Shown: in pieces, positions 1 to 64,000 of the stretch
Numbering within the stretch: the stretch's first letter is position 1
How the letters are laid out: each line of letters begins with the position of its first letter
Source of the DNA: Patiria pectinifera
Taxonomy: Eukaryota; Echinodermata; Asteroidea; Valvatida; Asterinidae
Direction: 5' to 3'
Length of the DNA stretch: 64,000 nucleotides
NCBI GenBank assembly: GCA_029964075.1
Contig: CM057142.1
Span: forward strand, 4,107,770-4,171,769
The notes under the pieces: model-generated
Database searches by the model: none
What the model was told of the DNA's origin: nothing
The model's input: only the letters and a program-made list of their open reading frames with translations
Made by a program: the position numbers and the translations under genes

Positions 1-877
1 CTGCTGTTATAATTTGTGACCTGTCTGAGAAAATGACAAGTCAATTTGCCAAAGAAATTATTTGATTTCTGAGATGTTAATGCCATCAACATAAACAGAA
101 CAAGAGTTGCAGAGGAATCCAACTACTTTATAGAATTTCGCTAGCATAATTGCTGGCAAAACCTCACAGGTTCTTCAAAATCCACCTGTTTTACAAAATT
201 GAGTAAGGTAGAATCAAGCCACTATTTCACAACTGGCCAAATGATTTGTAGAGAGCAGACTTGATATATGTTTAGCATGCGCAACAATATTAAGTTTCGT
301 AGTCACATATCGGGTAGGAAAATTTGTCTTAGGGTTCAAAATCAGTGGGCAACACCGAACACATTACTTTTACAACGATCTGAATTTTTCCTTTTCCGAA
401 AAGTCTGCAAAACATTAGGAGGTTATTGAGGACTGTGTGGAAAGTTTTCTTAGGAGTGAAAACGCAAGGCCGGCAACTACTTTCTTTGTTTTTCATTCAG
501 ATTGTTTGTAATTAATAGAGTTATTTTAGACATTGGCTGATCACTTTTTAAGAAAAAAAAAGAATCAGAGTTTAATTGATTTTTGTTCTTGAAACACAGG
601 CTAAAGAGTCAAGTCTGCGATGTCCACATCCCCCAATTCCAGACACTGCCCATCTGGTCAGCAAAGCCGTCGGTCTACTCCCTGAGAGACACCCCCAGTA
701 TGCTCTAGGATTGCAGCTCGTTGAGGCTGTGGGGTCCCTCACATGAAGGGAAAAAACATTGAAGTTCCAAAACCAACTGAGCTAGTTCATCCAACTTTTT
801 ATGTATTATGAACAGGGGCAAGACGAGACCGATTTGATTGGGACGGTATGACCACAAATTGCCGACAGACGCTCTGT
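1..877. other. No gene seen at left edge
   Basis: No open frame in this stretch looks like a conserved exon and I recognise no repeat. It is AT-rich with short homopolymers and may be intergenic or intronic to a gene outside the window. Confidence 0.4.
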
Positions 878-885
878 GCTGGAGT

Positions 886-1147
886 CATGGGCGTCGCCAG
901 GATTTTTTCTAGAGGGGGCAAAAAAAAATTTTGCCAAAAAATGCTTGTATTTCTCAACACATTCTCGATTTATCAGTTTTAGAGGGGGGCAGGGACATTT
1001 TGCCCCCCCCCCAACTCATTAAATTTACACCACTTTGTCTTCGCGCCTCTTTTTCTTTCCTTTTTTTTCTTCTTTTTTCTTCCCTTTTTTTTTGTTTTGC
1101 TTTTCCGGGGGGGGGGGGGGCAAGTGCCCCCCCTCGCGACGCCCATG
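886..1147. mobile_element. hAT-like miniature element with G/C runs
   Basis: The 262-bp element is bounded by inverted ends CATGGGCGTCGC and its complement. It is flanked by a perfect 8-bp direct repeat, GCTGGAGT, at 878..885 and 1148..1155. An 8-bp duplication with CA(G/T)GG-type ends is what the hAT superfamily makes. The interior is long runs of C, T and G with no transposase, so the short open frames across it are not genes. The same end sequence recurs at 26543..27022 and, diverged, at 51989..52381. Confidence 0.85.
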
Positions 1148-3719
1148 GCTGGAGTGTAGCCAGGAATTGTTGTTATTGTCAGTCGCAAAATCGATAACTG
1201 GGGGAAGGGTGGAGGGCTGGACACCATCAGACTATTGGAGGCGCTGTTCAAAGCCAATGATCTTCGACACTATCGGACAATAGGTGGCGTCCTTCCAACG
1301 GACAGATACATGATTTTTCAGACAGGACAACTTATTTGCTGTCAAAACTGAAACAATTTAGGGGGGGGGGGGGCAACTCCTTACCCCTTGTCTAGCGAAG
1401 CTTATGGTGGTTCATTTGCGGACTTGGGGCTCTAAATGCCGTCTGAAAGAAGTTATGGGGACCCCCCTTTTGCTACGTCCCTATGATATAATAAAAAAAA
1501 ATTATATAAAAAGTCTGAAGATCAACTTTAAATTTGATCAGAGTCAGGCTTTGAAGCCAATACCAATGGGAGTTTCGGTTTGTCACTCAACAAATCAAAG
1601 TAAATATCTGGAAATTTCATATAAGTTGAGCTATAAGTTAGTGTACCAGATCCAGTAATTTCATATTTATTTGATTCTAATCCATGTTAGATATGGGAAT
1701 CTGTGGCAAACGAAGGAAATATTAATTATGTATCGGCCCCATCCTCAATTATCTTCGGCACCATTCATGCTTAATATTTTGCATCCATTCTGAATTCAGT
1801 ATCCGTAATTCAATGCTGTTGTCTAGCTCTCATTTTAAGTTAGGAAAGAAAAAGGTCTAAAAAATAAACTGTGAATTCTCGTATGATAAACTGAATGTCA
1901 CTAGGGCCATCAATCAGACCACGTCATTATCTGTGTTAGAACCTTGAATCCAATGTGCTTTTAAAAGAATATCTTCAATAAAAGGTTTTCATTTCCATAT
2001 TTGTGTAGCGAAATAATCTTTTGTCAGGCCATGCATTTTGTTATTATTGCGATCAAGAGAGGGCGCCAGACAAGATCTATAAAAAGTATCCGTATCTGGG
2101 CAGACCCGCCGAGGTCGCCAGGGTCATACGCTAGACAATAAATGATTACAATGTATACATTTGAGGCGCGGGAAAAGAGTACGCGCAACAGGGAAAAACG
2201 AGTCGCAGAATGATATGTGGAAACACGAGTGAAGTTTACACATGATTTTCGGTGGACAGAAGCAGAATAAATCAGCTCGACAAGTAAAGCACATAGAAGA
2301 GTCAGTGTGCATGTTTTCGTTCCAGTTTTATTGAAACCTGTACCCCTTTGCTTCACGGCAAAATAACACTACATTTGTTGCAAAAAAACTGTCAACTTGT
2401 TCTACAATGAGAAATCACAACATCAACATGTTGCTCTGACCCAAAATATTGTGACAATTTGTGGTTTATTTGCTATGATCCCCACTGATATGAAATCAAC
2501 GACTATCCAAAATAAATATGCTTCCACTATAGATATTCATATTCAGCTTACTATACTATTCAAGTGAATATAAATGAACATATATTTAATTGATGTAAAT
2601 ATCAATTTCTTTTTAATATATTGGTCTTTGACCATAGATTTAGATTGAAAACAAAACTGCTTCAGGGAATTGTTTTCTTTTCTATTCCTTTGGTAAAGCG
2701 GCTTTTAAGTACAAATATTTCTTTGGGCTGAAATTTTATTTTGTCTAAAAACGCGTCACTGTTGTGATTTATGTTAGTGCCTTTTATTTTGTTTAAATTA
2801 TACTTGCCAAATGAATTGTAAAACAAGTGAACATAGTAAGTTTTTCAATTTGATTTCCAACATTGGAAACCCAATCTTGTAGGATTGAGACATTATTAAA
2901 TATAAGAGCATCTCTTGCGTAATGCATCGTGAATAAGTTCTGTACAGTTGTCATTTTGTCCATATGAACTTAGAGAAAAGGAACATTAAATATCAGCCAA
3001 TAAATAAATGGTTTTGTCAACATCCTTTTGTCAAACAGAAGTCCGGTGTGATTTTTAATTATTTTTTTTCATCTTGCGATTATTTTTTTCAGACTTTTGA
3101 GGGACGGACATTATAGAAAGAAATACATCTTTCAGACCCTCCATTCAGTTTTCAAACATTTGTTTATTGACAATCTCATCCTTTTTCTTTGAATTTCTCT
3201 ATTCGGAACAAAATCCACCAATTTCAGTCAATGAGATCAACAAATTGTTGACGTTTTTAGTCCCCCCAAGATGTTCAAAATCCTGCAAAGCTTATCCGTC
3301 TTGCCCCTGTCAATCACATCATAGAAATCATGACTGATTCAAATTTGTGAAAAACAAATATTTAAATAGAAATGGAAAAAAAATCTGGGCGCAACAAAGC
3401 TGTCAATTCTTTGTCATTTTACAAACACTGGGTAAATATATGTTGTAAATTTTAAGGTGTATTTGTTGAAATCTGCTTAATGCATTACTAAACAGTTAGT
3501 TGTGGTGGGAGTGCCCTACACCGCGTTGTGGGGAAGTTTTCTATTGTTGGGAAAATTAGGACCGAGTTGTGGGGACTTTCTGCTGTTCATAGTGTTTTTT
3601 GGTCCCTGAATAAAAATTGTAGCCTACATAATGATTCTATAGCGCGGAATAGTTGATGCAACGACTCCTAACTTGAAAAATGATGTTCAGTTAAATGATG
3701 ATCTTTTGCTAAAAAAAAG

Positions 3720-3775
3720 TGGTTTAAGTGGTAAGAAATTGCCTCAGATCGTACCACAGAGCGTCTAGAATCAAA
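3720..3775 (-). repeat. Copy of the GATTCTAGATGCTCTGTGG dispersed repeat
   Basis: Read on the minus strand, this matches copies at 26626..26695, 26807..26872, 37708..37775 and 38816..38890 (plus strand) and 28018..28085 (minus strand). Several copies sit inside hAT-like elements with G runs, so the motif is probably the internal part of that family. Confidence 0.7.
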
Positions 3776-3841
3776 AAATGGGTGACTGCTCTATGTTCCG
3801 ACACCCCTATGTTCCGACAACCTAGATTGTGTTACTCCCGG

Positions 3842-3860
3842 TTAGGGTTAGGGTTAGGGG
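3842..3860 (+). repeat. Short interstitial TTAGGG array
   Basis: Three exact TTAGGG units in a row followed by GGGAG. Three units can arise by chance or by repair and do not show a telomere. Confidence 0.6.
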
Positions 3861-5629
3861 GAGTGCAACTATAAGCCTAACCTCTGGTCCAAGTAAAATG
3901 TGTAGGACCTTATGCCCATAGAAACAATGCAATGCTACATTAGGTTTGTAATTGAAGTCAATTTATTGCAGCAATCACTTTACATTTCTTAATGTTATGT
4001 CTTTACAATTCACAGAAGTTCTGGATTTATAGTCATTAATGCGTAGTAACGACTTTATGCATTTACAACAATACCATCACGCAGCCTGGCCACAAATTTC
4101 AAGTATAAATTAAACGAGGCCAATCAAGTATTACAGCCACAATAGAATTTTTTATCATATAGATAGATTCGTTAAAATAAAGCTTTGAGTTATTAATATT
4201 TCAATTAATTCCACATTGAAAAGTATTCAGCTTACATGTAGTACAGAAATATACCATGTGTGTGTCTGTTATACAGCTATGTACAATCTGTTATGTTACA
4301 ACATTGCGACGGTAGCATATACACTTAATACTGATCACAATATTGAACGGATAATTTAGTTTTTCATCTTTTTTTAAAGTCAATAGGAACATTTACCCGG
4401 AAAATCACCTATGATTTAACGACAGAAATCTTGCTCACAGTGAAGATAGGACTGTTGTCAATTTATTTAATTGACACCAGTGAAGATGGTTTCAAAATAA
4501 GGTACCTGCACACACACTCTTAAGTGTGGTAGCAACGGAATTGAGTTGAAGACCAAATAAAAACTATGCATACGTTTTCTCTGTTTTGTAATGCTGCAAT
4601 ATTTTCCACAAAGATTTCAAATTAAGCAGGTTAGTTACTATTAAATGCACCCTACTACAGATTGTGAGCAATTTTGTTGCTTCGAACAAAAAAGCAAATG
4701 AACCCACGTACCTTTAATGCTCCTATTGTAAAAGAGGTTCAGCCATATTCTTATTACTAACAAATTTTCTTAACACTTGTGACTTGAACAGAAATATTTT
4801 CTGTGACTCATTATTGTTTTGTAATGAGTAACTAAGAAAGGTGGTCAAAATCAAAATCGTTTGAAAATTGTGCACAAAATGACATCATGGGCTTAAAGCT
4901 GGAACGAGTGACTTGTATGATTGAGGTTTTTGTGGTACCCCATGCTAAAGACGATTTAGACCAGCCATCTTTGACCAGCCAACAGCAAGAACAGTTGCTT
5001 GAGAGGTTAAAACATCGGCACTTATTAAGCAGGAAGTTATCGGTCGAGTTCCGCCTAAGCAGTCCTATGAAATACGATTCCGTCCGCACTGCCTATTAAG
5101 CAAATTTCTAATGCTCCCAGATGAATGAATGCAGCATGCATTTCACATAGCCCATTATCCTTTTGGCAGCCAATAAATATCACTCTCCGTTTTTAGGTTT
5201 ACCTATTTTCAAATACTGGATTTCTGAGTAGTACTGACAAGTAATAAAAGGTACTGCAGTTACACGTAAACAGGTTTGACATTGTACAAATAAAGTGTCG
5301 TATCAGACAGTGAAAAATTGAAAGCTCCCGAAAAAGCCTTAGCTTCAAAGATAAGAATTTTCAAATATCCTTTTGAGTGAAACAATACAGGTACATAAAT
5401 GTAGGATAGAAAAAAAACAAAAGGATACTGGTATTTATAATACTTACGTTTTTCTAAATACAAAATAAGGAAGGCAGGTGATATAAACTGATTAATATGA
5501 TTTCATTTGGTTATTTGGGTTTTTTTTCATTTAACCCTAAATCCCAGCGTCTTTTACTAGGAACTGGACCAAGTCCATCAAAATCCATCAATCACTGTGC
5601 GTCCAACACAAAACTGTACATGACATAAT

Positions 5630-5995
5630 CAGTGGCGTAGCCAGGGGGGGGGCGCGTGGGGGCGACAGCCCCCCCATGAAACCTTTTCGCCCCCCAGTCG
5701 CCGCCCCCCCCCCCACCCCACTGAGATTTTGAGTTTCTAAAAAAAATTATCATTGATCTACATGACGCCCCCCCCATGAAATGTTCCAGCCCCCCCAGAG
5801 AAATATAGCATTCTCCATCGTGTAATTCGCAGAACAACATTATAAGCCATTTTTGCGGTGGTGCCACGCCCGGGCGCACACTTTCTTAAAGACGAGGCGT
5901 GCATGCATTTTGGTAACCCTACTGGTCGAAGGAGCCGGAGTTTGTGTGTACTACCTGAGCGCAACTCGCGCGAGCCTGGTGCCACCGCAGAAATG
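5630..5995. mobile_element. hAT-like G/C-run element, right end unresolved
   Basis: The left end is CAGTGGCGTAGCCAGG followed by a run of G, a typical hAT-like miniature-element end. Long C runs follow at 5671..5720 and 5767..5800. No matching right end or 8-bp duplication of the left flank (GACATAAT) was found, so the right limit is approximate and the element may be truncated. Confidence 0.5.
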
Positions 5996-6472
5996 GTCGT
6001 CGCTGAATTAGTCTATAGGATCATGGATGGATGAAGAAAACTGTCCAAAATTAGAAAGAATCTTCATATTTCCAACAACACTTTGTTCAAAACTGAACTT
6101 TCTTCCTAAAAATAAATGTAAATCTGGAGGTGCCATCTACAAACATCATTCCAATATTCATTCTATCGAAAAGCATCAAATCACTAGCTGTCTCAGTTTT
6201 TGATAAACAAACTCACGCCTCGGTTATTGTAGGCAGGGTTTCTGATCAAACTAAGCAAAATGTGGGCATATCACTGTCCCAACTCCATCTGATGGATCTG
6301 TCGTGAAATTAAACTAACGTTAATTGTACTATTGCACATGGGGAAAAAATGGAAGGACTGAAATATAGCAGGTAAAGCTGTACTCTTATGTTACAGTATA
6401 AAGCAAGTGGGGTCACAATACTGCCACCCCCCCCAAAAAAAAACCCCACACGACAACATATTTTCCAGCGAA

Positions 6473-6478
6473 TTTATT
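6473..6478 (-). other. Candidate polyadenylation signal for the GPR137-like gene
   Basis: AATAAA on the minus strand, about 950 bp past the stop codon at 7424. It was chosen only by position; other AT-rich stretches could serve. Confidence 0.2.
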
Positions 6479-7423
6479 AAAGTGACCGCATGCAGGGGTC
6501 ACAAGAGTATCTAGTTGGAAGGAAGGATGGATATAGATAATCTTATTATACAAATGGAAACTTTAATAACTCTGGATGAAGTTTTTTCCGCTTTTTGTGA
6601 CCTTTGACTTAGTTCTCTCAGTCCAAGTTAATATTTTTTATCAGTACATGTATGCACTGGAGACTAATCTAGGGCCAATTTCGGTTCTTGAGTAAGGGGA
6701 GAACGCGAATTTGAACAGGCGGTAACGCTCTGGGTTTTACAAGGTTTTGAGGGGTTTTACACGGCACCTCAGGGTTCAGCCTGCATTTTCATAATCAAAC
6801 TTGTTTTCTTCACAACCAAAACGCCAAAATGCTTAATCGTTAATGTATCCACAAAACCAGTATTTGTTTAGGACCGCAAAAATACTGCCCCAGTTTACCA
6901 TTCTAAACAATTACTTATGTGGTCGCATGCACACATCTTATGCACTTACAAAATGCCCAAAATGCTTGCATGCTTCAAACTCCGTAACAGCTGTGACAAG
7001 CCAGAAAGTGTGTTAGCGCCTCAGCAATGACATCTCATGGGTACAGTCGGCAATAACACACGGGTCTATGAGAAGTGGCTGCAGCCGCTAGCCAATGGCT
7101 TCCATAGGTGTGTATGTTATTTCTAGCCATAGCCAACAAACTGTGGCCGTTGTCGGATAGGTCTACAGACAGAACAACTCAGTGTTCTTATTCCAGGGGG
7201 ATGCATAATCCTAAGAATGTCTGCCAGCTTCTCATTTTTTAACACCCCCACGTGGAGGTAATGGCCAGAATATTGACCAACAATACAAATGATATAAGTC
7301 CTTCACAGGGAGACATGGAGACTTTTTGTACAATCATTCAAGTACCAAGCTCTGCTGTTCTAGAGACATTCTATTACCAGAGGGGAATATATACAATTAC
7401 ATTTTTTCAATACTGTGTACTTG

Positions 7424-7622
7424 TTATTCCGGCTGGTCGTTGTCTTGCTGGTAACCGCCTATGGACGCGTTGCCTGGGATGCCAGCAAACAGCATGGGTG
7501 GGGTTGTTCCCGGTACCCCGTAGCCGGTAGGGTAGCTACTACTGCGGATGATGGTTCCGTAGCCCACGTGGGGAGTACTGTTGACAGGTGTGCTGGGGAT
7601 GGACATGTGTTCGCCTTGATAG
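7424..7622 (-). CDS. GPR137: GPR137-like exon 6 (C-terminal tail and stop)
   Basis: Encodes residues 353-417, a Ser/Pro/Gly/Tyr-rich soluble tail ending DNDQPE. The acceptor at 7624..7623 has a weak pyrimidine tract. It is supported by phase: exon 5 leaves two bases (GA) and this exon supplies the C that completes an Asp codon. The tail is not conserved enough to recognise alone, so this exon is less certain than exons 1-5. Confidence 0.7.
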
Positions 7623-10600
7623 CTTCAAATGTCAACAAAACATGGGAAGAAGTTTAGTCATTTCTTATTGAATGGTCAAATATTTCTAAATGAACAAGAA
7701 GTACTTCGATGGGGTTTCTAACATCTATGGTACCACGTCAGACACTCCACCTGTGGGTCTGCACAGTGTAAGTTTAAGACTTTCACTTTGGGATTATAGA
7801 TTGGTCATATGTTTGCCAAAAATAAGAGGGTACCAACACAAATCTGAGAAGCATTATCTTATTATGAAGTTAGTGTAAAAAAATAACAGGTTCTGACCCC
7901 AGAACCATTCCCAACATGCCTGTACCAATGGGCAACCCTCTACCGAACTTAGACACCAAAATTTCATTTCTAACTCAAGTTATCATCCGGAAACCATTTA
8001 CCTTTAACTCACCACGGTGACCTTGACCTTTGACCTTTTGACCCCAAAACCAATCCCAACTTGCCTACTCCCAAGGGCAACCCCCTTCCGAAGTTACAAT
8101 CTCAAACAACATTTCTAACTCAAGTTATCATCCGGAAACTAAGCTGCCCGGACGGACATACGGACGTACCTCCCAGATGGACTTCCGGGGTACCTCCATT
8201 GTTGTCCCATTGTCCCTATTTCTAAAGATTTCACTTGCGGGGTACCCTATTTTCTAAAGATTTCACTTGCGGGGTACCTCGAACAAAGGACAGGTACCCC
8301 ACAAGTGGTCCCTGGTCAGAACGGACATACGGCCCTACGGACGGACGCCGTAGGCGATGACAATACCCCTCGAGCCTCTCGGCTGAGGGGTAAAAATAGA
8401 GACAATCGGACAATATTCAACAAAAGAGAAACAAAAGCGTACAAAGTTTATTGGCCCTATTCATGTCGTCATTTTTATCGCTTATCCAATATTTGAGTAC
8501 CACAGACCAAGCCACTTCAGCATGTTTAAAGCCAGATTTTAGCATATCTTAATCTTTTCACCAAGGTTTCTTTTTAGTAAACAATTCAACTTAAAGGGCC
8601 CTGGTAATATTTTTAATCTTCATATTGCCACTTAAAGTGTATTTTGGTGCCTTTTTGGTTTTTATGCTAACGCAAATTTCCATATTCATGAGTAAAACTG
8701 TGATATCATTCAAGGCAGAAACCTCAATTTTACATCTTCTTCAGCATAAAGTCACCAAAATTTTTGGGGAAAACTGTGGTTATTGTTCTGCTTTCAGTGA
8801 TCCATTGTTGTTTCCATATATGACAGCAGTACAATGAGAAAACTTGATGCACACATGTTTTCAAAAAGCAGAATTTTTGAGTTAAAATTTGAAGAGAAAA
8901 ACCCTAATCCGAAGAGTGTGTTCCTAAAGTGACATCACAGCAACAGGTTAAATGTCAGGAAAAGCATGAATCAGTTTTGGCAAGACTTTCTCCAAAAACT
9001 TGCAAAATGGGATGTCTCAGCTCAGAGGAAAGGATATTTTCCACAAATATGCTCCAGTGTAAAATTAATGTTATGAACCCTTTAATATTTTCCATGTTGA
9101 GGCACCAGCAGTGCTAGACTGCTAGCTAAGGCTAACTACTTGAACCTTGTCTTATAAATAATTCAAAATCACTAGTGTTATCAGCACAGACATCTACATG
9201 TATGCTTGGCTCTTTTTATAGTTTCATTTTCCCTTCTGTTTATTTGCTGTGATTTCACGAACACCCGTACTGTAGTAATTACAGATGGGCAGAAGTATCC
9301 AGGAACTCAGTAATTTGCCATGTCTAGTTTTTAGTTTAGAAATTGAATGATGGTTGAGTTTTGACTACTAACTAATGAAACTTGCTTGCGAATGCATACA
9401 TATTTTCATGTTTTCCCAAACCCTATTTTTTTCTCAGGGCATTCTTCTGATACCAACACATTTGCAAAGTATGAAATCAACTGAGATTCCAAAAGCTTGG
9501 AATAAGTTGTTATTCTTCCTTCTCTGCCAAGTCAAAGGGAAATCCCCCTCCCGGCTGAATATCGTAAGTTGAACATAGTAAAGATTAAACTAAACAACAT
9601 TTTTTTGGTCGGGGGTAACATTTTGAATTTTAAAAAAAAGGAACAAAACTTTTCGGATAACATTGGAAAGTTCGCATTCTGAGATTAGCAAAAAGTGGGA
9701 GATTGTGATGACATCATTTCATCACCGACACCACGAAGTACATGTAACACTCCACATGTTATTTTTTCGGTTTTCAGGTTTTTTTTTACATTTTTAAACA
9801 TTATTCATGAAGGCCTACCATTGCACGAAGTTTCAAAGCTTCAAGAGCTTTACTTGAATAATTACGCTAATTATCCACGGCAACTTTTGCGCAAAAGTGA
9901 AAATTTTCGTTGTCACGAAGTAACACTCAAGTTCCATTTACCATTGTAATGTATGGCGTTGTAATGCACTCTGCTCAAATGCGAGCAAAAAGTTTTTTAA
10001 GAAGTAACACTCTCCTTGTTTGAGCACGCGCGCGCTGACCTCCGTTTCCACAAAGTAACACTAACCTAGTGTTGTAATACATTGAAGCGTACTACTTCGT
10101 GAAAACAAAAATTTATAGTTTCGCAGCTTGTTTGGTTTCACGAACTAGCAGTAGCACTCAATACATCAAGTTTCCACAACGAGAAACCCAACTGCAAAAT
10201 ACTCTGCCATTTTGACGCAAAGTGTTGTTCTGGAGGCGTTCAACTTTAGATGCTGTTTTCTCCGATTGCTAGTATTTTACTGGTATGTGCATGAGTGTTA
10301 CTTCCCGGCGTCGGTGACGATTTGACAGTCAATCTCTTTGGTGAGTTACTTGTGTTTTCCTGGGGAGAACCCCTGTAAAATCAAGGTTTGTCATCCGGAG
10401 AGTTTGGTTTGGTTTGCTTCAGACTTACTCTCTACATGTAGGTGTTGCATTTGTACTGCTGTGCGTCCGGGTCAGGTCATCATCGCTGTCGTACCGTCGC
10501 GGGTTATCAAAGAAGTAGGCCCTCGAGGGAGTTTTAGGACAGTCGGTATCCTTGGGCACGTGCTGTTGGGTAATGGAAAAAACAACGAAACACAAATCAA

Positions 10601-13600
10601 TAAAATATACAAGTGATCAAAAACACTGAAAAAAAGTGTGAATCTGCATGACCGCTGACCCAATGCTAACACAGATGCAGAGATGTACTCATAATTTAAT
10701 CTTTGAAAGTCTTTACAAGTCTAATACAAGTCTTCTTTTCTGCAGTCAATTGACAACTTACTCAAATGAACTACGACAAAAGCATTCCTTTGTCTCTGTT
10801 AAAGGAGCACTGCATCCTGGAAAGCGCAACTGGGCTACAAAAGCGTTTAAACGAAATGGTATTGACTGGAAAGAACACTTAAAGGGAAGATACAACATTT
10901 GCAAACATCAAGAAACGAAATGATTAAATTATCACGAAATACCTTACTGGATCGTTAGGGAATGACAGTCTAAAGCATCCTGTAAAATCGTGTCTCCTGG
11001 TGTGCTGACATTTTCAAGAAAATTTGTATTTTTCCAACGCTGGTCGGCTGACCAGCGTTGGAGAAAACTGGCTTTTTTCAAAAACTGCTGAGTTTTTCAT
11101 AACAGTTGTTCCGCATTTTCTTTGCAATTGATTACACACCTGTGAAGGGGTACAAGCCTGCCAGACTGATTCTCTCACCTTACAATTCCACAAAGTCTAC
11201 AAATTTCTCTGTTTCATCTTAAGTGGTTCAGGAAACCAGACTACAAGAACATGATTGGTTTTCTTGGTTTTTCCAGCATTCACAAGTCCAAAATGTGAAA
11301 CAAGTCAGTTTAATAATATCTGCTATAACATACTAATCCTCCAAATCCATTTATTTCTGAAAATTGCAGCAAAAGCAAATGTTGTACATTTAAAAATAGA
11401 ATGTAAATATCCACACAACCATCCTAAATTGGCCACTTTTGTGTTATTCTTGCAAGAACAAACACCAAGGGTCAAAAGTTTGACTCTCAAAACTCAAGCT
11501 GCTCGGGTGTTTGTTTGTGCTTGTAAAACCATATGTGTGCACACACACTTGACGTGACCTGTAAATTGAATCCTCCGACAGGAGACTTGTATTTACGGTT
11601 GGAAATCCGATGTGTGTGCCACAAAATGTCCGCTGCATCAGAAGTAAACAACCGTTTATTTTTCCCCGTCTTTTCTCAGGAACAGTGCGACACTTGGTTA
11701 GCTTGCTTTCAAACAAGACCTTTGAAATCTAGGATAAGCAAACAATCTCAAACAATTTATTTTTGCGATTTCAGGACGACGTACCCCTTTGAACTCTCAA
11801 TACTTGTGATCAGAATTGCGATGTACTTTTCTTCAGTAAGAAGAGACATACATTGTAAGTAAGATGTAACATACGCCGGGTTGTACAAAAGATAGAGCTT
11901 TTGGAAAATTAATAATTGTCGATGAGAATCTCCTATGAACCCAAAAAGGCACGACACTGGTAACAGAAACCTTCATGTTGGCGTCAAATATTCAATGTAA
12001 AAGGTTAGCGTAGCCGAGTCACAAACTTTCCAATCATGACTTACCACATTTGCAGCAAATTTTCGGACTCTGAAGAACATGACCACGATAAACGTTGGTA
12101 GGAACTCCCAAATAAAGAGAACAATACTGAACGACAGGTAACGAAGTCCCTTCAGAGTTTGTATCATATCAGCCTGAAATCAAACAATTTTAAAAAAATT
12201 CAATTGGAAAACAGCTAAACCGAAAAAGTATTTGCATCCATACTTATAAATAAATTTTGTTTAGATTTTGTACTCTTACTTATGCAAGCAAGCAAACCAG
12301 TTCAGTTGTTTGAAATAGTACTTAGGCCTCAATAACTACAAGCAATTTTGATATTTCATCAAACAAAACATTATTTTCCTTACAAACGATCGACCAATTT
12401 ACACATGGTATAACATGCATGCATTAATTGCATTTCACAATACATAAGATTTTTTCCCAAAAAATTTTCATGCTATTTTAAGGGCTAAGTCCTTACAAAG
12501 CATGCTTCTCTACCATCATCTTTTCGTGCAAATGTAACATGACTTTTGAAACAAAACGCTTTATCATCAATACAGGGCGAGGAAAAAAAAAAAACCCAAA
12601 TGTCGGGACTATTGTTTTATTGAAGTTCTGCATGTAGCACTTTCAAAATCAAGGACATGAAAGCCCAATTCATAAGCTTTCTTTTAGCACAAGAATCTTT
12701 CAAATCACTCATGTACTTTTCAAGTTACGGAATTGTAAACACAACCACTGTTTTAAAGTTCGTTTAGCAAAACGAAAACTATTCACACACATCCCTACGT
12801 GATTTGTGATGCGATCAAGCTAAATGAGTCGTTTATCAGGAACTTTCATTTGGAGATACAGGTCAAAATAAGGCCATCTCATCACATCTCTTGGTGTTCC
12901 AACTTCCATAATTTTTGAACTAAAGATGGTACCAGCATGCGGTTTTCACAGCAGAAATGCTGAGGTTGTGCTCTTTTCAAATCTGTAATAAACTTTTTTT
13001 TTACCAGGGTCGACAAACGACTCATGCAGCTTGATCGCATCACATTTGTTTTTGTTTTGCTGAAAGAATGCTGAACTTTTTTTTGTGATTCATGGACAGA
13101 ACCTTAAAACAGTGATTGTGTTTAAAATTCTGTAGCTTGAAAAGTACGTAAGTGATTTGAATGATTCTTGTACTAAAAGAAAGCTTATGAATTGGGCTTT
13201 TATATCCTATATTTTGAAAGTGCTACATGCAGAACTTCACTAAAACAATGGTCCCAACATTTGGGTTTCGGTTTGTTTTGATAGCTGAATGCCATTTTTA
13301 TCGGAATACAAGAAGAACAACTTGCTTGGCAATCAAAATACAATACAGATTAGGAGGACAAATCACTGGTTCGCGTGCGTATAGCATGAAATACACACGA
13401 CTAAGTATTTTCTGAATGTGCAAAAAGCAACAGTGTCTTCGCGTGAGCGTCTGGCATCGTCAGCAGTGCGTTCGAATGTCTCTCCCAGTAAAGGTAGGTA
13501 AAGGTAAAGGGGCCGAACCTGTGTTCACAGGAACAGAGTGCCCATCTCTCTTTCGAAGGGATTGGGCCAGACTCGAGTCCGTGAAACGCTGCTGTGGGGG

Positions 13601-16600
13601 GATCGCCACACCTCCTTCACAGCGAGTCTGTTACCTTCCCAGCATTGAACAATGCCGGTACTCATTTAAAGAGGTTGTGGAATGCTGAAAATCGTTTTGT
13701 TTTTTATATTTTTATATTGTAGAGTAGACCCATATATAGCATAATGACAAACTCCCATTCTTTTCTGATGTGCGTTTATATGTTTATAAAACTGAAATTC
13801 ATCGAGTAATTTGTTGGTCGGCGAGCGCATAAATGAAATCAGCAGTCGTCGGGCTCTTCGTAAAATCAGAAAAAGCGTGACGTAATAAACAGGACTCGTT
13901 TATACAACGACTGTTTACTGCTGCCAACCCGCCCCGTCAGCACGTGTGACTCGCAGTCAAGCAGTGAAAAATCAACATTTTGTAAAAGACTCACGGAGAT
14001 TGATATTCCTTCCCATTGCTTAATTTTTGGATGAGTATATTAAACAAGGACACGGTGACATCTGAGCTGTTCTTCCGTATAAATTTGAGCCCCAACTGCC
14101 CGAAAAAGAGACCAGCGAAAACACGGATACTGCAACTGGCCAGCTGAAAACGCCAGGCAACGCGGCTCTGATGAGTTGTTCGGTCTGCGACGTTCGGCGT
14201 GAAAAAAAACCAGCTACGTTTTTTTTCCAAGGACTCAAAGTATTATGTTCATGATAACATTTTTAGATGAGCATCAACAGTTCTATCGCAACTTTCTTCG
14301 TGTTTTACCGACAATCTCAAACGTTATTCTGGTAAATATTCAGTCCAAAGAGACGACAAATCGTCAGGTTGTTTTCGAATTATACGCGTACGGCACGCAT
14401 AACGCATCACGGCGGTGGATGTGGTCGACCGTGTCCAGAAATAATGTTGTACGGTTAGCAGCGTCGCGGGCCCCGGTCAAGTTCCTTGCGTTGCCTGGTG
14501 CTTTTTATGTATACGTTCGCCACAAAAAAATTAGTCCTCTTCTTTTTTCTTTCCTTGTTCATTTTAACCCTTGTTTTAACATCCTGAAACGATAATTACG
14601 AATTTACTTGAATTTTGAAATTTTTAACTTTATTGTTTACCCTCAAAAAGCCGTAAAACAACGCCAGGAGACCATGTAAACCTCGGCCTGTAAACGTGGC
14701 TACAAAAAAGTACAATTCATAAATCATAGTCATGCTCCGTTCATAAAACAAAATCTCTGGACTTACGACATGTTCGGGATCCCGGTTGAAACCAAAATTC
14801 ACTGGTCCCGAAATTTAAGAGCACTATCATTATTTTCAGTACCTCATTAAGACTTTATTCAAGAAATTCCAGTAGCAGAGAATTTGTCATTCGATCAAAA
14901 GAAGTTCTTGGGAAAATGGAGGCCCGTCACATAATCAGCACTAACGTAAGAAAAACTACGCGGTCCTTTTTCTACGCATTTACCTTCAATTTGCAACGCG
15001 TGCGCGTATGCTGCGCAGATAATGGAGGGTCGAGGATACATTTGAACGGTTCTACGGTTCTTCAAGATTGGCAACGGACAAATGGTCCAAAACAGTCTTC
15101 CCTATAAATCATTAACAAATCATATCTCTATTATTTCTTGTCCATGCAATTTCAACAAATCTCTTGAGAAAAGAAGACTCTTGCCGTACGAAATGTACAG
15201 TGCATGATCAGCGCTCTATCTGAAATCCGATCTCGTGTTTTCGCACGGTACCCTTCGGACAAACTGCATGGCTACGGAGGATTCTTATTACTCCATGCTG
15301 ACACCCGGACGGGAAAGCTGGAAATTTATTGCAAATAAAATGCGGTGTGATTACAGCCAGCGACTGACACAATTATAGGCATGTAGGTTTGCCTTGGCCT
15401 AGTGCGTATGCTACCCGTACACGTATCAACAACGAATTATTTTGAAATTCCAACACCGTTTACCGGTGTCAAAATCTACGGTCCCGGGCCCAGCGGCCGG
15501 GCCCGGGCCGGCCAGCGGCACAAGTACACCCGTGAATTTCCAGCCAACTTTACATATACATAGTGCGTGTCACGGTGATGCGATATGGCGATGTGCATGT
15601 GAACATCGATGTTGATGTACGCAGACATTTCTTACTATGGTTGGCCGTTAGGGCAAACACAAAAGAATGATCCCCGATCTATAAATAAAATGATGTGTAA
15701 CTATCAAAACACTGAATAATCAATAGAAAGTACCAAAAAGTCAATGGAGATATCTTCCTATTAAATTCTAAACTTGCCCATTAGAATTTCAGGGGTAAAA
15801 GCTGTTGCCAACTACGGTTGAATTTATGGAGCATGTGGCTGCCCATACAAAATGTCGCTCAGAGTAATTGTAAACAAAGTCATGTCGTTGCGCGGAGTGA
15901 TTTGCAAAAAGTTTCGCTGGAACTACGCTGCATCGGGAGTCCTGTTTATTACGTCACGATTTACTATGTTTTGTTTGCTGCCCCCAACGACGACTTTTAC
16001 ACAAATTGCACGTTCGGGTCGAAACAGGACCTGAAAAACAGCTCGAAAAAGTACCTTTTGGATTCATTTCATGACAGAAACAATACGCGTTTTTATTTCA
16101 TCACACCCTAGGCTACATATACCCGAAAAATGACGGAAATGTCTTCGAGCATTCCACAACCTCTTTAACACCTGGGTTGAGAGAAGTAATTGAGGTAAAG
16201 CGCCTTACTCAAGGGCACAACACGCATGGCCATGGCGGGGCCCGAACCCACAATCTCACAATCTCTCTCGCAGTTGTCTGCCCCAATTCTCCCTTTCTTA
16301 CCAATGAGGGGGTACTTGTGCACAGAGCCCATACAATAAAAATTGTTCCTTGGACCAAGGAACTACTTTGAAACAAACTTGTGCACAATGGTGGGCGGAT
16401 ATTGGAATGGTTAGGGATTTGGCCGTACCTGGTCAGAAACGTTAATCCAGTTGTAACCAAATGACGGACACGCCCTTGTGATGGCTATGGCGTTGTACAC
16501 TGCCCGGGAGACGTACAGCAGAATAATAAACACACAAGCTGTAGAGGTTTGACACATGGTGGCTCCCTGCAAAGATAGCCAAAAAAAAAAAGAAAACCCA

Positions 16601-19600
16601 CAAAATTTCCGTTTAGAAAGCTCTATCTGAAAGTCTACATATTGTTAGTTGAATTTTGCAGAATTCTACAGTTCCCGATGGCAGTATTTTCAGTCATTTT
16701 CCTTCACCTACCCCTCAAGGTTGTGCTGATTTTCATTTTAAACTATCTATTCTCACAATCATTATCAGTTGAAAGCCAATGAAAACTTATCTTTTATCAA
16801 TTTTTTGATGATTCTTGTAACTTAGTTAAATTTTTGCAAGTTTTATTTTCTTTTTCGGGGGGGGGGGGGTCTCAAACTTAAGTAACTCACAATTCGCCTC
16901 CATAGTAAACTTAATCTGCTGTTGCTATGCTCTATAACCAACTGTTTTTTTCTCCCAACATTTTTTTCAATATGTGTTTTGTTTTGACGAGTGATTATAT
17001 CCCCCCCCCCATTTTTAGCATACATTGCAACCCCTCTGAAAAAAAGACTTTCATTTGGGTTCGTTTTGCCTCATCTAAACCACAAAGAAAGTCTCCTCCT
17101 GAAAAATTGCATGCACATTAAATAATAAGCAATTTGCAACTAATTATTCCAGAAAACAAGTGGATTGTTTCCATTCGATATCTCATTTCAAACTGAATAA
17201 CTTTCTTATTGCTGGATAAGTAGCTATTAGGCCAAAAAAAAAAATATTCGGTCTCTGGTCAGACCAAAGTTCCGGAATTGACGCGGGGACGCGGCTTTTG
17301 GGGGTTTTTTTGGCTTTTTTGTTTCTCTTCATGCTTGGATTGTACAGACAAGGTGGGGTACTATTTTGCTATTTGGTGTCCTCATGTACATTTGTGTCCT
17401 CCATAATTTGCCTTGGTGCTCTCGATCATTTGCCTGGGTGCAATTTCCCATTCCTTGGTGCTCTTTGGTAAAAAAAATTGAGGAGGTGCGGCAATAGAGG
17501 GCACTGTTGGAGCTACCGCGAACATTTTAGCAAAAAAAAAGATTGACACGCATGATTAAAATCGACGCGCGCGCTGACCAGAGACCGACTTATTTTTTTT
17601 TTTTTGCCTTACCAAAGAAAAACAAGGGGTAAAAATAGATTTCTTTTTCAAACCTACCCGGGCTTCCAGAAGCATACTGCCCACAAAATGCATCCGGGAC
17701 AATTTCCAGATGAGATAGGCTAGGAATCCCCCGGCCATGATAAACAGCAAGCCGCTAATGATGACCCTGACAGGTACCAGGACCTCCGAGTCCGGGTAGA
17801 TCCTCGTCAAGACTCCGCAGGTGACATTCATGACAAGGAACAGCGACACCGCGACAGTAAAGGTGATGCGGACGTGTCGTATGTGTCTCTTGTAATTCTC
17901 GGGCTTTGTCCTGGCTTTCAGCTTGAACATGACCTGCAATTTCAAAATTCGAAATTAACCTTCCATATGTACAATCGCACCATCAAAAGTGGCAAAGAGA
18001 GAGATATGACAGACACGTTACATATCTTAAGCTCGCCACAAACCTTTCCGATTTGACCGGTTCACAGGATCACCGGTATGTTTTTTCACGATCTTACGCA
18101 CCACAGATCTTATGATGCATCATGGATCTTGTGATGCCTCAAGGATCTTATGATGCATCAAGGCTCTTATGATGCATTACAGATCTTGTGAAGCATCACA
18201 GATCTTACGCATCACAGATCTTGTGATGTATTCATGGATCTTGTGATGCCTCTTGGATCTTATGTTGCATCAAGGCTCTTATGATGCATTACAGATCTTG
18301 TGAAGCATCACAGATCTTATGCATCACAGATCTTGTAATGTATTCATGGATCTTGTGATGCCTCTTGGATCTTATGTTGCATCAAGGCTCTTATGATGCA
18401 TTACAGATCTTGTGAAGCATCACAGATCTTACGCATCACAGATCTTATGATGCATCATGGATCTTGTGATGCCTCTAGGGTCTCATGTTGCATCAAGGCT
18501 CTTATGATGCATTACAGATCTTATGACGCATTACAGATCTTACGACGCATCACTGATCTTGTCATGGATCTTGTGATGCCTCTAGGATCTTATGTTGCAT
18601 CAAGGCTCTTATGATGCATTACAGATCTTATGACGCATCACAGATCTTATGACGCATCACAGATCTTACGCATCACAGATCTTATGATGCATCATGGATC
18701 TTGTGATGCCTCTAGGATCTTATGTTGCATCAAGGCTCTTATGATGCATCAAGGCTCTTATGATGCATTACAGATCTTGTGAAGCATCACAGATCTTACG
18801 CACCACAGATCTTATGATGCATCATGGATCTTGTGATGCCTCAAGGATCTTATGATGCATCAAGGCTCTTATGATGCATTACAGATCTTGTGAAGCATCA
18901 CAGATCTTACGCATCACAGATCTTATGATGCATCATGGATCTTGTGATGCCTCTAGGGTCTCATGTTGCATCAAGGATGCATTACAGATCTTATGACGCA
19001 TTACAGATCTTACGACGCATCACTGATCTTGTCATGGATCCTGTGCTGCATCAGGGATCTTGTGATGCATCACAAGATCTGTGTATCCTTCAGGGATCTT
19101 GTGATGCATCACAAGATCTGTGTATCCTGTTTTTCATTTTGAAATTTTCCCACAGACATTCGAAACATTTCTGTTTCATTGACAGAGAAGTTACAAAAAA
19201 AAATGTACTAAGTAATTTGCAATGTTGGTTACGGGTACTCGATCCCATAATCTGGAACTGGTTCCTGACATTAATGGTCGGGTACTTGGGTACTCGGTTC
19301 TGATGCACAGCCCTAATCGAGTTTGACACAATACCACTGAGCACCACAAATGGTGATGATTGAACAATGGGGCAAGGCACGTGCAAAATGCATAAAGACA
19401 AAACTGGACCACTGCCAAACCCAAATATAAAATGTACACATATACATGTACAGGTCCTCAAAAGTTGTTTTCATCAAAACAATTGCCAGTACCACTGGCA
19501 AAGAAAAGCAGTTAAGCTATCTAAACAAAACAAGCAAAACATATTTTCACTGATCACATTTGTTTTCCTGATCGCCGGAAAATACCTCACACTTTTAAAG

Positions 19601-22600
19601 GATGCGTTCGTCTGAATTTTTTTTTAAATCACTGGAATTATGAACCCTTACAACAGAGGAACTTAGTAAGCCATGAACATTTCCGAGTTCCTGACCCTTT
19701 CTATAAATAGAAATCACGCCATACATCTAAGGTACATTATACACTGTCTGTGAGAGTGCAGCACTATTGTGCCTCAGGGAATTCTGGTGTTTAAAACTTG
19801 TGTAAGTTTCCATTTTTATGAGGTGCTGATTGACAAAATGCATATTGACAAGCATTAAAGGTGTGCTGAAAATCATATTGTCATTATTTTATGTGGCATA
19901 AAATGTAGATTCCTTTTCTAAATTGCAATTTATTTTGCAATACAAAAGTTAGTCACTTACAAATGAGACATTGACGGAAAAAAAATCGGCCCATGTTTAG
20001 TATATTGAATTATTACTTTACAATTTTGAGCTCTGCCAGACAATAAGCATGCATTTATTTTTAAGTCTTCACACGATAGTGATTGAGTGCATACATGTGT
20101 ATTGCTGTATTATGACAAGCTACCACAGGACTGTTGTAAATTTGGCCAATCATGGTGCTGGATCAATGCAGGTTCAGGGGCCATTTATTGGCTTGTTTTT
20201 GAAGCCGGTCTTTATATCACATATTAATACACCAGCACATGCTCGATTCATGACCAATCAGAAGCTGTACAATGTACATGTATCAACTCTTCAAGGTATT
20301 TATTAATGTAATGTAAAGACTACAGTTCAGAATGGGTAATAACATGAGCAAAGTCTGGTGTGCCATAAATAGAAAATGAAACTGGGTAGCCGCGAAAAAA
20401 AAATAAGTAAATAAATATCCAAATGTCTATTCAGTAAAACAGTATTGGAATCAACTGATCAGCTTTGATAAAAAAAAATATATTTCGCATAGTCAGATAG
20501 TAGACCTTCATATACAATGTAATTACGGAGTACAATGTAGGCCTATAGTGAAACAAAAAAAAAATGTTTTGGGACTTGCATTTTGCACTATTTTCACAAA
20601 CGCCATGCACTTTCAGACAAGGAAACTATACAGTTAGACACTGATCATTTACCGCACACTAACCACATTTTGTCCAAACAAAAACAAATCTGCCAAATTT
20701 ATACAGTAAAGTGCTAAATGTACATGCACACATCATCTCTAAAAACTGATTGTGCTAGCTCACTGTTGTCAGCAATTTGTGTGCATTTAATTTAGCCCTG
20801 TACATGTACCTAAATCAAACATCATGTGTACAGAAATGCTGTATCAATAGCAAATTTGCTTATCCATGATTCTCTCAAAGACTCTCATAGCCTTCATTAT
20901 ATCATCCAACTCCGACTCACATTTTCATTTAGAGAATTTGGATTAGAAATCATACATGTAGTATTGTAAACGCCTGCTTGTAATACTGACAGCCATATTG
21001 GCAGCCATCTTGGATATCTCAATTCCCCCAAAAGATGCCGAGGTGGTGTCATGTGAATTTGGAATCAGTAGGTCAGTTAAAGGCCTATAAACCAGGAAAA
21101 ACCAGGTCAAAATAGGTTTTGCCCTTCATATCACCGACATATAAACACTGTATACTCAGTGTGTTACCTCCCGAGTGTAAGTTGGAAAAAATCACTCGGG
21201 TGAGACTCGAACCCACGACCTCCTGTACATTAAATTCGAACCAGCCAACCGATCCCGTTAGCTCGGTGGTCGAGTGGTAAGACATCTGCACTAGAAAGCA
21301 GGTCGTGCGTTCGAGGTCCCACCCGAGTGATGTTTTTTCCAACTTTCACTCGGGAGGTAACACACTGAGTATACAGTGTTTATACGTCGGTGAAGGGCAA
21401 AACCAATTTTGATTTACATCACCCCGACGCAAAAATCCCATCTTATTAAAAACCAGGTCAAATCAGGTTGGTTAAAATGTTGGGTTTTTTTTGGGCAATT
21501 GGACAAAAAGGAAATTCAAGTTTATTATCAAAGATCTGTTTGTCAGCAGAGCAGTACACTTTGATCCTTCACAGACCCAATAAACAGCATATTCACAGGG
21601 CCAAGTTCACATTTCAGTAATAACATCCCATTTTCCCCTAAATTTTGTATTATACTGTACACAAATCCAAGGACAATAAGGGGATAGGTTACTAGCTTTA
21701 CAGCACGCAACAAAGTCAAAGTAGTGCGGCTGTACGCAATCAATATTTTCATCACGACCAGTGGTTGACGATATTTTGTTACTTCTGCTGTATGTGCTTG
21801 TCAAAATAACAAATTTATGACTTCATTTAATCAAGAAACACTCCCTACCCTATCTGATGAATAGCCTACTTCTCCACATGAAAGCAAATTTAGACTGGGG
21901 CTTGGCATGATGGATTCACGACTATTTTATGTCTGAATGTGCAAAAATGAGCTTAATAATGAAAGGTTTGCGGAAACACCATGTGCGATAATTTCTCAAC
22001 TAAGAGAATGGTTCTGAAAAGAACCAGAGGTATAAACTTGACGTTCCGGTCAGTATGCTCTACCGTCTTCAGGAGAAGACGGTCAGAAGAGTCTTTCTCC
22101 TGGAGCACCGGAACGTTGCGCTTGGGCATACTCAGTTACCGTTTCCTTTCTCAACCAGAGAAATTATTATTCATCTATGGTCCGCAATAACTTCATTATT
22201 TAGTATCTCCACCATGCAAAGCCTCAAATCTTACTTAAAAATGAGCTTGTTTGCATGTGGGCGCATGGCAGCGATTGTGTTCAAGTACATGTATGTCATA
22301 TCTCTCTGTTGAGCGAACACTTGCGGACAGCGGCCATACTGCAGGCTAACTCTAGGCATTTGCTGTAGCATTCCTAAAAGTGTGGCACCAACTCCTCATC
22401 CTCTGAATTAAAAAAACTTGACCCATTTCTGACTTTGTGTACACATACATGTACCTCTAGCAGCAAAAGGCGCCACCCCCTTCCTTTGCACAACGGATGC
22501 CTTTTAAACTATGGGCTCCGTGCACAAGTACCCCATCAACGGCCAGAAAAGGAGAGTTGGGGGTGACCCAAATTGGTTCCCGGTCCATCCACTGCATATT

Positions 22601-25600
22601 CCGAATGTATCCAAAGCTATTGGAGGCGGGGCTTAGTCCTTGGACCATCGCAAGTTGAATTCGAACATATTCGCGTGCCGGACCCTAACAATCACGCGTA
22701 CGCCTACGGCACTGTAGGATTTTACGTGGGTACTTCGCACGCGAACCAGTACAGTCGATACGCGCACACTGTGTGTCCCGTCCACGGAGCTCTCAAAAGA
22801 GGTAAAAACACGCCCTCTTTTGTTGGCGCACGGAGCCCATAGCAAAGCCAATGCCCAAACCATAGTTCGGACAAACCATAGATTATCCTAACTATAAAAT
22901 AGTTGAGATACTTGCACAGAATAAAGTCCATTCCTCATTTTTCACATGCAAACATTTAGTGTGTTAGAGGACATTAGTCTAGGGCTGCGCATCGGAACCG
23001 GGCACCTGGGTTAACGCGTACCCGACCACTGATGTCAGGAACCGGTTCCAGATTATGGGATCGGGTACCCGTAACCAACTTAACAAAATACTAAGTTACT
23101 GCTCAGACAATAAAAAAGAAAGATTTTGAATGCCATTTGTGGGAATTTCCAAAATAATGACAAGGCTACAATGTACATGTACATTGAAAATCAAAACAGA
23201 TTTCATTTTAACTTGCAAAAGAAGACGCTGCCAAAAGTGGCAGTTTACACCGTAAAGCCATCAAACCTGTCAGACAACTTCCGGGATGTGAATTTTGGGA
23301 TTGGGTTTATTTTACGGGTACTTGGTTGCCCGTGTTTTACTTCAAAAGGGTACCTGGTTGCTGAACTACCAGTACGAATGCACAACACTACATTTGTCTC
23401 TTCATAAAAATTAGTACATAGGCATATTACGCCCCAATTAAAGCACTGTCGGACAACAGGCACACAATGACACTGGTCCGGCACAACTCTGTCAACCTTG
23501 GACCAAGTTCAGCAATAATTCAACAACAAAAACTCCTAAGCAGAATGTCAGACAACTCGACCGATGACCAACACGACTTGGGCCAACTTGTCCGTTGAGG
23601 CAACTCCACGTTGCACACAACTCGATTGTTTGCCATGTCCAAAGTATGAGTCCAGAAGAGTTTCTAAGTAATTTCTACCATAGTTGGAAATGTTTTGTTT
23701 TTTCAACATTATCAATACCCCATTCTGCAGCCACATTACTGGACTCTCTCCGTAAAGAAGACCACAACATTCAGTCTCACAAATCTCCGTAAGTACATGT
23801 AGTTGCCGAACTGGAATTTTTCTTCAGAGCTTTTTTTAACATGTTGTTACTCCCATCTACAGTTGTCTTACCTGTATTAGCCGATTGTCAGCTACTAAAG
23901 AGTGTTTCCTTTGCACGAAAAATGAGGAGATATATGTCCACTTTTTCCGATGCATACAATTGACGTTTGGGCATGATGAGAGCATTCGCGCGTGTTTACT
24001 AGTCTGGTGCTCTCAATGTCTGACAGACGTACGTCGATTGTTAGTTCGTGGAACAAGACTGGTATATTTGTACCAGATGGCTGTTCACAGTATTTTGAAT
24101 ATCTCAACACATCACTAGAACTTGTAATGTGTTGCGATTTTCAAAATACTGTAAACAGCAGTCTGGTACAAAGATGCACGTCTTGTTCCCCGAACTACAA
24201 CAGAAGCTGAACGTCCGTTAAACATAGAGGGCACCAGACTAGTAAACAACATGCTCCAATGCTCCGTCATGACATTCATCCACCTATTCTGTGTATCAGA
24301 AAAAGTGGATATTGTATTTCTCCTATTTTTTGTGCAAAGGAACCCCTTCGTAGTAGCCGACTAAATGACTAAAGAATGCATACAGATAAAGCCTAGTTTC
24401 CATATTGACGCAAGAAACGTAGAGAGCGACGTAACCAGGACCCAAACTGCAACGCGGACATATGGAATCATTTCATCCAGAAATTTCACTGACAAACCAG
24501 ACAGACGCAAACTATCTCGCAGACGATCAGCAAAGTTGAACCCGACTGTTCCGTGTAGGCCTACTGTCTGCATAGTCTGCGTAAGCTGATTAGCTGAACG
24601 TCAATGTGGAAACCAGGCTTGAAACAACTTTAGGAGGGAGTTACATCATGCGAAACGACCCCTAAGAAAAAAACTAAATTTCGGCAAAATTTTTAAAAAT
24701 TTGTGAGACTGAGTGGCCTTCTTTCAGAGGGAGTCCAGTAATGTGGCCACAGAATGAGGCTTTAATCATCCATGAAGATAACACATTACAATTTTGCATT
24801 CTATCCAATGAAAAAAAATGGGGGGGGCCTGTTTGGTGTTTTACAGAAAAATCAAGTTCAGGGAGTTTTGACATCGTTCAAGCAATATTTGCAATGAACT
24901 ATTTCTATTGGGGAAGTTTGAAAGCAAATAATGTTTCAAAATTATATGAGCATCGAGTTATCTCAACAGATGATTCGTCTCAATAGCGGGGTGTCTTTCA
25001 GATCAAACCATGGAGCTATATGAAATTACAAGAGTGCAAACACATGTACAAAGTCATGCCTGCTGGGCGCATCAATGTTTGTACACAAACCTATGGAGAA
25101 CTAGAAATTGTGTACGGCTTTCGTACAGCTACTTGCATATCTGCGCTTGTATTCTATATAGGTCCGTTATCGAAGCTGATATACCCAAAACCCAAATGCA
25201 CAATCAGTAAATGAGCATTTTATTTTGCTCTACGCAAACAGCGCAACGCGTGCGCTTATCCACTGCAGATGATTACCGCGACGTTTTTTTAAACCGCCTT
25301 GATGCACTTAAGTTGTTTGCGTACGTTCTACTTGCGCCTTGCATTTAAAGTACATGTTCACTTTGACTTTCAAAATTCAATCCATCTAATTTCATTATGT
25401 TCTATAAACACGCACATGAATTCAAAACGTCTGCGCCCAGGCATGCAAGAATGTCTCAGCATACAAGAATAAGGAGTTAGTCATGTTAGTGCTCTGGTAA
25501 TTTATAGCTCTATGGATCAAACACAAATCAGTCAAGTTAACAGACTGATTGAGTTGTATAAATGGTCATGTTGGTTTGGGTCGTGTTGACTGACGGTCGA

Positions 25601-26004
25601 GTTGTCTGAGCGCCGCTGAGAATCACCTGTGCAAAGTACAGCACCAGTAAGCAGAGTGTGATGAACTGCAGGCAGACGGGAAAACAGAAGAAAAACCAGT
25701 AGCAGAAAATCTGCAAATTTTCCAATTGTACGGTGTTGTCTATGTAAAACGAGAACATAGTAATCCTTATGCCCGCCCAGACGAGGCACAGGAACAGGAA
25801 CACCGTCTGGAAGCTGAAGCGCTTGTGTCCATAGTACAAGATGAGTATGAGCTGGATGTAGACGAAGCCGAAGAGAAATCCGTACAGGGTCAAGAAGGCG
25901 ATGGTCAGGCCCAACTCGACCGTCATAGGAAGGGCCGTCCCGATTGGAGACGGCACCACGGCATTATCCAAACTTGTCCAACCGACACGATCAAAATCCT
26001 GCAT
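7424..26004 (-). CDS. GPR137: GPR137-family seven-transmembrane protein, six coding exons
   Basis: The coding sequence joins 26004..25627, 17933..17658, 16566..16429, 12173..12045, 10562..10429 and 7622..7424. It has 1254 nt, encodes 417 residues, and every junction has GT/AG ends and a consistent phase. Predicted membrane segments fall near residues 31-57, 65-88, 99-124, 147-168, 177-204, 222-247 and 273-300. Family hallmarks are YGHKRFSFQTVFLFLC, CFPVCLQF, NVSDQ, the last helix ending FFRVR, and the tail block AYFFDNPRRYDSDDDL. Vertebrate GPR137 proteins are lysosomal membrane proteins linked to Rag/mTORC1 signalling; that role is inferred here from the family only. Mammals have GPR137, B and C; I cannot say which this predates. 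The start is the first in-frame ATG, with A at -3. Introns are loaded with transposons, and two lie within about 110 bp of splice donors. Confidence 0.93.
7885..8160 (+). repeat. Dispersed repeat with TGACCT arrays and internal duplication
   Basis: The words AACTCAAGTTATCATCCGG recur at about 7972 and 8112, so the unit is partly duplicated. Between them is a cluster of TGACCT half-sites (8018..8044). The stretch continues into a GGACGGAC-rich tail and a duplicated segment around 8190..8290 (TTTCACTTGCGGGGTACC twice). It lies in intron 5 of the GPR137-like gene and has no coding potential. Confidence 0.65.
9720..10319. mobile_element. 600-bp inverted-repeat element with GAAGTAACACT motifs
   Basis: The ends are CATCACCGACACC at the left and CGTCACCGACGCC (complement) at the right, each followed by GAAGTA. 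The 4-bp word ATTT lies outside both ends (9716..9719 and 10320..10323) and may be the target duplication. Inside, CGAAGTAACACT-like words recur near 9733, 9915, 10002 and 10053 and inverted near 10295. There is no transposase. It lies in intron 5 of the GPR137-like gene. Confidence 0.65.
10429..10562 (-). CDS. GPR137: GPR137-like exon 5 (conserved FFDNPRRYDSDDDL block)
   Basis: A 134-bp exon encoding residues 308-351 plus two bases of 352. It follows the acceptor CCCAACAG and ends at donor GTAAGT. It contains AYFFDNPRRYDSDDDL, an unmistakable cytoplasmic-tail motif of vertebrate GPR137B. The exon carries its own open frame only between splice sites and was found by searching the intron for that motif. 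Confidence 0.93.
10881..11393. repeat. About 510-bp dispersed repeat, copy 1
   Basis: Colinear with 29284..29797 over its whole length. Shared words include CATTTGCAAACATCAA, CTAAAGCATCCTGTAAAATC, GGAGAAAACTGGCTTTTTT and ACATGATTGGTTTTCTTGG. It contains a short dyad, CAACGCTGGTCGGC / GACCAGCGTTGG. This copy is in intron 4 of the GPR137-like gene. Confidence 0.8.
12045..12173 (-). CDS. GPR137: GPR137-like exon 4 (seventh membrane segment)
   Basis: Encodes residues 265-307, from ADMIQTLKG through the last helix with IWEFLPTFIVV to FFRVRKFAANV. The acceptor is TTTCAG and the donor GTAAGT, both phase 0. The helix and the FFRVR end match the family closely. Confidence 0.95.
12593..13267. mobile_element. 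675-bp fold-back element in intron 3 of the GPR137-like gene
   Basis: The left arm begins AACCCAAATGTCGGGAC and the right arm is its complement, ending ACATTTGGGTT. The arms stay similar for about 250 bp; both contain GTGCTACATGCAGAACTTC (inverted), AAAAGAAAGCTTATGAATTG and the CGACTCAT..GATCGCATCAC segment. No coding sequence is seen. A lone half lies at 33118..33300. Confidence 0.8.
13490..13669. repeat. SINE-like repeat, left part (split by a transposon)
   Basis: Contains AGGTAAAGGTAAAGGGGCC and GTGTTCACAGGAACAGAG, and ends ACTCATTTAA. The continuation, starting TTAACACCTGGG, is at 16165. The two parts rejoin cleanly if the 2495-bp element between them and one TTAA are removed. Confidence 0.7.
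13670..16164. mobile_element. 2.5-kb TTAA-flanked element, non-autonomous
   Basis: It starts AGAGGTTGTGGAATGCT and ends with the exact complement, flanked on both sides by TTAA (13666..13669 and 16165..16168). Subterminal inverted segments continue inside, for example CGTGACGTAATAAACAGGAC near 13877 with its complement near 15938. TTAA duplications are made by piggyBac and Kolobok transposases; the non-CCC end fits Kolobok slightly better. The short open frames inside show no transposase or THAP pattern that I can recognise. The element sits in intron 3 of the GPR137-like gene and interrupts an older repeat. Confidence 0.85.
16165..16262 (-). repeat. SINE-like repeat, right part with B-box-like word
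   Basis: Starts TTAACACCTGGG and continues through AGGTAAAGCGCCTTACTC and CAAGGGCACAACACG. On the minus strand it contains GTGGGTTCGGGCCCC, close to a pol III B box, which points to tRNA ancestry. It is the displaced partner of 13490..13669. Confidence 0.65.
16289..16340 (-). repeat. Fragment of an inverted-repeat family also at 22502..22850
   Basis: The minus strand reads GTATGGGCTCTGTGCACAAG followed by TACCCCCTCA, nearly the same as the left arm at 22509 and the inverted right arm ending near 22842. Confidence 0.6.
16429..16566 (-). CDS. GPR137: GPR137-like exon 3 (sixth membrane segment, NVSDQ)
   Basis: Encodes residues 219-264. The acceptor is TTTGCAG and the donor GTACGG, both phase 0. 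The segment MCQTSTACVFIILLYVSRA is followed by YNAIAI and, after a short loop, YNWINVSDQ. The SRAxYN and NVSDQ words are family hallmarks. Confidence 0.95.
17230..17608. mobile_element. GGCCAAAA-ended miniature element with TTA duplication
   Basis: The ends are GGCC plus an A run, then GGTCTCTGGTCAG, with the complement at the right (GGC retained). TTA lies directly outside both ends (17227..17229 and 17609..17611). A 3-bp TTA/TAA duplication fits PIF/Harbinger. Related elements are at 45693, 49217 and 59373. It ends 49 bp from the GPR137-like exon 2 donor. Confidence 0.8.
17658..17933 (-). CDS. GPR137: GPR137-like exon 2 (membrane segments 4 and 5)
   Basis: Encodes residues 127-218. It opens VMFKLKARTKPENYKRHIRH after acceptor TTGCAG and ends MLLEAR at donor GTAGGT, phase 0. 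It carries two helices, around residues 147-168 and 177-204, with the conserved NVTCGVL and VPVRVIISG words. Confidence 0.95.
18089..19128. repeat. 1-kb intronic satellite of 19-bp monomers
   Basis: The monomers vary around ACAGATCTTATGATGCATC, mostly 19 bp with some 16-bp units. In the first half a higher-order unit of about 113 bp recurs, marked by CATGGATCTTGTGATGCCTC near 18121, 18234, 18347 and 18460. Each monomer joins two short palindromes, AGATCT and TGATGCATCA. The array lies in intron 1 of the GPR137-like gene, 155 bp upstream of exon 2. The open frames across it are by-products. Confidence 0.9.
19206..19320 (-). repeat. Dispersed repeat, inverted relative to 22980..23086
   Basis: Shares GGTTACGGGTACTCGATCCC, CCATAATCTGGAACTGG and GATGCACAGCCCTA with the complement of 22980..23086. 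A further degenerate stretch of the same type (ACGGGTACTTGG, GGGTACCTGGTTG) follows at 23310..23390. Confidence 0.75.
21117..21404. repeat. Head-to-head pair of tRNA-Ser-derived SINEs
   Basis: The right copy (plus strand) begins near 21256 with GTTAGCTCGGTGGTCGAGTG, then a CACTAGAAAG anticodon-loop-like word and GTGCGTTCGAGGTCCCAC, a B-box. The CGAGTGG..CTAGAAA combination resembles tRNA-Ser(AGA) without its long variable arm. Its tail, ending in ACACTGAGTATACAGTG, is repeated inverted at 21117..21225 with its own GGGTTCGAGTCTC. The acceptor stem pairs imperfectly, so this is not a working tRNA gene. Confidence 0.75.
21975..22240 (-). repeat. Histone-stem-loop-like fold-back family, copy A
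   Basis: On the minus strand it carries GGTTCTTTTCAGAACC (22010..22025) downstream of a CTGAAGACGG...CCGGAACGTC dyad. The right part shares CCGCAATAACTTC and CCATGCAAAGCCTCAA with the family member at 32500..32790. Confidence 0.7.
22502..22850. mobile_element. About 350-bp inverted-repeat element
   Basis: The left end is AAACTATGGGCTCCGTGCAC and the right end is the diverged complement, GCGCACGGAGCCCATAGC. No duplication was identified. The same end is found alone at 16289..16340. Confidence 0.6.
22980..23086 (+). repeat. Dispersed repeat, inverted partner of 19206..19320
   Basis: Contains AGGGCTGCGCATCGGAACC, GGAACCGGTTCCAGATTATG and GGGTACCCGTAACCAAC. See the partner at 19206..19320. Confidence 0.75.
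23730..24755. mobile_element. 1-kb fold-back element with a smaller insertion in one arm
   Basis: The outer arms pair at CCACATTACTGGACTC (23731) and its complement near 24725. The inner arms pair continuously from about 23885 to 24362 around a centre at 24121, with AGTCTGGTGC and its complement CACCAGACTAG. The right arm carries a 235-bp insertion (24388..24622). The words CCACATTACTGGACT and TCCGTAAA also occur in the element at 53662, suggesting one family. Confidence 0.75.
24388..24622. mobile_element. Small inverted-repeat element nested in a fold-back
   Basis: The ends are AAGCCTAGTTTCCATATTGA and the complement of AAGCCTGGTTTCCACATTGA. It breaks the pairing of the larger fold-back's right arm, so it is younger than that element. 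No clear duplication was found. Confidence 0.6.
25009..25514. mobile_element. 506-bp hAT-like element beside GPR137-like exon 1
   Basis: The ends are CATGGAGCTATATGAAATTA and the diverged complement TAATTTATAGCTCTATG. A perfect 8-bp direct repeat, GATCAAAC, lies at 25001..25008 and 25515..25522. There is no transposase. Its right end is about 110 bp inside intron 1, next to the exon 1 donor. Confidence 0.85.
25627..26004 (-). CDS. GPR137: GPR137-like exon 1 (start codon, membrane segments 1-3)
   Basis: Encodes residues 1-126. Open reading continues past the splice site, but the donor CACAG/GTGATT joins LYFAQ to exon 2's VMFKLKAR as in the family. A Met at 26004 (AAAATGC) is chosen because the upstream in-frame sequence has no other ATG. 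The frame extends 7 codons upstream from a GTG, which I take as 5' UTR. Confidence 0.94.
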
Positions 26005-26021
26005 TTTTGCTCTTTGCCAAT

Positions 26022-26027
26022 TCACAT
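26022..26027 (-). promoter_or_regulatory. Minimal start-stop uORF (ATGTGA) upstream of GPR137-like start
   Basis: An ATG followed directly by TGA lies 17 bases upstream of the main ATG. In known cases such start-stop elements stall ribosomes. A CCATAG just upstream could instead be a 3' splice site, in which case the ATG could be the first base triplet of the exon. Confidence 0.35.
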
Positions 26028-26542
26028 CTATGGTACAGCAATCCGGACTAGTTCCTCACGATAAATGTGGACGTGTTAGAAATAGATTTAGCACTCATCT
26101 TAGCGAGTTTTTTTACGTCTTTTTTACAAAGTTTCTGAGCTGAACAGGCACGGAACTGCATGTGTGATATGTTTACGTACGTTCGTGTATGTAGCAATCG
26201 ACGTGCCGATGAACGATTCCAGTCTAAAAGAGGGGTTTTAATATTTTATAATGGTAAATAAATCAATGTATTTGTAATTTTCTATTAATAACTGACTGAT
26301 TACCTTAAAATTACACAAATGCATACTTCATTTTAATAATTGAACGAACTCAATGTATTTACCTTCAAATTGAAGATATTTTAGTATCGCCTCGAAAATA
26401 AAACACCCCTACTACTATAAATAGTATGAGCTAGTATATTTCACGTGATTCGCGATTTGTTTATGTTGCGTTGGGTTATTGAAACCTCGAATCCGCTTTT
26501 GAATGAGGCTACAGATTTTCAGACCTATAGTCTGAGGCTAGG

Positions 26543-27022
26543 CAGGGGCGTCAATCGCTTCCGAAAAGTGTGTGTGTGTGTGTGGGGACATACCTTGATC
26601 AGAAATAATGCAAGCGAAAAAAATTGATTCTAGATGCTGTGTGGTGCGATCTGGGGCAATTTCTGACCACTTTAAGTTTAACCAATATTTTCCCAGCAAA
26701 AGATAATAATTTAAAAATCATTTTCGAGGTTGAAGTCATTGAATAAGCTATTGTATTCTAAGCTAAAGGCGTGGGGTTCGGGGCCTGAGGGCCCCGCAAA
26801 ATTGTGGATTCTAAATGCTCTGTGGTGCGATCTGAGGCAATTCCTGACCACTTTAACCAATATTTTCTTAGCAAAAGATACATTGTAGTACATAATAGGG
26901 CCCTGTAAATCAGGCACGAGTTCAAAAATCGGGGGGGGGGGGACATTTGATATTGTGTCCCCCATCCTTCATAAGTGGGGGGAGGGGGAAAATGTCCCCC
27001 CCCCCCCGGATTGACGCCCATG
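26543..27022. mobile_element. hAT-like element with internal GATTCTAGATG repeats
   Basis: The left end is CAGGGGCGTCAATC and the right end is the complement of CATGGGCGTCAATCC. GTCTGAGG lies at 26530..26537 and 27023..27030, an 8-bp duplication with five extra bases at the left. The interior has two copies of the GATTCTAGATGCTCTGTGG repeat, a GGGGTTCGGGGCC hairpin (26775..26797) and G/C runs. Confidence 0.75.
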
Positions 27023-29202
27023 GTCTGAGGTCTTCTTAGGAGTACAAACACCATACGAGGCTTAGGTTTTAAGTTGTTTTCTTATGGTCCGGAAATTAAA
27101 CATTTAAAAGTTTCCAAAATTATTCCAGAGCTAGAATTTGTCAATTATTGGAGTGGAGATGACGCAGTGTTTTCACTTTCCAAATTTCAATCTCCCTTGA
27201 TTCGGAATCAGTATTTTTTCTCCCTGAGATATTCTGAAATTTCCTTCAATTTTTTACCTGATTTTTTGTCCTTACTGTAACTTGAAGTCACCAATGTATT
27301 CCTAAAAATTGATATATTCTTACCTGTTTATTATTTTTTTCCAGAAAAGTACGTCTCCTCGACGATGCGTCCTCATCATGCATCAAGGGGCGGCGGAACC
27401 GGGGGGGGGGGGGGGCCCCCCTTGGCCTTGCCAACAAAAGTGACCCTCTGGCGGTTATAGAGTGCCCCCTCGAGATGAAAACAAACTGCCCCTCAAACGC
27501 ACACAAGTCATGAAAGGATTATGTTTGCGCTACAAATTGTCTCCTGGGAAACTGCCCTCAAAAACACAAGCGTCCCTCTCGCATTACTCCTCTCGCAAGA
27601 TAAAATTGTGCCCCTCTCGAAATGGAAAATTGGCTATCCAAAACAATAGTGCTCCTCTCGCGATAACTACTCGAGATGTAAAACGGCCCCTCGAAAGCAC
27701 AATTAGTGCCCTGCTCGCAACACATTTTTTTGTGGCGCTCTCATGGATAATAGTGCTCCTCCTCGCCTCATAAGTTGGTCACTAAGCTGGCCATAAAAAG
27801 CAATAGTGCCCCTATCGCGATAAAAAAAAATGGTCTCAATAAATAACTTTAGTCAAATTCGTGGGCGGATCCAGAGAGGTTACTGCCGGGAGGGGGGATG
27901 TCACGGTAGGTGCATGCACACGTGCGGTAAAGGGCGGATCCCAAAAAACCAACATCTTTTTTTTAGTGACGTCACAACAAAGACAGCCACAACGTACACC
28001 ACCATCTTTTCCTTAAAACAAATGACTAAAGTGGTCAGAAATTATCATGGCCTCGCACCACAGAGCACCGAGAATCCATTTTTCCGGGGCCTTAAGTTAT
28101 GGTACAATATGCATGTGACGGATCAGAACCCCTGCCATGCCTTCGCAAAAGAAGCATTCATCGAACGCCGTAACATTGTTATCATTCAGACTGCCACATA
28201 CAGGGAACATGACTGAAATGGTAGCAACATGATAAGGTTTACCAGTAAATCGGTCTGAAATTGCCTACGCCGGCCAAATCACGATTTGCATGCCCTCAAA
28301 ATCTTCAGTATTTGAGCATGCTGTGGGCCATGAACTTAATTTAGGGTTTTTTAAACAGTGGGTGGAAGCCGTGCACAGGACTTTGAGCTTGTAGTTCCGT
28401 TCAATTTGGATGAAATTGGGGCCCTTAAAGCGCTTTATTTTGCAATGGAGTGTAGGCATCGTTTTTCAAACTGGCGATGGGCTTCAGAACTATTTTCAGG
28501 GGTGATCATCTTCGGATGGAAATTTCTCCTAAAAGTCATCAGTCGACCCCCCGAAAATTGAAAAGAAAATGAAAGATGATGAAATAAGCTTTAATTTGAT
28601 GTGTGTCTCGAACACCTTGGAGAGTTGTGAGTATTTTTCCCGAATTTCTGAAGTGGGAGCATTTACCATTGGGGTCTATGGAAGTTTATTTACTGGTCTG
28701 TAACCATAAAGGTCTATAGTTAAGTTATGATTAAGGGGCGGTAATCATGTTGCCTATTGCATGTCTTAAAATCATTCACAGAGGGCGCTCTCGTAAGCTC
28801 TAGTCCCTGACTAGCTGCAACCTTTGCTTTTTCTTCTGACACCCAGGCTTCGTCTTCGGCTTTAGGAGATATTATTAGGTCCTGAACTTCGGGGGCTCCA
28901 GTTAGTGGCTGTTCATGCTTCGGGAGTATTCAGTCGTATGATTATATTATAAGGCCTGATGCTAGAATATTGCCAATTGCCTTGGTTCTATAGCGATTCA
29001 GAATGTCGAGATAGAGCTTGAATAAACAGATAGAGCTTGAATAAACAACGGGGGTTTTCGAAATAGTCTTCGGCTTCGGTTAGTGATCGATCTTCAAATT
29101 CTGAATAGCTGCATGGAGGGAAGCAAACCAAATGGAATAAGTTTCCTATATCTAATAAAAGATACGTCTTGTATAAGGTGATAAGGTGGCACTATAGGCA
29201 GC

Positions 29203-30992
29203 TACACTCAACCAAAAAAGAAAGTTCCCCTTCCAATTCCTTCCTCCATGGTCTAACTCAAAAACTACTGAGCTAGCATCGCTTAAAGGGAATATAGGCC
29301 TACAACATTTGCAAACATCAAAAAACGGAATTATCAAATTACCACGAAAAACCTTGCTGGATTGTTAGGAAATGACATTCTAAAGCATCCTGTAAAATCG
29401 GGGCTCCTGGTGTACTGACATTTTCAAGAACTGGTCAACACTGGTCGGCCGACCAGCGCTGGAGAAAACTGGCTTTTTTTCAAAGATGCTACTAATTTTT
29501 CATATTTTGTTATTCCACATTTTGTTTGCGATTGTTACACACCTGTAAAGGATTACAAGCCTGCTAAACTGATTCTCTGACCTTACAATTCCCCAAAGAT
29601 TATAAATTGCTTCGTTTCATCTTAAGTGGGGTCTGGGAACCAGACTACAAGAACATGATTGGTTTTCTTGGTTTTTCCAGCATATAACAAGCCCAAAAAG
29701 TGAAACAACTCAGTTTTATCAACATTTGCTATACATACTAATCCTCCAAATCCATTTATTTCTAAATATTGCAGCAAAAGCAAATATTATACATTCCTTT
29801 TTTTTTATTCCATAGCAATCCACCCATACTTTTTATTTGGCCAAAAAATGTGATAATGTGTACGAATTTGAGCAATGTATGACAATGACACAAAACATTA
29901 GAAATTGGAAAAAATGGTCCGGTTAACTTTGTGACGGGACTTGCGGTTTTGCTGAGGTCACTGAGTGTGATCGTCCGACTGATAAGGTTTACGCACAAAA
30001 CCTCCGGCCAAAGAGGTTTTGTATAGAATGGTGGCCGACCACTTTTTGCGAGAGTGTGTTGCTGAGCCTGCGTGCTGCCAAATTTACTAATGACATCCCT
30101 ACATTTTCTCGTGCAAATAGGACCTATTTTTGGACCCTAATTTTATCAAATCTGCTCTTAGATAATAGCCCAAAAGCTAGGGAGATGATCCTCGGCTATA
30201 TTCGCCGGATTCCACCGATTTTTAAACTAGACGGTCTCGTTTTTTACAAAAAATGGTGGGGGCACTTTTTATGCAAATCGTCACCGTTTTCATGAAGAGA
30301 GAAAAGTCTGCCCTTTAAGTGAAAAGCATGTTTCGAGAAAATCGCATTTGAAGTTGGTCTCTTTTTGCATCGCGCATTTCCCTATTACTCGGTACTCTTT
30401 TTAATTTACCAATGTTACCACACGAAAGACCAGTTGTTAAATGACTCAAAACTATTAAATTATTTCCAAAAAGAATAACTAAACATTGCTTAATAATGAC
30501 TCGCGTAGAAATGTTTGAAACCCTAATCAATCGCGAATTTATTGCGCCCGCTGTCGGACTCACTGTGCCATTCGGATATATCGTCTGTTTAGCCCCCCCC
30601 CCCCCCACCACACCGAAAAATAATAGTAATTAAATACTGTTTAAAAATGTGCTCCTTTATTCAGAAATGCATGAAGCATAATATCCAAACTGATTGGATG
30701 TTTTCAAAGTGTCTTTTCCATTTGCAAAAGTTCTTTTTTAAAAGCCCACTACAGTTGCACTTTTGTACACGTACAGCAAGTTGCAGTTCAAAAGAGCAAC
30801 TTTTTTTCGGTAGCATTTGTCAAAATTGAATTATTGTGTACACATTATCACTGTTTTGGGTCAAACAAAGAGTATGGCTGGATTGCTAAGGAATTTCTGT
30901 ACTGATCAGTCGTAATTTGAGCAAGATGAGCCCATTAGTTTTTGAGTTAGACAAAAAAAGTATGGAGGGGGGGACTTTTTTTTGGTTGAGTG
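29203..30992. mobile_element. 1.8-kb element with about 80-bp inverted ends
   Basis: Left arm 29203..29282 (CTACACTCAACCAAAAAAG, AACTCAAAAACTACTGAGCT) is repeated inverted at 30914..30992. No transposase is visible. The interior includes the 510-bp repeat also found at 10881. Confidence 0.6.
29284..29797. repeat. About 510-bp dispersed repeat, copy 2
   Basis: Colinear with 10881..11393, with substitutions and a few short gaps. Here it lies directly inside the left arm of the 1.8-kb inverted-repeat element, while copy 1 has no such flank. Confidence 0.8.
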
Positions 30993-32499
30993 TAGCTCAA
31001 GCTGCGCATGAACAACCCCTTATTCATGAGAAAGCCATTTGTGAGCATGTTACTAGACTGCATCTTAAAAATTGTAAAATGTTGAATTGGATGGTGCCAG
31101 ACTATTTATGCGTTCCAAGCCTCACATTCATATTTTTTTTTAATGTGACTTTAACAACAATTTTTAAAAATTATTCATCAGCGCAGACTGGTATCAAATT
31201 TGTTATTAACTTTATTTCATTGCTTGCACTATTCGCAAGATTTTACCTGTCTTTCAATTTAATATGGCCGACAAAAGACTCGGATCTTTAGCATGGGCCT
31301 TAGTAATTAGGCCGTGTCCGAAACGGGCTTCCAGAGCTACGGCTACGTCTATTGTCAGCGCGTCCCCGCGTATTTTCAATGGGCGCGGACCTATAGACCT
31401 AGCTCTAGACAGTTGATTCGGATGCAGCCTTATTCACGAGTCGGCAATTTTTGTCGAGTTCCCTGAATGTATTTCAAAAATTGTTAACTGTTGAATGGGA
31501 TGACGCCAGACTATTTATGCAGGCACAATGCAGCCTTATTTTACTGTCATTATTTTTTTTTAAATATGGCTTTTAACATTAGGGAATGTTTAATTACAAA
31601 TTTTAAATTATTCATTGAAGCTGACTTGAATTTACTAATTACTAATACATGAACACCTACATTTATTTCTCATCGCAAGTTCAAATTTTTTTTTTTTTAA
31701 CCTAACTTTCAATTCAATATGGCCGACTCGTGAATGCCCGGGGCATGAGGTGGGGTGGTGTAGGTAGGGGGATGCGGCCTCGATCAGCCTAAGGAAGATC
31801 AAGGAGTTATAAACTGGAAACGAACAAAATGCATTGAAAAGTAAATGATCCTATAATGCCTAAACTTGCCTTGCGCACAATGACGTCGACACTTTTACCA
31901 CCATGCATTTTTATCCCCCAAAATATACTGGTAGCGCATTGGCCTATAATAACACACACCAAAAACAACTTTTGCGTTAAGGTTACATTTGAGTCTCGTA
32001 AAGTAACGCAAAAGCTAGTTTGAATTTCGTTTTATTACAATGGGTGTTGTAATGACCAGAACGAAGTTGTCACCCCCTCCCCCAATTAAATATTGGTCTG
32101 GCGATTGAGGCCCGTGTCCATATCAGTCACTTCTGGTTATCTAGAAAAATACGCGTCGGATGGCGTTTGCTCTTCATCTATAGCATCCAAAAATGGTAGT
32201 AAACGTGCCGACGTCACTGTGCGCAAGTATAGGAACATTTTCTTTTCAAGCATTTTGTTCGTTTTCAATTTCGTTTGTTTTCAATTATAACACCACTCAA
32301 AGTCCAAAGAAGACTGTTGCAAACCTAACCCGTTGACGTTTCAGTTCAGTTGATACTATATGCACTTTCTAGAAAACTTGAAAACCATGTTACCGTCACA
32401 CAAAACAAGATTTCGTTGACAGCACTCTTTATTCCACAGTCACTTGAATTGACTGACTGGTCCTTGGGAATCACCCACGTTTCTTTATTTCTTTTAGCA

Positions 32500-32790
32500 A
32501 GCTTAACAATTCGGTAAAGTAGAAAGACTGCGGGTAACACCATGTGGAAACTAGTAATCTCTAAGTTGGAAGAAGTGTGGTTCTGAAAAGAAATGAACCA
32601 TGGTTGAGTGTAGAACTCGACGCCCGGACACTGTCCGTCCGCAGGAGGACGGCCAGAGCACATCCTAAACGTCGAGTTCTACACTCATCAACCAACCGGT
32701 TCTTTTCCGAACCACACTTCTTCCAAGAAGAGATTACTTTTTATGGTGTCACCCGCAATCTTTCTACTTTATCTCTTCCGCCATGCAAAG
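32500..32790. mobile_element. Stem-loop fold-back family, copy C (most complete)
   Basis: The arms pair from GTAGAAAGACTGCGGGTAAC at the left to CCGCAATCTTTCTAC at the right, through GGAAGAAGTGTGGTTC and ACGTCGAGTTCTACACTC. The centre is a CCGTCCGCAGGAGGACGG hairpin near 32636. GGTTCTTTTCCGAACC lies on the plus strand at 32698..32713. It is non-coding. Confidence 0.75.
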
Positions 32791-33117
32791 CTTCAAGTCA
32801 TAAAAAAATAACTCGGCAGGTTATACTTCTTGGGGATAAATGCAAATACATGTAGTCCTATAGAATGTGCCATCTGTCTACAAAATGGATGTTGTGGTCA
32901 CGTGATGCCGACTTCCAGCAAACGCTTTTGCATCTTATGCATCTTTTGAAATAGAAATGGTTTGAAAGTGTTCACATAAAAATACTGTTTAATGTGGGTC
33001 AAAATAGCATGCAAAAGATGCTTAAATGCTGAGGTTGCCCGCCGGTTGCCTCAGTGTTGGCATGACGTCATAGCTTTTACAATATAGTTCTATTTACCTT
33101 TAAGGACATTCATTATC

Positions 33118-33300
33118 AAACAATTCACACACATCGCCTTTGTGATTGTTTTCGTTTTGCTGAAAGAACACTTACCTTTTTGTGATCCGTGGACAGACCT
33201 TTAAAACGGTGGTTGTGTTTAAAATTCCGTAGTTTTAAAATTACATGAATGATATGAATGATTCCTGTACTAAAAGAAAGCTTTTGACTTGGGCTTTCAA
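33118..33300. repeat. Half copy of the 12593..13267 fold-back
   Basis: Shares TTGTTTTCGTTTTGCTGAAA, TTTTGTGATCCGTGGACAG, GTTGTGTTTAAAATTC and CTGTACTAAAAGAAAGCTTT with the right arm of the element at 12593..13267. The opposite arm is absent. Confidence 0.75.
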
Positions 33301-34442
33301 TTCAATTCAAAATACTTTATTTATCCTTAAAAAGACAATTACATATGGTTGACAGCTCGTTAAAAAACTTCAAGTCGAGTAAATCTAAATATATAAAACT
33401 GACATCAATCACAAACCACATGTCCTTATCTCACTTAAAATGGGTGTAAAAACTCATCTTATTTGAAAACATACTATATCTTTAGAAGATTAATGAACAC
33501 ATGATGAAAAAAATATATGTGGGGATTTGATAATGATGACTAGTTGCCCCTTTAATGATAGCGCAGTGTGCTCCTTTAATAGGGAGTTGCCGCCGCAAAG
33601 TGCTCTGCATGTTCTGCACGGTCTAATCAAAGGTGTCCGTGCGCCGTTGGAAAATAGACCCACACTTTACTTCAAATAACTACAAGATCTTTTGTTCTAA
33701 TTGATTTTGTAATGATTCTATTATGTGGGGTAGTTAAGGAAATCCGAATTTATCTAGTTTCAAGGGGATATATTTCATACTAGGCTCTCTTTCATTAAGC
33801 TATGTTTATGTAAACAAAGCGCAGTGATTAAGTTTGCCATCGTTCGGTCTCTTTCAGCGTCGCTTTGACAAAAGTCAGAAGGACATTTCTGGTGAGGGTC
33901 TCTTTTTATTCTCTTTTAGTCTTTAGAAATACTTTTTCAGATCTGTTGATATAATACGTGTGTCCGCAATAATTGTGTGAATCATGGGGAAATATTTTGG
34001 TGGGCACATAGTTCCCAAAAGGGCCAAAATCCAATGTTTGCTGACGCTATGGCGACTTGTGTAGGATGGGTTGCCCTATTATCGCGGTACTTATCACGTT
34101 TCTCGTTCGGAATAGAGATTGCCCACTAACCTTCCTGAATTGTCCTGTCTTTTGTGCTGTATAACTCTTCTTTTTTTAAATTAATATAAAAAAATCCGAC
34201 GGTGGTGTGGTCGATTCCGTGTACGATGCCCGTGAAAATAGACATGCGCGGGGCATGCGAACAGAGGTGGACTCCCTATTATCGCGGTATGTGGGAAGTG
34301 GTTTTTATAATGATCCCAACTTTTTTGTTCATAGTTAATGTAAATGAGCATTGACCAAGGCTATCTTATTTTAACGGCCGTTTCAAACCATGTAGAGTCA
34401 TGACCTTGATGACGCGCAGGTCACTGGTCAGGCAAAATCCAA

Positions 34443-34447
34443 CCAAT
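34443..34447 (+). promoter_or_regulatory. CCAAT box upstream of the racemase-family gene
   Basis: CCAATCAG lies about 105 bp upstream of the chosen start codon, in a locally CpG-rich stretch (GCGCGCG at 34519..34525). The spacing suits a TATA-less promoter. The transcription start itself is not visible. Confidence 0.4.
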
Positions 34448-34550
34448 CAGAGCGTGAATTCATCAGAGCATCGCGTCCTGTTTGCAGGGTAGGGGGTACG
34501 GGTACGAGCGAACCTTGAGCGCGCGAATTTTTATGTATATTCCAAGCAAG

Positions 34551-35040
34551 ATGTCTTCAGCTTCGGAGGTAAAATCACTTTCCAACGAAATTAAATTGAA
34601 AACTATCGAAATGCACACCGCTGGTGAGCCACTTCGAGTCGTAGTATCGGGCTACCCAGAATTCGAGGGGAAAACTATCTTAGAAAAGCGTCGGTTTGCG
34701 CGAGAAAAGTTGGATCACCTTCGCAAAATGTTGATGTTTGAACCGCGCGGCCACTACGATATGTACGGGGCGATCCTGGTAGAACCTGACGTACCGGGCG
34801 CCGATCTCGCCGTACTGTTTACCCACAATGAGGGCTACGGCACAATGTGTGGTCACGGAGTCATTGCCCTGGGCAGATATGCTGTAGATCATGGGGTTGT
34901 CGTGCCAAAGCAGCCAGAGACCGAAGTAGGCGTGCAGTGTCCTTGTGGTCTGGTCAAGGCATTCGTGGAGTACGACGAGGAGAGGAAGAAGACCGGTCAA
35001 GTGAGATTCCACAGCGTACCTGCGTTTGCGCTTGCACTTG
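34551..35040 (+). CDS. L3HYPDH: Racemase-family exon 1 (first catalytic Cys)
   Basis: Encodes residues 1-163 plus the first base of Asp164. It ends at donor GTAAATGAT. Cys100 lies in MCGHG. Read-through into the intron would add only Gly-Lys before an in-frame TGA, so intron retention truncates the protein before the second catalytic site. Confidence 0.95.
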
Positions 35041-38000
35041 GTAAATGATTAGTCCGAGTAACTTGGACCCAACTTATCGACTTTTTTAACATTTGGACAT
35101 GGTCTCTCGATAGGATCCAAGCTAACCGCGAGCTGGACAACACCGTCCCAAAAACCAACATTTTCCAACAAAAAACATCAGATTTCACCTTCAAAACGGC
35201 CTCCAAATATAGATATGCCACCTGAGGTACAAGTAGACATCGATGATTAAGGTGGTTGTACTGAAGTTTACTTACGATCCGGAAAAAAGTGAAATTTTCC
35301 GTTCATTTTGGAGAGCTCCCCTCGCGATCTTGAACACGTTAAATTTCCGATCGTGTTTAATGTTTGAACGACGCGATTTCTTCTTCATGAGCGTACTTTC
35401 GATGGTCCCCGTATCCCGAGTGCGATTCCGTTACCGAGCGCGCGCGATGCATCGATTATGATAATGCACATGTATGTGTTTACAAACGTGATCATTATCA
35501 TAATCGATGCATCGCGCGCGCTCGGTAACGGAATCGCACTCGGGATACGGGGACCATCGAATGTACGCTGGGCATGAAGAAGAAATCGCGTCGTTCAAAC
35601 ATTAAACACGATCGGAAATTTAACGTGTTCAAGATCGCGAGGGGAGCTCTCCGAAATAAACGGGAAATTTCACTTTTTTTCCGGATCGTAAGTAAACTTC
35701 AGTACAACCATCTTAATCATCGATGTCTACTTGTACCTCAGGTGGCATATCTGGTAATTTGGAGGCCATTTTGAAGGTAAAATCTGATGTTTTTTGTTGG
35801 AAAATGTTGGTTTTCGGGACGGTGTTGTCCAGCTCGCGGTATTAGCTTGGACCCTACTATCGCCAGACCATGTCCAAATGTTAAAAAAGGCGATAAGTTG
35901 GGTCCAAGTTACTCGGACTGGTAAATGATGAAGTAGGCTTAGTTTAAATATGCCTAAATTCTGTAGATTTCTTGAAAATAAATAAACTTGCATGTTGCAT
36001 TCTAAATCTAATCTTTGTAAGGGTAGGTGGTGGTGGGGGGGGGGGGGGAAGCAGGTGGTATTATATTTCTGATAATCTGTCAGTGACAGTGTCATGTACA
36101 TGGTCAGATTTAGCATTATTTGTGAAATGTTTTAATGCACTTGGTGTCTTTGGTCGGCATGTTCTTAATTCCTTCTGACCCCTGGTAGTTTTGCAGAACA
36201 TCCTGCAAGTGCAACATGAAAATTAATACCCCCCCAAAAAAAACTCCAATCAAATCAAAAATCGTCCGATCCCCCCAACCCCACCCTGACCCCCCCCTCA
36301 CACCCACACCCCCACCCCGTGTAGTAAAGTGTTCAATTTTGAAAGTGAATTTTCAAAATGCTCTTATTTTAACCAGAATAAGTTTCCTGGGCTGAAATTT
36401 GGAATTAATATCCCTTTTCTAAAACTCTTCCATTTGCGACAAATAAACACACCTTGGAAATTCCTAGTTTTTGAGTAAAACCCATATATCTATTTCGTGA
36501 AAACCTTGTGGAGACCTATTCATCCATAGAAATTGCCCTGTGGAGACCTTTACAATGTTTTGTTCACTATTGTGTGTGAGTCTCCACAAGGCAGCGAGTT
36601 TGTGTAGGCAGGGAACAAAGAAATGTCTCCACAAGGATACAAATTTTGGAATGGGTGGTCAAGCCTTCCGAGTGGGAGTGTGTAGTAGCCTGAATTCCTT
36701 TTATTATTATTGGCAGCTGCACTTACGCAACGCGAGTAGCCAAGCGTGTCCTTCGCCTTATAAAGCAGCATTGGTTACATGCACGAGCCCCCAGTTCCGT
36801 GTTAGCTCAACCGGCAGCAAGACAGGCCTACATCGTCACGCTCCGCAATTCAAGTCTTCTAATTTCATTTATATTAGTCCGTGAGTTTTTGCTTCGTTGC
36901 CGTAGTGAACCGGTTTGGCAGTAGCATACAGCTAATAGGTGAGCTACGGTGACGTCGCATTTAATTATTACCTTTACTGATAACCCAGGTGGTTCCTTTT
37001 ATTTATTCTTCAGCACTTATAAATAAACACAAACCTTATTTAATTTTCATCGGCAAGAAAATACTGCCCAGATTATCTTATAATTTATAGACAAAAGTCT
37101 GTCAAATTTTATTTCCCTTTTTGGCAAAGTTAGCCACATAAACGTAATCTTTTTGGCAAAGTTAGCCACATAAACGTAATCTTTTTGGCAAAAAGTTAGC
37201 CACAGAAATTATTCAATTTATTATTCTAATTTGGCACCCAAAAAAAGTGCAATGGAGCATGACGCGTGCGCACTGCACTGGCAATCAACCGTGACTAGTA
37301 TGAGGTGAACAGTTGAGGTGCCGGTATGCCAGGTGTTCTGCAATTGTGCTGACCCCTGTACCTCTACCATCCAATTGTACTGAAAAGTAAGCACAATAGG
37401 TGGGCATGGACATCCAGACACTTCTAAAATATCCCTACCTTGTTCTTCGAATGATTTTCTTGAAACCAGATGTTTCTTGTGTGTGGAGTGCTGAAACCTA
37501 TAAAGAGTTGCATGCAAAATTAATGATAAGAGCATCGATTGACGTGTAGCACCTCCTGCACCTGTTTCAGAATACTCCTTCACAGGGCTGCAAGTGAGAG
37601 CTGAGAGTGAGAATTCGATGGAGCTTGATCAGAACTAATGTGAGCGGGAAGTGCAAAATCCTAGCGGCCTAGGGTTCAGGTCCCACTCAAGGGCCCTGGA
37701 AAATTTTGGATTCTAGACGCTTTGTGCCATCTGAGGCAATATCTGACCACGTTTACCAATTGTTTGAGCAAAAGATCATCATTAAGGCCTTAACGTCATT
37801 TTTGAGTTTGGAATCAATTATTATTATTTTTTTAGTGTGAGAAATCCTGTGTGGGCATAAGAGCGTGAGAATAATCTGAAATGCGGGAGTCTCACACTGT
37901 GAGAGTTGGAAGGCCTGCCTTCATAAATTCACTGCTCTGAGCTAATCCAACATCCTTTTGACACTTAATTTTTCTTAGATAGTGAAGTGAATGTGGAGGA

Positions 38001-39738
38001 ATACGGCAAACTCAAAGTTGACATCGGTTATGGCGGTGCCTTCTACGCCTTCATCTCGGCCCAAGAGTTTGGTCTAGATGTCAGGAAGAGTCGTGTCCAG
38101 GATATCGTGAAGGCTGCCACTGCCGTCAGCAATGCTGTCAAGGCCCAGCTTCCCATCCAGCATCCTGACAGTGACGGGAATGACCTGGACTTCTTGTATG
38201 GCGTCATTGTGACTGACGGGCAGGATGCATGGAGTGACCAGCCTACTGCTAATATATGCATCTTTGCTGATGCAGCGGTAATAATGTATGCTTTTCACTG
38301 AGCCACAAAGCGTTTGTCTAAAAAGTTCCACTTTTCAAATTTGCACTTGACATCCGTCGTAAAGTGTCTTAATGATCCATCCTGCATGGTTTGAGCTACA
38401 GAGGAACACAAATTAGTGCATCTGAAGCAGCGGTGTAGCTGGGGGGGGGGCACGCCCCCCATAAAAAGAAAATTTGGCATCCTGAGAAAGCACTGCTATA
38501 TGAGTTACCATGATTAGCTGAAAGAACATAAATTCCCTTTTTTCTGCGATTTTGTGCATATTTTTTTACCCAAACTTTTTGCAAGTGGATGTTTATTGTA
38601 ACGTCCCTTGGAAAGCGAATAGCTGTAGTTATTGTGTAATGTTGCCATGAGATACGTTTTGAACAGCGCCCCTATGGGAAGATGGTGTCCAGCCCCAAGG
38701 GCGGATCCAGAACACAATTTTTTTGGGGGGCCAAAAAAAAAATTGATCCCCCAAAAAAGTGGGTCTAAAAAATTACGGCGTGGGGTTCGGGGCCCGCTAG
38801 GGCCCCGAAAAAAATTTGGATTCTAGATGCTCTGTGGTGCGATCTGAGGCAATTTCTGATCACTTTAACCAATTTTTTTTGAGGAAAAGATGGTGGTGTA
38901 CTCATTGCCTGCCTTTATTGCGATGTCACATTAAAAAAAAAAAAAATTGGTTTCGTTTTGGGGGGGGCCATGGCCCCCTTTGGCCCCCCCCCGGCTGGAC
39001 CAGCCCCCGGCCCCTCCCCCCTCACTAGTTGATTTTACGGAGGGCAGTTGTCCGGTGAAAAAAACCTGTCTACCTTTCAGCACGGATGAAATTTTTTGGG
39101 CGCTCCCCCCCCCCCCCATTGTAACCTCAAGCCACCCTCCCCACACGCAAATAAATGTGATACTTCACTAATATGTAACGTCTAATGAGTAGAAAACAAT
39201 TACACACCAAACTGAGGTACATCGCCTCCTTAACAAACTTGTATGTATGTACATCATATGGTCAGATGTACGTTGGATTTTACAGAATTGCCCATTTGCC
39301 AACAAAATTCTCAGACATTTCATCAAGGAAAAGATGAATTCCTATTTCAGCAGCCAAGTTTGAGCATCAAGTCCAATATCAAAATAGTACTCTTCAGTTA
39401 TTGATACAGTTTGTGGAACTATATTTGGAATTGTCACACAAGATTTACTCCCTGCTCTGTAACGCCTCTCGCAGGTGGATCGCAGCCCCTGTGGGTCTGG
39501 TGTGACAGCCCGCATTGCCCTGCAGCATGCCAGAGGCCTGATAGCCCTTCAGCAGAGCCGTAGTTTTGAAAGCGGCGTCACCGGTACCCGGTTCACCGGT
39601 AAGGCCATCAAGACGACCAAATGTGGCTCCGTAGACGCAGTCATTGTGGAAGTCGCCGGAAGAGCAAACTACACAGGGGAGGCCACCTTTACTGTCGAGG
39701 ACGACGACCCAGTTGGATGTGGGTTTTTACTCAGGTAG
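34551..39738 (+). CDS. L3HYPDH: Proline racemase family enzyme (L3HYPDH-like) with Cys/Cys active site
   Basis: The coding sequence joins 34551..35040, 37979..38277 and 39475..39738. It has 1053 nt and encodes 350 residues; human L3HYPDH has 354. All junctions have GT/AG ends and consistent phases. Motifs in order are MHTAGEPLRVV (residues 21-31), RRFAREKLDHLRKMLMFEPR (47-66), MCGHG with Cys100, YGGAFYAF, and DRSPCGSGVTAR with Cys269. The match to vertebrate L3HYPDH runs to the C-terminal DDDP..GFLL. That enzyme dehydrates trans-3-hydroxy-L-proline and has Thr at the second catalytic position. Cys at both positions is the arrangement of proline racemases and 4-hydroxyproline 2-epimerases, so racemase or epimerase activity is inferred. 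The start at 34551 has A at -3. An in-frame ATG at 34533 with a weak context would add six residues. Intron 1 carries a fold-back transposon directly at the donor. Confidence 0.93.
35050..35920. mobile_element. 871-bp fold-back element inserted at a splice donor
   Basis: The left end is TAGTCCGAGTAACTTGGACC and the right end is its complement, ending GGACTG. The two arms are nearly identical inverted copies along their full length, meeting near 35470 around a short spacer with CACATGTATGTG. GTAAATGAT occurs at 35041..35049 and 35921..35929 as a 9-bp duplication. TAG ends, near-complete palindromy and 9-bp duplications fit a non-autonomous Mutator-like fold-back. No transposase is present; the small open frames are mirror images of each other. 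Confidence 0.92.
37117..37205 (+). repeat. 32-bp tandem repeat, about 2.8 copies
   Basis: Units starting CTTTTTGGCAAAGTTAGCC begin at 37117, 37149 and 37181. The third has two extra A bases and is cut short. It lies in intron 1 of the racemase-family gene. Confidence 0.9.
37979..38277 (+). CDS. L3HYPDH: Racemase-family exon 2
   Basis: Encodes the rest of Asp164 to residue 263. It runs from acceptor TTTTTCTTAG to donor GTAATA. It contains DIGYGGAFYAF, a substrate-pocket block of the family, the SAVxxAVKAQ-like helix and HPDSDGNDLDFLYG. It ends FADAA, which runs straight into exon 3's VDRSPCG. Confidence 0.95.
38690..39010. mobile_element. hAT-like G/C-run element in intron 2 of the racemase-family gene
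   Basis: Begins CCAAGGGCGGATCCAG, followed by a GGGGTTCGGGGCCC hairpin, the GATTCTAGATGCTCTGTGG repeat and runs of G and C. No clean right end or 8-bp duplication was found. A further C-run lies at 39106..39118. Confidence 0.55.
39475..39738 (+). CDS. L3HYPDH: Racemase-family exon 3 (second catalytic Cys, stop)
   Basis: Encodes residues 264-350 after acceptor CTCGCAG, phase 0, ending GFLLR and TAG. The codon at the second catalytic position is TGT (Cys269) in DRSPCGSGVTAR. The remaining sequence, including FTGKAIKTTKCGS and VEDDDP, is normal for the L3HYPDH branch. Confidence 0.96.
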   Translation: MDRSPCGSGVTARIALQHARGLIALQQSRSFESGVTGTRFTGKAIKTTKCGSVDAVIVEVAGRANYTGEATFTVEDDDPVGCGFLLR

Positions 39739-40441
39739 ATCAAGAACACAATGGAGGCTATAAGGCCGCCGGCTTGCAGTTTACAAGCAGCTATGGAAGC
39801 GGCTGAGGCCACTCCCCATAGCGGTGTGCCATTATCAGCCGTGGCCAAGTAATTCAGATGCGGATAATATGTGCATATATTTGCTTTGTTAAAGACATAG
39901 TCCATCATTTGTAATTTGTGCATTTTGTTCGTTTGAAGCAAGAAAGTTTTTAAAATCTAATGAAGGATACTGAACAACTAACCTGATGAAGTTTCAGCTC
40001 AGCTTCAGCTGTATATTCTGAGAAAAACAGCATTCTAGGATCTCAATTTCAAATCAAAAGTTGCTAAATCATGTTTTGAATTGTTTTGAATTGCAGCTTT
40101 ACGCGATGTTGCGCACTGATCCGACGAATAATAGCAACCGCGCGCGCCTGTGCGTCGTGCCAATGCTTGCGCGCGCTGCGCCTAATAACAAAACGAACAA
40201 CTAATTTAAATTTTCCTACGGTGCTTCTTAAGACGCACCGTTGGAAATGCCTTCTTTCCTTGAAATTCTTCAAAAGTTTAGTCCCCTTATTATCTTTCAA
40301 CCAGTAAAGTGAAAACGTTTTAAATGTTTTAAATCGGATGGCCAAAAGTGGAGATATTTTATGGGTAAAAATGCAGTACATAATCTTATTATATTCTTTA
40401 TGTAGCTGTGGCACACTGTCCATGTTCAACTAACCAATAAA
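39739..40441 (+). other. 3' flank of the racemase-family gene
   Basis: Likely 3' UTR and flank. The first AATAAA seen is at 40436..40441, right at the start of the LINE fragment, so transcripts may end close to it. A CpG-rich patch (GCGCGCGCC words) lies at 40135..40180. No other gene is visible. Confidence 0.4.
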
Positions 40442-42020
40442 AACGGCTATCATAAGACCTCTGTTTAAAAAGTCTGGATTGGATCCAAAGGAATTGTGTA
40501 ATTACAGGCCTGTGTCAAATGTTCCTTTTGTTGGTAAATTAATCGAGAAAATAGCTGCTGACCAGCTTCATGCATATTTGGTTCGATTCTCATTGTTATC
40601 CAATTTTCAGTCAGCTTATCGGCAGTATCACAGTACTGAGTCAGCACTGTTGAAAGTTCAAAACGATATTTTGATTTCACTTGACAATCGGAAAGAGGTT
40701 ATTTTAGTTATGCTTGACTTGACTGCCGCTTTCGATACCATTGATCAGTCCATTTTACTTCATAGATTGGAAAACAGGTAGGCCTATGGGATTACAGATT
40801 TAGCGCTCTAGTGGTTCACTTCCTATTTAGTGGGTCGTACCCAAAGGATTTGCATTGGGTCAGCAAAGTCAGAGTTAAATCCTTTGCTTTTTGGTGTGCC
40901 ACAGGGAAGTGTACTTGGGCCAATTTTGTTCACATTATACCTTGCACCGTTAGACGATATTTTCAAGAAACATGACATGATGACACCCAGCTGTACGTAT
41001 CCTGTAAGAATGGTAATAATTCAAAGACTCATCTTGAAGCATGTGTTAAGGAAATTAGACAATGGATGTTTTTGAACAAGCTTAGTTTCAATGATTCGAA
41101 GACTGAGGTGATTCATTTTCATTCCTCGTTTCGTAAATGTGACCTTTTGTCAGGTTTGCACGTTGGAAATAATGATATTACTCCTAGCACAGTCATTAAG
41201 AATCTCGGTGTGTATTTTGATAATCACCGTAATATATGGCTACTCATGTCTCTAAAATGTGCCAATCAGGATATTTTGCTTTGCACCGCATTAGCAAAAT
41301 TCGCAATGTTTTAGATCGCACCACTACTGAACGACTTATTCATGCCTTCATTACGTCACGACTGGATTATTGCAATAGCCTGCTTTATGGCCTTCCTGAC
41401 TATTTAATCCATAGGCTACAATTAGTTCAAAACTCTCGTCTTATTACCCATACTAAGAAATATCAGCACAGTACCCCTGTTCTCCAAAGTCTTCACTGGA
41501 TTCCAGTGGCACAGCGTATTGAGTTCAAGATCCTTATCTTGGTTTATAAAATCTTACATAAACACGCACCTGGTTATTTGTTGGATTTGTTGACAGTTCG
41601 GGAAAGTTCTATAGCCACTCGCTCCTCCAATGAAACACGCTTAGTCCAGCCCCGTTTCAATCAAAATCATTATGGCATGCGTGCCTTTTCAGTAGCAGCA
41701 CCCAGTATATGGAATAAGCTTCCTTATTTTATTCGGAACGCACCTTCTTTTTTATCTTTTAAGTCAGCACTAAAAACGTATTACTTCCGTCAGGTTTTTA
41801 AATAACATTCATGATGATTGACTGATTGTGGTTTTAATGTATTTTTAATGAGTTTTACTTGGTATTTAAATCAATAGATTGGTGATGTATTAATATTTTT
41901 AATGAGCTTTTTAAGTGTATTTAATGACATTTGTTTTATTAACTTTGTAAAGCGCATTGAGATTGTGTCAATGATGTAATGCGCTATATAAGAATTAATT
42001 ATTATTATTATTATTAATAA
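40442..42020 (+). pseudogene. Decayed 5'-truncated LINE reverse transcriptase
   Basis: Reverse-transcriptase fragments appear in order: NYRPVSNVPFVGKLIEKIAA, LLSNFQSAYRQYHSTESALL, VMLDLTAAFDTID, FGVPQGSVLGPILFTLYL, then SRLDYCNSLLYGLP and a C-terminal domain ending near 41805. The frame has in-frame stops after LHRLENR and near 40809, and shifts at about 40975 and 41235. The catalytic YADD box is broken: a short deletion leaves only DDTQLY in another frame. The AT-rich tail ends in an (ATT)n run after GCGCTATATAAG. A CR1/L2/Jockey-type element is likely. It is a dead copy. Confidence 0.9.
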
Positions 42021-43160
42021 GTGAATGCCACATGACGTCATCTACATTGACACAGCGCGGCGCGATCTGTTCCGCACTTGATTGAGTCGCGCTGGATTTC
42101 CACAATCTTTTCAGTACTCCAAAAATTGATCCGAAACTATATATTTCCGTTGGCTGATAGACATCAGAATATCATGAACCTTTCTGAAATTAAGCTCAAA
42201 AATAATCGCACCAAATATTGTTTCAATCTGTGAGGGTCGCGTCCAAAATCGTGTTGAATTGACACGGAATGACCCAAGTGCAGATGACCCCGATGACCGT
42301 GGGTTCACACACAAACAGGTATATGCACTGTGAATGGAGCCCCTCCTTGCATTTTTAGCGATATCTTCCGAACTGATTGTCTGATTTATTAGATTTTTGG
42401 TTAGTATATTCCCAAGATATCAGGATTTATGACAGGTAAATTTCATTTTTGTAACCTGTGCAGTTTTTTAAGTTACGATTTTATAAAGATGGCCGTCGTG
42501 TCGAGGCTGTTGTGTTTGTCCACAGGGAAAAGTCATTTGACAAAAAAGCCTAAAGAGGATAAATACTACAAATAACACTACTTATTGTTCTAGTTTCTTT
42601 TTTGAAACTCAGTGACCATGTTTATTATCAATATTCGGACAAATTCGCATCTAATGTGTCTGCATTCAAAGCGACAGTTACTCTAACAATATTTAAGATG
42701 CTCTGCATATGTATGTATTCACTATTGTGGGGAAAGAATAATTTATTTTCATAAATAATGTGACAATTTCAGGTTTTTTTAAAAGAATTAATAAAAAAAA
42801 ACCCAGTTTAATGGTACCGGTACTATATTCAGTATCCTTTCATTTTTATAAATAAAATTTGCACCTGATGGGTGAAGTATTTAAAAGTAGTAACATTAAA
42901 AAGTCTTGGCAGTTTTATAATTCACTTAATTTCGTTTAAATATATTGTGTGTCTTATATGTTTATCTTTACATTTTTCTAAACCTCATATTGAATTATAA
43001 AAATAATGATTGTCCTTACTACAATTTTACTGAATTTTAAACAAATTCATGAAAGGTAATCAGAGTAGAACATGGCTATTGTTAAATACTTTGTATGATC
43101 ATGGTGGAAGGAACACAGCTTTTTTCATAACAGATTAAATGCACTTTTTTCAGAAAACAG
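42021..43160. other. AT-rich stretch with nothing recognised
   Basis: No exon-like or repeat structure was seen. The open frame at 42111..42314 on the minus strand has no recognisable motif. Confidence 0.4.
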
Positions 43161-43164
43161 CATG

Positions 43165-43262
43165 TGGGAATAAATTCTCAAACTAAGAGAATGGTTCTGA
43201 AAAGAACCAGAGGTATAAACTCGACGTTCCGGTCAGTATGCTCTGACCGTCTTCAGGATGAA
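43165..43262 (-). repeat. Histone-stem-loop-like family, copy B (half)
   Basis: The minus strand reads CCTGAAGACGGTCAG, six bases, CTGACCGGAACGTCGAG, then GGTTCTTTTCAGAACC at 43193..43208. It is almost identical to copy A up to the centre, where it stops, so only one arm is present. Confidence 0.7.
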
Positions 43263-43588
43263 AGTTTTTGATGAAAGTTTGCAAACAACTTTCAATCTAC
43301 AAGTACACACTGGCAGACCTCTAGTTGCTTATGGTAAAGTACTATTCAGAATGAGGCTGCCAAAAGTGTTCTTTTTTTAATGTAAGGTAAGAACAGTAAG
43401 AATAGGGAATACCATGTGACACACCCCCAGCCAATCAAGAGACAGAATCTATGGGTTAGGAGTGATATGGTTCATTATGCTGCATTCGTTAGGAGGAACT
43501 GTCTACACATATCCCGATACCTCTGCAGCGGCTCAATCTGGAGTTTCATCCCCATATGGCGATTATTTTTTTAACGTCCAGTTATGTG

Positions 43589-44690
43589 TCATCGTGCACC
43601 CTCGGAAATCAACTTCTAATCAACGTCTATAGCTCAGACAAAATGCGTAGAAAACGATTTGCTATGTTAAAAAATTCAAAAAATGTCCCACGTATTGTTT
43701 TTATGCAAATTAGTGCCGCCATTACCGAAAGATCTATTTTTTACTATATCTTAGCAAATATTGCAGATAACTGAATAAATTAGGTGTCTAAACCCATTTT
43801 TTTCAAGGTCAGAAATCACAATAAAACTATTCTTGAAGTGACCACATGTGTCTGTGGCGTAGGAATATGCAAATTAGTGCCGCTAACAACAGAAAATCAT
43901 GTTTTTGGCATATCTCGGCCAATACAGCACATAACTACACAAGTAAGGTGTCTAAACCCATGTTTTGAGGGTCAAGTATCATTAGAAGACCATTCATGAA
44001 GTAACTGTGTGTCTTTGGCATGAAAATATGTAAATTCTAAAGTGCTGGTTTATCAAAAATCAGTGATTTTCAGCCAACATTTTATTCAATTTCAGCCAAT
44101 ATTACAGTTTATTTTGAATATGATGGCTTAAAATCAACTTTGATCATGCATTAGTGCTTATCAAAAACCAATCAGTCAACATTAGCTACAAAATTGACTG
44201 AGATCATTGGCTAAAAATCAAATTTCTGATAAATCGGCACTTGAGAATTTACATATTTACCTGCCAAGGACACACATAGTTACTTCGTGAATGGTCTTCT
44301 GATGAGGCTGACCCTCAAAACATGGGTCCAGTAGACATCTTATTTGTGTAGTAATGTGCTATATTGGTCGAGCTTTGCCAAAACCATAATTTTGCGGTAT
44401 TAGCGGCACTAATTTGCATATTCCTACGCCACAGACACATGTGGTCACTTCAAGAATAGTTTTATTGTGATTTCGGACCTTGAAAGAATAGGTTTAGACA
44501 CCTAATGTATTCAGTTATCTGCAATATTTGCTAAGATATAGTGAAAACTAGATTTTTCGGTAATGGCGGAACTAATTTGCATAAAACAATACCCGGGACA
44601 GTAATTTTTTTTTTTAACATAGCAAATCGTTTTCTACGCATTTTTCTGGTCTAAAGACGTCAATTAGAAGCTGATTTCCGAGGGTGCACG
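43589..44690. mobile_element. 1.1-kb fold-back element beyond the SLC16-like stop codon
   Basis: Left arm ATCGTGCACCCTCGGAAATC pairs with its complement at 44671..44690. Shared inverted blocks include AATTTGCATATTCCTACGCC (complement of 43859..43878) and GACACACATAGTTACTTC (complement near 44005). The centre is around 44140, within diverged TTTTCAGCCAA repeats. It is non-coding. Its right edge is about 75 bp past the stop at 44764, so it may form part of that gene's 3' UTR. Confidence 0.8.
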
Positions 44691-44763
44691 ATAACCCCTT
44701 CCTCCCACTAAACTAATGGAACGGGTTAGCTTTCATTCCCGCCGGCCGCAGGCCCCTTCAATT

Positions 44764-44888
44764 TCATCGTTGCCTTTGTTTGGCGTAAATAACATCATCA
44801 ATTACTAACAAGGGAATTGCTAGCAACGTCAGTCCACCATACATACAGAACGATATGCTGAAACTCCTTGACCATTCATATACCAATC
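44764..44888 (-). CDS. SLC16-like exon 4 (last helix and stop)
   Basis: Encodes residues 412-452 after acceptor GCCCAACAG. The sequence begins LVYEWSRSFSISFCMYGG, continues through a hydrophobic helix and ends with the basic YAKQRQR and TGA. The exon is too short to stand out alone. Phase and the closing basic tail support it. Confidence 0.85.
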
Positions 44889-47800
44889 CTGTTGGGCAGG
44901 GGGAAAAAGCAACCAAATCGTCATCAACGCATATCGTTTAAACATATTTTTCCATTTTTTTGTATCTGAGAAAAACCAACAATATGCAGAAATTAATCGC
45001 ACAGTTCGTTATTGCCATAGCATGATGATTTTTGGACACTGATTAAAGTATACACGGAGCCATCCGTAACAGCTACAGGTTGTCCCACAAAAACCTAACA
45101 GTCGAAAACCAATTAATAAAGGTATAATATTGCGTGTGAAATTTGGAACAATTTCAAATTACCTCTTAAAAGTCAGATAACCAATCTAGTACAAACTTCA
45201 TTTCATTCAAATCGATGCATTGGAACAAACGTTATTCTTCATCAAACTCAAGGGCTGAAAGCCGTCTTGGACCACTTTCCTTGAAAGTGAGAAAGCGCAG
45301 TTAGAGAAACACACACGGTTTATTTCCTTTGTTCAAGAGTAACGTGTGACTTTTCTACGGCTTCGATAACTTGATAAATAAAAATTGGTCCAAGTGGTTT
45401 TTCAAGTGCAGTATTGTGATTGCTGTATCTATTGAACAAAACATCCTAACGAAACCAATAAAAAAAGCATTTGGAAGACCAATTATTCTACTCAGCAATA
45501 AGACTCAATTTTAAATACTATCCCAATGAAAACATGCCCGAATCGACTGTTCGTTTTTTTTTGTGGGACAACGTGAAGACGTTTGAGTACTGAATGAAAT
45601 AATGGCATTTTTGAACTTTCTGAAGTCGGGCTTTCTGAAATTGGAATTCGGGGAATACCAAGCTTTGTCCTGGATTTAAAAAACCACAGTAAGGCCAAAA
45701 AAGTCTTTGGTTTCTGGTATGGAGCTTGTTCCAAATGTGGTGCAGCGACGCGGCTTTGTTCCCCTTTATTTTTCTTCAAATGTCGGCTGATGACTGAATA
45801 TGGTGCCCGACTAAATTTAGTGCAAATATATGGGAGCCAAGAGAGGCCACATAAAGCTTATACTCGATCGCAGGATTCCAGTCAAACCACTGAGTTTGGC
45901 GGTTTTGAGATATCTTACATTGAAAAACAAACTTTTAAATTTTGCCAACGCGCATGGCTACGACGACGCACGCGCATACCAGAAACCGGAGACTTTGTAA
46001 ACCTTTACCAGTCCATCCTGTGCATGTAGCACCACACCTAATGACCTTATACATTGATTACAAAACACGATTTACCAACTTAGTGTTTTGGGCCGACCGA
46101 TCTAACGATTCAAAGTTTTATTTATTTATTTATTTATTTTACATCTTTTGACATTAAAATATATGATAAAATGAACAGGGGATGTCAAGCAAAAAAAAAA
46201 CCCACAAGTATAAAACTGTCATCTTAATTTGTTCATCCTGACCCCTGTTCAAAAAAAATATATATCAAGATAAAAAGATAATTGCACGGTACATGTTAAC
46301 CTTAACCATTGTTGAAATTATATAAATAAAACGATCGTTTAAAACAAGAAAAAAAATATCCAAGATGCAGTGCAAACCCATCTATAGTAAGTGTCTTTTT
46401 AATAAACATGAGTGCTACTTACCTGATGTGAGCCCACCAAGTGCTGCAGCCACTCCAGTAAAGACTCCTTGCCAGCCCAGTATACTAACTAATCGGTCGT
46501 CTGTCGAGAGGAACCGAGTCATGACTTCAACAGTTTGGTATATCAACGAATTTGCCGCCCCGACCACACCCACCACGGCCATTTGTCCAATGAACGGTCT
46601 GATAAAGGCGTGGCCGACCAGAGACACACACAGCAAACCACACCCGAAACACGCCAAAAACGTCATACGTGGTTTTAGGCTGAAACATTGAAGCACGGGG
46701 GCTACGGCTTTACCAATAATGTTACCTATCCCGAACGCAGTGGGCAAGAAAGACGCCTGGGTTTCCGTCAGGCCCTGGAATTGTCCGTGCGACACCATGT
46801 AGACCATCCAGCCACTGAACGCAAAGGCTACCGTACACCTGGCTGCAGTCAGCAAGACAAACCTGACATCTGTCAGAACTGCACAATCGAGAGCAGCGAT
46901 GAAGCGTCGGCAAAACTCTCTCGCCCTTTCACGCAGGTTTTGCTCTGGGAGATTTCGAGCTGCAGAGGAATTGCAAACAGAGGTACCATTGGCTTCTTCA
47001 TCAGCGTGCATGCTGTCATCTTCTCGAAGCACTTGGTACTCTTCACCGTCCGTCGAGGAGGAAAACTGATCCCTTTGCACTAACATACCACAGGCCACCA
47101 GATGAAATGAGACACCTCCCAGCACGAGCATGGTTCCTCTCCAGCCATAGGTGTCAACAAGTACCTGGGTGACGGGTCCTAGAGTCATAATACCTATAGG
47201 CATACCCATGGTTCCTATTCCAAAGGCGGTCACATAGTTGTCCTTGAAATACCAGGCCATTGCGGCAAAGTTGTTGAACCAAACAAACGAGGACCCTACA
47301 CCTAAAAAAACAAATACATATAATTATTTTGGGATGACATAATTATTTTGAGATGACAACCAGCTCTGTTTATATCTTACACGGATAGTTCGGTTCCTTC
47401 ATGATTTAGTATTTACTCTTTCAGAAAGAACACATGAAGTGGGGCTTCATTTTCCCCTGAAAAGCGCATTTCTTGGCCTTAGACCTATCGTCCTTATCTG
47501 GGGAGACATTGACGTGATAATACAATGTATTGAAATAATTCATTTTCTAAATATTTGAGGAGACAGTTCGGAAACATTATATTTTAAAACAAATTTCGAT
47601 TTTCTTGAGCATTCAGCGTTGAATTTATGAAACAGTATGTGAGGGCTTTGGAACCACTGCATAGATGGCAAGGTGTTTTTTTTCTCAGACGCATGGCCCG
47701 GGTGATCGAATGGTTTAGACATCTGTATTAGAGGTCGTGGGTTTGACTCCCAACCGAGCAAACTTTTGATGTTTTCTTTTATACGCAAACTCAATGGCAG

Positions 47801-48767
47801 TACTAGAGTATACAATAATGTTTATGACAACAAAATGGTCACATCAAGAACTATTTTCGGTCTGTCATCTATTCAACAATGGCCTATTTATAATGGTGTG
47901 TAATCGGAGACTCTACTAGCCTAATTCAAAACTTCACATTCATTTGCAAAATAAAAAAAGAGAGAACAACGAGTCACTGTATTTTGAAAGTACAACAAAA
48001 CTGAAACGCTCGCAGCAAATTATTAACTTTACCAGCCAATCCAATGATAAAGATGGCCACTTGAGAGACGGTCGTCGATATTGATGTCAACATGAAACCT
48101 GCGGTGCACAGAAGTCCACCAAAGATCATCATTGGACGGCTACCGAGAAGACGGGAGAGGGCTCCTACGACAGGCCCTGGAAAAGAGGAAAACTCGGACT
48201 TATACTTCGTGCCAGGGCTGGATGAAGATTTTTGGAGGCCCTGGGCCCAACAAAATGTGGTATAGGACCAATAAAAAACAAAACACAAACATAGGAACAG
48301 AAATGCTTATGGCAACGACATGATTTATTTATATCCATCTGCAGTGTCAAACTAAAATTTCGACAACTGATGATAGTACCGTTGCATGTTTTGGCCCGGT
48401 ACTTTCTAAGATGTTTGCAGAAAGTTGCGATATTAAACTTGGGAGCTCCTATGCTATATAGGCCCGGGCCTGTGCGTCAAATTAGTCTACTGTTCCATGC
48501 TCCGTGCATATGGATGTAAAAGGTAGTATTATGAAATAAAAATGAGATAAACTTACCCAGGCAGTTCAACGTCACGTTGTACCAGACTGCAATCCACCCG
48601 ATGATCCACAGGTCGCTATCGAAGTCATTGTTGATTGGAATGAGGAGGACGCCCAGCGCTTTGATGTTACCCATGGTCACAAAACAACAGACAAACAGCG
48701 ATGCCACCATCACCCACCCCCACTTGTCATTGTCGTAGGTCACCGCTGTGCCAGGTGATGACGCCAT
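44764..48767 (-). CDS. Monocarboxylate-transporter-like (SLC16) protein, four coding exons
   Basis: The coding sequence joins 48767..48557, 48176..48033, 47301..46423 and 44888..44764. It has 1359 nt and encodes 452 residues, with all introns in phase 1 and GT/AG ends. It is a major-facilitator protein of about 12 helices. The N-terminal signature NDKWGWVMV (residues 13-21) stands for the SLC16 [DE]G[GS][WF][GA]W motif. WYFKDNYVTAFGIGTMGMPIG near the fifth helix matches the YFxxxxxLAxG motif. A long acidic cytoplasmic loop (DGEEY..EDD..DEE) lies between helices 6 and 7. SLC16 members move lactate, pyruvate, amino acids or thyroid hormone. The substrate here is unknown and it looks like an orphan MCT rather than MCT1-4. 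The start ATG has G at -3 and +4. Confidence 0.92.
45693..45997. mobile_element. GGCCAAAA-ended miniature element, right tip lost
   Basis: The left end is GGCCAAAAAAGTCTTTGG and the right end CCAGAAACCGGAGACTTTG without the closing GGCC. TAA lies on both sides (45690..45692 and 45998..46000). The interior matches the element at 49217 in the opposite orientation, including AGTCAAACCACTGAGTTTGG. It is in intron 3 of the SLC16-like gene. Confidence 0.75.
46423..47301 (-). CDS. SLC16-like exon 3 (helices 4-11 and central loop)
   Basis: Encodes residues 119-411. The acceptor is TTTTTTTAG and the donor GTAAGT. The open frame begins upstream of the first Met with VGSSFVWFNNFAA, which continues the transporter. 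The C-terminal half has FSLKPRMTFLACFGCG and the GHAFIRPFIGQ segment, whose Arg sits near the family's charged TM8 position. Confidence 0.94.
47690..47820 (+). repeat. tRNA-derived SINE fragment
   Basis: GGGTGATCGAATGGTTTAGA, CATCTGTATTAGAGGTCG and GTGGGTTTGACTCCCAACCG parallel the tRNA-Ser-like head at 21256. The tail CTAGAGTATACAATAATG is a diverged form of that repeat's tail. It lies in intron 2 of the SLC16-like gene. Confidence 0.65.
48033..48176 (-). CDS. SLC16-like exon 2
   Basis: A 144-bp exon encoding residues 72-118 with split Gly codons at both ends. The acceptor is TTTTCCAG and the donor GTAAAG. It reads PVVGALSRLLGSRPMMIFGG and ends IIGLAG, matching helices 2-4 of the family, with the conserved GSRP loop. 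Confidence 0.95.
48557..48767 (-). CDS. SLC16-like exon 1 (start codon, first helix)
   Basis: Encodes residues 1-70 plus one base of Gly71. The donor is GTAAGT. A TTTCAG 17 bp upstream of the ATG may be the acceptor of a 5' UTR intron, so the promoter is probably further upstream. Confidence 0.94.
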
Positions 48768-49216
48768 TTCGTGAGTTACTGAAAGCGATGCATGAAGAAC
48801 CCGTGAAAGATAAATATATTGCCCTTAAATAAGTTGTCGCAGTCACGTATACAGCCCCCAAACTGAACACGAATTAAGAGACTATCATTTGTCTTGTACA
48901 TACATTCTACTTCTTTTAATCAATTTCCATGATGTTCATTTTAAACAAGGACCCTAGTCTAGCAGCAGTAGACGATACCGCCTCTGAGGGGCCGCCCGAG
49001 TTAGTATTCGTTCTACTTGAGACTCGGCTCGAGTGAAGGCTGGCGCATGGTTCGAACAGAAAACGTCCGACTCGTAACGAATCCAGGAATCGATATTAAA
49101 AAGTGTATCAAACCATATCGGATTATGAGGATGTAATATTATGCCCCGTCAAACTTGAAGCACAAGCAAACCATATGGCAGCTGAATTATCTTTTATTTG
49201 TCTCATTGTATATTTA

Positions 49217-49580
49217 GGCCAAAAAAAGTCTCCGGTTTCTGGTATGCGCGCGCGTCGCCGTAGCCATGCGCGTCGGCAAAATGAAAACGTTTTTTTTTTC
49301 CAATGAAAGATGATGTCTCAAAACCGCCAAACTCACTGGTTTGACTGGAATCCTGCTGCTGCACAAATTTAACGTGTTTTTGGATTGGGCTATGGTCGAG
49401 AATAAGCTTTATGTGGCCTCTCTGGACTCCCATAAATTTGCACTAAGTTTAGTCGGGCACCATTTGCAGTCATCAGCCGACATTTGAAGCAAAAAAATCA
49501 GGTAAAAAAAAAAAGAAGCCTCGTCGCCGCACCACTTTTTGGGCAAGCTCCATACCAGAAACCGGAGACTTTTTTTGGCC
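49217..49580. mobile_element. GGCCAAAA-ended miniature element, intact
   Basis: The ends GGCCAAAAAAAGTCTCCGG are perfect inverted copies for about 30 bp. TTA lies on both sides (49214..49216 and 49581..49583). It is 364 bp with no coding. It is the best-preserved of four copies. Confidence 0.88.
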
Positions 49581-50099
49581 TTAGGCTAATTGAAAGAAAA
49601 ACCGATTTCAGTCTGTCGTGCATGTCAAATGTGCGCTGTGCTGGTAATGAGTGTTTGGGTTCTTTGTACATCCACAGCTTTGCTTAGTTATTTCTGCAGC
49701 TGTCCACTGCCATAGAAATCATGCGAACAATAATCACCATTTACCACACATTCCCTTTAATCTGCAATATTGAATCTGCAGATCCGCAACACGTCAAGCT
49801 TATTGTTGGTCAATGACTCTGTAACAGTCCGTTTCAATTTATTTATTTATTTTTTATTTGATGTGTCCTTTCCTTTCCACCTTACAAGTAAAAGTTCCTA
49901 TGCAAATGTATTTTCTGATCCTGTGTGAATATTCAATGCTATGTGCATTCTTAGACATTCCTCAGTTGGGTGTAGTTCTTTTGTGTTTGATCGGGTGGGT
50001 GTGTGTGTGTGTGTGTGAGTATATAAGTGTATGGTTAGCGTGACTGCAGCCCACTCTATCTCATATTGAGAGCTCACTAGACACCAAGACAAATATCCT

Positions 50100-50148
50100 G
50101 CTGCCTGATGCCTGCTGCCTGCTGCCTGCTGCCTGCTGCCTGCTGCCT
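50100..50148 (+). repeat. TGCCTGC-type tandem repeat
   Basis: Six or seven units of CTGCCTG in a row; the first carries a GATG variant. Confidence 0.9.
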
Positions 50149-51275
50149 AACCTTTTTGCTGAGCAGAGTATTCAGACTCTGGTGTAAAGCAAACTTTTAT
50201 TAGCAGAGCCGAGCCGTGTACTGCAGCATTGCAATTTTGCTCCACTGTCTGCTGGTGAGCTGTAAAACCAGATACGGGGAACCTCGCTGCAAAACCAAAG
50301 TATTACTGGGGATTTCAGCCAGCTGAGGAACTTCTTCTTTGTCACCCATATAATGGTCTGATAGTCTGACGTTGCAATGGGACCGTCACGTTACTACTGT
50401 GCTAGCTCTAGCTGTGTCAAGACCTGACCCTGGTACTAACCCAAGATCCAGAACAAGTCTGAGGAGACCCTTTTGACGGCTCAGTGGAACACCAGAACTG
50501 TAATTAATACTGGGTGAACTTTACAGATTTTACAGCGTGTATAGCCGTTAATAATTTTCATATATTGTATATCGTCAACTGGTCAGAGATGGAGTGATTT
50601 ATTCTGTGTGTAATTTGTGCCACCGAAACCGTGAAACTCAAATAATAGCAAGTATAACAAAGTGTTTGTTTTTTGGTGAAAGACACTTAAGAATAAGTAA
50701 ACCGTTCAGTGTTAATTTGATTTACAAGTAAACGCATAAGTGATCCCACTGGTGTAACAACTAAAATTTCAGTTAAAGTAAACAGAAGTGTAAATTAGTA
50801 GTGCAGTACAAAAAACCTAGTGTAATTAAGTTAGTGTATAGTGCACATAAGTGCACTGTGTTTCAAGTATTCAACTTGAAAGATAATCTTGTTAATTCAA
50901 GTGAAGTGTAATACCGTTTTTGAAACGGAAGTGTAGTAAGGTTTTTGTAAAAGAAGAAGCTGAAGGATTCAAGTTTGAAAACAGTGGTTCAGTCAGAGAT
51001 TTATTTATTAATTTAATTCCGTGGTCATAGTCCCAGAAGAGTACATTTAAATCAATATAATTGTGTCGTCCTTCATTGAATGTTTTTAATATTAAAGTTT
51101 TTGTAAATAATTGTCACTGAAAGAAAATTCTCCGTGTTGATTTATTTGCGTTGACAACAGTCTGACAGACTCCCATTTAACAACTGTATACATGTAATAT
51201 ATATCCTTCTGGCATAATGCTCCAAAACTCATTGCAATTGAAGCTATAGTAAATAAGCAAATATCTAACTTTACA

Positions 51276-51640
51276 TCTATGACTGCTGAATTGAGACCGT
51301 CGGTCATCCTAAAGTTCAAAGGGAGCTGTTGTCCTCTAATTTCTGTAAGTCGCTTTATTGATGGACACAATCTGTTAAGACCAGTGGCCCATAACATAAT
51401 CTTCAATGAATTTGCATGATCATAAAGGTGTGCTGGTCAGCTACGTATTGTAGCATTTGACCTGCTGAATCTATGACTGCTGAATTGAGACCGTCGGTCA
51501 TCCTAAAGGTCAAAGGGAGCTGTTGTCCTCTTATTTCTGTCAGTCGCTTTATCAAGGGACATAATCTGTTAAGACCAGTGGCCCATAACATAATCTTCAA
51601 TGAATTTGCATGATCATAAAGGTGAGTCGGTCAGCTACGT
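51276..51640 (+). repeat. Tandem duplication, 194-bp period
   Basis: TCTATGACTGCTGAATTGAG begins at 51276 and again at 51470. The copies stay alike through CATGATCATAAAGGTG and GGTCAGCTACGT, differing by about ten substitutions. Two copies only. Confidence 0.9.
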
Positions 51641-51988
51641 GTACACAGTATATCAGGTAGGTTTTGGATGAGCGCATTTATTGAATTCAATTTAAGGCAG
51701 TATCGGCTGAGTGTAATGTAAAACAAAAGAGAGAAAGAAAATCCTACTCTAGCCATGTATTTTTGTTAAACAAAATAGTCAGTTATTTTACATGTTCTCA
51801 AAGAAATGCACGGCCCTGTGTGATCACTGTAAACAAATTTAAAGGTCGCCAGTGCAGTCAAAGAATAGGCATGCAAAATATTAAAAGCACATTTGGAAAT
51901 AAAATTCAAGGAGAATTTTGTCAGATCTACTTTGAAAAGTTTGCCTTTCTTTCACAGAATCTTGTGAGCAGAGTAAGCGGACCTCAGC

Positions 51989-52381
51989 CAAGGGCGTAAA
52001 TCGGGGGGGGGGGGGGATATCCCGGCCACTTTTTGACAGGGGCAAGATGGGCCATTGGATCACCCGCCGCAGAATTTTGTGGTGAGAAAAAAAATGCCGA
52101 TTTTGATGTTATCTTTCAAACGGTCCAAATGTACTAAAAACGGAGAAGGAACAGTACAAAAGCTTAAAATATACCGTTTGGATGTAAGGTTAAGCCCCCC
52201 CCCCCGCTTTTCTAGTTTCCGCCGGGCAATTTAAGGATTTCGGGTCATCCCCTATTGTAGCCCAAGTTGTTTTGGCCGCCTCTTCATCATTCACCGTACG
52301 TGGTGCGGTAAGGGAGTCCATGCACCTGGGCTGGTCATCCCCAAACCCCCCAGTCGCCGACACGGATTTACGCCCGGACTG
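51989..52381. mobile_element. 393-bp hAT-like element with 8-bp duplication
   Basis: The left end is CAAGGGCGTAAATCGGGG and the right end the complement of CAGTCCGGGCGTAAATC. ACCTCAGC lies at 51981..51988 and 52382..52389. G and C runs lie inside, and no transposase is present. Confidence 0.88.
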
Positions 52382-53149
52382 ACCTCAGCTGTAGCTTTTG
52401 CTTATCGTCGCAAAGAAATTCAGGAGCAATTTCTAAAACTTATTAAAAGGTTCCAAGGCGCAGTGCCTAGAATTGATTTCTTTATCAGACATGATACTTA
52501 CTGTGGCCTTTTGATAACACTTTGTGATTCGTCCCAAGTAGCGTTACCGACGCTCGTTTGTTAATTTAAGATTGCCCTTCAACGTCACCGAAGACCCTCA
52601 TTGAAATTATTTTGTACGTCAATGCCATAACGCGGCCTGCAGACCACGCCTCGCCCTTGGCCGGCCCAGGCTGGCACCCCAGCACTTGAAAGTACGGTCA
52701 CGAAGTTCATCGGGTGGTTATGAGTCCACAGAGGGCGCCCTTTCGGGTGAAAACACGGAGCCTAAATCCTCGAAAACTCAAGAGGGCGGTATTGAATTCC
52801 ACCGTTAATTTGGCAACTTGCATCGACGACAGGTGTTTCACCGTGATATCTATCTTGAATCGGCATATGTATGTATCGTGTTGGACGACACCCAGGTGCA
52901 GGCATCAGCTGAGGAGAGTTGTCAAAAATTCTTATCCATGCCTGTCCACGAATGATTTAATTTGTCTTGTGTAAGAAGGAATAATACTCAGCTTGTGTAG
53001 TAATTAACTGAAGGTGAAGCAGATCTGAAGCGTTTAACGTGGTGAGTAAGACTGGATTTTAACTTGTTCCATGTGTTCAGGCGCGACCGGACATGCCGGA
53101 GCCGGCAGGGTGTGCACGCCACCCGTGCTGCTTTCGGTGCGGTACAGAC

Positions 53150-53460
53150 TAGCCCCATAAATGTGGCCAATTTACTGGACTACCTCCGTAAATAAAGGCC
53201 ACACTTCCACCATGTACAAAAACATGTCGAACTTTGTCAAATTTTGATTTTCACATTTAGGCCTATAGGCCTTTTTAGTTTATTTTTGCTTAAGAAGCAC
53301 CCTCTTTATAGGCTAATCAGAAAGTGCTGCCTTTTTCAGATGTCTATTTTTCGTGAAATTTTCCAGATTCTTTTGCACACATTTGCATATCAAAATTTCA
53401 ACATGAAATTTCACGAAAATTAGACATCTGCATTTGCTTTTTCGGGACTCCATACTAGGC
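53150..53460. repeat. Partial older copy of the TAGCCCC fold-back family
   Basis: Starts TAGCCCCATAAATGTGGCC like the element at 53662, then has its own inner dyad TTTCGTGAAATTT / AAATTTCACGAAA. It breaks off at the outer element's target site. Confidence 0.65.
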
Positions 53461-53470
53461 CTACATCATC

Positions 53471-54233
53471 TAGCCCCACTTGTGTGGCCTCTGTATTGCT
53501 GCGCTGTACGTTAGGCCACGTGTCTGGTTTCCCAATCTACTGAGGAGTTTAGCCCGGAACTTGCACATGAGGACTCCAGAAAGATGTCTAAATTTCTCTA
53601 AAAATTTGAAGAAAGATTACCTTGTCTACCAGGAGGGCAAAAGATAAGACACCATACATTGTAGCCCCATAAATGTGGCCTATTTACTGGACTGCCTCCG
53701 TAAACATAGGCCACACATCCACATGTACAAAAATCGTGTCGACTTTGCCAAATTTTGATTTTCACATTTAGGCTTAGTTTGTAGGATTTTTTTGCTTTAG
53801 AAGCATACCTACCCTCTTTATAGGCTAATCAGAAAGTGCTGCCTTTTTCAGATGTCTAATTTTTGTGAAATTTCATGTTGAAATTTTGATACGCAAACGT
53901 GTAAAAATGAAATCTGGAAATCTGAAAAAGGCAGCACTTTCTGATTAGCCTATAAAGAGGGTGAGTATGCTTCTAAAGCAAAAAAATCCTACAAACTAAG
54001 CCTAAATGTAAAAATCAAAATTTGGCAATGTCAACACGTTTTTTGTACATGTGGATGTGTGGCCTATGTTTACGGAGGCAGTCCAGTAAATAGGCCACAT
54101 TTATGGGGCTACATACCTTGTAGAATACAACTGTATGTATGTAAAAAAATTGCCAAAAAAAGGTGCGCCAGGCTTTGGACTAAACTCCTCAGTACTGTAG
54201 CGCAACAATACCGAGGCCACACAAGTGGGGCTA
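53471..54233. mobile_element. Outer TAGCCCC fold-back with 9-bp duplication
   Basis: The ends are TAGCCCCACTTGTGTGGCC and its complement. TACATCATC lies at 53462..53470 and 54234..54242, a perfect 9-bp duplication. The arms also pair at CTGAGGAGTTTAG and its complement near 54182. The arms are separated by a second element, so without that insert the element is about 300 bp. Confidence 0.9.
53662..54111. mobile_element. Inner TAGCCCC fold-back nested in a relative
   Basis: The 450-bp element is almost wholly palindromic, with ends TAGCCCCATAAATGTGGCC. The flanks CATACATTG (53653..53661) and CATACCTTG (54112..54120) form a 9-bp duplication with one mismatch. The arms meet near 53885. It has landed inside an element with the same end type. 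Confidence 0.9.
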
Positions 54234-54672
54234 TACATCATCAGGTATTGCGTAGGCACCAATTATGTGGAAATAGCTGTATCGCGTTTACCAATAATTT
54301 TTTTAAATCATTTTCACTCGTACCCCCAGTCAAAATCTTCAGATTTCACCCCCAAAACAGTCTTCAAACTGCCTTATGCGCCCCTGTAGGCTTCAGTGGG
54401 AATTGAAAATACAAATGGTGGTGGTTAGGTTCACATACCTTAGGGAAGAAAAGAGAAATTTCACCTTCAATTCGGGAAACATCCTTGTTGCACGCGCCGT
54501 GTTTGAGACTGTCATTTTGAATTCAGGAAAAGTGACTTGTTCATGGCTCCTGGCTAGATTGTATTCTATGGATATGATGCCTCAACTTTTGCCCTGTAAA
54601 TTGATTAGGTTACATGTATCTTATTCCAATTTTTTGAGAAATTTAGGCATCTCTCTGGAGCCTTATGCACAC

Positions 54673-55447
54673 GGGCAATTCCACTCAAAGGTGGACACTG
54701 CTGGAAAGTGGAAAATGTATGAAATCTTCCAAACTACAAACATCACAACATCACATGTGGTGTCAATTAACGGGGACAACAAGATCTTTTATTTGAGTGG
54801 TGTGCCAATGAGATGGGATGTACATGTAGTTAAGTGTCATTTTGGGTCACAAATTATTTTTGTTTTTGGGTTAAAATCATGGATTTTTGGTAGTCATTTT
54901 GGCACCATGTTTTAACATGCAAAATGTGACTGTTATTGAGAGTTTTTGTGTTTAAAGCAGAGAGAAAGGTTCATATATTATAAGAAAAGAGTTTCATTAT
55001 GTTGCAGTTCATCAAACTCAGACTTCACGCTGTGTTAGGAACATGAAGAGGAAGTAACGTGAGTGACGTAACGTGAGAGAGGGTACCTCCCTGTAATGTA
55101 ATGTCCCTTGCATCTAAAATACACACTTATTTGATTCAAAATGGGTTTTAATGGGGTTATTGAAAGGCAAAATAATGTTACTTCTGTGTTGCAGACTACA
55201 GTTTGAGTAGACTGAGAATTGCAGGACAGTTTTCCATGTCCTTTTTTGTAACGTCAGTGACGACCAACGAAACACATGTTTTTAAAAAGTGAATGAACTG
55301 ATAGAATTTTTCTTTCCATTTTTGAGTACCCCTTACCCCAAGATTGTTGTATGGCTGGTTTTGATTCAGCTTGATCAAATACTTTTGAAGCAGTAAGAGG
55401 TCAAAGTAGCCTCATGGCGTATAACGTGAGTGACGGTGGAATTGCCC
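54673..55447. mobile_element. GGGCAATTCCAC-ended element
   Basis: The ends are GGGCAATTCCAC and its complement GTGGAATTGCCC. Internal words AACGTGAGTGACG recur near 55058 and 55424. The ends match those at 63582..63855. The 179-codon open frame overlapping the left end (54376..54915) resembles no protein family and straddles the boundary, so I do not call it. Confidence 0.5.
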
Positions 55448-57766
55448 ATTGTATGTAAAGAGTCTGTTGATGGCAACCAATTTGAATATGTACATGTAAG
55501 AAGCGATGACCCCAAGCTGTGACGTCATATTTATGCAAATCTTGTCGCTCAGGTGCGCGAGTTGCAATGCGACGGTTGTAACAGTACATGGTGCATCTCC
55601 TAGTCCGAAAATTTGAGACACTTCAATACTGTCACATGCAATAGAAATTAGACTGGCACATGAAACAACCAGTCCAACACCGCTTTAGTACTGCATCAAT
55701 CAACTGTGTCGAAAGAAACATCTGTTACCGGTCTCTATTTCTACACACCTCTCCATAGTCTGCCACCAGACTACTGAAGAGGTCAGACTTTTGAAAAAGT
55801 TAGACATACCAGTCTAGACGCTAGTCTTAGGCTTTAAATTGAAATCACTTTGCTTCACTCTCAGGTGCAACATATTGAAGAAAAATCTCCTTTAAAAAAT
55901 TGAAAATTTTGAGACTTCAAACTGGTGAAATACTGAAGACCTTGTCTTTGCCTCATGAAAATGTTGGAAAATGTTTTCCGCTTAAGAGTGAGTAAAGTTG
56001 GCCAGATTTTGTTTTGCATGTTTCTCTGCATTCAAGGTCCCAGTCTGATGCATCTCCCATCATTGAGGTGTCACATTTGTGTGCTTGAAAGCAAGGTTTT
56101 CTGTTAATATTTGGTCCAAAATCTTGCATTTAATCAAATTAAATATTGAAGAGTTATTTGGAAAATGCAAAAATATACGACATACATACCGGTACTATGT
56201 AATTAATAGTACTACCAGTTCAAGAGTCAACTTGTACAAATCTGTTTGTTATTGGGTAACTATCCCCTTCCTTACACATAATATTTTGCATTTTTTTTTA
56301 GGATGAGAAGGTTGTTTTGGTATTCAAACATATTTTGCGGTTTATGTCTTTTTCTAATTGATGTAGCTATTGTGAGATTTATTTTTATTGCGGCAGCGAC
56401 ACTATTCATTGATCTGTGAATGTGGCAATGTAAAATGTCTGTTGTCAAGGGTAAGGTACAATTTACATACATAACGTGTACATGTACCGGTAGTTGGTTA
56501 GGACAATACAATATGCATAAAAAACATAGGTCAGGTCTCAATCCCTGAATAGGACCGATAACACAGCCGACAAGAAATCTGTTCATCAGCAGTGATAAAT
56601 TCTGATGTTCTGAACTGCTTGTTTGTGGAAAGAATGAAGTATCCTGACTCGAGTTAACTTATTATTATGAATGTGTACAGTGTTATAATCTTAATGCTGG
56701 TCAGTCATTTGAAGAAAAAAGAGGAAGAAAATGTGGGTAAAACTTTGTCTCCCCCTGCCCTTAATATGTTAAAGAACAAGGACCATTTTGACCAGTGTTG
56801 TTAGACAAGAGGTGTTTGCACGTTAAATCAACCGAACTTGCTCAATTTTGCCCCCCCTCGATAGTTGCACTAAACTGGCCTAAATTGGCATGTATGCAGT
56901 ACGTGTATTCTTTTGACCATTGGACCACACATGTACTCGCAGTAGACAACAGTTATCATGCGACTGTTATCATTGTCATACCAGTACGTCAAATCATTTT
57001 GGACTTTAGACTTTCTATCCCATTCTTAATGAAAAATATTGTAACCATTTTTAACTTATAATGTTGATATATGTTGGCCCATGTACTGGTAAGTTCTGAT
57101 GTTAAAAAAAAGGACATGTATGCGCACTTCAAATTTATTGCTTCAAAGTTTTTGATCTGCATTGATTTGATAATAAACTTAATATTGCTATTAAGTACAG
57201 TTTCAAAATTGATTTCTCAAATCTTTTGAAACTGGTTGTTTTTCAAAGCTGTAACATGAAAGTGGAAAACTGTAAGCTATGAGGAAAATTATGACTAATG
57301 TGACAATCGTTTTCTGTGGGTCACACAACCTTATAAATTTCCACATTCAGCTGTTCCCTAGGATTCAACAGTCATAGTCCAGTAAACTATGCAATGGCCT
57401 AAAATATTGTAGCGAAACCTCTCTTCTTGCAATCCTTGGCCCGTTTGTTGTTCAGAAACCCACACAGGAAGTGTTCTGAAAACAGTCCTGCTGAACCACA
57501 ATGGAGGCGGACAAAAGGAGGCCAACAAAGGGGGTTGGTCAGGGCAAATGACATGGCATGCAGTGTGGATTGTTTGTTGACATATAACCACACACAATGC
57601 ATGGCATGTGTCACAGTTGAACAGTTACATGTATACTGTTCAGTGTATAGGCCTCGCTCTACATTTTTCAAGTGGACAGTTGTGAGTGGGTAAGCAATGG
57701 TAACAATTTGCATACAATCACTGAAACATCACCAATGTGACTGAAACTTACTGTTCCCCATTTTGG
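55448..57766. other. No gene seen
   Basis: About 2.3 kb of AT-rich sequence without recognisable exons or repeats. Confidence 0.4.
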
Positions 57767-58045
57767 CAGTCAGGTTGGCGTGTTGGTGCTTTCCTCACCT
57801 TCCACTTCTGTGACTTGGGTTCGAATCCCGCCTGGGCCAATATGTGGATTGGGTTTTCAGTCCCTGCCTGATTCTGTGGGTTTTCCCTTGAATATTCTTC
57901 TGGGGTTTCCTCCCACCTCTAAAACTGTAAGTTCTTCTCATTGTCTTCTCTCTATGGGTTTCTTCAGGCTTGTGATGCACAGTGCCTTAAACGCCTTTGA
58001 GGAATCCTTGGTTTCGTTTAAATATTTATATTTAAACGAAACCAA
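57767..58045 (+). repeat. tRNA-derived SINE ending in a perfect hairpin
   Basis: A-box-like TTGGCGTGTTGGTGC and B-box GGGTTCGAATCCC (57819..57831) are followed by a body with GTGGATTGGGTTTTCAG and GGTTTCCTCCCACCTCTAAA, a body type shared by many invertebrate SINEs. At 58008..58045 there is a perfect inverted repeat, TTGGTTTCGTTTAAATAT, with a two-base spacer. Confidence 0.75.
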
Positions 58046-59369
58046 TTTGTCATTTGTTTTGTATTGATAATTTTGTTCCATGGAGGTCTACTGTACACAG
58101 ACTGCTTTTAATAATGGCACTCACAACAGCTGGGTCTGAACAGAACAGGTCATTCTATAAATTTAGGGTCCAAAGTGTGACATTCTTCCCCGTCCCTGTT
58201 AAATTGGTACATATTCTTAAAAAAGGGGGACAAAGAAACAGTTAACAAAATTTCCATTACCAGTGTCTCTTTTGCACAACAATGTAAAGGTATGAATGGT
58301 ATCTCGCTGTAACTTTGTGGGGAAAAATAAAATCCAAGTGCCATATTTCCCATGTAATAACAAGTTTCAATTTTACGTGTGACAAGTCTGAAAGATACCG
58401 TACAAGCAGTGACTTCACACTTTGACAAACCATGATGGTTTCAACCGGTTTCAACTTTCATTGAAGTCCCACCATTCAGTGAGAGTACATGTATATTGGC
58501 CGTCACCTCATTACAGAAAGTGTTGCACGCTGATCGAAATATGACACTTTATGTGAAAGAGACATCTGTTGCATTACATACGTGCATGATATTGATACAG
58601 ATCAGTCAAATAAAAAAGCTGAACATCCTGAAATTCATAATCATGAGAAATGTTATGCTTCGCGAGAAAGCTTTTTTGATGGAATTTGATGTAAATACTC
58701 AGTCTTCAGTTGACTAGCGCAGACTGAAAACTTCTTAAGCCTAACAGAACTCAACCCATCAAACCCCAACAGCCTGTTTTGTTGGAATCTGTCAGGATGG
58801 GTACAGTACAAACTGACAGTCTTTTTACATTTGGTTGGCACACCTCCAGGATCTAAGCCAGAAATATGTGTGTGCAGTTTTCCATATGGTGTTGGAATTT
58901 GCCAGGATGGGTATGGTTCCTAGTAAATCATGCTAGGGAGTTAGGGTTAGCCTTGGTAATGGCTTTCAAGTTTTCATCACACAGTGAAACTTAATCCGTT
59001 TGACATTTACTTTCATTAAATATTTTTTTCACAAATGGCTTGTCTGCATGTACATATACAATGATTACCCACTGCCCAGCAATTATAAGCTATACCCATT
59101 CAGCTTAACTGAAGCATTCAACGTGTCGTCTCATGGAAGCAACTGGTTGAGCATGCACGATGCAAATGCCACAAGGTATCGTGAGTTTGTGTGTGGGTTG
59201 AGAAATGTGATTATTCATGACAAGAAATGCATTCATGCTGGAGCTTAAGCTGAGATGTAATTCATGTGCAAGGTTTCGAGGCATTGTGCTTTTGTGTGCA
59301 TTCAGTTTCTGTTTTAAACAAAACCCCTTGATGGGAAATTCTAAAAGAATCTATCAATATTGTGACTAC
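58046..59369. other. No gene seen
   Basis: No exon-like frame or known repeat. GGAATxTGxCAGGATGGGTA occurs twice, near 58783 and 58893, as a short direct repeat. Confidence 0.4.
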
Positions 59370-59372
59370 TAA

Positions 59373-59633
59373 AGGCCAAAAAAAAAAATATTCTGCTTCC
59401 GATTACACATAGGGTACGGTAGGTACCGGGGTACATGTAGGTAGAGATTTTTTTTTTAGATGTTTTTTGTGTACGAGCACATGGAGGCGTCTGCGTGTAG
59501 TCAAGGGTAAAAGGTAGAAATTGATGGTTTTGGGTGTTTTTTTCTCATTTTTGCCATAAAAAATATTAGGGTAGGGGTTGTCAGAACAGGGTAGGTAGGG
59601 AAACCGGAAGCAGACTATTATTTTTTTGGGGCC
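59373..59633. mobile_element. GGCCAAAA-ended miniature element
   Basis: The ends are GGCC plus an A run, then CTGCTTCCG, with the complement at the right (CGGAAGCAG, T run, GGGGCC). TAA lies at 59370..59372 and 59634..59636. Its subterminal sequence differs from the other three family members. Confidence 0.75.
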
Positions 59634-60231
59634 TAACCCTCCCATGTAAAGATACATTCTGTGCCAAGTACAAAATGTAGTCCTTTCAGTCAAAATCAAG
59701 CAAGTGACTGTTTTCAACAGTTAAGAATTCACAGCCTACAGTGTACATAAAGCAGGATTGACTGGCTGTGGCTGTTTATGTAACTTGACATACATGTAGC
59801 TATTGACTGTAGGTGATTGATAAGCCAGCTCAGTTCAGTGCCTACCACTTGCCTGCTTTTGTCTGTTGACTGAATTTGACTAGTCACAGTGCTTGCTTAA
59901 AAATATATGATCTGACTGTTGGTGACTAGCCTGTGTAAAAGGCCATGGCAGGGGAAGTGGATGGAATTTTTGACTGTCTGTGACTGTTCATACAGAAGGT
60001 GGGTTAATGTTAATCATTTTCAGGGAAATTGTTCAAACATAGAATTACATGTATGTCAAAAATGGCATTCCAACCTTGGAATTTGGAGAAAGTTTCTCCA
60101 AAATGACTGCAGAATTGTACAGGAAAAGTTGACCTCTGAAGGCAGGGAATTGTATTTTTCCCCTGCTTTTTAACCAGTTCGGTACGTGTACTCCTATAGT
60201 GAATATCAAGTGGAACACCAGCAGTGTTGTA

Positions 60232-60340
60232 GTCGAGACCTGAAGCTGCGAGACCAAGACCGAGACCAGCCCCTTCAAGGCGGACCAAGACCGAGACCGA
60301 AATGGTCCGAGAGTGAGACCGAGACCGAGACCGCGGATAA
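60232..60340 (+). repeat. GAGACC hexamer array, first block
   Basis: Imperfect GAGACC and AAGACC units from GTCGAGACC to GAGACCGCGG. Confidence 0.85.
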
Positions 60341-62030
60341 TAAATAACAATAATCTAAATAAACAACAAGACACTAATTACAGCTGAACAGTCTGTCCTT
60401 TAGAATTGTTGATGTTCATGGGGATGTGAAGGAAGTGATTGAAAGTTAGGAATCACTTGTACCTGCTTAATTGTGTCATGCGAGTGCTCTTCGTGTTTGC
60501 TTCTTGCTATAAATTACAACATGGCAACAGAATTTGTTATTGTCACAATCAATTAAAAAAATATTGTTTAACTACTATAAAGTGTAAATCTGATGACAAG
60601 ACTCTAACTTACATGTAGGAGTACGACAATTTGTACTAGTTTTTGCAAAACTTGAACATGTTGAAACTTGACAAAAGTAAAAAGTTAAAGGTGTATGTTT
60701 CATCTGTTATAGGAACTCGGACCCTAAACTCCAGAGCCAGCCCTTGGTTTCAGCAATGACCACTAACGGATATTTAAATGCAACTTTAATTTTACATTGG
60801 ACCTCCTTGTAAACCTGATTCGAAAAAAAATTGGAGCAAGAAAATATTGATTTATTTTAAAAAATTTCAGTCATGGAATATAGATTTGTACATGTAGACC
60901 AAAAAATTGAGAGATGGTAGCCAGAGATGGATTGGTCTGCCCCCCATCCCTCTTTGTGATTCTCCTTCCAACCCTGCATGTTTGTGTGTCCCCTACATGT
61001 TTGTTTCTTGTTCCTCTGTCATTTACCTCTGAAGAAGGCCTGGCTAAGGCTGAAATGTAATGCCACTTTATTTTTGTTTAATGTCAATAACGTTACATAT
61101 ACTATAGAAGATCGATGAACCATATTTGCCTGATCTATCTTCTGTTCATCTGCCCGCCGTCATCATCGTCATAAGCCTTTTAGAGAATATGGCCGACACA
61201 ATTAGAAGGGCACTGTAACAAACTGAATGTGGTGGGCGAGATGCACTTTTAGGATGCATGGCTCAGTGCGCACACCTCTCTGTGTTTTGTACCGTGCAAG
61301 CGTATCGCTCGCATCGGCTACTTTGCCGGGCAATTTACTTGAGTATTTTAGTGACAAGTACGACATTGCCAATATTCTAATCGCTTATTGTGATGGCCGT
61401 AAACAGCATATAGCGATTAATGAAACAAAAGTCTTCTCGACTCATGCAAATGCAATTTACATTTAGGGAGGAGACGAGGCAGGCAATAAGACTCTGTTTT
61501 TGTGTGACCATGGCAGTAGCTCAATTTGTGTTTATCACAGATGAAAAGATGAAAACATGGCGAGTCAAAAAGAAAGTGACCGTATGATAAAAAAAAATGG
61601 CACGCTCCATTTTTGTAAAAAAATATAATTGGGATAAAGAACATGTTATTGAGTAGTAACTGTGAACATTTCACGTAATTTGCATACTATTCCCAAGTCG
61701 TGTCTAGTTTAATAAAGAGATCACAAAATTCAGCTGTCCACCACTAATACCAATTTAACTGTCTACGAATTGATGAATATCAATTAATAAAAATAATATA
61801 AAAAAAACGTTTTTCCCGCCTCCACGAATAAAAGAAAAATTGAAAAGGAAAATCGAAAAAAAATCACCAATATTTCTAGGAAAAAAGAGTTGAATTGTTC
61901 CCCATATTCAAAATACAAAAGAGAGACATGTCCATTAGCATCACACTGCAGTCACATTTGCCCTAAACTAATTCTTTACTTAACCCTAAAAGGGCCAGGG
62001 GCGGAATCCGCCCCCCCCTCACTTATTGGC
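60341..62030. other. Between two GAGACC arrays; no gene seen
   Basis: 1.7 kb with no recognisable exon. It includes CTGAAGAAGGCC / GGCTGAAATGT at 61029..61055, a short dyad followed by GAAAT. The arrays at both ends run in the same orientation. Confidence 0.35.
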
Positions 62031-62035
62031 TGGTC

Positions 62036-62101
62036 TCGACTCGAGACCAGCCAAAATATCGAGACCAAACGAGACCGAGACCAAGACCGAGACCACAGCT
62101 C

Positions 62102-62134
<33 letters not shown>

Positions 62135-62165
62135 GCAAAAAGTGGTCTCGAGATTGAGACCGATA
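62036..62165 (+). repeat. GAGACC hexamer array, second block
   Basis: Imperfect GAGACC units; the longest regular run is about 30 bp near 62103..62133. It is preceded by GTCTCGACTCGAGAC, a short palindrome. Confidence 0.9.
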
Positions 62166-62344
62166 GCTAGATAGCTAATTAAAATCGGACCAGCTCTCAT
62201 GGTATACCATAAATCATGTATTCGCCGGAATAAAGAGAAGCGATCATAGGCATTACATCAATATTTTTGTACACTGACTCAAAAAAGTCACGATATTACC
62301 TGAAATTCTTTTTCCCTAACCTTCCCAAATCCTCCAAAACCCTC

Positions 62345-62665
62345 TTTGCAAAATTTAGCAGGATTGAAGTTATGGCAAAAAGGTGCACAGATTCACTGTC
62401 GGACCTTGTGTTGTTTATGTTCAGCGATGCACAAATTTAGGCCTAGAATATACATGTACTTTAATCCGCCGCACTGCTCCAGGATGTCACTGGCTCTGCC
62501 TCAACATATTGACAGTGATTGCTGGAGGATTTTGCAGGATTGTATGAGGCAGTGGTTACCCCTCCAAGGACCACATTCAAGAAATAAAGGAGGATTTTGC
62601 AGGACTGAGGCTGTATGCTATATTTACAAGGAGGCAGTTGGAAGATTTTGCAGGATTGAGGTTGC
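62345..62665 (+). repeat. Degenerate TTTGCAGGATTGAGG repeats
   Basis: GGAxGATTTTGCAGGAxTG recurs near 62522, 62590 and 62640, with a weaker form at 62348 (TTTAGCAGGATTGAAG). The spacing is irregular. Confidence 0.6.
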
Positions 62666-62699
62666 ATCCTAGCAAAAACGCCTAGGCAGTTAGGGTTAA

Positions 62700-63580
62700 T
62701 TTGACAGTTGAATAATGTACTTGGACTCTTCGCTTGGCTAGACCAAACCATTGACACAAGTGAAACCAAAGTACATGAACATGTAACACAAATATTGTGT
62801 CAACAACTTTTTTTAAAACGATTCATTCTTGAACGGTACGCATGTACATGCATGTATCTTTCCTTGACACTTAAAGTATCGATTGTAAGTTTGAAAAAAA
62901 AAATATCCAAACTATGAGTTAGTATTTGACCATGTACATGTACATCTACATGTTTGTTGCAATGTGCAAGTGACTCATTCAGCAGTTTTGTACGGCAGGT
63001 GTTTAATTCTGTTTCCAAATCCAAACTAGTCAGACTTCGTATGCAGAAGGATATTGCATCACTGCCATCACTTTCATCTCAAAGTCGTGACGCATTGTTG
63101 CTCACAGTAATTGTACTTATTCATTCGAGAATCTCCTTGCTTCACAGTTGTGTCGCAGGAGCGAGAGGGTCCTCACCTGTGCGCCAGGTCTTTTAACTTT
63201 AATTGGTGATTTTTCCCTTGAATCTTTATATTCGCATCATCCTGAAGTCTGCTTGTGATGAATTTCGTGGCGTAAAACTCTGAATGCGTTTGTGTGCAGG
63301 TTGGTATAATGATTGGATTGCTTAATATGCGAAGGAATGGGTGTATGTGTTCTACATAACCCCCGAGGACCGACACACAAAGGGAGAACAACAGATCCTT
63401 TCAGTCCTCGGGAGTTGGGTCTTTTGTTGGAAACGGTCCTCTGTAGTAAATTTGTGTGCTTAGTCAATGGGAGAGTGTTATTTTACAGGGACAAAGGGAA
63501 ATACAAAGCATTGTCCTCGAGAGTGTAGTAAAACACGACTACTAGTACATGTGAAGGAATGGGTGTCTACACACGTACAT
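62700..63580. other. No gene seen
   Basis: About 0.9 kb with short open frames lacking any recognisable motif. It has several ACATGTACATG words. Confidence 0.4.
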
Positions 63581-63581
63581 G

Positions 63582-63855
63582 TAGTGGGCAATTCCATGGT
63601 TACTCACTTTACATTTTTGATGTACTTTTGAGTTTCCTTGGGCTGTAATTACCTTACTGAAAAGGTTTAATAACTGTTATCCCCATGGTAGAACGAGTAG
63701 ACCTAGACCTACCTAAGCACCAAAGATGACATCTAGGTCTACTCTATCTAACATGGGGATAACAGTTATTAAACCTTTTCAGTAATGTAATTACAGCCCA
63801 AGAAAACTCAAAAGTACATCAAAAATGTAACGTGAGTAACCGTGAAATTGCCCTA
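63582..63855. mobile_element. 274-bp fold-back miniature element
   Basis: Left arm TAGTGGGCAATTCCATGG and right arm the complement of TAGGGCAATTTCACGG. Pairing continues through AAGTACATCAAAAATGTAA and GGTTTAATAACTGTTATCCC to a centre near 63712. CATG lies next to both ends but could be chance. There is no coding. Confidence 0.85.
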
Positions 63856-64000
63856 CATGTCTTTTTTACACTGTCCAAAGTATCTGTGTTGGACCCAGGT
63901 CCAACATGGAGATTTTGGGAACCCCTTTCACACTATCCAGAATCCAACACAGCTTCTACATGGGTCTGCTTGGGTAAAATCCAACCCTGGTCGGGACCAC

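What the first reader, a model, noticed from the sequence alone, without database searches (positions are those of the whole stretch)
35041..35929. Transposon target duplication is exactly a splice donor
Seen: an 871-bp fold-back element is flanked by GTAAATGAT, which is bases +1 to +9 of intron 1. Exon 1 ends at 35040. The second copy at 35921 is also preceded by G, so it looks like an equally good donor (CTG/GTAAAT). Inference: the insertion preserved splicing because the duplication rebuilt the donor. Use of the distal donor would put an 870-nt palindrome and an early stop into the mRNA. It is a natural example of a transposon tolerated at an exon edge by target-site duplication.
Basis: partly seen in the sequence, partly recalled or inferred. 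Interest (0 to 1): 0.8.

Follow-up and report, generated by a model that had tools for sequence, protein, structure and literature searches.

The report
Jumping element duplicated a splice donor
In what looks like a sea-star genome, a hairpin-forming transposon landed exactly on an exon-intron border and left a copy of the splice signal on each side; two sister genes without the insert show the original site, so the event is real, but it is a neat example of known behaviour rather than a new kind of system.

Summary
An 870/871-bp fold-back DNA transposon (35050-35919/35920) sits at the start of intron 1 of a proline-racemase/trans-3-hydroxy-L-proline-dehydratase gene, flanked by GTAAATGAT. Two intact sister genes on the same contig (coding identity 97.3-97.4%) carry the empty site with one GTAAATGAT and the same exon frame. 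The element's family has 1359 end matches in the genome and 9-bp target duplications in 33 of 37 T...A-ended insertions.

The proximal donor is the ancestral donor, unbroken through +9. What the duplication added is a second donor at 35920/35921, equal or slightly better by sequence; its -1 G comes either from a 10-bp duplication that took in the last exon base or from an A-to-G change. I expect the proximal donor to dominate, because it is made first and the exon side of the distal one is paired in the predicted stem; but predicted accessibility of +1 to +6 is the same for both, and no RNA data were available. Nothing suggests that the family targets donors. Ordinary mechanism, unusually clean natural example.

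The parts
34551..35040 (+). Exon 1 (coding) of the proline-racemase/L3HYPDH-family gene
   Evidence: Reading frame, Pfam match and alignment to human 7qpo; paralog matches of 97.1% and 94.5% over 509 and 542 columns
35041..35049 (+). Proximal target-site copy GTAAATGAT = intron 1 bases +1 to +9 (ancestral donor)
   Evidence: empty site in two paralogs
35050..35920 (.). Fold-back (long inverted repeat) DNA transposon; last base 35920 is G where the family has A, or belongs to a 10-bp duplication
   Evidence: Inverted repeats, family copies, arms 93.4% identical
35921..35929 (+). Distal target-site copy GTAAATGAT, potential alternative donor (CTG/GTAAAT)
35041..37978 (+). Intron 1 (with the element); 1001 and 1013 nt, not counting +1..+9, in the two empty paralogs
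37979..38277 (+). Exon 2
39475..39738 (+). Exon 3 with stop

Best explanation
A non-autonomous fold-back DNA transposon of a family with 9-bp target duplications (Mutator-like in architecture) inserted into one of three copies of the gene after that copy split from the other two. The staggered cut spanned intron bases +1 to +9 (or exon -1 to +9), so each side of the insert kept a full GTAAAT donor. The exon-side donor is unchanged and is most likely the one still used, with the element spliced out inside intron 1. The distal donor is a by-product: it can be used in principle, but then gives an mRNA that stops two codons past the normal junction, a probable NMD target. Shown: duplicated target, empty site in two paralogs, intact frame, family behaviour. 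Inferred: order of events, proximal dominance, low distal use, NMD.
For: Two paralogs with the empty site CTTG/GTAAATGATGAAGT; window 34541-35049 aligns to L032 1501-2009 and window 35919-36083 resumes at L032 1999. All three copies encode 350 aa with the same three exons; window copy vs paralogs dN 0.016-0.018, dS 0.059-0.060. Family: 666+693 end matches at up to 2 mismatches, 0 in the reversed control; 33 of 37 T...A-ended TSD-bearing insertions have 9 bp, 2 have 10 bp, 2 unclear. U1 duplex energy is -5.3 for proximal, distal and paralog donors. The 30 nt before the distal donor are 0.00 unpaired, against 0.30-0.33 before the proximal one; over -3..+6 the proximal donor is 0.54-0.56 unpaired and the distal 0.42-0.43.
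Against: No transcript evidence exists here. By recalled donor frequencies the distal donor scores higher (2.65 against 1.02 bits), so it could win. Over +1..+6 the two donors are equally unpaired (0.63-0.65 and 0.63-0.64), and the distal site is no less accessible over -3..+6 than the donors of the empty paralogs (0.34-0.42), so structure is only a weak argument. The folds are of naked RNA segments. The empty-site copies are paralogs, not orthologs or alleles, so precise loss or gene conversion in their ancestor is not formally excluded.
Confidence: 0.82

Rival explanations
1. The insertion made a working two-donor switch: the distal donor takes a sizeable share, so the insert lowers the output of this gene copy through stop-containing mRNA, and this is tolerated because two intact sister genes exist.
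For: Distal donor is equal or better by sequence and as accessible over +1..+6 as the proximal one; its -1 G is atypical for the family; two intact sister genes exist.
Against: Exon side of the distal donor is fully paired in the predicted stem; it would define an exon 880 nt longer; the coding frame is still intact, with dN below dS.
Confidence: 0.12
2. The element is older than the gene duplication and was removed precisely from the ancestor of the two empty copies.
For: Arm divergence from the family consensus (2.2-2.5%) is of the same order as half the paralog dS (0.03), so age alone does not decide.
Against: Both empty copies lack any footprint; cut-and-paste elements usually leave footprints (recalled).
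Confidence: 0.04
3. Introner-like: the element created the intron.
For: A splice site lies inside the target duplication, as reported for some introner families (PMC9860276, passages).
Against: The intron is present without the element in both paralogs, and its acceptor lies about 2 kb beyond the element.
Confidence: 0.01

Closest known systems
Tm1 Mutator/Foldback family of root-knot nematodes (PMC3169594, passages read)
   Same: Long fold-back inverted repeats averaging about 93% identity between arms, an example element of 1080 bp, target duplications of 8-10 and most commonly 9 bp in 45 of 53 elements, MITE-like forms
   Different: Different host and end sequences; here no transposase-bearing member was linked to these ends
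Introners built on DNA transposons (PMC9860276, passages read)
   Same: A 5' splice site recruited from a target duplication in some families
   Different: Here the intron already existed; no new intron was made and the acceptor is not the element's
MITE-associated alternative 5' splice sites, e.g. mulberry (PMC6593561, passages read)
   Same: Element next to an alternative 5' splice site
   Different: There splice-like sequence motifs are invoked; here the donor comes from the duplicated target

Membership tests
Mutator-like fold-back transposon | Target duplication of about 9 bp (8-11) | tested here: met
   33 of 37 T...A-ended insertions have 9 bp, 2 have 10 bp, 2 unclear; the window copy fits 9 or 10
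Mutator-like fold-back transposon | Long, near-complete inverted repeats | tested here: met
   Arms 93.4% identical over 438 columns; stem of roughly 400 bp in the fold
Mutator-like fold-back transposon | MULE transposase carried or supplied by a partner with the same ends | tested here: inconclusive
   30 PF10551 matches in the genome; 2 of 30 loci inspected in 5.0- and 5.5-kb stretches: one had no such end, one had a single end pointing the wrong way to flank the ORF
Introner | Insertion creates the intron; element spans donor to acceptor | tested here: not met
   Intron 1 present in both empty paralogs; acceptor at 37978 lies about 2 kb beyond the element
Transposon-derived alternative 5' splice site | Transcripts using the new donor | not testable with these tools
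   No RNA data available

The most novel reading that the evidence does not exclude
The duplicated donor together with the hairpin between the two copies forms a structure-gated tandem donor: pre-mRNA folding decides between the full-length mRNA and a 165-codon, stop-containing one, and the rare terminal G at 35920 was kept or gained because it matters for that balance.
Probability: 0.08. Interest if true: 0.6.

Novelty: new member of a known kind. Interest (0 to 1): 0.33.

Why it matters
It is an unusually clean natural experiment: two sequence-equivalent donors flank one hairpin, and two nearly identical sister genes in the same genome serve as uninserted controls. It could measure how the spliceosome chooses between equal donors and how a long intronic stem affects that choice. 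It also illustrates why target-site duplication makes some exon-edge insertions tolerable.

Tried and rejected
Rejected: donor targeting by the family. Of 35 target sites with T...A ends and a 9- or 10-bp duplication, 1 holds a donor-like word (GTRAG, GTAAAT or GTAAGT): L088/89, TGTAAGTGT, which abuts another copy's end. The window's own site is not among the 35. A weak preference shows in the symmetrised sites (70 sequences from 35 sites, no significance test): G at duplication base 1 in 50%, and A in 50% and 59% at the sixth and fifth bases before the duplication; this is far from a donor consensus.

Rejected: introner origin (see membership). No second haplotype as control: exon 1 has 3 matches in the assembly, the gene and its two paralogs. 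Not found: matching direct repeats at the outer edges of seven other inverted-repeat regions of the window, with a simple script. Led nowhere: a genome-wide count of ends with a non-T terminal base (searches unanswered). The first partition-function run gave impossible values (accessibility part) and was redone with rescaling. One search failed on wrong paralog starts and one search used a wrong exon 2 end for the window; both were replaced. An Rfam scan of the window found nothing at gathering thresholds. Five other ORFs offered to Pfam in the rejected one search were not searched again.

Caveats on counts: 73 end pairs were examined and 39 bear a target duplication; the other 34 include many pairings of ends that are not partners. 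In one search, 73 of 77 ends have T first; the four others are the window's right end, L006 and two ends in L055. But 30 of the loci came from a search whose pattern began with T, so that share is biased upward; one search shares this bias for the terminal base, not for duplication length. Dropped: 5 of 52 arms, over 15% diverged. Papers: six searches about transposon duplications, introners and splice sites listed no title that I recognised as this exact arrangement; I saw the listings, and passages of three papers, so this is not a claim that none exists.

Full report
What was checked. The two GTAAATGAT copies are at 35041-35049 and 35921-35929. Between them lies a near-perfect palindrome; its arms are 93.4% identical over 438 aligned columns. 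As single-stranded RNA the region 35020-35960 folds at -767 kcal/mol against a mean of -251 for 20 shuffles.

The gene. Exons 34551-35040, 37979-38277 and 39475-39738 give 350 aa that match Pfam Pro_racemase over profile positions 2-324 of 325. The best solved relative is human trans-3-hydroxy-L-proline dehydratase, with no gap at the exon 1/2 junction. The closest listed homolog is from Acanthaster planci (82%), then Asterias amurensis (71%), so the host is probably a sea star. Donor and acceptor are placed by homology and by the paralogs, not by transcripts.

The empty site. Exon 1 finds three places in the genome: the window and two paralogs about 9.7-9.8 Mb away on the same contig (coding regions C14:13875441-13878476 and C14:13912821-13915732). 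In both, the exon runs into one GTAAATGAT followed by GAAGTGGGCTTAG; the window has GAAGTAGGCTTAG after the distal copy. Window 34541-35049 matches L032 1501-2009 and window 35919-36083 resumes at L032 1999: the 11-base overlap is the repeated stretch. All three genes have an intact frame; window against paralogs dS 0.059-0.060 and dN 0.016-0.018; the two paralogs differ from each other by dS 0.008. The simplest order is duplication, then insertion into the window copy.

The family. The element has 168 matches in the genome, the window's own included (the tool calls such counts lower bounds), and 1359 end matches at up to 2 mismatches in the 613.5-Mb assembly, with none in the reversed control. 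Ends are TAGTCCGAG...CTCGGACTA. Of 73 end pairs examined, 39 carry a target duplication; 37 of these have T...A ends, and 33 of the 37 have 9 bp, 2 have 10 bp and 2 are unclear. The window copy and L006 are the two exceptions at the terminal base. In both, the repeat can be read as 10 bp with one terminal base missing, or as 9 bp with a terminal base changed to match the neighbour. For the window this decides whether the G before the distal donor is copied from the exon or is an A-to-G change. I cannot tell which. The window arms differ from the family consensus by 2.2% and 2.5%; the median of 47 arms (of 52; 5 very diverged ones dropped) is 2.0%.

Which superfamily. Nine-base duplications and fold-back arms match Mutator-like fold-back elements such as Tm1 (PMC3169594, passages). 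The genome has 30 MULE-domain matches, but in the 2 of 30 loci inspected none was flanked properly by these ends. So it looks and works like such an element; formal membership is unproven.

How splicing probably goes. Proximal and distal donors have the same +1 to +9 and the same -1 and -2; they differ at -3 (T against C). With recalled donor frequencies the scores are 1.02 and 2.65 bits; with the family's usual A at -1 the distal site would score -0.69; U1 duplex energies are -5.3, -5.3 and -1.8. In predicted folds the 30 bases before the distal donor are fully paired (0.00 unpaired), against 0.30-0.33 before the proximal one. Over -3..+6 the proximal site is 0.54-0.56 unpaired and the distal 0.42-0.43, but over +1..+6 they are equal (0.63-0.65 and 0.63-0.64), and the paralog donors are no more open over -3..+6 (0.34-0.42). 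So structure argues only weakly for the proximal site. It is also made first during transcription and keeps the normal exon length (inference). I therefore expect mostly proximal use, without proof. A distal-donor mRNA would read GGT AAA TGA and stop at 35046-35048, giving 165 codons, with NMD likely (inference).

How surprising. If the genome has about 200,000 donors (an assumption), an insertion has roughly a 0.26% chance that its 9-bp duplication contains the GT of a donor (8 positions x 200,000 / 613 Mb). With some 680 copies (1359 ends halved, a rough figure because not all ends are paired) about two such cases are expected before selection (inference). One surviving case, in a gene with two intact sisters, needs no special mechanism.

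Verdict. As a phenomenon it is a new member of a known kind. Its value is as a natural test bed with built-in controls.

Noticed in passing
window 39475-39738 (exon 3), motif SPCGSG; paralogs on C14: The second catalytic position is Cys in all three gene copies, where human 7qpo has Thr (SPTGSG). Of the 120 listed homologs (of 7275 hits), 111 have Thr, 4 Cys (Asterias, Lytechinus, Callorhinchus, one unnamed) and 5 gave no motif match; Acanthaster has Thr. A Cys-Cys pair suggests racemase or epimerase rather than dehydratase activity (recalled).
   Followed up: partly
window 22010-22025 (-) and 43193-43208 (-): Two identical copies of GGTTCTTTTCAGAACC, a perfect match to a recalled histone-mRNA stem-loop consensus (0.07 expected), inside a 64-nt repeat 98% alike; an Rfam scan at gathering thresholds gave nothing.
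   Followed up: partly
window 43588-44695, 53143-54113, 63586-63853, 12583-13277, 45697-49575, 21131-21393, 32566-32726: Further inverted-repeat regions; a simple script found no matching direct repeats at their outer edges.
   Followed up: partly
G000 contig C1, first 3.1 Mb: 44 of the first 100 listed exact transposon ends fall here. Several of these loci share up to about 1.5 kb inward from the end at 92-100% identity, four of them beyond a 123-bp pair of ends, so they may be longer related elements or amplified arrays.
   Followed up: no
L088/L089, L025, L038: A junction reading GGACTA-CTGTAAGTG-TAGTCCGA recurs, as if two related elements sit end to end with a 9-base spacer.
   Followed up: no
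window 37117-37180: Two tandem copies of a 32-bp unit CTTTTTGGCAAAGTTAGCCACATAAACGTAAT in intron 1.
   Followed up: no
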